The notes under the pieces are model-generated. The model was not told where the DNA came from. It did not search any database and was given only the letters and a program-made list of their open reading frames with translations. The translations under genes and the position numbers were made by a program. 45,817 nt of DNA from a virus. The stretch is taken from the IMG/VR virus record IMGVR_UViG_3300007539_000002, positions 1 through 45,817 of that record, one strand, 5' to 3'. This document shows, one piece after another, positions 1-45,817 of this stretch; position 1 is the first letter of the stretch, and each line of letters begins with the position of its first letter.

Positions 1-123
1 GTCCTGCCAGAGCCAGAGTTCGCCCGTGGTGCTGTTGTCCGGGGCCTGCGCGTCGAGGAAGTCCGTGAGGTTTACCGCGGTGGTGGTGTTGCTCGTCGTG
101 GTCGTGACCGTGTCCGTGATGAA
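1..123. repeat. Terminal direct repeat, left copy
   Basis: These 123 bases are identical to 45695-45817. The repeat lies inside one open reading frame that stays in frame across the join. This is what a circular or circularly permuted genome gives when assembled, and the overlap may simply be an assembly k-mer. A real terminal repeat cannot be excluded. Confidence 0.95.
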
Positions 124-507
124 CGCGGCAGAGTTGAACGTGCGGAGGGCCTTCTGGGTGTCCGTCTCGATCGTGAACTGAGCGAGCACCTCGACAACCG
201 TCTGGCCGTCCACCGTCTCATCCGGCTGGATCGTGACGTGGTAGTTCGAGCCTGCCGCCCAGAACCCTGCGTCGGTGTTGTCCGAAAGGTCGATCGCGAG
301 AAGATGTAGGCCCGTAACCGTATCGAACGGCGAGGTCATCGTGATCCCTGCGTCCGAGGACCGCTGGGTCGCGCTCCCATCCTTGTAGATCTCAACGTCC
401 GCGTTCTCAAACGCAGTCGAGGGCGCGACTGCCCCACCCGATCCATCTCTCGTCACGAACATGATTCTGACTGTCGAATCCTGTTGGACGACTCCGATAT
501 CCTGCAT
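1..507 (-). CDS. Beta-rich tail appendage protein, N-terminal part (gene wraps the window ends)
   Basis: The start is ATG at 505-507, with AGGAG six bases upstream. Reading on through base 1 and into 45694-45485 gives one uninterrupted 238-residue protein. The first half resembles an immunoglobulin-like beta-sandwich with many Asp, Thr and Val. A Thr/Asn-rich linker (about residues 121-140) follows, then a second beta domain encoded at the far end of the window. It is the next gene after the 544-1245 tail gene and precedes the 44792-45481 gene, all within the receptor/tail locus. I infer a virion surface or fibre-associated role. No catalytic motif is visible. Confidence 0.8.
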   Translation of the reverse strand, partial: MQDIGVVQQDSTVRIMFVTRDGSGGAVAPSTAFENADVEIYKDGSATQRSSDAGITMTSPFDTVTGLHLLAIDLSDNTDAGFWAAGSNYHVTIQPDETVDGQTVVEVLAQFTIETDTQKALRTFNSAAFITDTVTTTTSNTTTAVNLTDFLDAQAPDNSTTGELWLWQD

Positions 508-543
508 GATTTACTCCTGTTCCTGTTTCAGATTGTCCAACAT

Positions 544-1245
544 TTATCCTACGAGTCCTGCGCCACCGACTAGCTGCATACCACCGGAGGCGGCGGCGGC
601 AGGGCGAATCACCAAGGTGTTTGACAGGTGGTCGCAACTAGAGCTTAGGGCGAACGTTCCCGGATCTTCCGTTGCGGTCGCGTTCTCCCTCTCCGCGACA
701 CCAATGGTCGCACCAGCCAAGCCGCTGCCAGCGGATGTGACCACCGCGCCCTGACTATACGAACTAGGGTAAGTGTCTACGGTGACGCCGCCGTTGTCCA
801 AACCCGCCAACGCCAGCCACAGGTTGTCATCACTTCCCCACGATGCAGTAAGGGATGGTGGGTTTGGACTGCTGTTATATGTCGCCGCCGCCGTCGTGCC
901 TATCTCTGGAGCAGACGAAGCGTGTTGACCAGAGATTTGCCACGAACGGTGGGCAGCCTGTTCGCCGTTATCCGTCGTAACCGAAATACTAGAGCCCTCA
1001 CCACCGTCACTCACTTTGTATGCTACGTTTAAGCTCAAGGCGCGAGTGTCGTCTACGCTGTCCAGTAACTCCGTCCACCCTCCGGGCCATGTTACAGCAA
1101 GGCCACCCGCCTGATTGTCAAAACAAATCGCCACTACAAGCAGATTGCCAGACACCAGAGAGGCGGGAAGTGTGACCGTGTGGCTCGTTGTGCCGTTGGT
1201 GTTACTTGTCGATGTTGCCCGTGTCACTACGGTCGGGAAAGCCAT
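544..1245 (-). CDS. Beta-rich tail surface protein with Gly-rich C-terminus
   Basis: 233 residues, low in charge, rich in Ser, Thr, Gly and Ala, with alternating hydrophobic strands typical of phage fibre or decoration domains. The C-terminus, an Ala/Ser stretch followed by a short Gly/Leu/Val tail ending GLVG, resembles that of the protein at 2668-3399, which ends GLIG. The two are probably distant paralogues. The ATG overlaps the stop of the sulfotransferase gene (TAATG), so the two should be translated together. Function is inferred from composition and position only; a glycan-binding or fibre-tip role is plausible. Confidence 0.75.
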   Translation of the reverse strand: MAFPTVVTRATSTSNTNGTTSHTVTLPASLVSGNLLVVAICFDNQAGGLAVTWPGGWTELLDSVDDTRALSLNVAYKVSDGGEGSSISVTTDNGEQAAHRSWQISGQHASSAPEIGTTAAATYNSSPNPPSLTASWGSDDNLWLALAGLDNGGVTVDTYPSSYSQGAVVTSAGSGLAGATIGVAERENATATEDPGTFALSSSCDHLSNTLVIRPAAAASGGMQLVGGAGLVG

Positions 1246-1733
1246 TATTGGTACCCAAAACGGTGAAAGTCGTCAGCGTAAATTCTTTCCAATTCAGACC
1301 TAGCCTTATTTGTCACCAGCCCTGCGTCATGTGTTCGATACACATGATCTGTGGGCACAGACCTACCGAGAATGTGGGACAGAGCCAAAAGGTCGTCGGC
1401 TCGCTGCTCAAACCGTCCCACCCATGCCGCAGAGCTTGCCCACACATCCGACATCGGAGCCATCAATGGGGTTCCGGTTCCGGCTGTTTCTATCCGATTT
1501 ATACGACCAGACAAGACCCAATCCTCAAACGTGCCACCCTCCGCATCTTCGGTGAACTTCCAAAACGAGAGGGCGCGGTCTACAGGATGCCGCACCCATG
1601 TATAGATCCAAGCCCCATCTGGAGGATCGTATTCGTGCTTGGTAAACTCACCCTCCACCGCGACACGCCCCCAGCCCTTGCGGATTGATGTCCCTCCAGT
1701 ACGAGCCGTATGGGCGAAATACGGCTTCTTCAT
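1245..1733 (-). CDS. Sulfotransferase-family protein
   Basis: 162 residues. The start at 1733 is chosen because it overlaps the upstream stop (ATGA) and has AGGAG six bases before it; a longer frame begins at 1778. The N-terminal motif HTARTGGTS (residues 8-16) matches the 5'-phosphosulfate-binding loop of PAPS-dependent sulfotransferases (H.PKTGGTS). WVRHPVDRALSFW (46-58) matches the 3'-phosphate-binding RNP/S motif. An FE pair near 108 and a final DF..FGY fit the same fold. Family members transfer sulfate from PAPS to sugars, lipids or proteins. At 162 residues it is shorter than most members (200-300), so it may be a minimal version. It sits between tail genes, so the target may be a tail glycan, a virion protein or a host surface sugar. 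Confidence 0.8.
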   Translation of the reverse strand: MKKPYFAHTARTGGTSIRKGWGRVAVEGEFTKHEYDPPDGAWIYTWVRHPVDRALSFWKFTEDAEGGTFEDWVLSGRINRIETAGTGTPLMAPMSDVWASSAAWVGRFEQRADDLLALSHILGRSVPTDHVYRTHDAGLVTNKARSELERIYADDFHRFGYQ

Positions 1734-2668
1734 CTGGACTCCTGAAGCCATGTACTGTCGCCGGGAGCTACTGTCCAAATAGCCATTTCACCAAAATCAT
1801 TCCAAATGGTGCCACCACCGCAGGTCTCAGACCTACATGGAGCGGTAGTCCCGCCCCATGAGAAATTGGTGAACATCGCGTCTGTTGTATCTGTCGCGAT
1901 TGTGAGCCCGTCATCGTTGTTGTATGGACCCTGTGTTGGATCAAGCCACACGCCATCCACGTAGCACCGGAATAGCCCGTCCTCTGTCACTGCGTCCGTA
2001 GACTTCCTCATGTGACAACGCAGTCTGTGCCAGTTGCCCGTCCAGAATCGCGCCTCTGCATGGGTCGAATCTGTGTCGAGTAGCACTTCTGATGCGTCAC
2101 CACTGCCCGCGACCCTGTATCGTATTTTAGAAGTCTGCGGTTTAAGGGACCAACGACCGCTAGGTGTGCCTTGGTTCAGTAGCCATTTATGGTCAACAAT
2201 CCCTTTCCAGTTATCCGCGAACCGATACCAAAACTCCAGCCACACCTCGTCGTAATTCCCCTCGAAGTCGGCGGGCGAAAAGGCCATAGAACCCGACCAG
2301 CAGTCAACGCTTGGGCTTGTATCGGTCAACCACGCCCTCACGTAATTGGTGCCGAACGCTGCGGCAGTGTCCGTGGTCACCAGCGTGAGAGAATCAAAGC
2401 ACGCCCCAGCAAAATTTTCGGTGTACTCTGAAGCAGCGGTGACGGCTTCGATCGAGTCGTACAGGTTTAGGTCAGACCGCCAGAATTCCTCTACAGCAGG
2501 GGACGAGGTTGCTGCCACCTGTGGGTACGTTTCCGCTCGCCCACCCGACACGCCGTAACCATAGCCATACGCCATCGCGCCGAAGCTCAGTGCGCCGAGA
2601 ATGGCTACACTGCTCTGCACGGCGCGGGGCCAGTTGACAGCGTTCTCAGGACGGCGTTCCAGCTTCAT
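1730..2668 (-). CDS. Lectin-like tail protein, module copy B
   Basis: 312 residues. The first 18 residues (MKLERRPENAVNWPRAVQ) and the following hydrophobic Gly/Tyr-rich stretch (to about residue 50) are almost the same as in the gene at 3399-4349. After that the two diverge. The rest has the strand pattern of a concanavalin-like jelly roll, including a W.R......DGLFRCYVDGVW segment near the middle of the sheet and a final ...IWTV region. Such folds occur in polysaccharide lyases and LamG-type lectins. No lyase catalytic set is clear. The start overlaps the upstream stop (TGATG). I infer a receptor-binding or sugar-binding virion protein fixed by its common N-terminus. Confidence 0.75.
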   Translation of the reverse strand: MKLERRPENAVNWPRAVQSSVAILGALSFGAMAYGYGYGVSGGRAETYPQVAATSSPAVEEFWRSDLNLYDSIEAVTAASEYTENFAGACFDSLTLVTTDTAAAFGTNYVRAWLTDTSPSVDCWSGSMAFSPADFEGNYDEVWLEFWYRFADNWKGIVDHKWLLNQGTPSGRWSLKPQTSKIRYRVAGSGDASEVLLDTDSTHAEARFWTGNWHRLRCHMRKSTDAVTEDGLFRCYVDGVWLDPTQGPYNNDDGLTIATDTTDAMFTNFSWGGTTAPCRSETCGGGTIWNDFGEMAIWTVAPGDSTWLQESR

Positions 2669-2676
2669 CAGCCGAT
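2614..2676 (-). repeat. 63-bp direct repeat, copy B (matches 4295-4357)
   Basis: It differs from 4295-4357 at one position (2627). It covers the last codons and stop of the upstream gene, the TGATG junction, and the first codons of the lectin-like gene. The repeat boundary therefore matches a module boundary and could support recombination between cassettes. Confidence 0.9.
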
Positions 2677-3399
2677 GAGCCCCGTGTTAGAGCCCACTAG
2701 GCCACCGAGGGTGGAGCCGGAGGCGGCTGCTTCCTGAATCTCAAATGCAACCCCCGCGCCCTCCAAGGCGAGGTCACTCCAGTCAACCGAAGTGTCTACT
2801 GGAGTCGCATCGTACTCTGTCTGGAGGGTTGAGGACGGCGAGCCACCAGAGTCTGTTTCGCGAAGCTCTGTGAATCCTGTACCGGGGGTAATGCCAGCAC
2901 CATCATTTGACGACACAATCGTACCACAGGCGAGAGACGTCGCCGCAGGGGTGGAGCCGAGCGTAACATCAAGAGTGCCGCTGCCACTGGCCCCGGTAAA
3001 CGTATTCGTGCCCACAGACGCCACCACGATCGGGGTGGTCGAGTCGTAACCCGACGCAACTTCCCACACATGGAGTGACTGACGTGCCGAGTTAACCGAC
3101 CAACCGAGCGTGACCGTGCCCGATCCGGGGGAAGCACCCGCGATAGCCCAGAAGACGGCTACACGCCAAGGATTTGAACCGCTGACGTTCGCTTGCCCGA
3201 TAGAAGTCCATGCGCCCATGCCCGCGCCGAACGTGTCGCTGCTAACAGAAATTGTGCCGGGGTCGGACGTAAACGTGCCAAGTCCGATTGAGATGAGTAC
3301 GAGGGCGTTAGCAGTGGGCGTGAAGCTGTCGGTTGTGACAGAGGTAGACGCGGACGTTGAGGTTTTTTCGCTTATGTAAGACGGAGTTGATAAAGCCAT
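2668..3399 (-). CDS. Beta-rich tail surface protein, Ser/Thr/Gly-rich
   Basis: 243 residues, almost wholly beta-type sequence, with no predicted helix and no transmembrane segment. The C-terminus (GGLVG...GLIG) resembles that of 544-1245. It lies between the two lectin-like module genes, with TGATG junctions on both sides, so the locus alternates lectin-like and beta-surface proteins. I infer a structural or adhesin role on the virion. No enzyme motif is visible. Confidence 0.75.
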   Translation of the reverse strand: MALSTPSYISEKTSTSASTSVTTDSFTPTANALVLISIGLGTFTSDPGTISVSSDTFGAGMGAWTSIGQANVSGSNPWRVAVFWAIAGASPGSGTVTLGWSVNSARQSLHVWEVASGYDSTTPIVVASVGTNTFTGASGSGTLDVTLGSTPAATSLACGTIVSSNDGAGITPGTGFTELRETDSGGSPSSTLQTEYDATPVDTSVDWSDLALEGAGVAFEIQEAAASGSTLGGLVGSNTGLIG

Positions 3400-4349
3400 C
3401 AGTCATTCCCCGACATATAGAAGTCACCGATCAAATACTGGTGCCGAGGCTGCGCCCCAACGTCCGAGTTATGGTAGAACTCTACCGCATCGAAGTCCGG
3501 GCCAGAGCCGTCGCACCCCGTCGTGAGGTCGGTCTTTGTCGCGATAAAGTCTCCATTCATCCATACCTGAAAACCACCATCCGCAGTGCCAGCCCCAGAC
3601 CCAGCCCAGAAAAGCACCTCTACTTGATTCCAAGCACCGGCCCGAGGCAACCACGGATTCGTCGCTAGGAGTCCTTGGCTGTCACAAGAGCGATTCCCCT
3701 GCTGTGTCCAACGCATATTTCCGTTTGTTTCCCAAGTCAGGAACAGGATGTTGCTACCAATACCGTCAATGCCCAAATACCCCGGAGCCACCTTTTGTCC
3801 GTGCAACTGGATGTCAGCGGTGTCAAGATAGATGTGCATGGACAGATACACTGTATCCGCTGTCGCGGACGAATAACCCCCATTCGCGGCGTTCAAAGAA
3901 TCCAACTTTGCCTTTCCTGACCAGCTACTCCAATTAGCGTTGCCAATCGCGTTAGCACTGGTGGAATCCATGTGCGTGAATTGCAGCACCGTTGCGGCGT
4001 TGATTGGGGATGATACAGATGTTGTATCCGTTGCGACCACGAGGCTGTCCCAGAACCCCGTGCCGTTGCCCTCTGGGTCAGTGCTGATCGTCCACCCATC
4101 AGCTTCAAACGTCTTCGTACCGGGACTGTGATAGATCAACGTTGTGCCAGCTGGCCGATTCGGATACAGGGTATCAAGACCTGCTACTGCTGCCGTCTGC
4201 GGATACGTCTCCGCTCGCCCACCACCGCCAAAACCGTAGCCGTAGCTGAGTGCGACGGCCCCGAACGCACACGCGCCCAGAATCGCAACGCCGGTCTGCA
4301 CGGCGCGCGGCCAGTTGACAGCGTTCTCAGGACGGCGTTCCAGCTTCAT
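3399..4349 (-). CDS. Lectin-like tail protein, module copy A
   Basis: 316 residues. It shares its N-terminal anchor (MKLERRPENAVNWPRAVQ, then a hydrophobic Gly/Tyr-rich stretch) with 1730-2668. The remaining 260 residues look like a concanavalin-like jelly roll. WNQVEVLFW, a DGGFQVWMNGDF turn and a final IGDFYMSGND strand are typical of polysaccharide-lyase or LamG-type sheets. Catalytic residues cannot be assigned by eye. It is coupled to a nine-codon frame just upstream and to 2668-3399 downstream. It probably binds, and may cut, a surface polysaccharide of the host. Confidence 0.75.
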   Translation of the reverse strand: MKLERRPENAVNWPRAVQTGVAILGACAFGAVALSYGYGFGGGGRAETYPQTAAVAGLDTLYPNRPAGTTLIYHSPGTKTFEADGWTISTDPEGNGTGFWDSLVVATDTTSVSSPINAATVLQFTHMDSTSANAIGNANWSSWSGKAKLDSLNAANGGYSSATADTVYLSMHIYLDTADIQLHGQKVAPGYLGIDGIGSNILFLTWETNGNMRWTQQGNRSCDSQGLLATNPWLPRAGAWNQVEVLFWAGSGAGTADGGFQVWMNGDFIATKTDLTTGCDGSGPDFDAVEFYHNSDVGAQPRHQYLIGDFYMSGND

Positions 4350-4357
4350 CAGCCGAT
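4295..4357 (-). repeat. 63-bp direct repeat, copy A (matches 2614-2676)
   Basis: Same 63 bases as 2614-2676 except 4308. Here the part that should be the end of a beta-surface gene survives only as a tiny frame (4349-4378), which suggests a deleted cassette. Confidence 0.9.
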
Positions 4358-4378
4358 CCTGCGCAGCGCTTCGGTCAT
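4349..4378 (-). pseudogene. Nine-residue frame, probable remnant of a lost tail gene
   Basis: ATG at 4378 overlaps the stop of 4375-4683 (ATGA), and its TGA overlaps the ATG of 3399-4349. It encodes MTEALRRIG. The last two codons and stop match the end of the beta-surface gene at the other repeat copy. It may be what is left after deletion of a full gene, kept because it preserves translational coupling. Confidence 0.45.
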
Positions 4379-4683
4379 GTGACCGTCATGTAGCTCACAG
4401 ACTGTGACGCAGCGTCTGCGATCAAGTAGGCGTCCTGCAAATTCTTGAACGGAATCCAGCCCGAGTCACGACCGGCCGAAAGCGCGATGCCCGTGGTCGT
4501 GTCCGTCGAGCCGTCCGACGCGGTAACGCCTGTGGAGAGCCCCAAGTGCACGACCCCTGTGTTGCCGGGATCTGCAAAGAAGATCGCCATTTTGCATTTG
4601 ATGTTGGGACCCTGAACCTGTGACGTACCAACGCCAATCTCTCCGTTGGTTCCGGGCGAAAAATACTGAAGAGGGCTGGTCAT
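4375..4683 (-). CDS. Small structural protein downstream of adaptor
   Basis: 102 residues, beta-rich, Gly/Thr-rich, without charge clusters or membrane segments. AGGA lies seven bases before the ATG. It follows the adaptor gene by nine bases and leads into the lectin-module locus. The size and composition fit a head-tail, decoration or short tail protein. I do not recognise the family. Confidence 0.7.
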   Translation of the reverse strand: MTSPLQYFSPGTNGEIGVGTSQVQGPNIKCKMAIFFADPGNTGVVHLGLSTGVTASDGSTDTTTGIALSAGRDSGWIPFKNLQDAYLIADAASQSVSYMTVT

Positions 4684-4692
4684 CGGTTTGTC

Positions 4693-5739
4693 CTATGTGA
4701 TCCAGTGATCTCCGACCATCGGGTAAGGTGTTGCCTGCTTGGGCTGACGCGACATACGTGCCCTTCTCCAAGCGTCTTGCTTAGTGCGCGTCAGGTTGTC
4801 GTTGAGCATTACGATCTCTTGCTGCATGCCGACGAACCACGACATCGCTGTCGCTTTCACCGCAGCAAAAGCTGGGATGAGCGACCGATACTCTCTCGGG
4901 AAATCTACCGACCGATTGCTGGCCAGCTCGCCCGCGCTTCTAACATACTCCGCCACAAGATTGCTGGGCGGGTTGGAGGCACGCACCATGTTGATTTGGT
5001 AGCCCCCGAGCCATTTGACCGACACGTTGTCGATCTCGCCGTCAAAACTGCCCGACACGGTTAGCACCAAGTCGCCGCCGTCGATGGTGTCCAGTTCTTC
5101 TGCATACGTGCCAGAAGAAGTCCTCGCCGTTCCTGCAGCGCCGCCTAGCGACACTGCCACAGAACCGGCGGTGTGGTTTGTAGTGGTGAACGTGACGTAC
5201 GCACTGACTCGCGGTGTCAGGTTTGCGATTGATTGCTCAACCGTTCCGCTTGCCCCGGATGCGTTGCCGCCACCGATGGTCATGCTGCCCGTGGTAGTCC
5301 AGCTAGAGGCGTTTTCAAACGTGCCATTTTGCACCAGCTCCGTGTTGCCGGACCCGGTTAGGTAGTAGTACTTGCCAGTTCGCCTCAGTCTCTGATCAGA
5401 GCCGATGAGGCGTCCCCACCTGTCCTGCTGACGGTCGTTCTTGTACAGCGCTGAGTTAAACTCGTCTCCGCCCAGCCTGATAAAATCGCCCGGCAAGATC
5501 GCGTACTTGTTAGGGTCTTGCCCGACAAACGACAGTTCGCCGGTCTGAGTAAGCCAAAGCTCGCCCAGACCGGCGTCCATCAGGAACATCTGCGCTTCGT
5601 CGACTGCGTCATTGAGCAACTGGTCGACCCCTTCGAGCGTGGTCGCGTCCTGTTCCGTCATGCTAGCATCCGCGCTGTCCGAATTGACTAGCCGATAGAA
5701 CTCACGCCGAATGGAGTCTAAGTCACTCAGGTGTGCCAT
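4693..5739 (-). CDS. Head-tail adaptor-like protein with inserted carbohydrate-binding-like domain
   Basis: 348 residues. The N-terminal part (1-130) and C-terminal part (about 250-348) are helical and resemble P22 gp4-type or connector adaptors, with a conserved-looking DFIRLGGDEF segment near 85-94. Between them, residues about 133-244 start VQNGTFENASSW and continue as a Gly/Thr-rich beta sandwich ending FDGEIDNVSVKWL. This is the usual beginning and end of a CBM4/9-like or galactose-binding-like domain. The insertion would place a sugar-binding domain at the neck. The start is coupled to the upstream stop (TGATG). The adaptor call rests on position and helical frame, the insertion on pattern. 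Confidence 0.7.
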   Translation of the reverse strand: MAHLSDLDSIRREFYRLVNSDSADASMTEQDATTLEGVDQLLNDAVDEAQMFLMDAGLGELWLTQTGELSFVGQDPNKYAILPGDFIRLGGDEFNSALYKNDRQQDRWGRLIGSDQRLRRTGKYYYLTGSGNTELVQNGTFENASSWTTTGSMTIGGGNASGASGTVEQSIANLTPRVSAYVTFTTTNHTAGSVAVSLGGAAGTARTSSGTYAEELDTIDGGDLVLTVSGSFDGEIDNVSVKWLGGYQINMVRASNPPSNLVAEYVRSAGELASNRSVDFPREYRSLIPAFAAVKATAMSWFVGMQQEIVMLNDNLTRTKQDAWRRARMSRQPKQATPYPMVGDHWIT

Positions 5740-6380
5740 CAGTACTCCTCGGTGGCCTCTTCTTCTACAGCCTCGACCTCAACCTCCGGCGCATCAAAGC
5801 TCTTGCCGGAAACATTGGATTCGGCTTTCTCTGCCCCTCGCCTTGTCCCGTTGAACGTGTCGCCGTTAGAAAGAATCCACGCCTTCCCGCCTCTGTGGAT
5901 GGGGTAATCCTCTTCGACCAGCACCTGACCGGGGCCCGCTTCCTTGATCGGATCGATGAGGCGAGCAATCAGGTCTTCGGCGCTCAGTCCTCTTTCGATG
6001 GCCGTCTTGGCAAGGATCTCGCTAAACGCGCTCTCCATCGCCTTGGCACGGTCCAGTTCGCGATCAGACTCGGTCGCCTCGAAGTTCTCGTTCATGAACA
6101 CTGCACCCGAAGGTGAGCGCTCCAGAACGAACCGGCTCGTGTACGACACGGGTTCAGTGCGCATGACCGGATACGGTTCGCCCTGCCCGTCTCTGCGGAA
6201 CAAAGGCTCACCGTCAGGGCCGATCACTTGCACCTTGTTCTTTTTTGTAGCAACGAGATCGCGCCGCTCCATCTCGTAGATCATGCGGCCGTCGTCATGC
6301 AGGCCCACGGCTTTGGCCTCACGAGGAGGCACAAGGTCAGGGCTAAGTCGCCGGATTTTCGGCAGTGATGCAACTCTCAT
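5739..6380 (-). CDS. Head-associated protein with acidic tail
   Basis: 213 residues. The basic N-terminus (MRVASLPKIRRLSP) is followed by a mixed central region and a very acidic C-terminus rich in Glu. It overlaps its neighbours by ATGA upstream and TGATG downstream, between the coat and adaptor genes. I do not recognise the family. A neck, completion or virion-internal role is inferred from location. Confidence 0.65.
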   Translation of the reverse strand: MRVASLPKIRRLSPDLVPPREAKAVGLHDDGRMIYEMERRDLVATKKNKVQVIGPDGEPLFRRDGQGEPYPVMRTEPVSYTSRFVLERSPSGAVFMNENFEATESDRELDRAKAMESAFSEILAKTAIERGLSAEDLIARLIDPIKEAGPGQVLVEEDYPIHRGGKAWILSNGDTFNGTRRGAEKAESNVSGKSFDAPEVEVEAVEEEATEEY

Positions 6381-6943
6381 ACTGAGTTCTCCTTGCCACT
6401 GCGAAGCTCGATCTCAACTGGCAAGAACGGAATCTTGAGTGCTTGCCTGCGCTTGTCGCGCCATCGCGTGACTGCTTTGTCTTTGGATTCTAGGCGCATT
6501 TTTTCTCTGCGCTCTTCGTCTCTGCGCAAGGACGCCTTAAGAGCGTGCTCTGCGCTTGCGTACTCGCCCCGGCCGCTCATCAGTGAGCCTTTGCGAAGGA
6601 TGTCCAGCAATCCTTCTACGCCCAGCTCTTCCAATTCGAGCGACACGAAGCCCGGCCTGTTTCTGTTTGCCAGCTTGTGCGCACGGGGGTGGTTAGGCTC
6701 CCCGACTGGGTCCACCCATTCGTGCAGCATGACAGGCTCGAAGTGCGTACCCGGATCGTCGAACTTCCGTCTTGGGTCGTCTGCCTTCAGGTACAGCTTG
6801 ACCTGCCAGCAATTAACCTCGAACGGAATCCATACGATCTCAGCCGTTTGCCCCCCATTGTCCCGAGCAAAACGCGCTACCGCGTCTTGGAACTCAGGCG
6901 GAGCCAAGCGATGACTGTTGTCGGTGCGCACCCAGAGCTTCAT
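6377..6943 (-). CDS. Conserved-looking protein in coat-adaptor interval
   Basis: 188 residues. The first 90 residues contain several Trp and look like a compact alpha/beta domain (IVWIPFEVNCWQVKLYL). Residues 115-188 are highly charged and probably helical, with many Arg, Lys and Glu. It is coupled on both sides. Function unknown; it could be an assembly or DNA-associated virion protein. Confidence 0.65.
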   Translation of the reverse strand: MKLWVRTDNSHRLAPPEFQDAVARFARDNGGQTAEIVWIPFEVNCWQVKLYLKADDPRRKFDDPGTHFEPVMLHEWVDPVGEPNHPRAHKLANRNRPGFVSLELEELGVEGLLDILRKGSLMSGRGEYASAEHALKASLRRDEERREKMRLESKDKAVTRWRDKRRQALKIPFLPVEIELRSGKENSV

Positions 6944-7167
6944 CAGGCGTTCGGCTCTCCGGTTTCGCGGAGAACGATCTTGCGAGAACCACCGTTGGTG
7001 GACTCGTAGTTCACGTCCGTAACGCCAGCGTCCGCGTCGAGCTTTGCCAACGTGGCCTCATACTTGTCGCAGAGGTCGTTGAACGAAGCGATCAACTCGT
7101 ACACCAAGGCATTCGGCACAACTGCGCCAGATGCTGAGGCTGATACGGTTTTGCTCGTTGTTGCCAT
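6943..7167 (-). CDS. Small structural protein after the coat gene
   Basis: 74 residues. The start at 7167 has GGAGGA six bases upstream. A Ser/Thr-rich N-terminus is followed by one amphipathic helix (LVYELIASFNDLCDKYEATL). The size and position directly after the coat gene fit a head fibre, decoration or trimerising protein, but no family is recognised. Confidence 0.65.
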   Translation of the reverse strand: MATTSKTVSASASGAVVPNALVYELIASFNDLCDKYEATLAKLDADAGVTDVNYESTNGGSRKIVLRETGEPNA

Positions 7168-7188
7168 GTCTAATCCTCCAGACCATCT

Positions 7189-7214
7189 GGGGCGGAGGCG
7201 CTAGCCCCCGCCCC
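7189..7214 (-). terminator. GC hairpin after the coat gene (no U-tract)
   Basis: A seven-base arm GGGGCGG pairs with CCGCCCC, followed after one mismatch by three more pairs. It starts seven bases after the coat stop codon. No run of T follows on the minus strand, so it may act as a partial terminator or 3' stabiliser that lets coat mRNA accumulate above the downstream genes. Confidence 0.5.
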
Positions 7215-7221
7215 ATTCGGC

Positions 7222-8544
7222 CTAGTAGTTCGGGACCGGGTTGAACTCGGACGCCGTTACGTTCGGAGTCGAGATGCCGGTGAGGGCACCATGGCGGTTA
7301 CGGCGCGGGGAGAACGAGTTGCAGTAATCCCGCACGAACCACTCCTTACCGTCGTAGTCGGAGATCCGCTCGTACATCGAACCATCTTCGTCGAAGTACC
7401 CAGCCTCGACCAACGAGATCGTGTACAGGTCTTCGTTGCAGATGGAGTACAGCACGTCTTCGAGCTGATACGGATCAGCCGCGAAGTCGAAGCCAGAAAT
7501 GCGGATGCTCTGGTAGCCGCCCTCAAGCGTCTTGCCCAAGGACTGCTGCTGCTGGAACCCAACGAGCGTGCGAGCAAGCTCGGCAAGAACCGCAGGGTGA
7601 GTGAGCATCGTGTGCGAATCCGGCCCCACGGGGTACGTGGATTTCGCCTGATGCTTCTGGACGAACTCCGTGACCTCAATGTGGTCGAACGTGCTCGAAC
7701 TGGTACGGAAAGGCTTCCAGCGCGGGAAGGACGCTTCCGAAATGTTGAACACGGTGGTAGCCGCACCGGCAGGATCGACGATGTCAATCAGGCCGTTTTT
7801 GGCCTGCTGGTACTCGTCGTCGTAGTAGTCGGTTGCGATGTTGTTGGTCGTCGCCGCAACGATGATGTCGTTTGCAGCGATGGCAGCACTCGGCTCCCAC
7901 GTTGCCGCAGAGTCCATCGTGACCGTGTTGGTCGCGTAGGCAATCGACGACACAATGCCCGCGCCCGCCTGTGCGTTCGCGGCCGACGAGTCGCGCCACC
8001 CGATGACCATGCCCTCATCCATCAGGGCAAGCGGCTCCTGTCCGGTGATGCCGTACCCGTCTTTTGCCACCCACACCGTGCTGCTGGTGCGGCTGCTGAC
8101 GAGGCAAAGCGTACCGTTGCTGGAGCCGACCGCATGACGGATCTCCATGAGGCGGAACGCGCCCCACATCTGATCGAACAGGCGGCTGCCGAAATCGGCG
8201 AACGAACCGGGGCCCTTGATGGCCGCCGCTTCAGTGAAGTTGTCCACCGCCCTGCGGACGTAGCGACGAACAGGAGTCGTCTGCCAGTTCGCAGCGTCGA
8301 AGTGGGTGCTGTCCGGCAGTGCCCCGGACGTAGCAAGTGCGCCGCTCGGACGCTGAAGATCGGTTGCGCCGACGAGGACCTCGCCGTCGTAACGGTACTG
8401 CCCCTCGCTAGCGTTCATGAAGAGCTGCGCCGTGATCGATTCCCAGCGCACGGCTGGGAGAACGTCCCCGGTGTAGATCTCATGAACAAGGCCCTGAATG
8501 TCCGTCAGGGCCTCGACATTAGACTGCTGGCTGCCAAAGGCCAT
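7222..8544 (-). CDS. Major capsid protein
   Basis: 440 residues, close to the P22 coat length. It follows the scaffold gene and has a strong SD (GCAGGAGAT) before ATG 8544. The N-terminus (QGLVHEIYTGDVLPAVRWESI) and the extended central part with beta-strand insertions fit an HK97-fold coat protein. The gene order portal-scaffold-coat supports this. A single strong hairpin follows the gene. The family call is by context and general pattern, without a motif unique to the family. Confidence 0.85.
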   Translation of the reverse strand: MAFGSQQSNVEALTDIQGLVHEIYTGDVLPAVRWESITAQLFMNASEGQYRYDGEVLVGATDLQRPSGALATSGALPDSTHFDAANWQTTPVRRYVRRAVDNFTEAAAIKGPGSFADFGSRLFDQMWGAFRLMEIRHAVGSSNGTLCLVSSRTSSTVWVAKDGYGITGQEPLALMDEGMVIGWRDSSAANAQAGAGIVSSIAYATNTVTMDSAATWEPSAAIAANDIIVAATTNNIATDYYDDEYQQAKNGLIDIVDPAGAATTVFNISEASFPRWKPFRTSSSTFDHIEVTEFVQKHQAKSTYPVGPDSHTMLTHPAVLAELARTLVGFQQQQSLGKTLEGGYQSIRISGFDFAADPYQLEDVLYSICNEDLYTISLVEAGYFDEDGSMYERISDYDGKEWFVRDYCNSFSPRRNRHGALTGISTPNVTASEFNPVPNY

Positions 8545-8559
8545 GGTTATCTCCTGCGA

Positions 8560-9834
8560 CTACTGGCGACCGCTGTACGCCTCCTTGAGACGCTCGCGCA
8601 GATCACCTCGTATCGCTCTCTGTCTGGTTCCGTGTGATTGGGCCGGGTCGACTCTTTGTGTGTCTTCGGCTCGGCCCTGTGACTTGACGGCTGGCGGAGA
8701 GGGTGGCCTGCTCGCATGCCGCTGTGCGGTTTCTTTGAGCTTGGCTTTTTCCTGCTCCGCAAACTTTGCCCGCTCAGCCTGCACCGCTTTCTGAGCCTCT
8801 TTCTGCATGCGCTCCTTGTGGACGCCCTGCAGATGTTCGGCAACTCTTGGGTCTTTGACGTAATGACCATCCACCCACGAGAAGAACTCTTGGGTGCTCG
8901 CTGCCATCGGGGAGCGCCCCTGATTTTGCAGCGTGAGGTTGCGCGTGTCGACGTATTCCGCGTACTGGGTCGCAGCTACTTGCATGCGTTGTGCAAGCTC
9001 GCCGTTCTTCAGCCACATCGGATACTTGCTAGGAGCTTGCTGCGCGATGTTGACCATAAACTGTTGGGCCTCCATCTCGAACTGTGCAGCTTGCACTGCA
9101 GCATCTTCGGCAGCTCTGACACGCTCGTCGTCTTGACGCCTGAGCCCAGCCTCAAAAATCTCCGCACGTTCAGGGTCTACCTCGCGGATTTGGCGTAGGT
9201 AGTCCTGCGTCTTCGGGTCATTCAGAGGGCTGTCGTCAGCAGGCTTGCTGAGCGCTTCGAGTCTCGCTTTGAGCCTGACGTTTTCCTCCTGCACGGCGGT
9301 TAACGCGGTGCGGGATTCCTCGACTTCCCTGCGCCGGGACGCGCCATTGGCTAGCGTCCTGATGTGGCGTTCAAGATGTGGCGGCACTCCGTCGAGTGTC
9401 CGTACACCCTGAGCATACAGGGGATTGCTCTCGTCGATCTCAATGGTGACCGTGCTGTCGGCGAACGTATCGGCCTGTGCACTGTCTTCGGAACCAGTAG
9501 CGACCGGATCGGCAGCACTGGCTTCCTGCTCTCCCTCGAACCGCCCGGCGTCATCGCGGGGTTGCTCGTGAGAGTGATGCGTTTTTTCGGCCTCTTCGGC
9601 TCGTGCCTTGAGGCGAGTTGCTACGTCCTGACGCACGCTCTTTCTGCCATCGCCCCTGTAGGACTCTTGGCTAGCTAGCGCCAGTTCATCAAGTGTCGGC
9701 TGGGCAGAAGGCGCTGACTCCGTATTAACCGGCGGGGTTTCTACGGAGGGAGATTCAGCGGGTAGGCCCTCTACCGCAGCCGGTGATTCTGCTACCGGCG
9801 CAGCTACTGCGCTTTCGGTGACTTGTTCGCTCAT
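8560..9834 (-). CDS. Scaffolding protein
   Basis: 424 residues with very high Glu, Gln, Ala and Arg. The N-terminus is acidic and probably disordered (to about residue 110). Long coiled coils follow, and the C-terminus is basic (RLKEAYSGRQ). This is the usual composition of a phage scaffold, which binds coat protein through a basic C-terminal helix-turn-helix and leaves the procapsid. It lies exactly between portal and coat genes and is joined to the portal gene by ATGA. Confidence 0.8.
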   Translation of the reverse strand: MSEQVTESAVAAPVAESPAAVEGLPAESPSVETPPVNTESAPSAQPTLDELALASQESYRGDGRKSVRQDVATRLKARAEEAEKTHHSHEQPRDDAGRFEGEQEASAADPVATGSEDSAQADTFADSTVTIEIDESNPLYAQGVRTLDGVPPHLERHIRTLANGASRRREVEESRTALTAVQEENVRLKARLEALSKPADDSPLNDPKTQDYLRQIREVDPERAEIFEAGLRRQDDERVRAAEDAAVQAAQFEMEAQQFMVNIAQQAPSKYPMWLKNGELAQRMQVAATQYAEYVDTRNLTLQNQGRSPMAASTQEFFSWVDGHYVKDPRVAEHLQGVHKERMQKEAQKAVQAERAKFAEQEKAKLKETAQRHASRPPSPPAVKSQGRAEDTQRVDPAQSHGTRQRAIRGDLRERLKEAYSGRQ

Positions 9835-12089
9835 GGTGTTACTCGGTTGACCTGAGCAGCGAATTGCTTGTCAGCCTGTACCATGCCCCCAGCCGTGGGC
9901 GTGGTGCCCTGCTGGTTCGGACTGAAAGCCGCTGCGACGGATGAGGCGCTGGCCCGAACGGCTGGCGCTTTCCCGCCGCCCTGCGCCGCTGCTGCGGCTT
10001 GCTGGGCGGCTACTTGCTCCTGCTGACCGGCGAGCCACATCCAGAACTGATTCTGTCTGAACACGGCTATGCGCCTAGCAAGAGCGTCTTCGGTTTCGTC
10101 CTGTGTGATGACGGACAGAACCGTAATGTGCTCCTGAATGTCGTCGTCCATCAGGGCTGGATGTATCTGATCGACATACTGGGCCAGCATCATGCCTGCC
10201 TGCTGCACCATCGGATCAGCCATCGTGTCGCCCATCTGCGGGTACACCTGTCGGAATTGCTTGGCGACCTTGCGAATCGTCGCGTTGATGATGCGCGGTC
10301 TGCGCTCTCTGACCTCTGCCGGGTCGTCAATCGCCCTGAACAGAGAGGAGTCAGGCCAGTGCCTGCGCAATTCCCGAGTACCGATAACCTGTTCTCCGCG
10401 CTGGTCGACCAGACCGAACAGGTTCATGAGCTGCTGGGCTTTTGCCTCAGTGCTCGTGCCGAACGCAGATACCAGCCGGAAGATCGGCGGGCGCTCGGAC
10501 ATCATTGTACGGTCGACGTAAGGCTCGGCTAGATGGGCAACCTCGTCGCCTATCAGGCCGATCATGCGCGGCACGTCCATGTATTGCTTCGCCAGCTTCC
10601 AATTCAAGCGGGCGAACGCTTCAAGTTCTTCTTTTGTACGCTGAGCCATGGGCCCGAAGATGCTGTCATCGGCCTGCTGCAGCGCAATGATAGCTTTTCC
10701 TGACCCTTTCATTTCGCCACGGGACGCCGCCTGCCACCCACCCTTGCGGTACATGCCCTCAAGCACGCGGTTGATCTTGCTCTCCAGAATGCTCACATGC
10801 CGTGCAGGGTATTCCAGATAGCGCATTTCGACGGAGCCCGGACCCAGCGGCTCCATCTCAAGCAAAGTGTCGCCGTAGTAGTTAATGCTCTGCACGTTGA
10901 CGCCGCCGGTCGACGCCAGAGGGGGCTTGGAGGCCCTGCGCAGATACTCGTTGACCATCGATTCGAGCTGGTTGAGCTGAATCTGATCGTCGTCGATGTC
11001 TGCTACAAATGGCTTACCTGTTGGGTCATCCGCTCTCTGATGTGAATAAATATTCACGGTTGAGAAGCAGCGCCCCGGCAATTCACCCTGCCACAACAGC
11101 GTTGGCGTGCCGATGCCACCTCGCGCCTCTTCGCGGGAGGTGCCCGACATTCCTTGCAGGGCGATGATGGACAGGCGTCCGTTTGGCCATTCCGGCAAGA
11201 TTCCGGGCAGAATCTCGTCGTATATGCAGGCAATCAGCTCGTCATGGCCCCAGCCCATCGACATCATCGATGAGCCGTGTACCATGCTGGCCGCCTGTGT
11301 CCACTGCTGAACGATACGCTGGTAGGTCGATGCGCTCGGCAGGCGTTCGTTTCCTTCGAGGTCCATACGCCCGAATGCTTGCCGGACTAGATCGGCAGGC
11401 AGCACGCGGCCGTAGGTCTGTCGATGGATGCTTGTACGCCGTGACCCGGAATCGAAGATCGTGTCGAACGGATTACCGACCCAATTGTCCAGCATGCCCG
11501 GCCTCGGGCCGATTACGGGATTGCCGAACTGGTCGCGAGCGATGATCGACTCGTACGGGTCGTACGTCATGTCGTCGCGCCAAGCAGCATGGATCGGGCA
11601 GAACCCGTAGCAGGCGGCCATGTACTTGGCCTCCGCCATGAGCGCGTTCCAGCTTTGCTCGTAGATCTGATTGTTGATCAGCGCCTGATCGATCAACGCA
11701 GCCTCTCGCGCCTCACGAGACATAGATGCCTCTACCACCATGCGGTAGGGCTGTGTCGTCAGGTGCGCTACATAGTTGTCCACAATGGGACGTAGCTGGT
11801 TGTTCTGCACACGCGAGACGCCCGACAGGGAAGTCGGGATCTTCAATCTTTGCCCGTGATACAGGTCGTACCACTGGCTACCGCCCTCACCGTCTACGTG
11901 CAGCAGATACTTCTGAGCTGTCAGGTCGCGGTGTTTGCGGCTACGCAGGCCTCTCCAATGAAACTCACGGATCTCGGTGGCAATGGATTCTGCAGACACG
12001 ACTCCCTGAGCATCAGCCTGATCATTGACGAGGCTAGGAATGCCCGGTGTACGCTGCGCAAAAGCCTGCTGGCTATACCCGTCCGACAT
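9831..12089 (-). CDS. Portal protein
   Basis: 752 residues, similar in length to the P22 portal (725). The N-terminal region contains the motif NNQLRPIVDNYVAHLT (residues about 95-112), typical of podovirus portals, followed by long helices and a Gln/Ala-rich C-terminal part that could form the barrel. It forms the dodecameric ring through which DNA enters and leaves the head. It is followed by scaffold and coat genes and preceded by terminase. The 12103-12357 gene ends 13 bases before its ATG. Confidence 0.9.
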   Translation of the reverse strand: MSDGYSQQAFAQRTPGIPSLVNDQADAQGVVSAESIATEIREFHWRGLRSRKHRDLTAQKYLLHVDGEGGSQWYDLYHGQRLKIPTSLSGVSRVQNNQLRPIVDNYVAHLTTQPYRMVVEASMSREAREAALIDQALINNQIYEQSWNALMAEAKYMAACYGFCPIHAAWRDDMTYDPYESIIARDQFGNPVIGPRPGMLDNWVGNPFDTIFDSGSRRTSIHRQTYGRVLPADLVRQAFGRMDLEGNERLPSASTYQRIVQQWTQAASMVHGSSMMSMGWGHDELIACIYDEILPGILPEWPNGRLSIIALQGMSGTSREEARGGIGTPTLLWQGELPGRCFSTVNIYSHQRADDPTGKPFVADIDDDQIQLNQLESMVNEYLRRASKPPLASTGGVNVQSINYYGDTLLEMEPLGPGSVEMRYLEYPARHVSILESKINRVLEGMYRKGGWQAASRGEMKGSGKAIIALQQADDSIFGPMAQRTKEELEAFARLNWKLAKQYMDVPRMIGLIGDEVAHLAEPYVDRTMMSERPPIFRLVSAFGTSTEAKAQQLMNLFGLVDQRGEQVIGTRELRRHWPDSSLFRAIDDPAEVRERRPRIINATIRKVAKQFRQVYPQMGDTMADPMVQQAGMMLAQYVDQIHPALMDDDIQEHITVLSVITQDETEDALARRIAVFRQNQFWMWLAGQQEQVAAQQAAAAAQGGGKAPAVRASASSVAAAFSPNQQGTTPTAGGMVQADKQFAAQVNRVTP

Positions 12090-12102
12090 GTCTGAAATGT
12101 AC

Positions 12103-12357
12103 CTAGTCGCGCAAGTCGCCTTTATCCGTGACAGGCCTGACGTGTTTCCAGTAGATCTCGGTCAGGCCTTCTCTGGGCAATCTTGCGCAATCGTGCTTCT
12201 TCAGAATGCGCTTGACGTGTACACGTATCGTGGACTGAGAGATGCCCATGACGCGCTCAACGTCATCCCAACTCAGCCCGTCCTTGCCCACGAGGTACAG
12301 GATTTCCAACTGGCGATCAGACAGCTTTGACAACGGGTGGTCGTCGTCAATTAACAT
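12103..12357 (-). CDS. LuxR-type helix-turn-helix protein
   Basis: 84 residues. LSDRQLEILYLVGKDGLSWD (residues 12-31) with VERVMGISQSTIRVHVKRIL (33-52) matches the GerE/LuxR C-terminal DNA-binding domain: L.R..E.L.l...G.s..eIA..l..s..TV..H...I. There is no sensor domain, so it may bind DNA constitutively. It overlaps the upstream gene by 11 bases, between terminase and portal genes. A role as a late-gene regulator is inferred from the domain and unusual place. Confidence 0.8.
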   Translation of the reverse strand: MLIDDDHPLSKLSDRQLEILYLVGKDGLSWDDVERVMGISQSTIRVHVKRILKKHDCARLPREGLTEIYWKHVRPVTDKGDLRD

Positions 12358-12697
12358 GCTCCGTCTCTACCTCCGTCATGAGTCTGTAGATCTCCTCCCA
12401 CGGCGTGCCCTGCCTTCTGGCGTTGCGGATGTCGATCTGGATCGTGTCCCGAATGGCGACTGACGAGTACCCTTTGATGATTTCTTCAATGTGTTCAGGG
12501 ATTGCCTCGGTCATCCAGCTCGGGTCCTGCTGCTGACCGGGCGCGTCTGGCGGCAGACCCGGTCGCTCTTTCATGCCGAAATTCTTGCGCTGCAGCGTGA
12601 CGATGCTGTCGAGCAGCTTGTCGTTTTGTAGACGTAGCCGGGCGTTCTCGTCCAGCGCTAACTCAAGCGCGACACGGCTTACCCAAGGCATTTTCAC
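12347..12697 (-). CDS. Small helical protein between terminase and portal
   Basis: 116 residues from a GTG at 12697 that overlaps the upstream TGA (GTGA). ATG at 12691 is the alternative start. Residues 8-40 form a likely coiled coil, and the second half is helical and charged (IEEIIKGYSS...MTEVETEHV). Function unknown. Confidence 0.6.
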   Translation of the reverse strand: MKMPWVSRVALELALDENARLRLQNDKLLDSIVTLQRKNFGMKERPGLPPDAPGQQQDPSWMTEAIPEHIEEIIKGYSSVAIRDTIQIDIRNARRQGTPWEEIYRLMTEVETEHVN

Positions 12698-12873
12698 TTC
12701 TTCTTTGCCGCCTTCTTCTTGGGTGCGGCCTTCTTGGCGGGCTCGCCCAGCGTGACGCTCACCTCGGAGCAGCCCATGCGCTGCAGCTTGGCCACGAACG
12801 TGTCCATCGCCTTGGCGATGGCTGCGTCCCGCACGCTACCGCTTACCAGCTTGATGACCATGTGCATTTTCAT
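12694..12873 (-). CDS. Small protein with Lys/Ala-rich histone-like tail
   Basis: 59 residues. ATG at 12873 overlaps the stop of the upstream gene (ATGA), and its own TGA overlaps the next GTG. The first 40 residues look like a small beta-alpha domain (MHMVIKLVSGSVRDAAIAKA). The end is AKKAAPKKKAAKKK, like histone H1 or HU-type tails. It may bind DNA or RNA during packaging. Coupling on both sides supports a real gene. Confidence 0.65.
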   Translation of the reverse strand: MKMHMVIKLVSGSVRDAAIAKAMDTFVAKLQRMGCSEVSVTLGEPAKKAAPKKKAAKKK

Positions 12874-13145
12874 GCTTCGATACCCCCTGTGCTGAATGGA
12901 TCAGGGAACCCGGCCCCTCGTGGTCCGGGCTTGCCGGATAGCTGGTCGAGGTCTGCAACCAGCATTTCCAGCAATGACAGTGTGGCCAGCGGGGAGACTA
13001 GAAGTTCCATCTCCATCATGTCGCCCGCATACTTGCTGCCCACTTGTATTTCGATGCCTTGCTCACGGAGCCTTGCCTTCACCCTCAGTGCTCTGTGCAG
13101 GATCGGCTCCATCGTGTCCGTCTTGCCTGTCAACTTCTCCGTCAT
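12870..13145 (-). CDS. Hypothetical protein in packaging operon
   Basis: 91 residues. The start at 13145 is chosen for the CAGGAG eight bases upstream; a longer frame opens at 13184. It overlaps the 13063-13557 gene by 83 bases in another frame. The centre is helical with a Leu-rich segment (LATLSLLEMLVADLDQLSG). Function unknown. Confidence 0.6.
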   Translation of the reverse strand: MTEKLTGKTDTMEPILHRALRVKARLREQGIEIQVGSKYAGDMMEMELLVSPLATLSLLEMLVADLDQLSGKPGPRGAGFPDPFSTGGIEA

Positions 13146-13557
13146 CGTGCAATCTCCTGAACTTGAACGGCAGTTTGGCCCCAAGCCAGATAATCCACGC
13201 CTTCGATCTGAGGGCCCAGCGTTCGTAGAAGGGTTTTTCTAGGTAGTCCAGATACCGCTCGACTGCGTCGAGTCTGGCGGCCATCGGCATGAGGTAGCGT
13301 GTCTGCCAGATGCTCATGGCATTGAACACGTCGGCCCTAGTGGTCTGCTTTCGCAACCACTTTGCCTTGTCCTCCTCATCCTGTTTCGAGATGCGTTCGA
13401 GTCGTCTGACGGCGTCTTGGTCGGCAACGTCGAGGAACTCTTGCAGACTTTCCTCTGACTTGCCGTACAGCATGCCGTCCACGGCTTTGACGGTTTTGGG
13501 GGTCGCGCTAGCGCGTGCGAGTATGTTCGCCTTGCGCTTGCTTGCTCGTCGACTCAC
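13063..13557 (-). CDS. Basic protein downstream of large terminase
   Basis: 164 residues from a GTG that overlaps the terminase stop (GTGA). The N-terminus is very basic (MSRRASKRKANILAR), the middle helical, and a hydrophobic patch (KAWIIWLGAKLPFKF) lies near residues 118-132. The C-terminus is acidic and Gly/Gln-rich. It could be a DNA-binding or membrane-associated accessory of packaging. Family not recognised. Confidence 0.6.
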   Translation of the reverse strand: MSRRASKRKANILARASATPKTVKAVDGMLYGKSEESLQEFLDVADQDAVRRLERISKQDEEDKAKWLRKQTTRADVFNAMSIWQTRYLMPMAARLDAVERYLDYLEKPFYERWALRSKAWIIWLGAKLPFKFRRLHDDGEVDRQDGHDGADPAQSTEGEGKAP

Positions 13558-15167
13558 CTGACAATCTCCTCCTTGACCCGTGCGGCCAGTCTTTCCAGCC
13601 CGTAGTCAATGTTGGGGTTGAGTGGTTGCTGCACTTCTACATCGCCCTCACCACCTTTGTAGTGGCTCATGATGGCGTAACGCAGGGCGGCAATCATGTC
13701 TGCGCCGTCTGCGGTATTGTCGTCGGGGTCCTGCCGCTGTGCCTGATCTGCGCCCGGTCTCGGGTAGCGCCACTGGCTGATCTCGTACAGGAGGCGGGAG
13801 CCTATCTGGGGCGAACCTTCGGACGCAGCGCTTTGCCCAAGCCGCCAAGAGCTTGTCTGGCCCAGTGCCTTATCGACCACCAGCGCATCGCGATGCAGGA
13901 GAGTGTTGACCAACCTGACAGACGCTGGGCGGGCCTTGTTCTCTGCGCGTACTGCACGGATGCGATATGGAGACTCGATACGCTTGAGTTCCCTGTTGAC
14001 CTCGGAGATGTCTGTCGGGTTCGCGGCATCACCCCACAGACGAGTTGTGGAAGGGGCTCGCCATTGCGTGAGGTGATCGTGAATACGCTGGGCCCTGACA
14101 GAGAGATCCTCCTTCTGGCTGAAGTACTCGTATACGACATGTGCGCGTTTGTCAGGGTCCACGACGAGGTGGACGAAGGCGAAGCGCCAGTATCCAAAGT
14201 CGATACCGCATACGTGGTTCCAGTTTTCTTGGAAAACCTGCGCATGCCGTTTTTCGTCGCTCCAGTCCTCTGTGTGGCGATTCGGGTCGAATCTGATAGC
14301 GATGCCCGATGGTGTTGCGAATTTGCCGTAGAGGCGCGCCTGAGCCTGCGCAGGGTCATTCTCGAACTCCTTCGTGATCGCTTCGATCAGATCCGGCGTG
14401 ATGCTCGGGTTGTCGGCCAGACCCGCGTGGCTGCAGTAGTGATCTAGCAGCTTTCCACGCCGCCAAGGCGCGTAGATGCGGTGGTACATCCACGTCAGAC
14501 CCAGCAGGGGAGTCGCCGTACAGATTGTGGTACCACCAAACCTGAGCAGGCGGGGCTGAATCTCGTCCCACACGCTCTCCGGGTGCTCCTCGTCGAGCCA
14601 CACATGGTTGACGCGAGCACTCTGGTACTTCGCAGCGCCCTGCTCCGCACTCTTGCCCACGATGTAACTGATCTTGCCGTTGTCCGCTCTGATCTTGATT
14701 ACACGTTTCGTGCTTCTCTGCTTGGGCGGAGGCGCATCTACGATTCTTTCCGGTGGTATCCACGTCAGGATCTCCGGCAAAAGGATGTTCTCCCACAGGT
14801 CCCACGTCAGGGCGCTGGCCCAGATGAGCACACCGGGCTCCCAGCGCTGCTGCGGGTGCCTACCCAGTGCAAGGAGGCTCACGTCGATGGCACCGCAGGT
14901 CGTTTTTCCTGTCTGGTTTGCCCAGAACAGCCACCGATGGCGGCCGGGATCGTTCAGCGCCTCGATTTGTTTGGGGTGCATCTGGCCGGGCATCATGATC
15001 TCGGTCTTGCTGAGGTCGTATTCCCACGGCTCGGTGACCTCCGGGTCGAGCAAAACCTTCAAGGGGTCGATTTCGCCGCCGACCATGGCGTGCTTGGCCT
15101 TGGTCGTAAGCTCGTGGAGGTGCAGATAGCCCTCCAGATCGTCGAGGCCCCTGAAAAAGTCGCTCAC
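13554..15167 (-). CDS. terL: Terminase large subunit
   Basis: 537 residues, GTG start overlapping the stop of the putative small terminase. The N-terminal ATPase has a Walker A-type motif ANQTGKTT (83-90) and Walker B VWLDEE (189-194). The C-terminal RNase H-like nuclease shows GIDFGYW (about 321-327, first catalytic Asp), a second acidic site at LWGDAANP, and a late acidic site at ADGADMIAALRYA. It pumps DNA through the portal and cuts the concatemer. The small terminase candidate is just upstream. Confidence 0.93.
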   Translation of the reverse strand: MSDFFRGLDDLEGYLHLHELTTKAKHAMVGGEIDPLKVLLDPEVTEPWEYDLSKTEIMMPGQMHPKQIEALNDPGRHRWLFWANQTGKTTCGAIDVSLLALGRHPQQRWEPGVLIWASALTWDLWENILLPEILTWIPPERIVDAPPPKQRSTKRVIKIRADNGKISYIVGKSAEQGAAKYQSARVNHVWLDEEHPESVWDEIQPRLLRFGGTTICTATPLLGLTWMYHRIYAPWRRGKLLDHYCSHAGLADNPSITPDLIEAITKEFENDPAQAQARLYGKFATPSGIAIRFDPNRHTEDWSDEKRHAQVFQENWNHVCGIDFGYWRFAFVHLVVDPDKRAHVVYEYFSQKEDLSVRAQRIHDHLTQWRAPSTTRLWGDAANPTDISEVNRELKRIESPYRIRAVRAENKARPASVRLVNTLLHRDALVVDKALGQTSSWRLGQSAASEGSPQIGSRLLYEISQWRYPRPGADQAQRQDPDDNTADGADMIAALRYAIMSHYKGGEGDVEVQQPLNPNIDYGLERLAARVKEEIVR

Positions 15168-15595
15168 TCCATGTCACCTGTCAGATGTTGCTTGAGCACT
15201 TCGGCCCATCTGCGCTCTACACGGGCCAGAATCTGCTCATCCTTGACCTCTGCCTGCACAGCAAGGGCCAGAGCCTTGATCAGCTCGGGACTGAACGTGT
15301 CCTTGCGCTGCCCAATGCCGTATTTTGCCAGAAATTCCAGCGCCTGCAGCTTCTCGCGGGTCTTCGCGTCCTCGTCAGCAAGGACTGCGGCTGCAACGTG
15401 CATGCCCTCGGCCAGATCCCCGCGCATACGCTTGCGCAGTTCCGCCGGAGTCGGGCCTTTCTTGCCCCCACGCTGCCTGTACAGGTATCCGCCGTTGGCT
15501 TGAGGCTCCAACCACGTCCCATCGTCGCGCAAACGCGCACCCGGTCCCGGCAATAGCGGGACTTTCTCGTACTCCTGAGCGTCAGCCTTAGACAT
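15164..15595 (-). CDS. Putative terminase small subunit
   Basis: 143 residues directly before the large terminase with a GTGA overlap. The sequence is helical, with LRKRMRGDLAEGMHVAAAVL and AKTREKLQALEFLAKYGIG in the middle and a C-terminal helix. This is like the helix-bundle oligomerising region of many small terminases that recognise the packaging site. A clear HTH at the N-terminus is not seen, so the call rests on position, size and helicity. Confidence 0.65.
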   Translation of the reverse strand: MSKADAQEYEKVPLLPGPGARLRDDGTWLEPQANGGYLYRQRGGKKGPTPAELRKRMRGDLAEGMHVAAAVLADEDAKTREKLQALEFLAKYGIGQRKDTFSPELIKALALAVQAEVKDEQILARVERRWAEVLKQHLTGDME

Positions 15596-15836
15596 CTACC
15601 GTGTAGCCGTGCTTGCCGTAGCGAACTTTGAAGTCCGGCAGCACCCACGGCTGCTCAGATGGCTCATCTTGAGTCTCTTCAGGTGCACGAGGCTCATAGG
15701 GTGAGCCAAAATGCTCGTGAATGAGCCTGCATACGTACTCATCAAGCTCAATCAGGTACCGCTCCCGCTCCTCGTCGGACAAGGGCACGAGTTCGGCGTC
15801 GATAAATGAGCGCGTGAGCGTGAATTGGCGCGTCAT
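15588..15836 (-). CDS. Small acidic protein at head of late operon
   Basis: 82 residues. The start at 15836 has GGAGGG five bases upstream and the CCACCAC leader motif (15848-15854 on the minus strand) 11 bases before the ATG. It overlaps the next gene by eight bases. One amphipathic helix (SDEERERYLIELDEYVCRLI) is followed by an acidic Pro-rich segment. Function unknown. Confidence 0.65.
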   Translation of the reverse strand: MTRQFTLTRSFIDAELVPLSDEERERYLIELDEYVCRLIHEHFGSPYEPRAPEETQDEPSEQPWVLPDFKVRYGKHGYTVDV

Positions 15837-15856
15837 TTTTCCCTCCGGTGGTGGAA

Positions 15857-16087
15857 TCAGTCAGGAGTCCCGTCTTCCGGGGCCCCATCGGGCAAAAATC
15901 GAATATTGAGCGGGGGTTGGGCGGGGTTGCGGCGCGACACGATGTACCACGCCGCATTGCACGCCGGGCAAAGCATGTGCACGTAGCGCTCACGCCACAC
16001 ACCCGGCTCGGTCACGTCCCGCAGCACAATGCGCACCGTACGGCCGTAGTGCGCAAAGCAGTCGTCCGGGCGGCCAGATGGAGTCAC
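15857..16087 (-). CDS. Small Cys-containing protein, first gene of late unit
   Basis: 76 residues from a GTG at 16087. The frame is open further upstream, so the start is uncertain and no SD is seen. A CPAC pair (MLCPACNAAWYIV) and a second possible ligand suggest a zinc knuckle. It lies 20 bases before the next gene and downstream of an all-A/T stretch (16110-16118) that may be its promoter. It could also be non-coding. Confidence 0.4.
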   Translation of the reverse strand: MTPSGRPDDCFAHYGRTVRIVLRDVTEPGVWRERYVHMLCPACNAAWYIVSRRNPAQPPLNIRFLPDGAPEDGTPD

Positions 16088-16109
16088 ACACCGTGCAGAG
16101 CGACGGGGG

Positions 16110-16118
16110 TATATATAT
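16110..16118 (-). promoter_or_regulatory. AT-only stretch, candidate late promoter -10 region
   Basis: Nine consecutive A/T bases (TATATATAT) in otherwise very GC-rich DNA, 23 bases before the first minus-strand frame. No good -35 is seen at the right distance, so a phage activator or other sigma factor would be needed. Confidence 0.35.
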
Positions 16119-16313
16119 GGGACCCGGACGTGGGTTCCCGTGCAGCACGGTGCGGGGGGTGCCGGTGCCGGTGCCCCGTGCACGGGCGCAGTCGGCCCGC
16201 GCCTAACGCTCGTGCAGACCGTGCGAGCCCCCGCGCAGCCTTCGGCTCACATGCGTGCACGGCGGCTCTGCCGCACCGTCCTCTGTTCGTGTTCATGGTT
16301 CAAGCTCTCCCTT

Positions 16314-16333
16314 CCCTTGCTTCTAAGCAAGGG
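16314..16333. other. Perfect hairpin CCCTTGCTT/AAGCAAGGG
   Basis: Nine paired bases with a two-base loop. No T-run follows on either strand. It could be an operator, an RNA hairpin or a weak terminator for transcription entering from either side. Confidence 0.4.
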
Positions 16334-16532
16334 ATTCGCCGGATGGTCGGCCCGGTGCCGTCGGCCCTGAGCAAGAACCCAACAGGGCCAACCTCACCTA
16401 CGGTGGCCGTCGAGAATCCAGAACTGCAGCGCGATCATGCAGGCGCTGTGCGGATAATGCGTGATCACATAACGCAGGCCACCACATGTCTCTCCTGCGC
16501 ATAATGCCCACGGAGAGAGGCGTCAGTGGAGC

Positions 16533-16561
16533 TTGACCCGGACCGTTGGCCCTTGTAGCAT
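16533..16561 (+). promoter_or_regulatory. Candidate sigma70-type early promoter
   Basis: TTGACC, 17 bases, TAGCAT: five of six -35 and four of six -10 bases match the sigma70 consensus. Transcription would start near 16568 and give a leader of about 445 bases before the first early gene at 17014. An inverted repeat (16561-16600) covers the start region. Confidence 0.5.
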
Positions 16562-16822
16562 GGTGGCGTCGGAACGGCAGCCCAAGCCGGACGCCGACCA
16601 GTGAGCCGAAGCCGCCATGCACTACGGCGGGGGAAGGGTTGCACGGTAGCGGTGGAAACGAGCCGCCTAAGTACAACGAGCCGTGACTCTCCACTCAGCG
16701 AAGCTGACAGAGCAAGCCGAATGACCCCGTAAGGGGTCTGCCATCGAGAATGGTCCGCGACCTTCGGCCCAAGAGCCCCTAACGGGGAGAGCACGCCTGA
16801 CTGCTACGTAGGAGATTCCTGC

Positions 16823-16868
16823 GCCCTGAGACTTGTCTCAGTGTGCGGTGTCTCCAGACGGCAGGGGC
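16823..16868 (+). ncRNA. Possible branched RNA in early leader
   Basis: GCCCT (16823-16827) can pair with GGGGC (16864-16868, one G-U). Inside are GAGAC-TT-GTCTC and a second arm closed by TGC/GCA with GTCT-CC-AGAC. The result is a small three-way junction in the long early leader. Pairing by eye only. Confidence 0.35.
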
Positions 16869-16911
16869 AAAGAAATACGAGCAAAGACGACAGCCCTACG
16901 GGGGCAAGAAC

Positions 16912-16966
16912 GGAAGGCATGGTCACGCTGAACTTGTTCAGCGTGGGGTTCGAGTCCCCACCTTCC
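16912..16966 (+). ncRNA. tRNA-like branched RNA in leader of first early gene
   Basis: GGAAGG (16912-16917) pairs with CCTTCC (16961-16966). Directly inside the 3' strand is a T-arm: TGGGG, loop TTCGAGT, CCCCA (16944-16960), matching the tRNA T-loop consensus. The rest is one hairpin, CGCTGAAC-TT-GTTCAGCG, in place of the D and anticodon arms. At 55 bases it is far too short for a normal tRNA, and no CCA or anticodon loop is present. Acceptor stem plus T-arm is the minimal substrate recognised by RNase P, so it may be a processing signal. An old tRNA-derived attachment site is the alternative, but no integrase is present. Confidence 0.5.
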
Positions 16967-17013
16967 TATGCGTGCAACTCTGCACGCCATTCCACCACAC
17001 GGAGTAACGCATC

Positions 17014-17337
17014 ATGACGAACACGTTTCCCAAGCCGTACATCAACACGATCCCTGCCATGAGTCACGGGCTCTATGTCTTCGACAAAGTCGTCTGCAAC
17101 ACCGACAACGGAGCCGATCGCGTAGTGGTTCTCGCGGTCTGCAAGTGTGGCGCTGTCCAGAGCTTGCTCGTAGAGCCGTGCGACCTCCATTCGTGGCAGA
17201 GCGGCATGTTGGCCCAAAACGCCTTTCCGTACCTCAGCGAAGCTGAGCGTGAGGCGATGATCTCGCAGACATGCCCCGCATGTTGGGAGGCCATTGCCGC
17301 TGAGGTGCCGGAAGACTGGTTCGGCGACGACCAATAA
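17014..17337 (+). CDS. First early gene, possible zinc-ribbon protein
   Basis: 107 residues. ACGGAG lies before the ATG, and CCACCAC at 16992-16998. Two Cys pairs, CKC (43-45) and CPAC (87-90), could bind one zinc. The C-terminus is acidic (VPEDWFGDDQ). The stop is two bases before the hammerhead ribozyme. Being the first early gene, it could act in host takeover. No family is recognised. Confidence 0.75.
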   Translation: MTNTFPKPYINTIPAMSHGLYVFDKVVCNTDNGADRVVVLAVCKCGAVQSLLVEPCDLHSWQSGMLAQNAFPYLSEAEREAMISQTCPACWEAIAAEVPEDWFGDDQ

Positions 17338-17339
17338 CA

Positions 17340-17393
17340 GCTTCGCTGATGAGGCCTGAATGGCCGAAACGACCCCTTGGGGTCGTCCGAAGC
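17340..17393 (+). ncRNA. Type I hammerhead ribozyme
   Basis: All core bases are present. Stem I is GCTTCG (17340-17345) with CGAAGC (17388-17393). The core is CTGATGA (17346-17352). Stem II is GGCC (17353-17356) with GGCC (17362-17365) and loop TGAAT. GAA follows at 17366-17368. Stem III is ACGACCCC (17369-17376) with GGGGTCGT (17379-17386). The cleavage-site triplet is GTC with C17 at 17387. The 10.1-11.1 G-C and 15.1-16.1 A-U pairs also fit consensus. The open end is at stem I, so it is type I. It fills the gap between two early genes and should cut the mRNA after 17387, leaving about 38 bases of leader before the next ATG. Confidence 0.92.
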
Positions 17394-17425
17394 AACATGC
17401 ACAACCCACCACAGAAGGAGCATTT

Positions 17426-17620
17426 ATGCTCAAGTTCGACCGCATGACCGTTGCCGACCTGAATCTGGCGCTGTACCGCGCTGAGCAGGCCGGACGTTGG
17501 CAGGAAGCCGACGACATTGCTCTCTACCTGCGCTCAATTGCGCAAGACTCCATCACGCAGGCTATGCGGGACATGCCTGCAGCACCCGCAGCGCTGTACA
17601 ACTGGGAGGCGCGAGTATGA
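17426..17620 (+). CDS. Small early protein
   Basis: 64 residues. The start at 17426 has AAGGAG five bases upstream and CCACCAC at 17406-17412; the hammerhead lies just before. It is entirely helical (VADLNLALYRAEQAGRWQEA and following), like a small tetratricopeptide-type hairpin. Its TGA overlaps the next ATG. Function unknown. Confidence 0.7.
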   Translation: MLKFDRMTVADLNLALYRAEQAGRWQEADDIALYLRSIAQDSITQAMRDMPAAPAALYNWEARV

Positions 17621-17784
17621 GCCGCAAGCACTTCCGGTTGATCGCAGCGGCTATTGCCGCTCAGGTCCCGACAGTCGGCCATTCTGCAGCTTTGCAGATC
17701 GCTGCGGCGCTCGCCGACGACTTCGCGTATGAAAACCCACGCTTTGACCGGCAGCGGTTCCTAAGAGCCTGCGGAGTCCTGTAG
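17617..17784 (+). CDS. Small early protein
   Basis: 55 residues. ATG at 17617 overlaps the previous stop (ATGA), and no other start fits. A basic N-terminus (MSRKHFRLIAAAIAAQV) is followed by an Ala-rich helix and a charged end (FDRQRFLRACGVL). Overall helical; it may bind nucleic acid or a host protein. Family unknown. Confidence 0.65.
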   Translation: MSRKHFRLIAAAIAAQVPTVGHSAALQIAAALADDFAYENPRFDRQRFLRACGVL

Positions 17785-17790
17785 CACACT

Positions 17791-17839
17791 AGGCGCGACT
17801 GCTTTGCAGTGTAAGCGGGTGTCACAGCCCGTCGCGCCT
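17791..17839 (+). ncRNA. Compact three-way-junction RNA before the AAA+ gene
   Basis: AGGCGCGAC (17791-17799) pairs fully with GTCGCGCCT (17831-17839). Inside lie CTGC-TTT-GCAG and CGGG-TGTCACAG-CCCG; the second arm abuts the closing stem, as in a T-arm, though its loop is not tRNA-like. It starts seven bases after a stop codon. The rest of the 146-base leader (17785-17930) has another hairpin GCCGC-TTC-GCGGC, then CCACCAC at 17912-17918. Confidence 0.5.
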
Positions 17840-17930
17840 CTGCCGCTTCGCGGCGACTTGCGGTACCGTTGGCCCTCTACTACCTTCGGAGCCGTTGTAC
17901 ACTCAGCCCTTCCACCACACGAGGCCCAGA

Positions 17931-19235
17931 ATGACCGACCCGACCCGTGCCGCTCTTGAGCGGCACCTGCTCACCAACGGCGGTGACGCGAACAACCTCG
18001 CCAGAGCGCTGTCGAAGGCTCCGAAGTACCTGCGCAAGATGTTCCGCGCCAAGCACCGGCAGGGCTCGACTAGCCCGACCATGTGGGGCAAGCCCAACGG
18101 CAAGCTCGACAAGCAGCAGCGTGCTGCTCTGCTTGCAGAGTTCTGCGCCGTCAACGCTGCAGAGCTACAGGGCGACGGCTACGATCCCATCGTGCGGATC
18201 ATGCTCGCCAAGCTACCGGCCGTCGACACTCCTGCACCTGCTCCTGAGCCTGCACCGGCTCCTGAGCCTGCTCCTGCTCCTGCTCCTGCTCCTGCAGCAG
18301 CGCAGCCCGTGCAGCGCAGCGTCGAGATCGATCCACAGTTCGCTGTTGTTCACAGCGCTCTCGGCATCAAGCAGGCCGTCGCAGCGGCCCTAGAGGCCGA
18401 ACGCGAGGCCCTGACGGCTCGCATTCGCAGCGATCTGCAGATCGTGCGTTACGAGGTGCATGACGCAGGCAAGGTTCGGGTCGTCGACGGTCTGAAGCAC
18501 GAATGCTTCGAGCATACGCTCGACATCATGACGGCCGGACAGAGCCCTTGGCTCTACGGACCTTCCGGCACCGGCAAAACGAGCCTCGCGGCGCAGCTTG
18601 CCGCAGCGCTCGGCGTGCGGTATGCGGGCATCAGTGCGTCACCGGGCATGTCGAGCGCTGAGTTCGACGGTTGGTTGCTGCCGATCGGTGACAACGGCCG
18701 CTTCGAGCATGTCGAAAGCGTATGTCTCGACTTCATGGCCAACGGCGGGCTTTTCCTGATCGACGAGATCGCGAACCTGCCCGCGGACGTTGCTGCAAAG
18801 CTCAACATGCTGCTTGCCAACGGTGAAACGTGGATCTCGAAGCGGTTCGACAATCCGCACCTTAAGGTGCACAAGGATTTCTACCTAGTCGCGGCAGACA
18901 ACACAGCAGGCCGTGGCGGCGACCGTCGTTTCGTGCGGCAGCAGCAGGACAGCGCATTGCGTAACCGCTTCACGTTCGTTCGTGTCGGATACGATGCGGC
19001 CATGGAAAAGCAGCTTTTCGGCGACGACCGTGTATGGTTGGAGCGTGTCTGGGCGCTGCGCACCAAGGCGGCGCAGGTCAAACTCGTCGAGGAAGTCGGC
19101 CTGCGGCAGATCAAGCAGGGCTATCTCATGCGCAAGACGCACGGTGCCGACAAGTATCCCGTCGAGCGTTGCCTCGACATGATCACCGCAGGTTGGTCAG
19201 ACGACGACCGTGCAAAAGTCGGCGTCACCGCGTAG
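17931..19235 (+). CDS. MoxR/CobS-like AAA+ ATPase
   Basis: 434 residues. The start at 17931 is chosen for the GAGG and CCACCAC leader; an upstream in-frame ATG at 17895 has no SD. N-terminal helical domain (1-97), then a Pro/Ala linker (100-127), then the ATPase: Walker A GPSGTGKT (210-217), Walker B LFLIDE (274-279), sensor-1 Asn in AADN (324) and arginine finger RNR (344-346). The pattern fits the MoxR/CobS clade, whose members work with a vWA protein to remodel targets. The next gene (19330) looks like that partner. The target is unknown. Confidence 0.85.
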   Translation: MTDPTRAALERHLLTNGGDANNLARALSKAPKYLRKMFRAKHRQGSTSPTMWGKPNGKLDKQQRAALLAEFCAVNAAELQGDGYDPIVRIMLAKLPAVDTPAPAPEPAPAPEPAPAPAPAPAAAQPVQRSVEIDPQFAVVHSALGIKQAVAAALEAEREALTARIRSDLQIVRYEVHDAGKVRVVDGLKHECFEHTLDIMTAGQSPWLYGPSGTGKTSLAAQLAAALGVRYAGISASPGMSSAEFDGWLLPIGDNGRFEHVESVCLDFMANGGLFLIDEIANLPADVAAKLNMLLANGETWISKRFDNPHLKVHKDFYLVAADNTAGRGGDRRFVRQQQDSALRNRFTFVRVGYDAAMEKQLFGDDRVWLERVWALRTKAAQVKLVEEVGLRQIKQGYLMRKTHGADKYPVERCLDMITAGWSDDDRAKVGVTA

Positions 19236-19238
19236 GTC

Positions 19239-19287
19239 ACGGGATCGGGTACAAGCCCGCAGCGAGGTGCAAGCCCTCGCATCCCGT
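19239..19287 (+). ncRNA. tRNA-like three-way-junction RNA between AAA+ and vWA-like genes
   Basis: ACGGGAT (19239-19245) pairs with ATCCCGT (19281-19287). One arm is CGGG-TACAAG-CCCG. The other is GCGAGG, loop TGCAAGC, CCTCGC (19262-19280), which abuts the closing stem like a tRNA T-arm; the loop fits T-N-C-R-A-N-Y. It begins four bases after the AAA+ stop. A second small hairpin GCCC-ACTTC-GGGC follows, then CCACCAC at 19314-19320. Pairing is perfect in all three stems. Confidence 0.55.
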
Positions 19288-19329
19288 TTGCCCACTTCGG
19301 GCATGCTCACCATCCACCACGGAGCGCAC

Positions 19330-20316
19330 ATGCATCACACCACGCTGCCCGCCGGATCGGTCGTCACGACCGTTGAAACGGGCAAGAGGCGAGTGTGGGG
19401 CATCGACACCGATCCGGCGGCATCTGCTGCTGACACGATCTGGTGCTTCGACACTCCCCTGCACGAAGTCGAGCAACGTTTCGGCTACGCCGTATGTTCC
19501 GAAGGTCGCGAGAAGCTACCAAAAAGCTACGGCAAGGAAGTGCAGCTTTCAGACTGGGCGCTAGGCAACTCGCCAGACCTGCGGCAAGGCCTCGATGTCG
19601 GCGGGCTTCACGACATGGCCGTCACGGGCTACACGAAAGGCGTCGAGCGCCTAGCTAAGCTCAGCGCATCGCTGCACGATCAGGTGCCCGTGCCTGAGAC
19701 GATCCGCAGCCGATACGTCTGGGGCGACGAAGGCGACGACTACGATGTCCTGCGCACGTATAGCGGCGACTTCGACCGTGCCTTCGGCCAGTGGGAACCC
19801 GCTGCGTTCCGTGGCCCTCGCGTCATCACGCTGTATGTGCAGGTTGGCGGGTCAGCACGCGAGAATTGGGCTGACATGTTCTGGCGTGCAGCGCCGGGCG
19901 TCGTCGTCGCTGAGCATCTGCAAAATGCGGGCTTCCGTGTCGAGATGTACAGCGTGTTCATCGCCAAGCAGAACAACGACGACTGGACCGCGCACCGTTC
20001 GCTGATCAAAGCGGCAGACGAGCACGTTAGCCTCTCGTCTGTAGCGTACGCCACATGCCTCACAGCGTACTTCCGCATGTTCGGCTTCCCGATTGCAGCG
20101 TTCAACCCGTACAGCCACACCTACGGATGGGGCACGCCCAAGCCGGTCGTCGAAAGCACCAACATCCTCGACGACCTTGGGTGGACCGGCGACACGAGCA
20201 CGCACGCCATCACGTTCGGCTACTGCAACGACGAGAAGTCAGCAAAGCGTGAAGCCGCGAAGGCCCTGAAGCAAATTGCAGACATGATGGATCACCACAG
20301 CAGCGGGGTGGCGTAA
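19330..20316 (+). CDS. Degenerate vWA-like partner of the AAA+ ATPase
   Basis: 328 residues. The start at 19330 follows CCACCACGGAG; longer frames begin at 19210 and 19303. Residues 163-300 have the alternation of a vWA (Rossmann-like) fold: RVITLYVQVGGSARENW, then FRVEMYSVFIAK. The MIDAS motif DxSxS is replaced by QVGGS, so metal binding may be lost. The N-terminal 160 residues are specific to this protein. It directly follows the MoxR-like gene, as CobT follows CobS. The fold call is by eye. Confidence 0.6.
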   Translation: MHHTTLPAGSVVTTVETGKRRVWGIDTDPAASAADTIWCFDTPLHEVEQRFGYAVCSEGREKLPKSYGKEVQLSDWALGNSPDLRQGLDVGGLHDMAVTGYTKGVERLAKLSASLHDQVPVPETIRSRYVWGDEGDDYDVLRTYSGDFDRAFGQWEPAAFRGPRVITLYVQVGGSARENWADMFWRAAPGVVVAEHLQNAGFRVEMYSVFIAKQNNDDWTAHRSLIKAADEHVSLSSVAYATCLTAYFRMFGFPIAAFNPYSHTYGWGTPKPVVESTNILDDLGWTGDTSTHAITFGYCNDEKSAKREAAKALKQIADMMDHHSSGVA

Positions 20317-20326
20317 GCCACCCCGC
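20303..20326 (+). other. Ten-base hairpin with GTAA loop over a stop codon
   Basis: GCGGGGTGGC pairs with GCCACCCCGC around a GNRA-type loop GTAA, which contains the stop TAA of the vWA-like gene. No T-run follows. It may protect the upstream message or space the next SD (CAGGAG). Confidence 0.7.
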
Positions 20327-20340
20327 AGGAGCGGATTCAA

Positions 20341-20565
20341 ATGAGCAAACACACTGACACCCTGCGCACGTTGCACCGCATGCTCGACACCGCATGCGAC
20401 GACATCACGGCGGAGCTAGACCGGGGCATGTTCGCCGCCCTAGCCGGTATGCCAGTGCATGAGGCGACCCGCTTTTACAACACGATGCTGCGCATCGAAC
20501 GGTCGCTCGAAGGATGTGAAGCAATCTTGCAGGCGATGATCGACAACACCAACCCGGAAGGCTGA
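20341..20565 (+). CDS. Small helical early protein
   Basis: 74 residues with GGAG nine bases before the ATG. It is fully helical (LRTLHRMLDTACDDITAELD...IERSLEGCEAILQAMI) with acidic patches. It ends three bases before the next gene, with which it is probably co-translated. Function unknown. Confidence 0.7.
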   Translation: MSKHTDTLRTLHRMLDTACDDITAELDRGMFAALAGMPVHEATRFYNTMLRIERSLEGCEAILQAMIDNTNPEG

Positions 20566-20568
20566 AAC

Positions 20569-21330
20569 ATGAGCAAGGAAATCTTGAACAGCCTTGCAGA
20601 ATTGCTCGGCACGTCAGCGTACACCGATCACAACCCGTGCGCGTGCAGGCTCAGCGAGCCCTGCGACAAGTGCTGCAAGTGCGACATGTGCAGCGCGATC
20701 AGGAACTCGATCATACGGCAGTATGCGAGCGCCATGCACATCGACAGCACGCAAGACGCAGACGTTGTCGCTGAGCTGCTTGAAGGCATCCGCAGCGTGA
20801 TGGACAGCAAGCGGTTCGTCAGCCGATACGGGTTCGACTCAAGCAGTATGCCCGACTCAGATACGGTGCGCGGCATGACGGTTGATCAGTTGCGGGTCAT
20901 CCATGTGGCCATAGCGTCTCTACCCGTCGTTGCTGAGGCGTTCAACGACGGGGCAACACACCTGCGCAGCACGGGCAATGGCATCGTCGACGCTGCGGCC
21001 CGTGCAATCCTGTTCGACGGGCATTTTGCGCAAAATGTCATGATCCTGATGCGGGACCTCTGGATCATGGTTTGCAGACTGGCTCTGCAAAACCCCGGAC
21101 TACTGTCGTTTCAAGACGACATGGCAATCGACTCTGCCTTCGTGAACGCAGGCATAGCTGCGCTGCAGTTGCAAATCAACATGTACGAAGGCGTCGGCAT
21201 ACTGGACAGCATTCCGACCGGCGAACTGGAGCGTGCAGTGAATGACATTGCTGACGAGATGACCGGCGAGCAGCCTTCGCGTATCAACCCGCTCGGTGGC
21301 CTCATGCCGAAGGACGGTGTGCAGGCGTGA
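20569..21330 (+). CDS. Early protein with N-terminal cysteine cluster
   Basis: 253 residues. The N-terminal part has eight Cys within 21 residues (CAC...C..CC.C..C, about residues 24-42), enough for one or two zinc sites. The remaining 200 residues are helical with long amphipathic stretches. It overlaps the XRE-type gene by ATGA or GTGA. It might be a nucleic-acid or protein adaptor. Family not recognised. Confidence 0.65.
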   Translation: MSKEILNSLAELLGTSAYTDHNPCACRLSEPCDKCCKCDMCSAIRNSIIRQYASAMHIDSTQDADVVAELLEGIRSVMDSKRFVSRYGFDSSSMPDSDTVRGMTVDQLRVIHVAIASLPVVAEAFNDGATHLRSTGNGIVDAAARAILFDGHFAQNVMILMRDLWIMVCRLALQNPGLLSFQDDMAIDSAFVNAGIAALQLQINMYEGVGILDSIPTGELERAVNDIADEMTGEQPSRINPLGGLMPKDGVQA

Positions 21331-21560
21331 GCTTGAGCAAAGAACCGAAGCTGACGGCTCAGGGTGTGCGTGCTTGGCGCGAGCGCAAGGGTTGGTCGCA
21401 GTTGTACGCTGCGCGAGCAGCAGCCGTGGACGTGCGCACGTGGCGTAGGTGGGAGGCGGGTGACCGCTCGCCTCCCCACCTGCTCGGCCGTTGGATGCGT
21501 GCGGTCGATCTGATTATTAGCAAGGGGCTGCGGCCCGACCTACCACCACTCAACGAATAG
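21327..21560 (+). CDS. XRE-type HTH regulator
   Basis: 77 residues, GTG start overlapping the previous stop. LTAQGVRAWRERKGWSQLYA followed by AARAAAVDVRTWRRWEAGDR matches the Cro/CI-type HTH (recognition helix at VDVRTWRRWE). There is no dimer or protease-sensor domain. In a genome without integrase it probably controls the early region or a host promoter. Confidence 0.75.
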   Translation: MSLSKEPKLTAQGVRAWRERKGWSQLYAARAAAVDVRTWRRWEAGDRSPPHLLGRWMRAVDLIISKGLRPDLPPLNE

Positions 21561-21562
21561 CT

Positions 21563-21997
21563 ATGCAAACGTTTCTCCCAGTACCTAGCTTCGCAGACTC
21601 AGCCCAATCGCTCGACCGGCAACGGCTAGGCAAGCAGCGCGTCGAGGTGCTGCAGATACTCAACGCCCTCGCCGGGCAGTCTAAGGGTTGGACGAATCAC
21701 CCGGCGACTCGCATGTGGCGAGGCCACGAGCGTGCTTTGATCCGGTACGGTCTGGCAGTGTGCGACGAGTGGATCAAGCGCGGCTACAACGACTCGTGCC
21801 GCGACAAGATCCTTGCACACGAGCAGACGTACCGGCACCAGTCAGCCGACATGCCGCCGTGGATGGGCGACGACGACCTGCACCGCTCGCACCAGAGCAA
21901 CCTGAAACGCAAGAACCCTGATCACTACGCATTCTCAGTGCCCGACGACCTGCCGTACGTCTGGCCTATCAAACAGAGCAAGGGAGGTGACGCATGA
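21563..21997 (+). CDS. MSMEG_6728-like putative DNA glycosylase
   Basis: 144 residues. MQTFLPVPSF, LDRQRLGKQRVEVLQIL, NHPATRMWRGHE, AVCDEWIKRGY and LHRSHQSNLKRKNP follow the MSMEG_6728 family almost throughout. That family is annotated by similarity to pyrimidine-dimer glycosylases (T4 endonuclease V-like). If active, it would cut DNA at damaged or modified pyrimidines. The N-terminal Thr of T4 endonuclease V is not conserved here, so activity is uncertain. It is coupled to the next small gene (ATGA). Confidence 0.75.
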   Translation: MQTFLPVPSFADSAQSLDRQRLGKQRVEVLQILNALAGQSKGWTNHPATRMWRGHERALIRYGLAVCDEWIKRGYNDSCRDKILAHEQTYRHQSADMPPWMGDDDLHRSHQSNLKRKNPDHYAFSVPDDLPYVWPIKQSKGGDA

Positions 21998-22149
21998 GCA
22001 AGAAGTTGCACAACTCAAAGAACTACGAGACCGTAGTTCGCCACATGATCGACGCAACCTTGGACGCGATGGCCGCGAGCGCGAAGGACGACAGTGCGGC
22101 AGTGCAGAAGTGCATCGCCAAGCTCAGAAAGCTGAGCAAAGAACTCTGA
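21994..22149 (+). CDS. Small basic early protein
   Basis: 51 residues. ATG at 21994 overlaps the previous stop (ATGA) and GGGAGG lies seven bases upstream. It is basic and helical: MSKKLHNSKNYETVVRHMID, then an Ala-rich helix and a Lys-rich end. Function unknown; it may bind DNA or RNA. Confidence 0.65.
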   Translation: MSKKLHNSKNYETVVRHMIDATLDAMAASAKDDSAAVQKCIAKLRKLSKEL

Positions 22150-22177
22150 ACATCCACCAAACGACTACCGGGGGCGC

Positions 22178-22345
22178 GTGGTCATTGAGATTCACCCTAT
22201 GTACTACGAGGACGGCCCCGCTTCTGTCACCGCACTTACCGTCCGGTCGCCACAAGGTGATACGCTCAGGATCTTGAGATTTCTGGGCGAGAACCCTGAA
22301 GTAGTGCGCACCGCAATCGCAACCGCAATGGAGGAGGGAGCATGA
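22178..22345 (+). CDS. Small early protein
   Basis: 55 residues from a GTG at 22178; ATG at 22199 is the alternative. Its stop overlaps the pentapeptide-gene start (ATGA) and the frame is open throughout, which supports it. The SD is weak (GGGGGCGC). A beta-hairpin start (VVIEIHPMYY) is followed by a helix (VVRTAIATAMEE). A CCACCA sequence lies upstream at 22153-22158. Confidence 0.5.
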   Translation: MVIEIHPMYYEDGPASVTALTVRSPQGDTLRILRFLGENPEVVRTAIATAMEEGA

Positions 22346-22917
22346 GCGAGATCGAAATCAGAGACAACAAGGGCATCGTGCTGCACACCGTAGAGGGAGA
22401 GAGTCTTAGGGGAGCGCTTCTCATGAGAGCGGATCTCGCGGGAGCGGATCTCAGGGGTGCCGATCTGAGGGAAGCGGACCTCAGGCGTGCTGATCTCATG
22501 TGTGCTGACCTCAGGGGAGCGGATCTCACAAGAGCGTATCTCGTGGGAGCAAATCTCAGGGGAGCGAATCTCAGTGGAGCGTACCTCACGGGAGCGGATC
22601 TCAGGGGGGTTGATCTGATGGAGGCGGATCTGGAGATGTCGCTTCTCGTGGGAGCGAATCTCAGGGGCGCGAATCTCAGTGGAGCGAATCTCAGGATTAC
22701 TTATCTCAGGCGTGCGGATCTGAGGGAAGTGGATTTCAGGGGTGCGAATCTGGAGTTGGCGGATCTCAGGGAAGCGGATATCACGGGAGTGAATCTCACA
22801 GGAGTGAATCTCAGGGTGGCGAATCTCGCGGGAGCGGATCTCAAAGGAGCGGATCTCAGGGGAGCGAATCTCAGGGGAACCCTCCTCGAAGGAGTGAGGT
22901 TGGGAGGTGACGCATAG
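22342..22917 (+). CDS. Pentapeptide-repeat protein
   Basis: 191 residues. After about 20 N-terminal residues it consists of roughly 32 repeats of A(D/N)LXX, predicted to form a right-handed square beta helix. Some proteins of this fold (MfpA, Qnr) mimic DNA and bind gyrase; others have no known role. The DNA is a matching array of 15-base units (GCGGATCTCAGGGGA-like), which could expand or contract by slippage. The strongly charged faces of Arg and Glu make protein or nucleic-acid mimicry possible. GAGGAGGGAG lies before the start. Confidence 0.9.
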   Translation: MSEIEIRDNKGIVLHTVEGESLRGALLMRADLAGADLRGADLREADLRRADLMCADLRGADLTRAYLVGANLRGANLSGAYLTGADLRGVDLMEADLEMSLLVGANLRGANLSGANLRITYLRRADLREVDFRGANLELADLREADITGVNLTGVNLRVANLAGADLKGADLRGANLRGTLLEGVRLGGDA

Positions 22918-22984
22918 AGACAAAACTGGCGCAAGCCAAAGAGGAGCAGGTAACGCAGGCCAGAAAATATTGAGGAAATGAGCG

Positions 22985-23215
22985 ATGGAACACACGATCT
23001 GGAGTGACAGTGACCGCAAGTTCATGGCACCCGTGAAGCTCTGGTACGCCGTGCTTGTGGCACAGCGACAGGACGGCGAGGTGTACACACACGAAGACGA
23101 AGTCGAGTCCCTGAGTCGTAATGGGGCAGAAAGCACGGCCGTGCGTGTGTGGCAGCACGAGTACGCTGACGAAGGCGACGAGTTGCTGCTCGCTGTCGTC
23201 TTGCGGGAGGTGTGA
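22985..23215 (+). CDS. Small acidic early protein
   Basis: 76 residues, TTGAGG before the ATG. Acidic (DEGDELLLAVVL near the end), mixed alpha/beta. The 67-base gap before it holds a GNRA hairpin (TGGC-GCAA-GCCA) and no gene. The next gene starts one base after its stop. Unknown function, but acidic early proteins often inhibit host enzymes. Confidence 0.6.
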   Translation: MEHTIWSDSDRKFMAPVKLWYAVLVAQRQDGEVYTHEDEVESLSRNGAESTAVRVWQHEYADEGDELLLAVVLREV

Positions 23216-23216
23216 C

Positions 23217-23411
23217 ATGACAGACCACGAGTGGTACGAAGCGTGGTTGCGCAAGTGGTACACACGCATACAGCAAGTCAGGGCTGGCGATATCTCTGCT
23301 GCAACATTCGTCGACCAGACAGAGGGCGACATTCGCAACCTGCTCCCTGACGCTGACGGTGTGAAGAAGGTGACGCCACCCGACAGGCGGCAGACAGAGA
23401 TCATCTTCTAG
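23217..23411 (+). CDS. Last gene of first early block
   Basis: 64 residues. The start at 23217 follows GGGAGG, and the frame is closely packed with its neighbour. A Trp-rich helix (HEWYEAWLRKWYTRIQQV) is followed by a charged C-terminus. A strong terminator begins five bases after the stop. Function unknown. Confidence 0.65.
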   Translation: MTDHEWYEAWLRKWYTRIQQVRAGDISAATFVDQTEGDIRNLLPDADGVKKVTPPDRRQTEIIF

Positions 23412-23415
23412 TTCG

Positions 23416-23448
23416 AGGGGGCCCCTGCGGGGGCCCCCTTTTTTTTTG
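23416..23448. terminator. Strong intrinsic terminator, probably bidirectional
   Basis: GGGGGCCCC-TGC-GGGGGCCCCC followed by nine T. The loop is between convergent genes (plus gene ending 23411, minus gene ending 23452). The T-run serves the plus strand. The reverse direction has the same stem without a good U-tract. Confidence 0.92.
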
Positions 23449-23451
23449 TAC

Positions 23452-24372
23452 CTACTCAGGCCACTCGTCTTCTTCATGCGGGTCAGCCTCGCGCCAAACC
23501 CCAGTCTTGAAGTTGACCTCGACCGGGATCAGCACACGGGCCGGACCTTCTCTGTTCTTGTCCAGATACAGGTAGGTGCGCAGGATGTGTGGGTATCTGG
23601 CGTCCGGTATGCTCTGCCGTGAGTGATCCACGAGCATAACCTGATTGGCATTGCTCTCCATGCCCGTGCCTCCCCACAGATCGTGCATCGTCGGGCACCT
23701 GTCTCGCTGACTGGACGCCGTGCGGTTGAGTTGACTGAGGCCGATGATCGCGACACCGCTTTCGTGCGCAAACTCTCTCAGCGCCTCGCTGACCTCGGTT
23801 GCAGCCTGAGCAATCTCGTTCGATGCAGAGCGCACGAGTTGCATGTGATCGACCATGATCAGATCGCAACCCTCGTGCTGGAGCTGACGCACGTCCCGCA
23901 TGATCTCGTCTAGCGTGGGCTTGCGTGCGTGCTGCAGCACGACCATGCGCGCCTCCAAGTCGGGCGAGCCCATGCGCCACTCATTTATCTGACTTGCAAG
24001 GCGGTCAGTCTTGCCTTCCCAGTCCGGCGCAAACTTGTGGGGGAGCAGATCGAAGTACCCGAAGTCGGTGAGTTGCGAGTAGATACTGCGCTGTATCCCA
24101 CGCCTCGGTGTTTCGAGCGAGATAAGACCGGGACTCCTCCCCTGAATGGCAGCTACGCGCAGCAGGTGCATTGCCAGACGAGTCTTGCCTGCGTTGGACG
24201 CACCGCCAAGCACGATGTACCACCAATCGCCTAATCCCTTGCCGCCCGTCTCGTCGCAGACGGCGTCCCACTTTGGTATGCCCGTCGAGATCGGCCGCTG
24301 AATAGTGGCAGACAATTCTGCCCCGTACATCCGTACGTTGCTTGTGTCGAGGATGTCGATGTAGTCGCTCAT
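23452..24372 (-). CDS. DnaB-like replicative helicase
   Basis: 306 residues, shorter than cellular DnaB (about 450); the N-terminal primase-binding domain is largely missing. The RecA-type core has Walker A GGASNAGKT (56-64), Walker B LIMVDH (171-176) and the GLSQLNR motif (211-217) typical of DnaB. The C-terminus is acidic. It unwinds DNA at the fork as a hexameric ring. The start overlaps the initiator stop by ATGA. With no phage polymerase, it must recruit the host replisome. Confidence 0.9.
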   Translation of the reverse strand: MSDYIDILDTSNVRMYGAELSATIQRPISTGIPKWDAVCDETGGKGLGDWWYIVLGGASNAGKTRLAMHLLRVAAIQGRSPGLISLETPRRGIQRSIYSQLTDFGYFDLLPHKFAPDWEGKTDRLASQINEWRMGSPDLEARMVVLQHARKPTLDEIMRDVRQLQHEGCDLIMVDHMQLVRSASNEIAQAATEVSEALREFAHESGVAIIGLSQLNRTASSQRDRCPTMHDLWGGTGMESNANQVMLVDHSRQSIPDARYPHILRTYLYLDKNREGPARVLIPVEVNFKTGVWREADPHEEDEWPE

Positions 24373-24938
24373 CGAAGAATCCTCATGCCTGACGGCGTGG
24401 TCGTGACCTTCGCCTTAGAACTTGGGAGACGGGCAGCCCGCTCATCGTTGAAGCGCTTCTGGTTGAGCAACCACTGGCGCAGAGCAGCCTGATGACGCGC
24501 ATACCTGCGGTCGTTGGCATGGCAGTAGCTGACGAAGCGGTCGACCTCGGTCGTCACGCTGAGGCCCAGCTTGCGAGCTAGAAGCACGTTGGACTCGGAC
24601 GCCTCCAGATTCTCAGGCGGCAGAGTCTTGCGCTTGCTCGTCTGCTTGGGGGGACTAACAGGGGGGCTTTGTGTACCCTGTACAGGTACAGGTACAGCGT
24701 GCGTGCGCGAGGCAACCGGCTCAGCCTGAGCCTTGGTGGCTCTGCCTATGAGCCTTCGTGACTCAATGTACCCGGCGTTGCGCAACGACTTGAGGCACCG
24801 CGTCACCGTGGCCCTCGATAGTGCGCACCCGTCTGCGATCTCCTGACTGGTCGCTGATGGCATGCCGCACACATACATGAACACGACCTTCGCGTTGGCG
24901 CTCAGGCCTGTGTCCGCAAACAACTGCGGGTCGAACAT
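24369..24938 (-). CDS. Replication initiator-like winged-helix protein
   Basis: 189 residues. Residues 10-65 form a winged helix (SATSQEIADGCALSRATVTR, then CLKSLRNAGYIESRR). A Pro/Gln/Lys-rich linker (about 75-110) follows, then a C-terminal helical segment DRFVSYCHANDRRYARHQAA, as in helicase-loading O/DnaT-type proteins (F..Y........A...WL). The leader carries CCACCACGGAGG before ATG 24938. The linker-coding DNA holds GTACAG repeats, as the lambda O gene holds its origin. It probably binds those repeats and loads the helicase encoded next. Confidence 0.75.
   Translation of the reverse strand: MFDPQLFADTGLSANAKVVFMYVCGMPSATSQEIADGCALSRATVTRCLKSLRNAGYIESRRLIGRATKAQAEPVASRTHAVPVPVQGTQSPPVSPPKQTSKRKTLPPENLEASESNVLLARKLGLSVTTEVDRFVSYCHANDRRYARHQAALRQWLLNQKRFNDERAARLPSSKAKVTTTPSGMRILR
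24680..24697. repeat. Three tandem GTACAG repeats, candidate origin iterons
   Basis: Perfect head-to-tail copies, preceded by GTGTACC and a CTGTACAG palindrome (24678-24685). They lie in the linker-coding part of the initiator gene. The same TGTACA core occurs at the operator 25343-25378. Confidence 0.5.
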
Positions 24939-24959
24939 CTGTCCTCCGTGGTGGATGGG

Positions 24960-25298
24960 TTACAACGATTGCCATTCGCGCAACAGACGCGCCTTGACCT
25001 CATCAAAGTCGACGCCGTTGCGCTTCTCAAACTCTGATCTTCCGATCTGATGCACTGCACCCGGACGAGTGCGGTGACACCCCGGACAAAGCGGCACGAT
25101 GTCCTTCCATGTACCCCCTGCTGCGCGTGACGGCTCGTGCGCACACTCCGGGTACGCCTTGTGACATGCGCAGCACCGCTTTCCCTTCACGAACTCGACG
25201 TATCCGGGTGGCCCCCAATACTTGAGCTTGCGCTTGGCCATTCGCTTGGCGTTGCGCTTCCTGATCGGCGTCTTGCGACTGAGTGGTGTGCGTTTCAT
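24960..25298 (-). CDS. HNH-like endonuclease
   Basis: 112 residues. The start at 25298 has no SD, but a promoter with its expected +1 near 25300 makes leaderless translation likely. After a basic N-terminus (MKRTPLSRKTPIRKRNAKR) come CCACH...CAHE and PLCPGCHRTRPGAVHQIGRS, the zinc and His positions of the HNH/DUF968-like nuclease group (N-terminal C..C, final CH..H). Such proteins take part in phage recombination. It heads the replication block. Confidence 0.75.
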   Translation of the reverse strand: MKRTPLSRKTPIRKRNAKRMAKRKLKYWGPPGYVEFVKGKRCCACHKAYPECAHEPSRAAGGTWKDIVPLCPGCHRTRPGAVHQIGRSEFEKRNGVDFDEVKARLLREWQSL

Positions 25299-25306
25299 CG
25301 GGCACG

Positions 25307-25336
25307 AGGTTACTTGGAAGACGGGCACCCTGTCAA
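25307..25336 (-). promoter_or_regulatory. Candidate promoter for replication block
   Basis: TTGACA (-35, 25331-25336), 18 bases, TAACCT (-10, 25307-25312). The -35 is perfect. Expected start near 25300, so the ATG at 25298 would be at or near the 5' end. Confidence 0.6.
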
Positions 25337-25338
25337 TC

Positions 25339-25367
25339 TTGCGTGTGTACATGACACCTGCTAGACT
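25339..25367 (+). promoter_or_regulatory. Candidate promoter for RHH regulator and recombination genes
   Basis: TTGCGT, 17 bases, TAGACT (25362-25367). The expected start near 25374 falls in the right arm of the inverted repeat. It is divergent from the replication promoter. Confidence 0.5.
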
Positions 25368-25378
25368 ACTGTACACAC
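25343..25378. promoter_or_regulatory. Inverted-repeat operator GTGTGTACA-N18-TGTACACAC
   Basis: Nine-base arms are perfectly complementary (25343-25351 and 25370-25378). They cover the -35 and +1 of the plus promoter. A third half-site TGTACACA lies in the start of the RHH gene (25412-25419). RHH proteins usually bind such sites and repress their own promoter. Confidence 0.65.
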
Positions 25379-25400
25379 CACACAACGCGGAGGATTTGCC

Positions 25401-25619
25401 GTGACGAACGCTGTACACAAGCGCACCGTAGCTGTCACCTTTAGGGTGACGCAGGAGCGCCTGCGAATCTTGGAAGCCATTCAGAAAATCCGAGGCGACG
25501 AGAGCAGGAGCCACACTCTCAACCACGCGCTCGACGTTCTGTTCGGTGGCTACAAGATCAAGAGGCCGGAGGATAGACGGGCTAGGCCTATGGATGCCAA
25601 AAGCCCCCCGGCACCGTAG
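25401..25619 (+). CDS. Ribbon-helix-helix (Arc/CopG-type) regulator
   Basis: 72 residues, GTG start with GCGGAGG upstream. RTVAVTFRVTQERLRILEAI gives the beta strand and first helix, and SRSHTLNHALDVLF the second helix of an RHH domain. The C-terminus is basic and disordered. It most probably dimerises, binds the TGTACA inverted repeat just upstream, and controls both divergent promoters. Confidence 0.8.
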   Translation: MTNAVHKRTVAVTFRVTQERLRILEAIQKIRGDESRSHTLNHALDVLFGGYKIKRPEDRRARPMDAKSPPAP

Positions 25620-25638
25620 CACCGGAGGGCCCCTATCC
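25571..25638 (+). other. Branched hairpin overlapping end of RHH gene
   Basis: GGATAG (25571-25576) pairs with CTATCC (25633-25638), enclosing a strong arm made of CCC/GGG and CCGG/CCGG (25604-25629) that contains the RHH stop. CCACCAC (25636-25642) follows. It may be a 3' end, attenuator or another member of the leader-RNA group. Confidence 0.4.
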
Positions 25639-25693
25639 ACCACAGATAGTGCGGCTCTAACCGTAACGCAAACCTACTACCACAGGATATTGC

Positions 25694-26533
25694 ATGTCAA
25701 CATTCGAGGTCGGTATCCACTACGGCATACCCGAGGAGGAATACCACAGCATCGTGGCGGCGTCATCGTCTCGCCTGTCACTGCTGAAGCGCAGCCCTGC
25801 GCACATGAAGCAAGGCAGGGCACCCAGCAAGTCGTTCGCTGATGGCACGCTGATCCACAAGGCCGTGCTTGAGCCAGCGCTCTGGAGCAGAGAGCACTAC
25901 GTGCGTGCCCCGGTGGGCGACAAGCGCAAGAAGGAAGTGAAGCAGGCGTGGGCAGATGCCATCGACGAGTACGGCGAGGAGCGACTGCTCCCGGCTGACA
26001 CCTATGACATGTGCCACGCTATCGCCATGAACGTGTCCCTGCACCCTGTCGCTGCGGCAATGCTTGTCGACATCGATGCTGAGGCGACGATCATGTGGCT
26101 CGACCCTGATACTGGTGTCGAGTGCAAGGGACGTATCGACGCCTTGCCTCGTAGCGGCAGATGGAAAACGTCCATCATCGACGTGAAGAGCACACAGGAC
26201 GCCAGTCGCAACGGGTTTGAGCAGAGCTTCTTCCGGTTCGGATACTACCGGCAGATGGCGTTCTACCTGTCAGGACTGGAGACGTTGGGCCTGTGGCGTC
26301 CAGAGGCGCACATCATCGCCGTCGAGAAGGCTGCACCGTACGCCTCGTCAATCTTCCGCTGCGACGAGGGCGCACTGGACGCAGGGCAGCAGGAGAACCG
26401 GGTGCTCCTGCGCAAGTATCGCGAGTGTGACGAGCACGATCACTGGCCAGCATACCCGGAAGATCCGCAGGACATCACCATCCCATCGTGGGCCTACGCA
26501 AAGGTCGACGACTACTTGCAGGAGAACGAATGA
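25694..26533 (+). CDS. RecE-like PDDEXK exonuclease
   Basis: 279 residues. GTLIHKAVLEP (52-62), GRIDALP with D149, IIDVKS with D163-x-K165, and YYRQMAFY with Q187 and Y191 are the successive motifs of the DUF3799/exonuclease VIII C-terminal nuclease. It digests one strand of linear DNA to prepare single-strand annealing. The leader has CTACCAC before AGGA. It is coupled to the ssDNA-binding candidate (ATGA). Confidence 0.88.
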   Translation: MSTFEVGIHYGIPEEEYHSIVAASSSRLSLLKRSPAHMKQGRAPSKSFADGTLIHKAVLEPALWSREHYVRAPVGDKRKKEVKQAWADAIDEYGEERLLPADTYDMCHAIAMNVSLHPVAAAMLVDIDAEATIMWLDPDTGVECKGRIDALPRSGRWKTSIIDVKSTQDASRNGFEQSFFRFGYYRQMAFYLSGLETLGLWRPEAHIIAVEKAAPYASSIFRCDEGALDAGQQENRVLLRKYRECDEHDHWPAYPEDPQDITIPSWAYAKVDDYLQENE

Positions 26534-27021
26534 TGCCACGCTTTGACAAAAAGACCGTGTACCACTCGGACGTAGTCAAAAGCAACGGACTCACGCTCAA
26601 GCTCACGGGCAACGTGCGCGAGGGTAAGTACGGTTGGATCGTACCCATCCATGTACAGGGTGACCCGGACGGGCACGAGTACTGGATGTCCATCGAGAAT
26701 GACGCCTGCGTGCAGGTGATGCAGGGCGTACCGCAGCAGACGTGGGTCACACTCACCGCAGCAGGTTCCCGTGATGTCGCGTCACTGTCGTGGGCGTCAG
26801 CGGACGGGGCACCGGCACCCGCACCCGCACCCGCCCCGGCCGCTGCGCCTCAGCAGTCCGGCGGAAATGGCCTCGACCTTGAGGACATTATGCTCGACTC
26901 CATGATCAAGGCCGGTCGTGTGGTCGCGGCCTTCCGTGATGAGTTCAATCGCGACCCGACGCAGGTAGATCAGGATCTCGCCGTCACGATCTTCATTGAG
27001 CGCAACCGGAGGGGGTTGTGA
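26530..27021 (+). CDS. Putative single-strand-binding or recombination partner protein
   Basis: 163 residues from ATG 26530 that overlaps the exonuclease stop. Residues 1-95 are beta-rich, like an OB fold (LKLTGNVREGKYGWIVPIHV). A Pro/Ala linker (about 97-115) follows, then a helical acidic C-terminus, similar in plan to SSB. Placement after an exonuclease fits a ssDNA-binding or annealing role. No clear family match. Confidence 0.55.
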   Translation: MMPRFDKKTVYHSDVVKSNGLTLKLTGNVREGKYGWIVPIHVQGDPDGHEYWMSIENDACVQVMQGVPQQTWVTLTAAGSRDVASLSWASADGAPAPAPAPAPAAAPQQSGGNGLDLEDIMLDSMIKAGRVVAAFRDEFNRDPTQVDQDLAVTIFIERNRRGL

Positions 27022-27227
27022 GAAAGGTGTTCGGAGGCCAGTGCAAGAAGGTGTACGACCACATGCGGGAGCACGGCAGCATCACGGCCTACAGGGCAAT
27101 GCGGGATTACGGCTGCTACCGCTTGGCCGCACGCATCAACGACTTGCGCAAGATGGGTTACGCCATCCACACTGAGTTGGTCAGAACGAAGAAGGGGCAC
27201 CACGCCAAGTACACACTAGAGGAATAG
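27018..27227 (+). CDS. Winged-helix protein (HTH_39-like)
   Basis: 69 residues, GTG start with a GTGA overlap. CKKVYDHMREHGSITAYRAM followed by RDYGCYRLAARINDLRKMGY matches the common phage helix-turn-helix 'Q...VL..L...G.IT...A....G..RLaarI..LR..G'. It probably binds DNA as a regulator or recombination accessory. Confidence 0.75.
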   Translation: MRKVFGGQCKKVYDHMREHGSITAYRAMRDYGCYRLAARINDLRKMGYAIHTELVRTKKGHHAKYTLEE

Positions 27228-27229
27228 CC

Positions 27230-27544
27230 TTGAAGGAATCCGTCATATCGAAGGAGGTTCAAAACTTCCTGAAGATGGTTGGGTTCTCTGTGTACTCAGT
27301 CGAGCAAGGGTATCGCAAAGAGCGCGGGGGTACTCGGCAGACGCCGGGTATCCCCGATCTCATTGTGATAGGGCACGGCACGGTTCTGTTTGTCGAGTTG
27401 AAGACAGCCAAGGCAAAGCTGCGCGATTCGCAGGCTGCGTTCCGTGACGTGTGCGCTCAGAACGATGTTCCGTGGGCGCTATGGCGTAGCGTTCACGATG
27501 CTTGGGACTGGTGCGTGAACCAAGGCGTGATAGAGGAGAGATAG
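27230..27544 (+). CDS. VRR-NUC nuclease
   Basis: 104 residues. A TTG start is likely: GAGGAA lies upstream and no ATG fits. GIPDLIVI (40-47), VELKTAK (55-61) and Q68 are the PD...ExK...Q set of VRR-NUC endonucleases. Family members cut branched DNA such as Holliday junctions or flaps. It probably resolves concatemers or recombination products. Confidence 0.88.
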   Translation: MKESVISKEVQNFLKMVGFSVYSVEQGYRKERGGTRQTPGIPDLIVIGHGTVLFVELKTAKAKLRDSQAAFRDVCAQNDVPWALWRSVHDAWDWCVNQGVIEER

Positions 27545-27646
27545 ATGCACTACCATGATGGCGACCCCGGTCGCGGCTGCGTGTTCGGCCTGCTGCTATC
27601 GTGCTGCATATGGGCGCTGGCTGCGATGGCTGTGCTACTGACGTAG
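27545..27646 (+). CDS. 33-residue membrane peptide
   Basis: GGAGAG lies before ATG 27545, directly after the VRR-NUC stop. A short polar N-terminus (MHYHDGDPGRG) is followed by one hydrophobic segment (CVFGLLLSCCIWALAAMAVL). Short proteins with this exact plan are common in phage genomes, with unknown role. The end overlaps the convergent spanin-like gene. Confidence 0.75.
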   Translation: MHYHDGDPGRGCVFGLLLSCCIWALAAMAVLLT

Positions 27647-27648
27647 CA
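27633..27648. terminator. Hairpin carrying both convergent stop codons
   Basis: TGCTAC-TGAC-GTAGCA. The plus gene stop TAG (27644-27646) is in the right arm and the minus gene stop in the left. It is symmetrical and may end both transcripts, though it lacks T-runs. Confidence 0.4.
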
Positions 27649-28249
27649 GAACGAAAGAAGCGACAACTGCAGCAGCAGCGGTGGCAACACGCGCCCTTCG
27701 TTTCTCTTTCTGCAACTCTGCAGCTATCGCGAGATTCAACTCGCCCTGCTGCTCCATCGCGGCAACACTGATCGTTAGCTGTTCCTTCGCCAAGTTCAGC
27801 CCCTGCAACAATAGCGCCCGAGACTCCAGCAAAGCAGCACGTTCTTGCTGAAGCGTGTTGTTCTCCTCAACCAGCCCAGCAACCACAATGGCATGCTGCG
27901 CGTTGAGGCTGTCGAGCAAAGCTAGACCCGCACTGTCTCCTGCCATGTACTGCTCAAGCGCGACAGACAACGAGCGCCGCTCCCTGTCTGCAGCATCTAC
28001 GTCGAGGCGCAATTCCTCACGTTCGCGCTGCCATCGCAGTGAGTCGGCTGTGTATCGCTCTTGCACTGAAGCAGTGTAGTTAGACAGCGAGTCCGCAACT
28101 GTCGACAGGTCGTCAAGCTCAATGATCAGCTTGGATATGCTGTCGGCTGTCGCCCTGTGCTGATCGCTGAGCAATCCCCTGCTGCCACTAGTGAGCAACA
28201 CCATCGCCAACGCTACCGACAGGGCGACAACGCACACCGCCTCCCTCAC
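27635..28249 (-). CDS. Spanin-like coiled-coil protein with membrane segment at each end
   Basis: 204 residues, GTG start (GTGA overlap). N-terminal membrane segment (VCVVALSVALAMVLL), long coiled coil (about 35-180), and C-terminal hydrophobic segment (VATAAAAVVASFVLL). i-spanins have the first two features. Unimolecular spanins have a lipobox and C-terminal anchor; no lipobox is seen here. It ends the lysis cassette and should span the periplasm to join the two membranes. Confidence 0.7.
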   Translation of the reverse strand: MREAVCVVALSVALAMVLLTSGSRGLLSDQHRATADSISKLIIELDDLSTVADSLSNYTASVQERYTADSLRWQREREELRLDVDAADRERRSLSVALEQYMAGDSAGLALLDSLNAQHAIVVAGLVEENNTLQQERAALLESRALLLQGLNLAKEQLTISVAAMEQQGELNLAIAAELQKEKRRARVATAAAAVVASFVLLRQ

Positions 28250-28395
28250 GAGTTATCTTCTTCGAGCGCGTCGATCTTGCCCTGAGTGTACGGCAGTACT
28301 GCCGTGCGACTGCGCCTCCATACGCCGACCGTCCTGCCCCATGTGGCCAAAGCCACGAGGATCACGAACACGATCCCGGCTATGACGCCCTTCAC
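28246..28395 (-). CDS. 49-residue membrane protein of lysis cassette
   Basis: GTG at 28395 overlaps the endolysin stop, and its TGA overlaps the next GTG (two GTGA junctions). One membrane segment (GVIAGIVFVILVALATW) is followed by a basic tail and an acidic end. It could be a holin or antiholin partner, or part of the spanin. Confidence 0.7.
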   Translation of the reverse strand: MKGVIAGIVFVILVALATWGRTVGVWRRSRTAVLPYTQGKIDALEEDNS

Positions 28396-28730
28396 TTGCT
28401 TTTGCCAATCCACATCACCCGCTCAGGGTGCGTGGGCTCCTGCTCGTCATCCAGATGCACATGCCTGTCGTACACCCCGATGCGGTTTATGCCTGCCCGT
28501 ATCGCACCTCGCACGATGGCGAACCGTGTCTTGCTGTCGGTTGCTGATATGTCCACGCCTCGACCGTTGTAGTGCGCCTTCGAGTCCTCGCGGTAGTCCG
28601 AGTTGATTTTGAAGGGCACCTGCGCAATCCCACGGGCAACGTCGAGCTTGGCGATGAACCTCTGATCCATCTTGTCGGGGTGGTCAAACTCTTCTTTGCT
28701 GAAGTACGTGCTGCTCTCAAAGCTAGCCAT
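28392..28730 (-). CDS. M15-type peptidase, probable endolysin
   Basis: 112 residues. YFSKEEFDHP at the start, SDYRE (44-48), HYNGRGVD (H53, D60) and HVHLDD (H92, D94) are the zinc-binding and substrate motifs of the M15 peptidase family (H..G...D and H.D). These cut peptidoglycan cross-links. It is placed between membrane proteins, as expected for an endolysin. No signal peptide is present, so it needs a holin to leave the cell. Confidence 0.82.
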   Translation of the reverse strand: MASFESSTYFSKEEFDHPDKMDQRFIAKLDVARGIAQVPFKINSDYREDSKAHYNGRGVDISATDSKTRFAIVRGAIRAGINRIGVYDRHVHLDDEQEPTHPERVMWIGKSK

Positions 28731-28736
28731 CCTGCC

Positions 28737-28964
28737 TCACTTGCCGAGTAGTGTCTTCGCGTCCTTGATAGACAAGATGCCTGCACCCACTGCGCAGACA
28801 ACCCAGCCTGTCGCCGACTGGAACTGGAAGGCGTAGACCAAGCCTCCACACATGAGCACCCAGCCACCCACGCCCCTGCGGAGCGCGGCCACCTTTTCGA
28901 GTCTTTCGTTCTCGATCCTCTCTACGGCCGCAGGGTGCAGCTCGTCATCGTTCTCTCTGGACAT
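28737..28964 (-). CDS. Candidate holin with two membrane segments
   Basis: 75 residues from ATG 28964 (GAGG upstream; a longer frame lacks support). A charged N-terminus is followed by GVGGWVLMCGGLVYAFQF and a second segment ATGWVVCAVGAGILSI, typical of class II holins. It overlaps the upstream gene by 20 bases. Confidence 0.7.
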   Translation of the reverse strand: MSRENDDELHPAAVERIENERLEKVAALRRGVGGWVLMCGGLVYAFQFQSATGWVVCAVGAGILSIKDAKTLLGK

Positions 28965-29157
28965 TGTCGCCTCGCTGTATTGCCTCAAGCACAGCCACTC
29001 TGATGCGGTTGTCCTCAAGGTTATCGCCAATCTTGCTCAGGGTTTTTTTGATCTCACGCACATCGTTCTGTGTGCCGTTCAACGATGCCTTGACCCCCAT
29101 GTAACCCGCACCTGCGGGTCCGAAGATCATGGCCAGTATCTGCCAGCTCTCCATCAA
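28945..29157 (-). CDS. Membrane-coiled coil protein, holin-like
   Basis: 70 residues, ATGA overlap with the giant gene. One N-terminal membrane segment (ILAMIFGPAGAGYMGV) and a C-terminal coiled coil (VREIKKTLSKIGDNLED...). This is XhlA-like in reverse order of domains. Either this or the next protein may be the pore former; the other may regulate it. Confidence 0.6.
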   Translation of the reverse strand: MMESWQILAMIFGPAGAGYMGVKASLNGTQNDVREIKKTLSKIGDNLEDNRIRVAVLEAIQRGDNVQRER

Positions 29158-32100
29158 TCCTCCCGTGTGTCCTGCACACGCGAAAGTGTGAGCCCGGCTT
29201 GTTGCGCAACCCCGGCAATGGCTTGATTCAATTCAACGATTGCTTGGTCTTTCTCTGTGGCGTCGAGTGACGGGTTGTCCCGAATCATCCGGCGCGCAGA
29301 TGTGAAAACGTCCAAGTAGTTTTTGTACGGGCGTAGCACCATGTAGGTCTGCACGCCTCGTTTGTACTCGTCCTCGCTCATGAGGTCCGCGACCTTCGCG
29401 GCGTCTCCCTGCTGTAAGAGCAGGTTGAACGTGTTCCAGTACTCTTCGGCTTCGTCGTACCGCTGGCGCAACAGGGTCTCACGTTGAGTCGTGGTCCCTT
29501 CGCGGGTGACGAAAGCTCTGCTAAAGATGCCACCCCTTTCTGGTGGCGGTGCTGATGTGTCGACGCCCGTGTACCGAGCGATGTCAGTGATGCCCTCCGA
29601 AACCTGCGTTGCTAGTGTGCCGCCGTACGCACGTATCGCGAAGTCGATCTTGGCTGGCGTGTCGAATCCTGCGCCTGCAAGAACCTTGCTCAACACTGGT
29701 GACTGCTGTGCCCATCTAGCCACTGAGCTGGTGTACGGACTCGCCTGCTGCTCCGGCGTCACGTTGCGATACGGATACGGGTTGATGGGCCTGCCGGTGA
29801 ACGCATCGTAGCCGTGCTCTCCGCCCAGCATGCCTGCTTGTACCATGGGCCCGGCAGGCATGGCACCGAACAGCATGGTCGGGCTGATCGTCGTGCTCAT
29901 CAGTCCACTGCCGATGCTGCGTGCTGTGCCGAGCAAACGCGCTGCCGTGTCGTCGTCGAGAGCGTTCGTGGCAGACAGTGCGGCTAGCGCAGGGTCCACA
30001 TCGTAAAGGGCGTCAAGCGTGCGCTCGAACGCAGAGGCACCCATGAACCCAAGCTCGAACGGCTTGGCCACACGGATGAATCCCTCGTTGCCCTCTACAA
30101 ACGGCAGGTACTTCTTCGGCACGAGCCAGTAGTTGTCCCGCTCCCACTGCTGGCGGTTCGTCCACTGCTCACGCAGGTCTTCGTCCATGTGGTTGAGCAT
30201 CCACAGGCCGATTGTCGGAGCAGCCATGGTCGCGGCGACGACCGGATATGTTTTCTTGTCTGCTGCCATGCGGACAAGTTTGTCCAGCCCGATCAGCGCA
30301 GGGTTCAAGAACGGCGTCATGTTGGTGAGGCCGCGCACGAACTGGTTGCCACCACCCGTGGCGAAGTCGAGGCCTTGATCACGCGCCGCAAAAATAGCTG
30401 CGCCGTAATCCAAGAACTCAGGGTCGACGCCTTGCTTGATCTGCTGGTTGAGTTCGTACTTGTACCTAGCTAGGCGGGGAGCCTGCTCGACGGCACCACC
30501 GATCTGGTTCGACGCCCGGACCAGCGTGCGCAACGGGTGAGTGATCATGTCGATCGCAGACGCTAGATCCTGCGGATGGAACACGTCCACCTCGCTGACG
30601 CCATGTGTCTTCAGGCGGTCAAGCATCTTGTCTGCGTCTTGCTGTACCTGAGAGAACAACCCCGACTGGCCGCCACCGTTGCTCAGGTATGACGTTAGTA
30701 GGTCGTTGTCTTTGCGCAGGGTGGAGGGCAGTCGGTCGCCAAGTACACGGCCTGCTATATTGCCGCTACCGTACCCAATCGCACTACCGGCTGCGGTACG
30801 CTTCATGCGCTCAATGAAGCCCGCCTCTTCGTCCGTGCCTGCGTAACCCATGAGGCCACCGAACAGCATGGCAGACGTGTCTGGTCCCAGTATCGAGGTC
30901 ATGGCGTCTGCCGTGCGGACTGCATGCTCAAGCATGTGAGCGCCGCCTACGACAGAAGCGCCAGCAGCGGCCCCCAGTAGCGCCCCTCTCGCCCTGTCCT
31001 CCTCGTCATAGGCAGCACCGGCCACGCCTCCGACTGCGGCCGACGTACCGAGTGCACGGCCCCCGCCTCGAAGCGGGTACTGCGCGGCAGACATGAAGAA
31101 GTCCCTGATGCCGTTACGCACTTGGAACACAGGGGAGATGGTCGTGCCGTACTGCATGCCCCGGCGCATCTTGGCGATAGTTTTGCCGAACGATGTCTGC
31201 TCCTGCCCGCCATCGTACGTGCGCCACGCTTTTGCGAGGAGCGGATCGTGGATCTGGTAGTACTCTAGCTTCTCGCCACGCAGCACAGGCATGATGCTGT
31301 CGCGCTCTTTGCCCCGCATGTCCGGCTCTTTGTCGAGCTTGGTCAACAGACCGCTCGTGCCGTCCGGGTCGTTCTCGACAGCAACAGCGACAGCCTGACC
31401 CGTCTTGTGTCGGGCAACCCGGCGGAATGTTTCGTACGTATCCCTGATCGCCTGCACGTACGGGTCGACAATCTCTTCTTGGTTGAGACGCTTCGACATC
31501 TGGCGTATGCCGGGGTTGTTGTTCGGCCTGTACACCGTACCTCCTCGCGATACGACATCGACGATGTCTTGCGGTAGGAACGGGATGTACTTGTCGCCCT
31601 TGGCCACGATGTCCTCGAAGGCACGTTGACTGATCACGCCTTCGTCGCGCTTCATCTCAAGCAGCTTGCGGTAGAACCCGAGCAATTGCCGGTGTCCTTC
31701 TGCTACCTCCGGGTCTTTCAGCAAGTGTGTACTGGTAGCCTTCCAGCTAGTGAGTTCGTCCGGGTCTGTATCTTTGCCCAGTCGGTACAGCTCCATGCCC
31801 CGCTCTGCTACACCGACCGCACGAATCGCGGTCATCTTGTCCTTGAAGCGCCGGAGCATGGGCACGAACTCTCGTTCCAGCATGACCTCTGCCGCCGACT
31901 GGTATCCCCTGCCCTGCGCAATCGTGTTGGCAACGTCCTCGGAGATGTCTTCGATTGGCGCGGTAGACCTAGTCACTGCCTGACGCATTGACCTCAGTCT
32001 GGCTTTCTGTTGGTCTACCAAGTCGCGGACGCCAGACGACTCTGGGTCAATGCCGGACTTGGGGAACGCGCCGCCCAAGCGAGTGATGCGAGAGAGCGTA

Positions 32101-35100
32101 CGCATAACTGCGTCAGCGTTGGCGTGGTTGGTCAGCAGCTCGATCTCTTCATCGCTGATACCACCGTCGATCTTACCGAACCTGTTGAGCACCCGACGCT
32201 GCAGCGCAGTAGCTGCGCCACCGCCAACGAGCGCACCACCGAGTATGAAAGAGCCTATTGCGTCCTCGTTGCCCGTCTCTAAGGCCAATGCGCCACCGCC
32301 GATACCGCCCAATGCCGCACCGCCGACTGCGCCATGAGAGAACAACTGGAAGTTGCGAGCACCCTCCCATGAGTCAGGCAGGGTCATCATTTGGTGCTCG
32401 AACGCTTCTAGGTCCTTGATCGTCGTGCCTGTGAACGAGTACCGGCCTTTCATTCCGGCCTCTTTGTCCATCACATTGCGGAAAGCGCGGGCCATGCCCT
32501 CGTTGTACTGACGTGCAAGGCCAGCAGAGGTCGACACCAGTGTGGGCTCATTGAACGTGTGCCACGCATAGTCCATTTCGAGCCCGCCTTCCGCCACCTC
32601 ACGGGCAAGCTCGTACATTTCCTCCATGCGTCGGCCGACGTAGTACTGCGCCTCCGAGTGGCCGATGTTGTCAGGCTCGTATAAGTCGCCGCTTTTGCTG
32701 ATCCTGCCTGCGGCGGCCTGCTCCAGATTGTCCAGATCTTCCACGCTCAGGTTGCCGCTGTCCATGGCGTCTGCAAGAGCCTGCAGCTCGCGCTGCAGGA
32801 TCGACTGGACATCCCCTTTGTTGCCCTGCCAGCCCATCTCTCTCGCTTCAACAGCGATGTCTCCGTCGAGGGTGCGGTTGAGGTTGCGCACGCGGTCGCC
32901 TGCCGCACTGGGTCCCTCGAAAGGCACGCGGCGTCCGGCGTCTGCACGAAGTTGTGCGGCTATGTCGGCACCCACCCAACTTTCAAGAGCCTCGTCCTTC
33001 ATGTTCCATTCCATCGTGCGCCCGCTGGGATGCTCTGCAATCAGGTTGCCGACTGGCCGCCACCGTTGCAGCACGCTGTGGTCGTCCATCCACTGATCGC
33101 GCATTTCGTAGCGCATCTTGGTCGTCAGGCCGCCCTTGTTGTTGCGCTGTAGCTGGAGGTCGCCGGGTGTCCACGAGATGTGCTTGATCCCACGACGGCG
33201 TGCCTCTGCGACGAGGTAGCGAGCAGCGAGTTCAGCGGTGCGGTTGTTGTGGGCAAAGTCTGGTGAGGTGGCGCTCAGGAGGTCGTCTTCATCCAAGCTC
33301 TGCACATTGAAGATCTGGGTGCCCTCATCTGTCAGATACGTCGGATACGGCTCTGGGCCGATGGTTGGACGGTCGGGCATACCGGCATCCCTGCGCATGC
33401 GGGCGAGGTTGCGGGGCAACTGCTCCATGTCCGACTGCCGCTCTTCGACGTACAGCACCCACTCGCCGTCCGCGTTCTGCCTCTCGGACAAGCGCATGAA
33501 CACGATTGGGTTTCGTGTGTCTCCGGTGTGCGACGGCGCAATGAACTGCGTGCCCGGCGCTCTCGCGTTTTCTGGCAGGCTGATGATCACTTCGCGGTGA
33601 TTGTAACCCGTCATTGCGCCGATCGGGTCGCCCGTCTGTGACCTCGTTGCCCAGCGGGCCTGATCTTGCGACACGCTTGGCCCACGGACCTCCGTAACCA
33701 CAGCCTCGTCGGCCCACACGGGCACGTTGCCGTACTCGTCGTTTACCTCCTCCCTGCCGACCGCCTCCCTTCCGCCCGTCCTGATGTCGATGGTTGTCTC
33801 GTCTGCAACGAGCGTGTGGACTTCGATGACCGGCTGATTGGCTTCGATGTGAGCCAGCACCTGTTCTTTGCTGATCTTCTGCCCAGCCCTAGACTGAAAG
33901 AACTCGCGCATGCCGTAGTGGTCGTCTTCGATCTGGCGAAACCCTTTCGGCTTGCCGTTCTCGTCGAAGAACTGACGCTCCCAGTTTTCGGCAGGCATCG
34001 TATTGCCGCCTTTCATCTCCTTGACGAGTCGAGATACCTTGGGCTCCATCGTCAGTGTGCCTGCCTGTACCTCCCCACGGGGCATGTTCTCGGCAAGCAG
34101 GTTGACTAGATGGCCGCTTCTGCCACCGGCCCAACGGTCTAGGGCTCGCAGGAGCGCGGGACCTGTGGTGAGCGCAGCCGCTCCGATGATGGCATTACGT
34201 GCACGTTCTTCTGTGGACGTTTCTTCAGTGCCAATCAAGCCGCCGCCCAGACCGACCGCAGCCCTGCTGCTCGGGCTTCTCAGGTCTAGCTGAGGGGCGA
34301 TGATTGCGCCAGCATCTTGAACCATGCGGCTGTCGATACCGTGCGCTTCAAGCCTCTCTGCAAATAGGCGCGGGTCCTGCCCGTCAGCTATCTGCCTGCG
34401 GGTGGACAGCAAGCGCTCCTTGGCGAGCCCGTCGTCTAGCTCGGCAGCACGCGCATCTATGCTGGCGAGCAGGTCATCGCGGGCCGCTTGTTTGGCCTCT
34501 TCGTCCCTGACTTGCGCTGGCGAAGCAACGTCTTCCTGCAGTATCTCGTCGATCTCGCCCTGTTCTTCCATCAGACGAGCGGCGGCGTACGCCTCCTCTT
34601 CGTCGACTAGCTCGTTGTGTTCACGGATGACATCGTTGATGGCATCATCAACCTCTGGCGGATTGCCGGAAGTACCGTCTTCCAGTTTTGCAGGCTGGAT
34701 GTCCTCGGCCGTCAGTCTGGGCGGGATGCGTTCTTCCAGTGTTTCACGTAAAACGTCGAGCGGGTCTTCGCTTAGCTGCAGATCTGCAGCACGCAGGTTG
34801 CTTTCTCGCTCTGCTGTGAGCTGAGCAAGCTCCAGCTTGTCCTGCTCCGTAAGCTGTGTCGGCACGTCTTCCAGTACACGCGCCGCTTTTTCTTCTTCGA
34901 TCCTGCCCTGAATGCCCTCGGTCGTGCGCCGCGCTCCGCGTGCACCGGCACCAAGAGCACGCACACCTACATCGGCTACGGTGCCAAGGCCGGATTCGAT
35001 TGCTCCGCGAGCCAAGACACCAGATACACCTTCGGCTTCGCTGGCGCTACGCATCACATCGAGCACTCGACCCGGCAGGCCGTCGACCTCTGCGCCGGTT

Positions 35101-35822
35101 GCGTCCACCATCGACGTGATCGCTCCAGCGGTCGATGTGGCCGGATCGATAGACGCAGCTATGTCGAGCGGCGCAACGGCTGCAGCGTCTTTTAAGGCCT
35201 CGACTGTCTGACCCCTCAGTCCACCCCCACCCCTCCTGCCTAGGGCCTGCAGAGCGCGTGCAAACGGCCCGCGTGCGCCTGCGGCTACTGCACCTGCGCC
35301 CGACCTGACAAGGCCGCCGCCGTACACGTACGACAGGCCTTCGGAAGCCATCGTGCCTGCGATGTTCCCGCCCATGAACGGCAAGCCCGGACCTTCCCTT
35401 AGTGTTTGCCCCGAGCCCGGTACGACCTGAGTGGCAGCTTGTTCTGCAAAAAACTCCTGCGTAGCATCACGACCAGACCTGAGAGCATCACCGACGCCAA
35501 GCTCTTGTAGCGGGCTGCCCGGCGCTGGAATGACGAAGTCAGCAAGAGGGACCAAGCGTGCGCCGATGTCGAGGGCGTTCGACACGACCCCGCCTGACAG
35601 TCCCAGCAATGCGTCCAGCCCGCCCTCAACGGCGCGTGCAAACGGCCGCGTGCCCTGCGGATTCAGGTAGTCAGTAGCTGGCGGGGAGGTTGTTGGCTGA
35701 GCAGGAGTGCCCCGTTGTGCGCCACCCGAAGATTGGGCAGCGCGAGATTGGGCATCGCGAATACGGGCTCGCACTTGCGCCTCCCGTATGCGGGCACGGA
35801 TGTCCTGCTCGTTCATTGCCAT
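29154..35822 (-). CDS. 2222-residue polyvalent internal virion protein
   Basis: Coupled to the upstream gene (TAATG). The N-terminal half has charged coiled coils. A large-polyvalent-protein (LPD) type domain lies at about 690-930, shown by VEERQSDMEQLPRNL and IKHISWTPGD, like the E.QSDWH / I.W..G pattern. Near 1560, PVFQVRNGIRDFF resembles LPD38. Four Gly-rich hydrophobic hairpins with an acidic turn lie near 515-560, 1155-1205, 1590-1630 and 1645-1695. Together with the neighbouring internal proteins it should be packed in the head and injected ahead of DNA, as T7 gp16 is. LPD proteins are thought to protect DNA or act on the host early. No lytic transglycosylase motif is seen. Confidence 0.82.
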   Translation of the reverse strand: MAMNEQDIRARIREAQVRARIRDAQSRAAQSSGGAQRGTPAQPTTSPPATDYLNPQGTRPFARAVEGGLDALLGLSGGVVSNALDIGARLVPLADFVIPAPGSPLQELGVGDALRSGRDATQEFFAEQAATQVVPGSGQTLREGPGLPFMGGNIAGTMASEGLSYVYGGGLVRSGAGAVAAGARGPFARALQALGRRGGGGLRGQTVEALKDAAAVAPLDIAASIDPATSTAGAITSMVDATGAEVDGLPGRVLDVMRSASEAEGVSGVLARGAIESGLGTVADVGVRALGAGARGARRTTEGIQGRIEEEKAARVLEDVPTQLTEQDKLELAQLTAERESNLRAADLQLSEDPLDVLRETLEERIPPRLTAEDIQPAKLEDGTSGNPPEVDDAINDVIREHNELVDEEEAYAAARLMEEQGEIDEILQEDVASPAQVRDEEAKQAARDDLLASIDARAAELDDGLAKERLLSTRRQIADGQDPRLFAERLEAHGIDSRMVQDAGAIIAPQLDLRSPSSRAAVGLGGGLIGTEETSTEERARNAIIGAAALTTGPALLRALDRWAGGRSGHLVNLLAENMPRGEVQAGTLTMEPKVSRLVKEMKGGNTMPAENWERQFFDENGKPKGFRQIEDDHYGMREFFQSRAGQKISKEQVLAHIEANQPVIEVHTLVADETTIDIRTGGREAVGREEVNDEYGNVPVWADEAVVTEVRGPSVSQDQARWATRSQTGDPIGAMTGYNHREVIISLPENARAPGTQFIAPSHTGDTRNPIVFMRLSERQNADGEWVLYVEERQSDMEQLPRNLARMRRDAGMPDRPTIGPEPYPTYLTDEGTQIFNVQSLDEDDLLSATSPDFAHNNRTAELAARYLVAEARRRGIKHISWTPGDLQLQRNNKGGLTTKMRYEMRDQWMDDHSVLQRWRPVGNLIAEHPSGRTMEWNMKDEALESWVGADIAAQLRADAGRRVPFEGPSAAGDRVRNLNRTLDGDIAVEAREMGWQGNKGDVQSILQRELQALADAMDSGNLSVEDLDNLEQAAAGRISKSGDLYEPDNIGHSEAQYYVGRRMEEMYELAREVAEGGLEMDYAWHTFNEPTLVSTSAGLARQYNEGMARAFRNVMDKEAGMKGRYSFTGTTIKDLEAFEHQMMTLPDSWEGARNFQLFSHGAVGGAALGGIGGGALALETGNEDAIGSFILGGALVGGGAATALQRRVLNRFGKIDGGISDEEIELLTNHANADAVMRTLSRITRLGGAFPKSGIDPESSGVRDLVDQQKARLRSMRQAVTRSTAPIEDISEDVANTIAQGRGYQSAAEVMLEREFVPMLRRFKDKMTAIRAVGVAERGMELYRLGKDTDPDELTSWKATSTHLLKDPEVAEGHRQLLGFYRKLLEMKRDEGVISQRAFEDIVAKGDKYIPFLPQDIVDVVSRGGTVYRPNNNPGIRQMSKRLNQEEIVDPYVQAIRDTYETFRRVARHKTGQAVAVAVENDPDGTSGLLTKLDKEPDMRGKERDSIMPVLRGEKLEYYQIHDPLLAKAWRTYDGGQEQTSFGKTIAKMRRGMQYGTTISPVFQVRNGIRDFFMSAAQYPLRGGGRALGTSAAVGGVAGAAYDEEDRARGALLGAAAGASVVGGAHMLEHAVRTADAMTSILGPDTSAMLFGGLMGYAGTDEEAGFIERMKRTAAGSAIGYGSGNIAGRVLGDRLPSTLRKDNDLLTSYLSNGGGQSGLFSQVQQDADKMLDRLKTHGVSEVDVFHPQDLASAIDMITHPLRTLVRASNQIGGAVEQAPRLARYKYELNQQIKQGVDPEFLDYGAAIFAARDQGLDFATGGGNQFVRGLTNMTPFLNPALIGLDKLVRMAADKKTYPVVAATMAAPTIGLWMLNHMDEDLREQWTNRQQWERDNYWLVPKKYLPFVEGNEGFIRVAKPFELGFMGASAFERTLDALYDVDPALAALSATNALDDDTAARLLGTARSIGSGLMSTTISPTMLFGAMPAGPMVQAGMLGGEHGYDAFTGRPINPYPYRNVTPEQQASPYTSSVARWAQQSPVLSKVLAGAGFDTPAKIDFAIRAYGGTLATQVSEGITDIARYTGVDTSAPPPERGGIFSRAFVTREGTTTQRETLLRQRYDEAEEYWNTFNLLLQQGDAAKVADLMSEDEYKRGVQTYMVLRPYKNYLDVFTSARRMIRDNPSLDATEKDQAIVELNQAIAGVAQQAGLTLSRVQDTRED

Positions 35823-36661
35823 TAATTGCCCAGACCCCTTTTGCTCAGTTCAGCCATGACTTCGTTCGGGTCGGTGATGCCTTGAGCCACCAACTCATCA
35901 ATGGCTGCCTGAACTTCGGGTGGTAGATTTCCCGAGAGAGTAACGTCTCCGCCGACTTGCCCGCCGCTGAGCGTTGATGGTTGCGGGTCATACTGCAGCA
36001 ACTGATTAAACGACATGTCCGGCAATATGCCCTCCATCATCCTATCTACTGGGTCCATCGTCATGCGGCCGAGCAGGTACTCTCCCGTCACAGCGTTCAG
36101 GGCATTTAGTACTGCTGCCGGGTCCATCCCCCCCGCCTCTGCAAGCTCCCTCGCCCTTTGCTCCATGGCGGGGTAGTCCAAGCGATCCCGGCTTTGCTGT
36201 CCGAACTGGAATAGAACTTGTTGGGCAAGGCCTTTCTCCCTGTCGCCGAATTGAGGAGCAGCCGCTGCCGACGCTTGCCTCTGGTGGATCAGCGCCCGAT
36301 CGGTTAGAGGCAACTCGTTATAAGACAAGGGGTTACCACTTGGGTCAAACCCGTACCTTGCAAAAGCAAGCTCGTTTTCGAGCTTCTGCTGGGCCTTGCC
36401 GTCTCTTGCTTCCATTCGGCTCCGCAGCGACTCCCGTCGATCCATTGCGCGCTGATGCTGGAACTCTTCCTCAGCCAACTGCACCTGCTGCTGCTGGATG
36501 CCGCGCATGAGAGAGCGGTCTACGGCCGCAGCCTCCATCTCCGCTTCTTGCATCCGCAGATTGTCGCGTTCGAGCTGTTGCTCGCGTTGCGCACGCATGC
36601 CAGCGGCGAAGCCACTAGCTCCGCCCCCGGCGACCTCGAACAAATCGCCGAAAAAGGTCAT
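35822..36661 (-). CDS. Internal virion protein, helical
   Basis: 279 residues, GAGGTAAG before ATG 36661. The Gly-rich N-terminus (DLFEVAGGGASGFAAGM) is followed by a long Glu/Gln/Arg coiled coil (to about 120) and a Gly/Gln-rich C-terminal part ending in a helix (AAIDELVAQGITDPNEVMA). It lies next to the giant protein and is probably an ejection protein. Confidence 0.7.
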   Translation of the reverse strand: MTFFGDLFEVAGGGASGFAAGMRAQREQQLERDNLRMQEAEMEAAAVDRSLMRGIQQQQVQLAEEEFQHQRAMDRRESLRSRMEARDGKAQQKLENELAFARYGFDPSGNPLSYNELPLTDRALIHQRQASAAAAPQFGDREKGLAQQVLFQFGQQSRDRLDYPAMEQRARELAEAGGMDPAAVLNALNAVTGEYLLGRMTMDPVDRMMEGILPDMSFNQLLQYDPQPSTLSGGQVGGDVTLSGNLPPEVQAAIDELVAQGITDPNEVMAELSKRGLGN

Positions 36662-36663
36662 TC

Positions 36664-37071
36664 TTACCTCATGCCGTATGGGGACATGGATCGGTTGGTG
36701 GCCATCGGGCTAGCCTGCGCCTGACCGGGAAGCGGGTTGCCGACTACGCCCATGCCACGGCGACGGAACGCATCATCCTCGTTGAACTGTCTGCGCTCTT
36801 CATTCAGCATGTCCCGCTGCAGCTTGCGCTCCTGTATGCCACTAAATGCCTGACCCGCACCGGAAAGAATTTGAGCGACCAGCTCTGGGTTGTTCTGCAG
36901 CCACCCCAGCATCCCGCCCATGCCACCCATCTTCTGCCCGTCGTGGGAGGCGTAACCAGACATCATCTGGTTCGGCATACCACCCATACCGGGCATGCCA
37001 CCCATGCCGCCCATCATGTTCGGGTTGCGCATGCCGCCCATCAAACCCTGAATTGCTGAACCGAAACTCAT
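36664..37071 (-). CDS. Met/Gly-rich internal protein
   Basis: 135 residues. The start at 37071 has GGAGGA and an ATGA overlap; a longer frame starts at 37098. About 40 residues near the N-terminus are almost only Met, Gly and Pro (GGMGGMPGMGG). Then comes a helix (NNPELVAQILSGAGQAFSGI) and a charged end. Unusual composition; perhaps membrane-active or a flexible plug in the ejection set. Confidence 0.7.
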   Translation of the reverse strand: MSFGSAIQGLMGGMRNPNMMGGMGGMPGMGGMPNQMMSGYASHDGQKMGGMGGMLGWLQNNPELVAQILSGAGQAFSGIQERKLQRDMLNEERRQFNEDDAFRRRGMGVVGNPLPGQAQASPMATNRSMSPYGMR

Positions 37072-37952
37072 GATCCTCCTCCCATATTGTACCACCAAGG
37101 TTGTTGTGTCTGATTTTTCATGGCGAAGCCGAAGCCTCGTGACAAGGCGCTACGCCTCGCCTCCTCCATGTCCTTGAGCAACGGGTCATAGCTGTACCCG
37201 TCGCCGCTGAAATCGCTCTGCGCAGCGTATGCGTCCGTTGTGGCCATGTAGGGAGTCGGTGCCCCACCCTGTGCGGGGTTGGTCACCGTCAGCCCCTTCA
37301 TCGTGTTCTGGATCTGCGCTAGCGCCTGCGGATTCATGTAGGCGAGATCTTCGGCGGTCATGTTGGCGAACGCCTCTTGCACGGTGGCAAGGTCATAATC
37401 GCCCACGTCCGCATTCCTGTACTGGTTCGCGATGAACGCACCCGCACGCGGGTCGAGCTGGCCCCTGCCAAAGCCACGGTTGCGGAACTCGTCTTTCCAG
37501 TCGCGCCTGTCGAACATGCGCATCGCCCTTGCTCTGCGCAGGGATTCGTACGCAGCTACCGGATCGTACGCGATGGCCTCGTACGGAGGCGGCAGGTCCG
37601 GGTCGTCGTCGGTGGCAGGGTTTTCGGGGTCAGGGATCTCGTCCGCGAGCGGGTCTTCGATGTCCGTGCCAGACGTAGGCGTGCCGCCACCGCCTCCCGT
37701 GGACTCGTTGTCTCCGGTTGTAGGGAGGTCGTCGCCGGGCAACGTTTCGGTGTCGTCGCTGGTGGTTGGGTCAAACACTTCATCGAACCCGCCATCGACA
37801 GTGCCCGACGACGAACCACCGCCACCCGTGCCCGTTGCCGTCGATGTGTCCGGCACGAGTGGGTCCCGGTCTAGTGGCTTGACCTCTTCGTCTTCCTCGT
37901 CCATGCCAATGAACGGGTCTAGCAGGCCGAGCAGACCAAACTCATCCATCAT
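37068..37952 (-). CDS. Acidic, Gly/Pro-rich internal protein
   Basis: 294 residues; GGAGG before a double ATG. Residues 15-135 are acidic and disordered (Asp, Glu, Thr, Gly, Pro). The C-terminal half is helical with Tyr and Asn. It lies between the coiled-coil and Met-rich proteins. An ejection or head-internal role is inferred from position. Confidence 0.65.
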   Translation of the reverse strand: MMDEFGLLGLLDPFIGMDEEDEEVKPLDRDPLVPDTSTATGTGGGGSSSGTVDGGFDEVFDPTTSDDTETLPGDDLPTTGDNESTGGGGGTPTSGTDIEDPLADEIPDPENPATDDDPDLPPPYEAIAYDPVAAYESLRRARAMRMFDRRDWKDEFRNRGFGRGQLDPRAGAFIANQYRNADVGDYDLATVQEAFANMTAEDLAYMNPQALAQIQNTMKGLTVTNPAQGGAPTPYMATTDAYAAQSDFSGDGYSYDPLLKDMEEARRSALSRGFGFAMKNQTQQPWWYNMGGGS

Positions 37953-39967
37953 CAGCCTCCGTACGCCGCCAGCATTGCCAGCAACTGATCAAACGACAGA
38001 CCAGTAGACCCAGTAGACGTGGTTCCGTCTAACGGCTGCGTGGGGATGTAGGTTGAGGTCTCCCCGTAAGTCTTACCTGAGCCAGTGGTCCCGAACGGGT
38101 TGGTGGGAGCAGGCTGCGAGAACGCATTGAAGAAGTTCATTAGCCCGCTCATGTCCAGATTGCTCGCGGTAGCGTCGGCAATCGTACCGCCCGAAGCAGC
38201 GATGATTGTGTTGAGGCTGTCGGCAATGCCCGTCAGGGCGCTGAGCATGGCGTTCTGTTGCTGCGTGTAGGCGGCAAGCTCTGACTGGTAAATCTCCGCC
38301 TCACGATCTCTGTCTGCCAGCTCCGCTTCGAGCTGCAATGTCGCAGCACGATACGCTTGGTCGGCCGCTAGCCCAGATTCCTGCAGTGACAGAGCGCGGG
38401 ACTCAAGTTCCCGTGTTAAATCCCGGTCTGCGGTGCGCCACGCCTCTTCCATTGTCATGCCCTGCAGTTGCAATTGCAGGGCCTCGCGCTCAAGCGCACG
38501 ATTGTAATCAGCCTCCGTGGCTTGGAATAGCTGGCTCGACTGCTGCATGTCCCACTGCTGAGCCCTGTCCAGCGACTGATTCAATGAGTCTTCCAGCATT
38601 TGCTCACGCTGGAACTGAAGGTCCGCTTCCGACAGCCGCGTCTGCTCAGCTAGCTGCGAGTATTGGAAACTCAGGGACGACTGGAACTGTTGGTCTTCTG
38701 CCATCAGTCGCGCCTGATCAAACGTCAGCGTCTGATCGAACTGCCGCGCTTCTTCCACCAACTGATTCGTGCGCAGGTTTAGCTCTGCTTCCGATGTCGC
38801 CGCCTGCAGGTCAAGCGACCTGTTCTCTAGTTCGGCTTCCTGCATCAACCTCTGAGCTTCCAGAGCCAACTGGTCGCTTTGTAGCCCGTACTGCTGCTGG
38901 AACTGCGATGCCTGCTGATCGATTTCCATCTGGAACTGGTCGCGCTGCGCCTGCAGGCGAGCTTCGTCCAGCGTGAAGCTCTGATCGAACTGACGGGCCT
39001 GCTCAAGAATTTGCTGCGACCGCAATTCCAGCTCGGCTTGCTGCGTGGCTTCCTGTATGTCTAACCTGCGGCCTTCAAGCTCAGCCTCCTGCATCAGCCG
39101 CTGCACCTCGACCGCCAGCGACTCCGTCTGTAGCCCGTACTGCCTTGAGAACTCTGACTCCTGCTGCGCAATCTGAGTCGCGAACTGCTCGCGCTGCGCG
39201 TCGAGTCTGGCTTGGTCCAGCGTGTAGTTCTGGTCGAACTGACGCCGCTGTTCAAACAACTGATCCGCTCTGAGATCGATCTCCGCCAAGTCCCGTGCTT
39301 CTTGCAGGTCTAGGCTGCGGCCCTCTAGCTCGTACTGCTGCATGAGCTGCTGGGAGCGGAGGTCGAGATCCGCACTGCTCAGGCCGAACTGTCGAGCAAA
39401 CTCCGATTCGCGCTGAGCAAGTTCTTGCCCGAACTGCCCGCCCTGCTGAAACAACTGCTCGTAGCCGAGGCCAAGTTCGCCCATTCCGAGCCCGAGCTGA
39501 CCGAACTGGGTCGCAGCAGTCGCGGCTGACGCCATGTCCTGCGCGTATGTGTTGGCCATCTCCCTGTTCAGGTCGAACAAACGCTGCTCGCGCTGCTGAT
39601 TGAGCTGGCTGATAAGGTCGGCTGTGGCCGTCGCCTCAATGTCGGAGCCTACGAGGCCGCGCATCGACATCATCTCGTCGAGACGCGCTGTGCCAAGATC
39701 AAACCCGCGCTGCGACTCCTGATTCGCTAGGTCGATGCCCTGCTGTACAATTTCCTGACCATACCTTGTGGGGTTCTGCAGCCACTGACTCAGGAAGTCT
39801 TGGTGCTGTGTGGTCAGGTTCGTCGAACCAGTCGCCAGCGACGGCGTTTGGCCTGTGTTTGAGCCAATCGTCGTGCCTTCTGGCTGCGCTGTACTTAGCT
39901 GCAGGTCGCCATTCGCCTCTTCTGCGGTGGGCGGCTGAATGGTGGGAGTCTCAAATGAAATTGCCAT
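37952..39967 (-). CDS. Glutamine-rich repeat protein, probable ejection protein
   Basis: 671 residues with GAGG before ATG 39967. Residues about 180-428 hold three tandem copies of an 83-residue unit (FGLSS/YGLQT..., LMQ.AELEGR.LD, RQFDQ.FTLD.ARL.AQR). Further helical heptads follow to about 560, with a Gly/Ser/Thr-rich end. It is extremely rich in Gln, Glu, Leu and Arg, and probably a long coiled rod or tube. By context it belongs to the injected proteins. Confidence 0.75.
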   Translation of the reverse strand: MAISFETPTIQPPTAEEANGDLQLSTAQPEGTTIGSNTGQTPSLATGSTNLTTQHQDFLSQWLQNPTRYGQEIVQQGIDLANQESQRGFDLGTARLDEMMSMRGLVGSDIEATATADLISQLNQQREQRLFDLNREMANTYAQDMASAATAATQFGQLGLGMGELGLGYEQLFQQGGQFGQELAQRESEFARQFGLSSADLDLRSQQLMQQYELEGRSLDLQEARDLAEIDLRADQLFEQRRQFDQNYTLDQARLDAQREQFATQIAQQESEFSRQYGLQTESLAVEVQRLMQEAELEGRRLDIQEATQQAELELRSQQILEQARQFDQSFTLDEARLQAQRDQFQMEIDQQASQFQQQYGLQSDQLALEAQRLMQEAELENRSLDLQAATSEAELNLRTNQLVEEARQFDQTLTFDQARLMAEDQQFQSSLSFQYSQLAEQTRLSEADLQFQREQMLEDSLNQSLDRAQQWDMQQSSQLFQATEADYNRALEREALQLQLQGMTMEEAWRTADRDLTRELESRALSLQESGLAADQAYRAATLQLEAELADRDREAEIYQSELAAYTQQQNAMLSALTGIADSLNTIIAASGGTIADATASNLDMSGLMNFFNAFSQPAPTNPFGTTGSGKTYGETSTYIPTQPLDGTTSTGSTGLSFDQLLAMLAAYGG
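38684..39430 (-). repeat. Three tandem 249-bp coding repeats
   Basis: They encode residues about 180-428 of the coiled-coil protein in 83-residue units. Protein similarity is higher than DNA similarity, so the duplication is old and selected. Confidence 0.8.
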
Positions 39968-39976
39968 GTGTCGTCC

Positions 39977-41725
39977 TCACTGCCATACCGGGATGAAGAA
40001 AGCCCCTGTTCCGATGTAAACTCGCAGCCACTGGTTTTGCGCTGCTGTTGCTGGGCCAGTGCCTCCGATCGTACCCAGCGTGGGAGTTGAACCGCCTCCC
40101 AGCGGGATGCCGTCATCGATGCGCACCCCGCCATCGTCTACATGCAAGGCATAGTTGTTGGTCGCTTCGGTGGGAGCGTTCTGGATGTAGAGCGTGGCAG
40201 CGTCCGTTACTGTGTCTCCTGCGCCTACGACTACGGCGGGCTCACGCAAATACATGCTCGCGATTCTTTGTACAGTCAGGCTCGTGCCGGGGGTGGTTAC
40301 GCTCCTGCCGCCGCCGATTTCAAACAGACACGCGCTCGCAGTTGTCGAGGAACTCAAAACAACGTCCGTATTGATGCGATAGGCTGCGATAGCAGTGACT
40401 GCTCCGCCCGTCCAAGTGCCGCCCAGAGCGCTCTGTACCGCAGTGCTCCGGTTCTGCCCCACTGCGAACGTGTCGTCTACTACAAGCCCCATGCTCTGAC
40501 AGGTCGCCTGATCGGTTTCTACCTTGAACCGGCTATTGCCATTCACAGCCACGGCCCATTGGTTCGCTCCGGGCCTGAAAACGCCCGTGTCTGTGTCGCT
40601 CTCGAAGCTCCACGCCGGGGTGGACGCATCGCCGTCTACTGTCCGCAGCCCAGTGTTTGCAGACAGGCGGCCAGCAATCGTGCCCTGACTTGCTCCCGCT
40701 GCCGTTACATCGATTTCGCTGTCGTCAACTGAATAAACATAGAACGCGCCGTAGTTGCTCTGGCCTGCTGCTCCTGAGCCCTCGGCATAGATCGCAGCGT
40801 ATCCCTTGTCTCCAGTGACGGCGTTGGTGACAAAGGTCGCACCAGCGTTATTGTCGCCGCCCCGGAACACCAAGTTTGAGGAGCTGCCCGACCCGTACAC
40901 GTAGATCTGACTGGTCGTTGTGTTCGTGAAATCGCCAGACACCCCCATGTACAACGACGGCCGCGCCACACCGTCGCGCATCTGGATCATGTCTTGTACG
41001 CCGGAATAGAACCCACCGCCCCAGTACAAATCGACAACGGCTTGATCCATATACAACGTCCACCCACTCGCCCCACCATACAAACCCAGCTCGTCGGTGC
41101 CTTTCCGGTACATCCCCATCTGGTTCTGGTCGCCGAACGAATAGGCAGGCGCAAATGGCCCGCCGTTGGGCGCTTGCATCTGGCCTGAGCCATTGTACTC
41201 GAACGTGGTATCTGCAAGCGTGTCCGACGCTGTCGCATAAGGGATGGAGCCGCTCGTCAGTGTGCCCTGCAGAACCGTAGCCGGGAGCCCCGGCCGGATT
41301 TCGGTGAACGCCATGTGGTCGTCAGCGTCCACGCCATCGTATTTGTAGAACGTGCCGTCTGCAGCCTGCTCGAACTCAGGGATCGCCCAGATGTAGTACG
41401 ATTGCGCTCCATCTGTGGTGACCTCGATCTCGCGCACCCGGTCCTGTCGCATGTCGTAGCGCGTCGAACTTTCAAACGTGGCGGCATCGTAGTCCCTGCC
41501 TCCCGTACCCTCACTTTGCACATGGATGGTCACCCATAGGCAAGCACGGGCGGCGCGGAACGTGACATCATATGTATCGTCTACCGTCGACTCTTTAATG
41601 CCCGTGAAGAACACACGCTGGTCTTCGTCCCAGTGTGAGCCGATCAGCGCGTATTGCTGCGCCTGCTGATGTGCGGTGTTAAACTGGCCGCCGAAAGGGA
41701 TCGTACCCCAAGAGGGACTACTCAC
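39977..41725 (-). CDS. Tail fibre or tailspike protein
   Basis: 582 residues, GTG start overlapping the tail hub stop. The N-terminal 150 residues are an alpha/beta head-binding-type domain. The rest is beta-rich with fibre repeats such as SDTDTGVFRPGANQWAVAVN, common in marine phage fibres, and ends AQNQWLRVYIGTGAFFIPVW, a typical trimer tip or foldon. It should attach to the tail hub encoded upstream. Confidence 0.78.
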   Translation of the reverse strand: MSSPSWGTIPFGGQFNTAHQQAQQYALIGSHWDEDQRVFFTGIKESTVDDTYDVTFRAARACLWVTIHVQSEGTGGRDYDAATFESSTRYDMRQDRVREIEVTTDGAQSYYIWAIPEFEQAADGTFYKYDGVDADDHMAFTEIRPGLPATVLQGTLTSGSIPYATASDTLADTTFEYNGSGQMQAPNGGPFAPAYSFGDQNQMGMYRKGTDELGLYGGASGWTLYMDQAVVDLYWGGGFYSGVQDMIQMRDGVARPSLYMGVSGDFTNTTTSQIYVYGSGSSSNLVFRGGDNNAGATFVTNAVTGDKGYAAIYAEGSGAAGQSNYGAFYVYSVDDSEIDVTAAGASQGTIAGRLSANTGLRTVDGDASTPAWSFESDTDTGVFRPGANQWAVAVNGNSRFKVETDQATCQSMGLVVDDTFAVGQNRSTAVQSALGGTWTGGAVTAIAAYRINTDVVLSSSTTASACLFEIGGGRSVTTPGTSLTVQRIASMYLREPAVVVGAGDTVTDAATLYIQNAPTEATNNYALHVDDGGVRIDDGIPLGGGSTPTLGTIGGTGPATAAQNQWLRVYIGTGAFFIPVWQ

Positions 41726-43587
41726 CGCACTTTCCTCAGAATACGAGCGTCGACCTCAAGTGCGATCAGTGCACAAGAGTCGTTATCCTGAGAACCAGAC
41801 TCGATCTCTACATCGATGATGCGCCCCTTGCCCTTCGTGCGCAGCTTGCTTTCTGTAGGCCTGCCTCGCTGCGTAGCCGTTTGCGTCAGGGTCTGTGCAA
41901 CAGAGGAGCTGCCATCAGAGCGAACGCGAACCAAGAACTCGGCATCGGTGTTTTGGCTGGACTGTAGCCTCGCACGAAGTACTTGCTTGCGCGTGAACTG
42001 GTCGCCAAACAAAAGCGGGCGGGTGTGGCAGATACTTTCAATATCACGCGCCCCCAAGGCACCAAGCACTTCCTCTTGAGATGTGCCTTCTACGCTCGTA
42101 GTCTGCGTGTCGTCAGCGTAATAGAACCAGCCCCACCAGCTAATAAAGCAGGGCTGGCTGAGCTGGCCGTCATGGTCACAAGTGAACATGACCATAGGCA
42201 GCATATCGGCACGAGGGCTGCCTGCAGAGTACTGGTACGTACCGTTGTTGCTCGGCCCGAACCCTCTGTTTCCGCCATTGCTCATGGAAACTCTAGTAAC
42301 ATCTAGCCCGAACTCTTCGTTTTGCGTGACCCGCAAAGCTCCGTCGTCACCGACTAGCAGTTGGCTCTCAGCACGGCTTCCCGCTTCTATGTACAGTGCA
42401 CCGGGATAGGTGCCGTCGTCGGATGTAATACCTACTGACGACCCCGTATCCTGAAAAAGCCAATTGTCGTCCGAAAACGTGACGGCCCATTGTGCAGGCG
42501 GCTCAGTCGCAGAGCCCGGCCGATAGCAATAGATATAGTTGTTGACCAGCGCCTGTGGTTGACCGGCAATTACAGTGCCGTCCGAATACAGGCCGACCGG
42601 CACAGCGCACCAGTACTCGCGTTTCTGTGGCAGCCACACTCCTTGCGGCACCGCAAAGCCTGTTTCGACGATGCGTGACTTCATAATCGCATTCACGAAT
42701 CCCTGCATCGGACGACTGGCGAGCTGGATCACGCCCGAGTTGAGCGTGTAAGTCTCGAAGCCGCGCTCCGACAGCCACATCACGCCGTAGTCGCCCAAGG
42801 GCGCAATGGAGTGCGAGCCTATACAACCGACTGAACGGCTGATCCCACGGGCTCCTGTTTGCACTTGCAGTGTTTGGAACCCAAAGCCTTCGATGTAACC
42901 GACGCTCTCTCGCTTAAATACCATCAGCACGGGGCCAAGTTGAAACAGCCCCGTAATAAAATTGTCACCGTCACTCGTCGATGCGTCGATGTTCCAGCCA
43001 TCGGGCGCGGCCCAAGTGTCAGGGTCGCCAACCTTTGATGCCACTACCCGCGTGCCTGAATGCCCGGCTGCGATCAATCGGTTGTTGAAACTTTCTAGGT
43101 ATTTAACGCCGGACGGAATGTTGGACAGGGCAGTGAGCGTGGTACCGTCCCACTTGTACGACAGCGTTGTGCCGAGCGCAAAGCACAGATAGTTGGTGCC
43201 ACCGCTTTCGATAGTGGCAAAACTTACGCGCTTGTTTTTGTTTCCGGTGAAGTTGATTGCGCCAGCCGCAGCAGTCCATGTGCGACCTTCGTCATTTGAA
43301 TAAAACAACCCTTGCCCCGACCCGGATTGGTCGCTTATGGCAACAAGCTGTCGTTGTCCGCTGGTTAGCTCCCACTCGATGCCGCCTAATGGCGAATAGT
43401 TTGTACCAAAACACTGGTCGTCGTTGGGTGACCATGTCACGCCACGTCGCTCTAGTGCATTACCCTGCAAGCTAGGACGAAAATTCACGAGCTTGGCAAG
43501 CTCTTGCGGCTGATACTCGTCGGGTGCAGTGGAGTCATTCACACCCAGAGCAAAACTGGTGGTTCGCTCAGTCAGGATCTGCGACAT
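41722..43587 (-). CDS. P22 gp10-like tail hub (stabilisation) protein
   Basis: 621 residues. The start at 43587 has GAGGAGG; a frame opens at 43599 without SD. NFRPSLQGNALERRGVTW at the start and repeated Trp/Gly strands are typical of the beta-propeller-like head-closure or tail-nozzle proteins of short-tailed phages (T7 gp12 and P22 gp10 type). SFNNRLIAAG and GDPDTW are frequent motifs in that family. It forms the end of the tail tube that holds fibres. Confidence 0.75.
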   Translation of the reverse strand: MSQILTERTTSFALGVNDSTAPDEYQPQELAKLVNFRPSLQGNALERRGVTWSPNDDQCFGTNYSPLGGIEWELTSGQRQLVAISDQSGSGQGLFYSNDEGRTWTAAAGAINFTGNKNKRVSFATIESGGTNYLCFALGTTLSYKWDGTTLTALSNIPSGVKYLESFNNRLIAAGHSGTRVVASKVGDPDTWAAPDGWNIDASTSDGDNFITGLFQLGPVLMVFKRESVGYIEGFGFQTLQVQTGARGISRSVGCIGSHSIAPLGDYGVMWLSERGFETYTLNSGVIQLASRPMQGFVNAIMKSRIVETGFAVPQGVWLPQKREYWCAVPVGLYSDGTVIAGQPQALVNNYIYCYRPGSATEPPAQWAVTFSDDNWLFQDTGSSVGITSDDGTYPGALYIEAGSRAESQLLVGDDGALRVTQNEEFGLDVTRVSMSNGGNRGFGPSNNGTYQYSAGSPRADMLPMVMFTCDHDGQLSQPCFISWWGWFYYADDTQTTSVEGTSQEEVLGALGARDIESICHTRPLLFGDQFTRKQVLRARLQSSQNTDAEFLVRVRSDGSSSVAQTLTQTATQRGRPTESKLRTKGKGRIIDVEIESGSQDNDSCALIALEVDARILRKVR

Positions 43588-43771
43588 CAGCCTCCTCACT
43601 AGCGTAGTAAGTGAGCGTACCTGTTCGCGTATCTAGCTGATGCGGCTGGGCCCCGGATGGAATCAGCATACGCGCCGCGCCCTCGAAACGAGCCACGGCC
43701 ACATCTCTCTGTTGGCCGAACTCTGAAAGAATGGCGAGCTGGTCTTTTGTCAGCGTCACGGTCTTCATCAT
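43568..43771 (-). CDS. Small protein before tail hub gene
   Basis: 67 residues; ATG at 43771 overlaps the upstream stop (a second ATG follows at once). A short helix (KDQLAILSEFGQQRDVAVAR) and a polar C-terminus. It overlaps the tail hub start by 20 bases. It is similar in size and helix plan to 44158-44364. Function unknown. Confidence 0.6.
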   Translation of the reverse strand: MMKTVTLTKDQLAILSEFGQQRDVAVARFEGAARMLIPSGAQPHQLDTRTGTLTYYASEEADVADPD

Positions 43772-44154
43772 GTCACCGCTACAGACCTCCACGTAAGATC
43801 TTGGTTGATGTAAAGGCGATGGTTCGTGCGGTCGTACACCAGAGCAGCGCGGTTCCCTCCGGCGTAGGCTGGACTGCCAGTTGGGGTGCCAGCGCATGAC
43901 TGCAGGTAGATGAAACCCCGCCTATCTGTCGTATCGATGCCGCCACTTGTGCGCGGATCGCCCATCACAAGATCACCTGTGCCGTCAGCAGCGCCTGATG
44001 TTGTAAAAGCGAACAAGCAATTTGTGTTGTTGGGCCCGTCCCAGATTTCCAACATCGAGCCGTCAGTGGAGTTTTTGTTCGCGGCAAAACCCAAGACGTG
44101 TGACGAGGTCAAATTCGGTTGCAGTGCCACGATGCCAAAATTGTAGGTAGCCAT
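43768..44154 (-). CDS. Short fibre-tip-like protein
   Basis: 128 residues, AAGGAG before ATG 44154. The beta-rich sequence ends YDRTNHRLYINQDLTWRSVA, the usual end of phage fibre domains (vYD.t...lyi.....W..v). It may be a separate adhesin or fibre subunit. Confidence 0.7.
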   Translation of the reverse strand: MATYNFGIVALQPNLTSSHVLGFAANKNSTDGSMLEIWDGPNNTNCLFAFTTSGAADGTGDLVMGDPRTSGGIDTTDRRGFIYLQSCAGTPTGSPAYAGGNRAALVYDRTNHRLYINQDLTWRSVAVT

Positions 44155-44157
44155 GAC

Positions 44158-44364
44158 CTACTCCTTGTATGCGATTACGAGTGCGTTGTCGTGCACTTCT
44201 CGTAGCTCGACAGCGCCTTGCTTGTCGATACTCCCCATCAGGAGCAGGCTGACTGCGTGTTCGTACTGCGACTGGGCGAGATCGATCTGAGCACGAAGGT
44301 GGCGAACATGCTCAGCCTGCGCCTTTTTGATCGGTACCGTGATGGTGTCAATGTCGTCGTTCAT
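44158..44364 (-). CDS. Small coiled-coil protein
   Basis: 68 residues: an almost continuous helix (AEHVRHLRAQIDLAQSQYEH). It stops three bases before the fibre-like gene. Possible chaperone or trimeriser. No recognisable family. Confidence 0.6.
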   Translation of the reverse strand: MNDDIDTITVPIKKAQAEHVRHLRAQIDLAQSQYEHAVSLLLMGSIDKQGAVELREVHDNALVIAYKE

Positions 44365-44396
44365 TTTATGCAGCCAGCAAACAGAGAAGGATGATC

Positions 44397-44510
44397 ATGG
44401 GGCCGAGTGGCACAAACCTGCGCCTGTGTACCATCTGGGGAGGACTAACCGGGCTAGGTCCGGGCACACCTGCTGGTCTAGTCTATCTTGGCCTGCAGGC
44501 AGCCTCGTAA
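44397..44510 (+). CDS. Possible antisense 37-residue frame
   Basis: AGAAGG lies before ATG 44397, on the strand opposite to all neighbours, in the 155-base gap between late genes. The product would be Gly/Leu-rich (TIWGGLTGLGPGTPAG). Weak: it may be chance. Confidence 0.2.
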   Translation: MGPSGTNLRLCTIWGGLTGLGPGTPAGLVYLGLQAAS

Positions 44511-44519
44511 CGATGCGAA

Positions 44520-44792
44520 TCAATTGCGGTTCTCTCCGTTAACCTTGAGCACTGCGTGCACGCCGTTACCACGTTCACGGGCACGTATGCGCTTTGCTTC
44601 TTTCAGAGATGGGCCAGCGTAGTAGACCTTGTGCGGTTTCATGCTGACGACCCGGTAATCGCTTGGTTTTACGCCCGGTGAGGGCTCATCTAGAACGCGC
44701 TGCGCCACGGCAACGCGCTTTCTCCATATCACGAGTGCCAACAACAGCAGCGTTACATCGGCCGCTAATTGCGCACTTTCCCACCATGGCAT
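44520..44792 (-). CDS. Small membrane protein of tail locus
   Basis: 90 residues, TGATG coupling. One membrane segment (AADVTLLLLALVIW) then a basic cytoplasmic-type tail. It could be a lysis accessory, a superinfection factor or a virion-membrane contact. Family unknown. Confidence 0.65.
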   Translation of the reverse strand: MPWWESAQLAADVTLLLLALVIWRKRVAVAQRVLDEPSPGVKPSDYRVVSMKPHKVYYAGPSLKEAKRIRARERGNGVHAVLKVNGENRN

Positions 44793-45481
44793 CAGAACCC
44801 CATCCCGAACGACCCCATGATCGACTTGTTCGCTGTGCTGGCCAAATAGCCAGTGCTACCGCCGCCTCCGGCGTAGTAGACCTTGAACGCGGTGTCGCCC
44901 ACGAAGGAAACCCAAGAGCCCGTAGTCTTGATTGCGCCGTTCCCGCTGTGCGTTGCCTCTGCGCCGGTCTCAATGACAACGCGGACCGTGTTGCTAGAGT
45001 CGGTCCCGACTGCAACGTCTCCGGTGCCCCCGACCACGATCGTGTAGTTCGTGTTCGCAGAGGGCGTCCATCCAGAAAGCGCAAAGAAATAATCCGCCGC
45101 GCTCGCAGTCAGTGTCGTGACGTCGTAGGCTTCGCTTGCGACCAAGGCGGAACCCGTGGGAACGCCATTCGTGCCGTAAGTGCCCGAGTGCGCGTAGATC
45201 CCGACCGTAATCGTGCCACTGGACACCGTGCCTACCGTGAGGAGGCGCACACACACGCCCGTGACCTCAGCGGGGTTGGACCCCGCCTGCCACGACTGCG
45301 CGACACCTGTGCGGGTGTATAGGTCGTAGTATTGGGTGTCCGCGGTCTGCACGAACTCATCATGCAGCGTACCCGTAGCCGAGGAACACGCGACAACGGC
45401 GCTGGCGGATTGAGCCCACGCGCCGTATACCCAGCCCGCGTCAACCCATGCCCCGTCAGTCCATCCCGCGCCAATCGCCAT
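44792..45481 (-). CDS. Beta-rich tail appendage protein
   Basis: 229 residues with GGAG eight bases before ATG 45481. The N-terminus is aromatic and Gly-rich (GAGWTDGAWVDAGWVYGAW). The middle is a beta sandwich with strands such as GTITVGIYAHSGTYG, and the end is GGSTGYLAS...MGSFGMGF. Composition and place fit a surface or fibre protein. Confidence 0.72.
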   Translation of the reverse strand: MAIGAGWTDGAWVDAGWVYGAWAQSASAVVACSSATGTLHDEFVQTADTQYYDLYTRTGVAQSWQAGSNPAEVTGVCVRLLTVGTVSSGTITVGIYAHSGTYGTNGVPTGSALVASEAYDVTTLTASAADYFFALSGWTPSANTNYTIVVGGTGDVAVGTDSSNTVRVVIETGAEATHSGNGAIKTTGSWVSFVGDTAFKVYYAGGGGSTGYLASTANKSIMGSFGMGF

Positions 45482-45484
45482 TCA

Positions 45485-45817
45485 TCAAGCTCCGTCCCAC
45501 GGAGTTGCGTTCCCATCACCGACGACCTGTGCATCGTTGATGGCTGCAGTATTCACGTCCACGTACCCGACGCGCCAGAGCTTGTCTGAAGCCGCTACAG
45601 CCGCGCTCAAGGCCCCTCCTGCGGGCCACGCTTCCACAGTAGCCACAAGGCTTGTCATGGACTGTACGCGGAAGTACTCAAGCTCACCCGTGCTGTCCTG
45701 CCAGAGCCAGAGTTCGCCCGTGGTGCTGTTGTCCGGGGCCTGCGCGTCGAGGAAGTCCGTGAGGTTTACCGCGGTGGTGGTGTTGCTCGTCGTGGTCGTG
45801 ACCGTGTCCGTGATGAA
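45485..45817 (-). CDS. Beta-rich tail appendage protein, C-terminal part (continues at 507-1)
   Basis: This is the second half of the gene that starts at 507. Stop TGA is at 45485-45487, three bases before the next ATG. Bases 45695-45817 repeat 1-123. The encoded part is a beta domain with FLDAQAPDNSTTGELWLWQD followed by YFRVQSM, as in small phage fibre or collar domains. Confidence 0.8.
   Translation of the reverse strand, partial: FITDTVTTTTSNTTTAVNLTDFLDAQAPDNSTTGELWLWQDSTGELEYFRVQSMTSLVATVEAWPAGGALSAAVAASDKLWRVGYVDVNTAAINDAQVVGDGNATPWDGA
45695..45817. repeat. Terminal direct repeat, right copy
   Basis: Identical to 1-123. See left copy. The unique genome is 45,694 bases. Confidence 0.95.

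Follow-up and report, generated by a model that had tools for sequence, protein, structure and literature searches.

The first and second early genes of a viral genome are separated by a genuine type I hammerhead ribozyme, predicted to cleave itself. It occupies positions 17340-17393 of the + strand of the window (the whole stretch of DNA that was analysed, 45,817 nucleotides), where inspection of the sequence reveals a complete motif with all invariant bases and three stems. The reading that we favour, with a probability of roughly 0.82, is that the ribozyme would cut the early transcript between genes 1 and 2 and separate their messages. It should be stressed that message cutting by phage hammerheads has already been proposed. 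The main interest lies in the strength and breadth of the positional rule that these ribozymes follow, in a blind spot of the library commonly searched for them, and in a possible exchange of unrelated cutters within one phage lineage.

The ribozyme and its early-gene setting

All the bases of the hammerhead core are present, i.e., C3 U4 G5 A6 N7 G8 A9, G12 A13 A14, the A15.1-U16.1 pair and H17. Stem I consists of 6 bp (17340-17345 paired with 17388-17393) and is open-ended, and loops close stems II and III, which is the type I topology (Table 1). The three helices are backed both by the predicted fold and by covariation in relatives. Folded in isolation, the ribozyme strand adopts exactly the hammerhead structure (-26 kcal/mol, z -3.67). 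The loop of stem II, UGAAU, fits the pattern UNANU seen in close viral relatives. This loop is kept within the viral subclass, and a tertiary partner for it may lie in the flanks of stem I. The cut is predicted after C17 (17387/17388), at the established consensus position of hammerheads.

Chance origin of the motif is excluded. An order-1 simulation of 320 Mb with the dinucleotide make-up of the window produced no equally good motif. With much looser stem limits it produced 3, which amounts to an expectation of 0.0009 per window. A covariance model, R1, was built from 22 other viral hammerheads, the copy of the window being left out. Its sole match in the window is the ribozyme (60.9 bits, E 1.6e-16), and it has no match in 102 kb of other phage DNA. 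Strict and relaxed scans, like R1, detected no further hammerhead on either strand of the window.

The hammerhead models of Rfam release 15 behave differently from this phage-derived model. None of the Rfam families, hammerhead families included, matches the window at its gathering score. The top match, RAGATH-1-hammerhead (RF03152), reaches 33.0 bits, whereas gathering requires 56.3; its E value is 0.092 when the full window is searched. This failure reflects a limit of the library, because 11 loci (among L009-L077) holding dozens of textbook hammerheads likewise gave 0 matches at gathering. On these 11 loci, the Rfam gathering test is insensitive to the phage type I subclass. Since Rfam cut-offs overlook this subclass, ribozymes are likely to be undercounted in viral data. 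The covariance score that an earlier note on this DNA had put forward as a check is thus poor with Rfam and excellent with R1. The other claims of that note on the motif itself stand: sequence, fold and left-out model agree with a type I hammerhead having all conserved bases and stems, the consensus position agrees with its predicted cut at 17387/17388, and the ribozyme does start two bases past a stop codon, the TAA of gene 1 (17335-17337).

The window is an IMG/VR virus record bounded by a 123-base identical direct terminal repeat (1-123 and 45695-45817). The repeat makes it probable that the record covers a complete genome, about 45.7 kb in length. Matches to terminase, portal, major head and internal virion proteins mark this uncultured virus as a tailed phage, probably of podovirus-like type. 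The structural genes run leftward, and a rightward early block starts from 17014. This block encodes an AAA ATPase and, further along, a DUF3799/exonuclease VIII-like nuclease. Gene 2, whose start codon lies 38 nt from the cut, has no match in PHROG or Pfam. The CCCACCACA motif of its leader recurs before genes 1 and 4, as well as in the relatives L121 and L124.

Some other features of this genome can be mentioned. The leftward structural genes and the rightward early genes are separated by about 1.1 kb without convincing genes (15850-17010), and positions 16700-17012 are strongly structured as RNA (z -3.48). A motif CCrTTGGCCC, possibly an early promoter signal of the phage group, is found at 16542 and 17865 (+) of the window and near 530 (- strand) of L121. 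Positions 22342-22917 (+) encode a protein with a 15-nt (5-residue) period nearly throughout and a match to phrog_7713. It is likely a pentapeptide-repeat protein and a possible DNA mimic. A strong terminator-like hairpin (11 bp and a T-run) at 23415-23447 (+) lies where the rightward early block ends and meets a leftward helicase gene.

Table 1. Features of the ribozyme, of its early-gene setting and of related phages. Positions are those of the window unless another locus is named.
Feature	Position	Strand	Basis or remark
Likely early promoter, TTGACC-17-TAGCAT	16533-16561	+	consensus scan (not above shuffled expectation), conservation
tRNA-like element without D-arm, before gene 1	16911-16970	+	fold z -3.14; pairing kept in L121
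Early gene 1, 107 aa	17014-17337	+	ORF; weak phrog_20898 match, E 7e-5
Stem I 5' strand, GCUUCG	17340-17345	+	sequence, fold
Catalytic core CUGAUGA (C3-A9)	17346-17352	+	sequence, covariance model R1
Stem II, GGCC-UGAAU-GGCC, 4 bp	17353-17365	+	sequence, fold
Core GAA (G12-A14)	17366-17368	+	sequence, covariance model R1
Stem III, ACGACCC-CUUG-GGGUCGU, 7-8 bp, including A15.1-U16.1	17369-17386	+	sequence, fold
Predicted cleavage site (C17 = 17387, new 5'-OH end = 17388)	17387/17388	+	hammerhead consensus position
Stem I 3' strand, CGAAGC, predicted to stay on the downstream message	17388-17393	+	sequence, fold
A/C-rich unstructured leader, with CCCACCACA (17405-17413) and AAGGAG (17415-17420)	17394-17425	+	72% A+C; fold -1.6 kcal/mol
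Early gene 2, 64 aa, ATG 17426	17426-17620	+	ORF
Second three-helix tRNA-like element (hairpin and GUCACA-loop arm), tentative, after gene 3 and before gene 4	17791-17840	+	fold z -2.98 alone
T-loop hairpins of two related phages	L141 near 13538, 13121, 10728; L137 near 976, 510	-	followed by GCAGUAC and CCACCAC leader

A group of viral hammerheads and its positional rule

When 2.9 million viral contigs were scanned with a pattern describing type I hammerheads with a GGCC stem II, at least 119 stretches matched, as against 8 in 84,980 prokaryotic genomes. Most of the listed matches, together with many nearby copies beyond the reach of the pattern, pass a strict base-pairing test. The UNANU-loop form, to which the ribozyme of the window belongs, is found at 35 viral loci among the matches listed and has no match in the 84,980 prokaryotic genomes. 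A BLAST search of the ribozyme against 50,697 named phage records retrieved no match, and one close viral hammerhead gave chance-level matches only in named phages. Being rare in sequenced prokaryotic genomes, these hammerheads are therefore mainly a feature of uncultured viruses.

Many of these ribozymes occur in series. Among the matches listed, 26 of the 76 contig strands with a strict hammerhead carry 2-8 of them on the same strand, and the copies of such strands lie a few hundred bases apart, in successive gene gaps. In L009, L020, L041 and L056, hammerheads of one contig tend to have an identical stem I sequence, and the cut messages would therefore start with the same bases.

The alignment of 119 distinct viral copies to the model indicates that 99% of pair cells are standard and that 12 of the 14 pairs vary on both sides. 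The covariation score is 0.704, versus 0.144 after shuffling and at most about 0.08 after sliding, in an alignment that was fitted to the structure, so that the score leans towards it.

The position of the ribozymes was compared with random positions, using the 112 distinct copies with enough flank among the matches listed. The stop codon of the upstream gene lies between -13 and +20 nt from the ribozyme 5' end in 82% of them (13% at random), and 77% have a Shine-Dalgarno start no more than 60 nt past the cut (13% at random). Both are found in 62% of the copies (2.2% at random). The median distance is 0 nt from stop to ribozyme and 27 nt from cut to start, and the leader between cut and start has about 68% A+C in the viral copies. 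With 2 nt to the stop, 38 nt to the start and 72% A+C, the ribozyme of the window follows the same rule, and these distances, like its score with the left-out model, make it a member of the viral intercistronic type I group.

Since these ribozymes abut a stop codon and lie close to the next start, their cut would separate adjacent messages and give the next gene a short open leader. This intercistronic position supports what had been proposed for the window from its sequence, namely, that the message is cut between genes 1 and 2 and that the gene 2 message would then start at 17388. The same proposal had called the position unusual. This does not hold, in view of the 62% given above and of the prophage clusters and HF1/HF2 cases described in 2011 (PMC3088659). 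The stop-abutting rule, the start about 27 nt past the cut and the same-strand arrays of up to 8 copies make the idea of message cutting directly testable.

Proposed message cutting and rival explanations

Once transcribed, the RNA would fold and cut itself at 17387/17388 without any protein. Hammerhead cleavage leaves a 2',3'-cyclic phosphate on the upstream product and a 5'-hydroxyl on the downstream one. The gene 1 message would terminate in stems II and III, about 50 nt downstream of the gene 1 stop codon, and carry the 2',3'-cyclic phosphate. This structured end would likely resist 3' exonucleases. The message running from gene 2 onward would start with the 5'-hydroxyl, a 6-nt scar and the A/C-rich unstructured leader. 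The type I layout would keep nearly the whole ribozyme upstream and leave the downstream leader free for ribosomes. As an outcome, gene 1 and the remainder of the early operon could each have their own lifetimes and translation rates. On the cautionary side, 4 of 18 consensus hammerheads were found inactive in vitro (PMC3088659).

The ribozyme could instead act as a switch, its cutting being gated by the translation of gene 1, whose ribosome, when at the stop codon 2 nt upstream, would cover stem I, or by a competing upstream fold. A stop codon does adjoin the ribozyme in most viral copies, but this may merely mirror compact genomes. The upstream sequence is also able to compete with stem I: the predicted stem I probability, 0.82 otherwise, drops to 0.15 once 50 nt of upstream coding sequence are included, and an alternative fold is isoenergetic. 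However, shuffling the upstream sequence does not weaken this competition, the mean stem I probability over 117 viral copies being 0.27 with the real and 0.24 with the shuffled sequence. The competing fold was therefore dropped as a regulatory switch despite being isoenergetic, and a conditional ribozyme appears improbable. In the same way, fold competition is a weak objection to self-cleavage, because other viral hammerheads and shuffled upstream sequence behave alike. If cleavage had been lost or were irrelevant, the element might be a passive structured spacer, such as a 3'-end stabiliser or a folding barrier. Its fold is stable, stems II and III are intact and the equivalent slots of relatives hold other hairpins. 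Yet a plain hairpin has no need of the full invariant core, which is kept in more than 100 otherwise diverged copies, and we regard this explanation as quite unlikely.

The likeness to a ribozyme could be incidental to coding sequence, as a frame of 86 aa that starts with an ATG within stem II (17360) continues into gene 2. The frame 17360-17620 is indeed open and GAGG stands 5 nt ahead of this ATG, but the odds of the motif arising by chance (0 in 320 Mb simulated) argue against such a coincidence. Moreover, ATG 17426 has the better Shine-Dalgarno sequence and the family leader motif, and the loop is not retained as a start codon in other copies. ATG 17360 was judged incidental as a start of gene 2, and the coding explanation very unlikely. 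It is hardly conceivable that the ribozyme belongs to a mobile or circular RNA element of the retrozyme kind rather than to an mRNA processing site. Eukaryotic type I hammerheads do reside in repeated elements (PMC6155905), but the genome holds a single copy, with neither flanking repeats nor a reverse transcriptase seen nearby. Furthermore, the viral copies follow the intercistronic rule, which argues against a mobile-element role for them. The separation of the messages of genes 1 and 2 is thus the reading that we retain.

RNA elements of related phages and known systems

Searches of viral contigs with the AAA ATPase or gene 1 identified no relatives of the phage. Relatives were found through the terminase (66-79% identity) and all lack the hammerhead. 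The capsid protein led to four others, more distant, which lack it too and have no convincing T-loop or tRNA-like element. The ribozyme is thus not conserved in place, and this, like its single copy in the window genome, weighs against the favoured reading.

Other RNA elements occupy comparable positions. In G003 and G004, two relatives whose early region is covered, long gaps contain 11-16-bp hairpins with T-loop-like loops (UUCAAA, GUCAAA, GUCAUA, UUCAAC), located 6-25 nt past stop codons; a CCACCAC-type leader comes next, and then a Shine-Dalgarno sequence. Among about 130 loci, a descriptor for post-stop T-loop hairpins was positive in those two relatives only, and the pattern of the G003 hairpin retrieved only its own contig. 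These hairpins may resemble minimal substrates of RNase P or RNase Z, and their shape raises the hypothesis that either enzyme cuts them.

The window itself carries a tRNA-like element before gene 1 (16911-16970), composed of an acceptor helix, a CUUG hairpin where a tRNA has its anticodon arm, and a T-arm with a UUCGAGU loop. It has a weak Rfam similarity to mascRNA-menRNA (26.8 bits). A counterpart is found in the first ~85 bases of L121 (- strand), with helices that differ in sequence and pair in both phages; the CUUG loop, the UUCGAGU T-loop and a trailing 3' UAUG are kept. L124 has a T-arm element at the same place, then CCCACCACA. Pattern scans of other viruses for the D-armless element gave L121 again, ordinary tRNAs and two further matches. 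The second tRNA-like element (17791-17840) is tentative, its fold signal being absent in a longer stretch (z -0.11). It resembles the element located before gene 1 in L123.

One may tentatively propose, although we hold it to be rather doubtful, that the early-gene slot of this phage lineage is filled by interchangeable RNA cutters, i.e., hammerhead, tRNA-like elements and T-loop hairpins, the ribozyme having replaced a site for a host enzyme or the reverse. If true, the function would have been kept while the cutting chemistry changed, and the lineage would offer a natural experiment on the reason why early messages are cut in phages.

Hammerheads of all types were reported in bacteria and phages by Perreault et al. 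in 2011 (PMC3088659), and a 2020 review states that phages carry all three types (PMC7761336). The 2011 work describes prophage clusters in which hammerheads flank single genes and cleave in vitro, one cluster also doing so in E. coli, and proposes that clustered hammerheads cut long phage RNAs into short messages (PMC3088659). A 2017 review still called the role of hammerheads in prokaryotes open (PMC6155905). Neither a quantified stop-abutting rule nor a large group missed by Rfam was found in the literature searched, from which subscription journals were mostly excluded.

Like the prophage clusters, the ribozyme of the window lies beside genes in phage DNA. In contrast, it occurs only once, in an uncultured phage that was not encountered as a prophage, and the group to which it belongs has the strict stop-abutting place measured here in 112 copies and is very rare in prokaryotic genomes. 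In the haloviruses HF1 and HF2, a variant hammerhead precedes the first gene of an early transcript, whose mapped 5' end is no more than 3 nt away from the cut (PMC3088659). It shares with the window an early region and a place just upstream of a gene, whereas its core is a variant and precedes the first gene; that of the window follows the consensus and stands between genes 1 and 2. RAGATH-1-hammerhead has the same core and stem order, but the only counterpart of its additional 5' hairpin in the alignment is the end of the gene 1 coding sequence. The eukaryotic type I hammerheads of the Schistosoma type (PMC6155905) share the type I topology and consensus core. Unlike in these, stem I of the window has no internal loop, and the single strands that flank this 6-bp stem would have to provide any contact with loop II.
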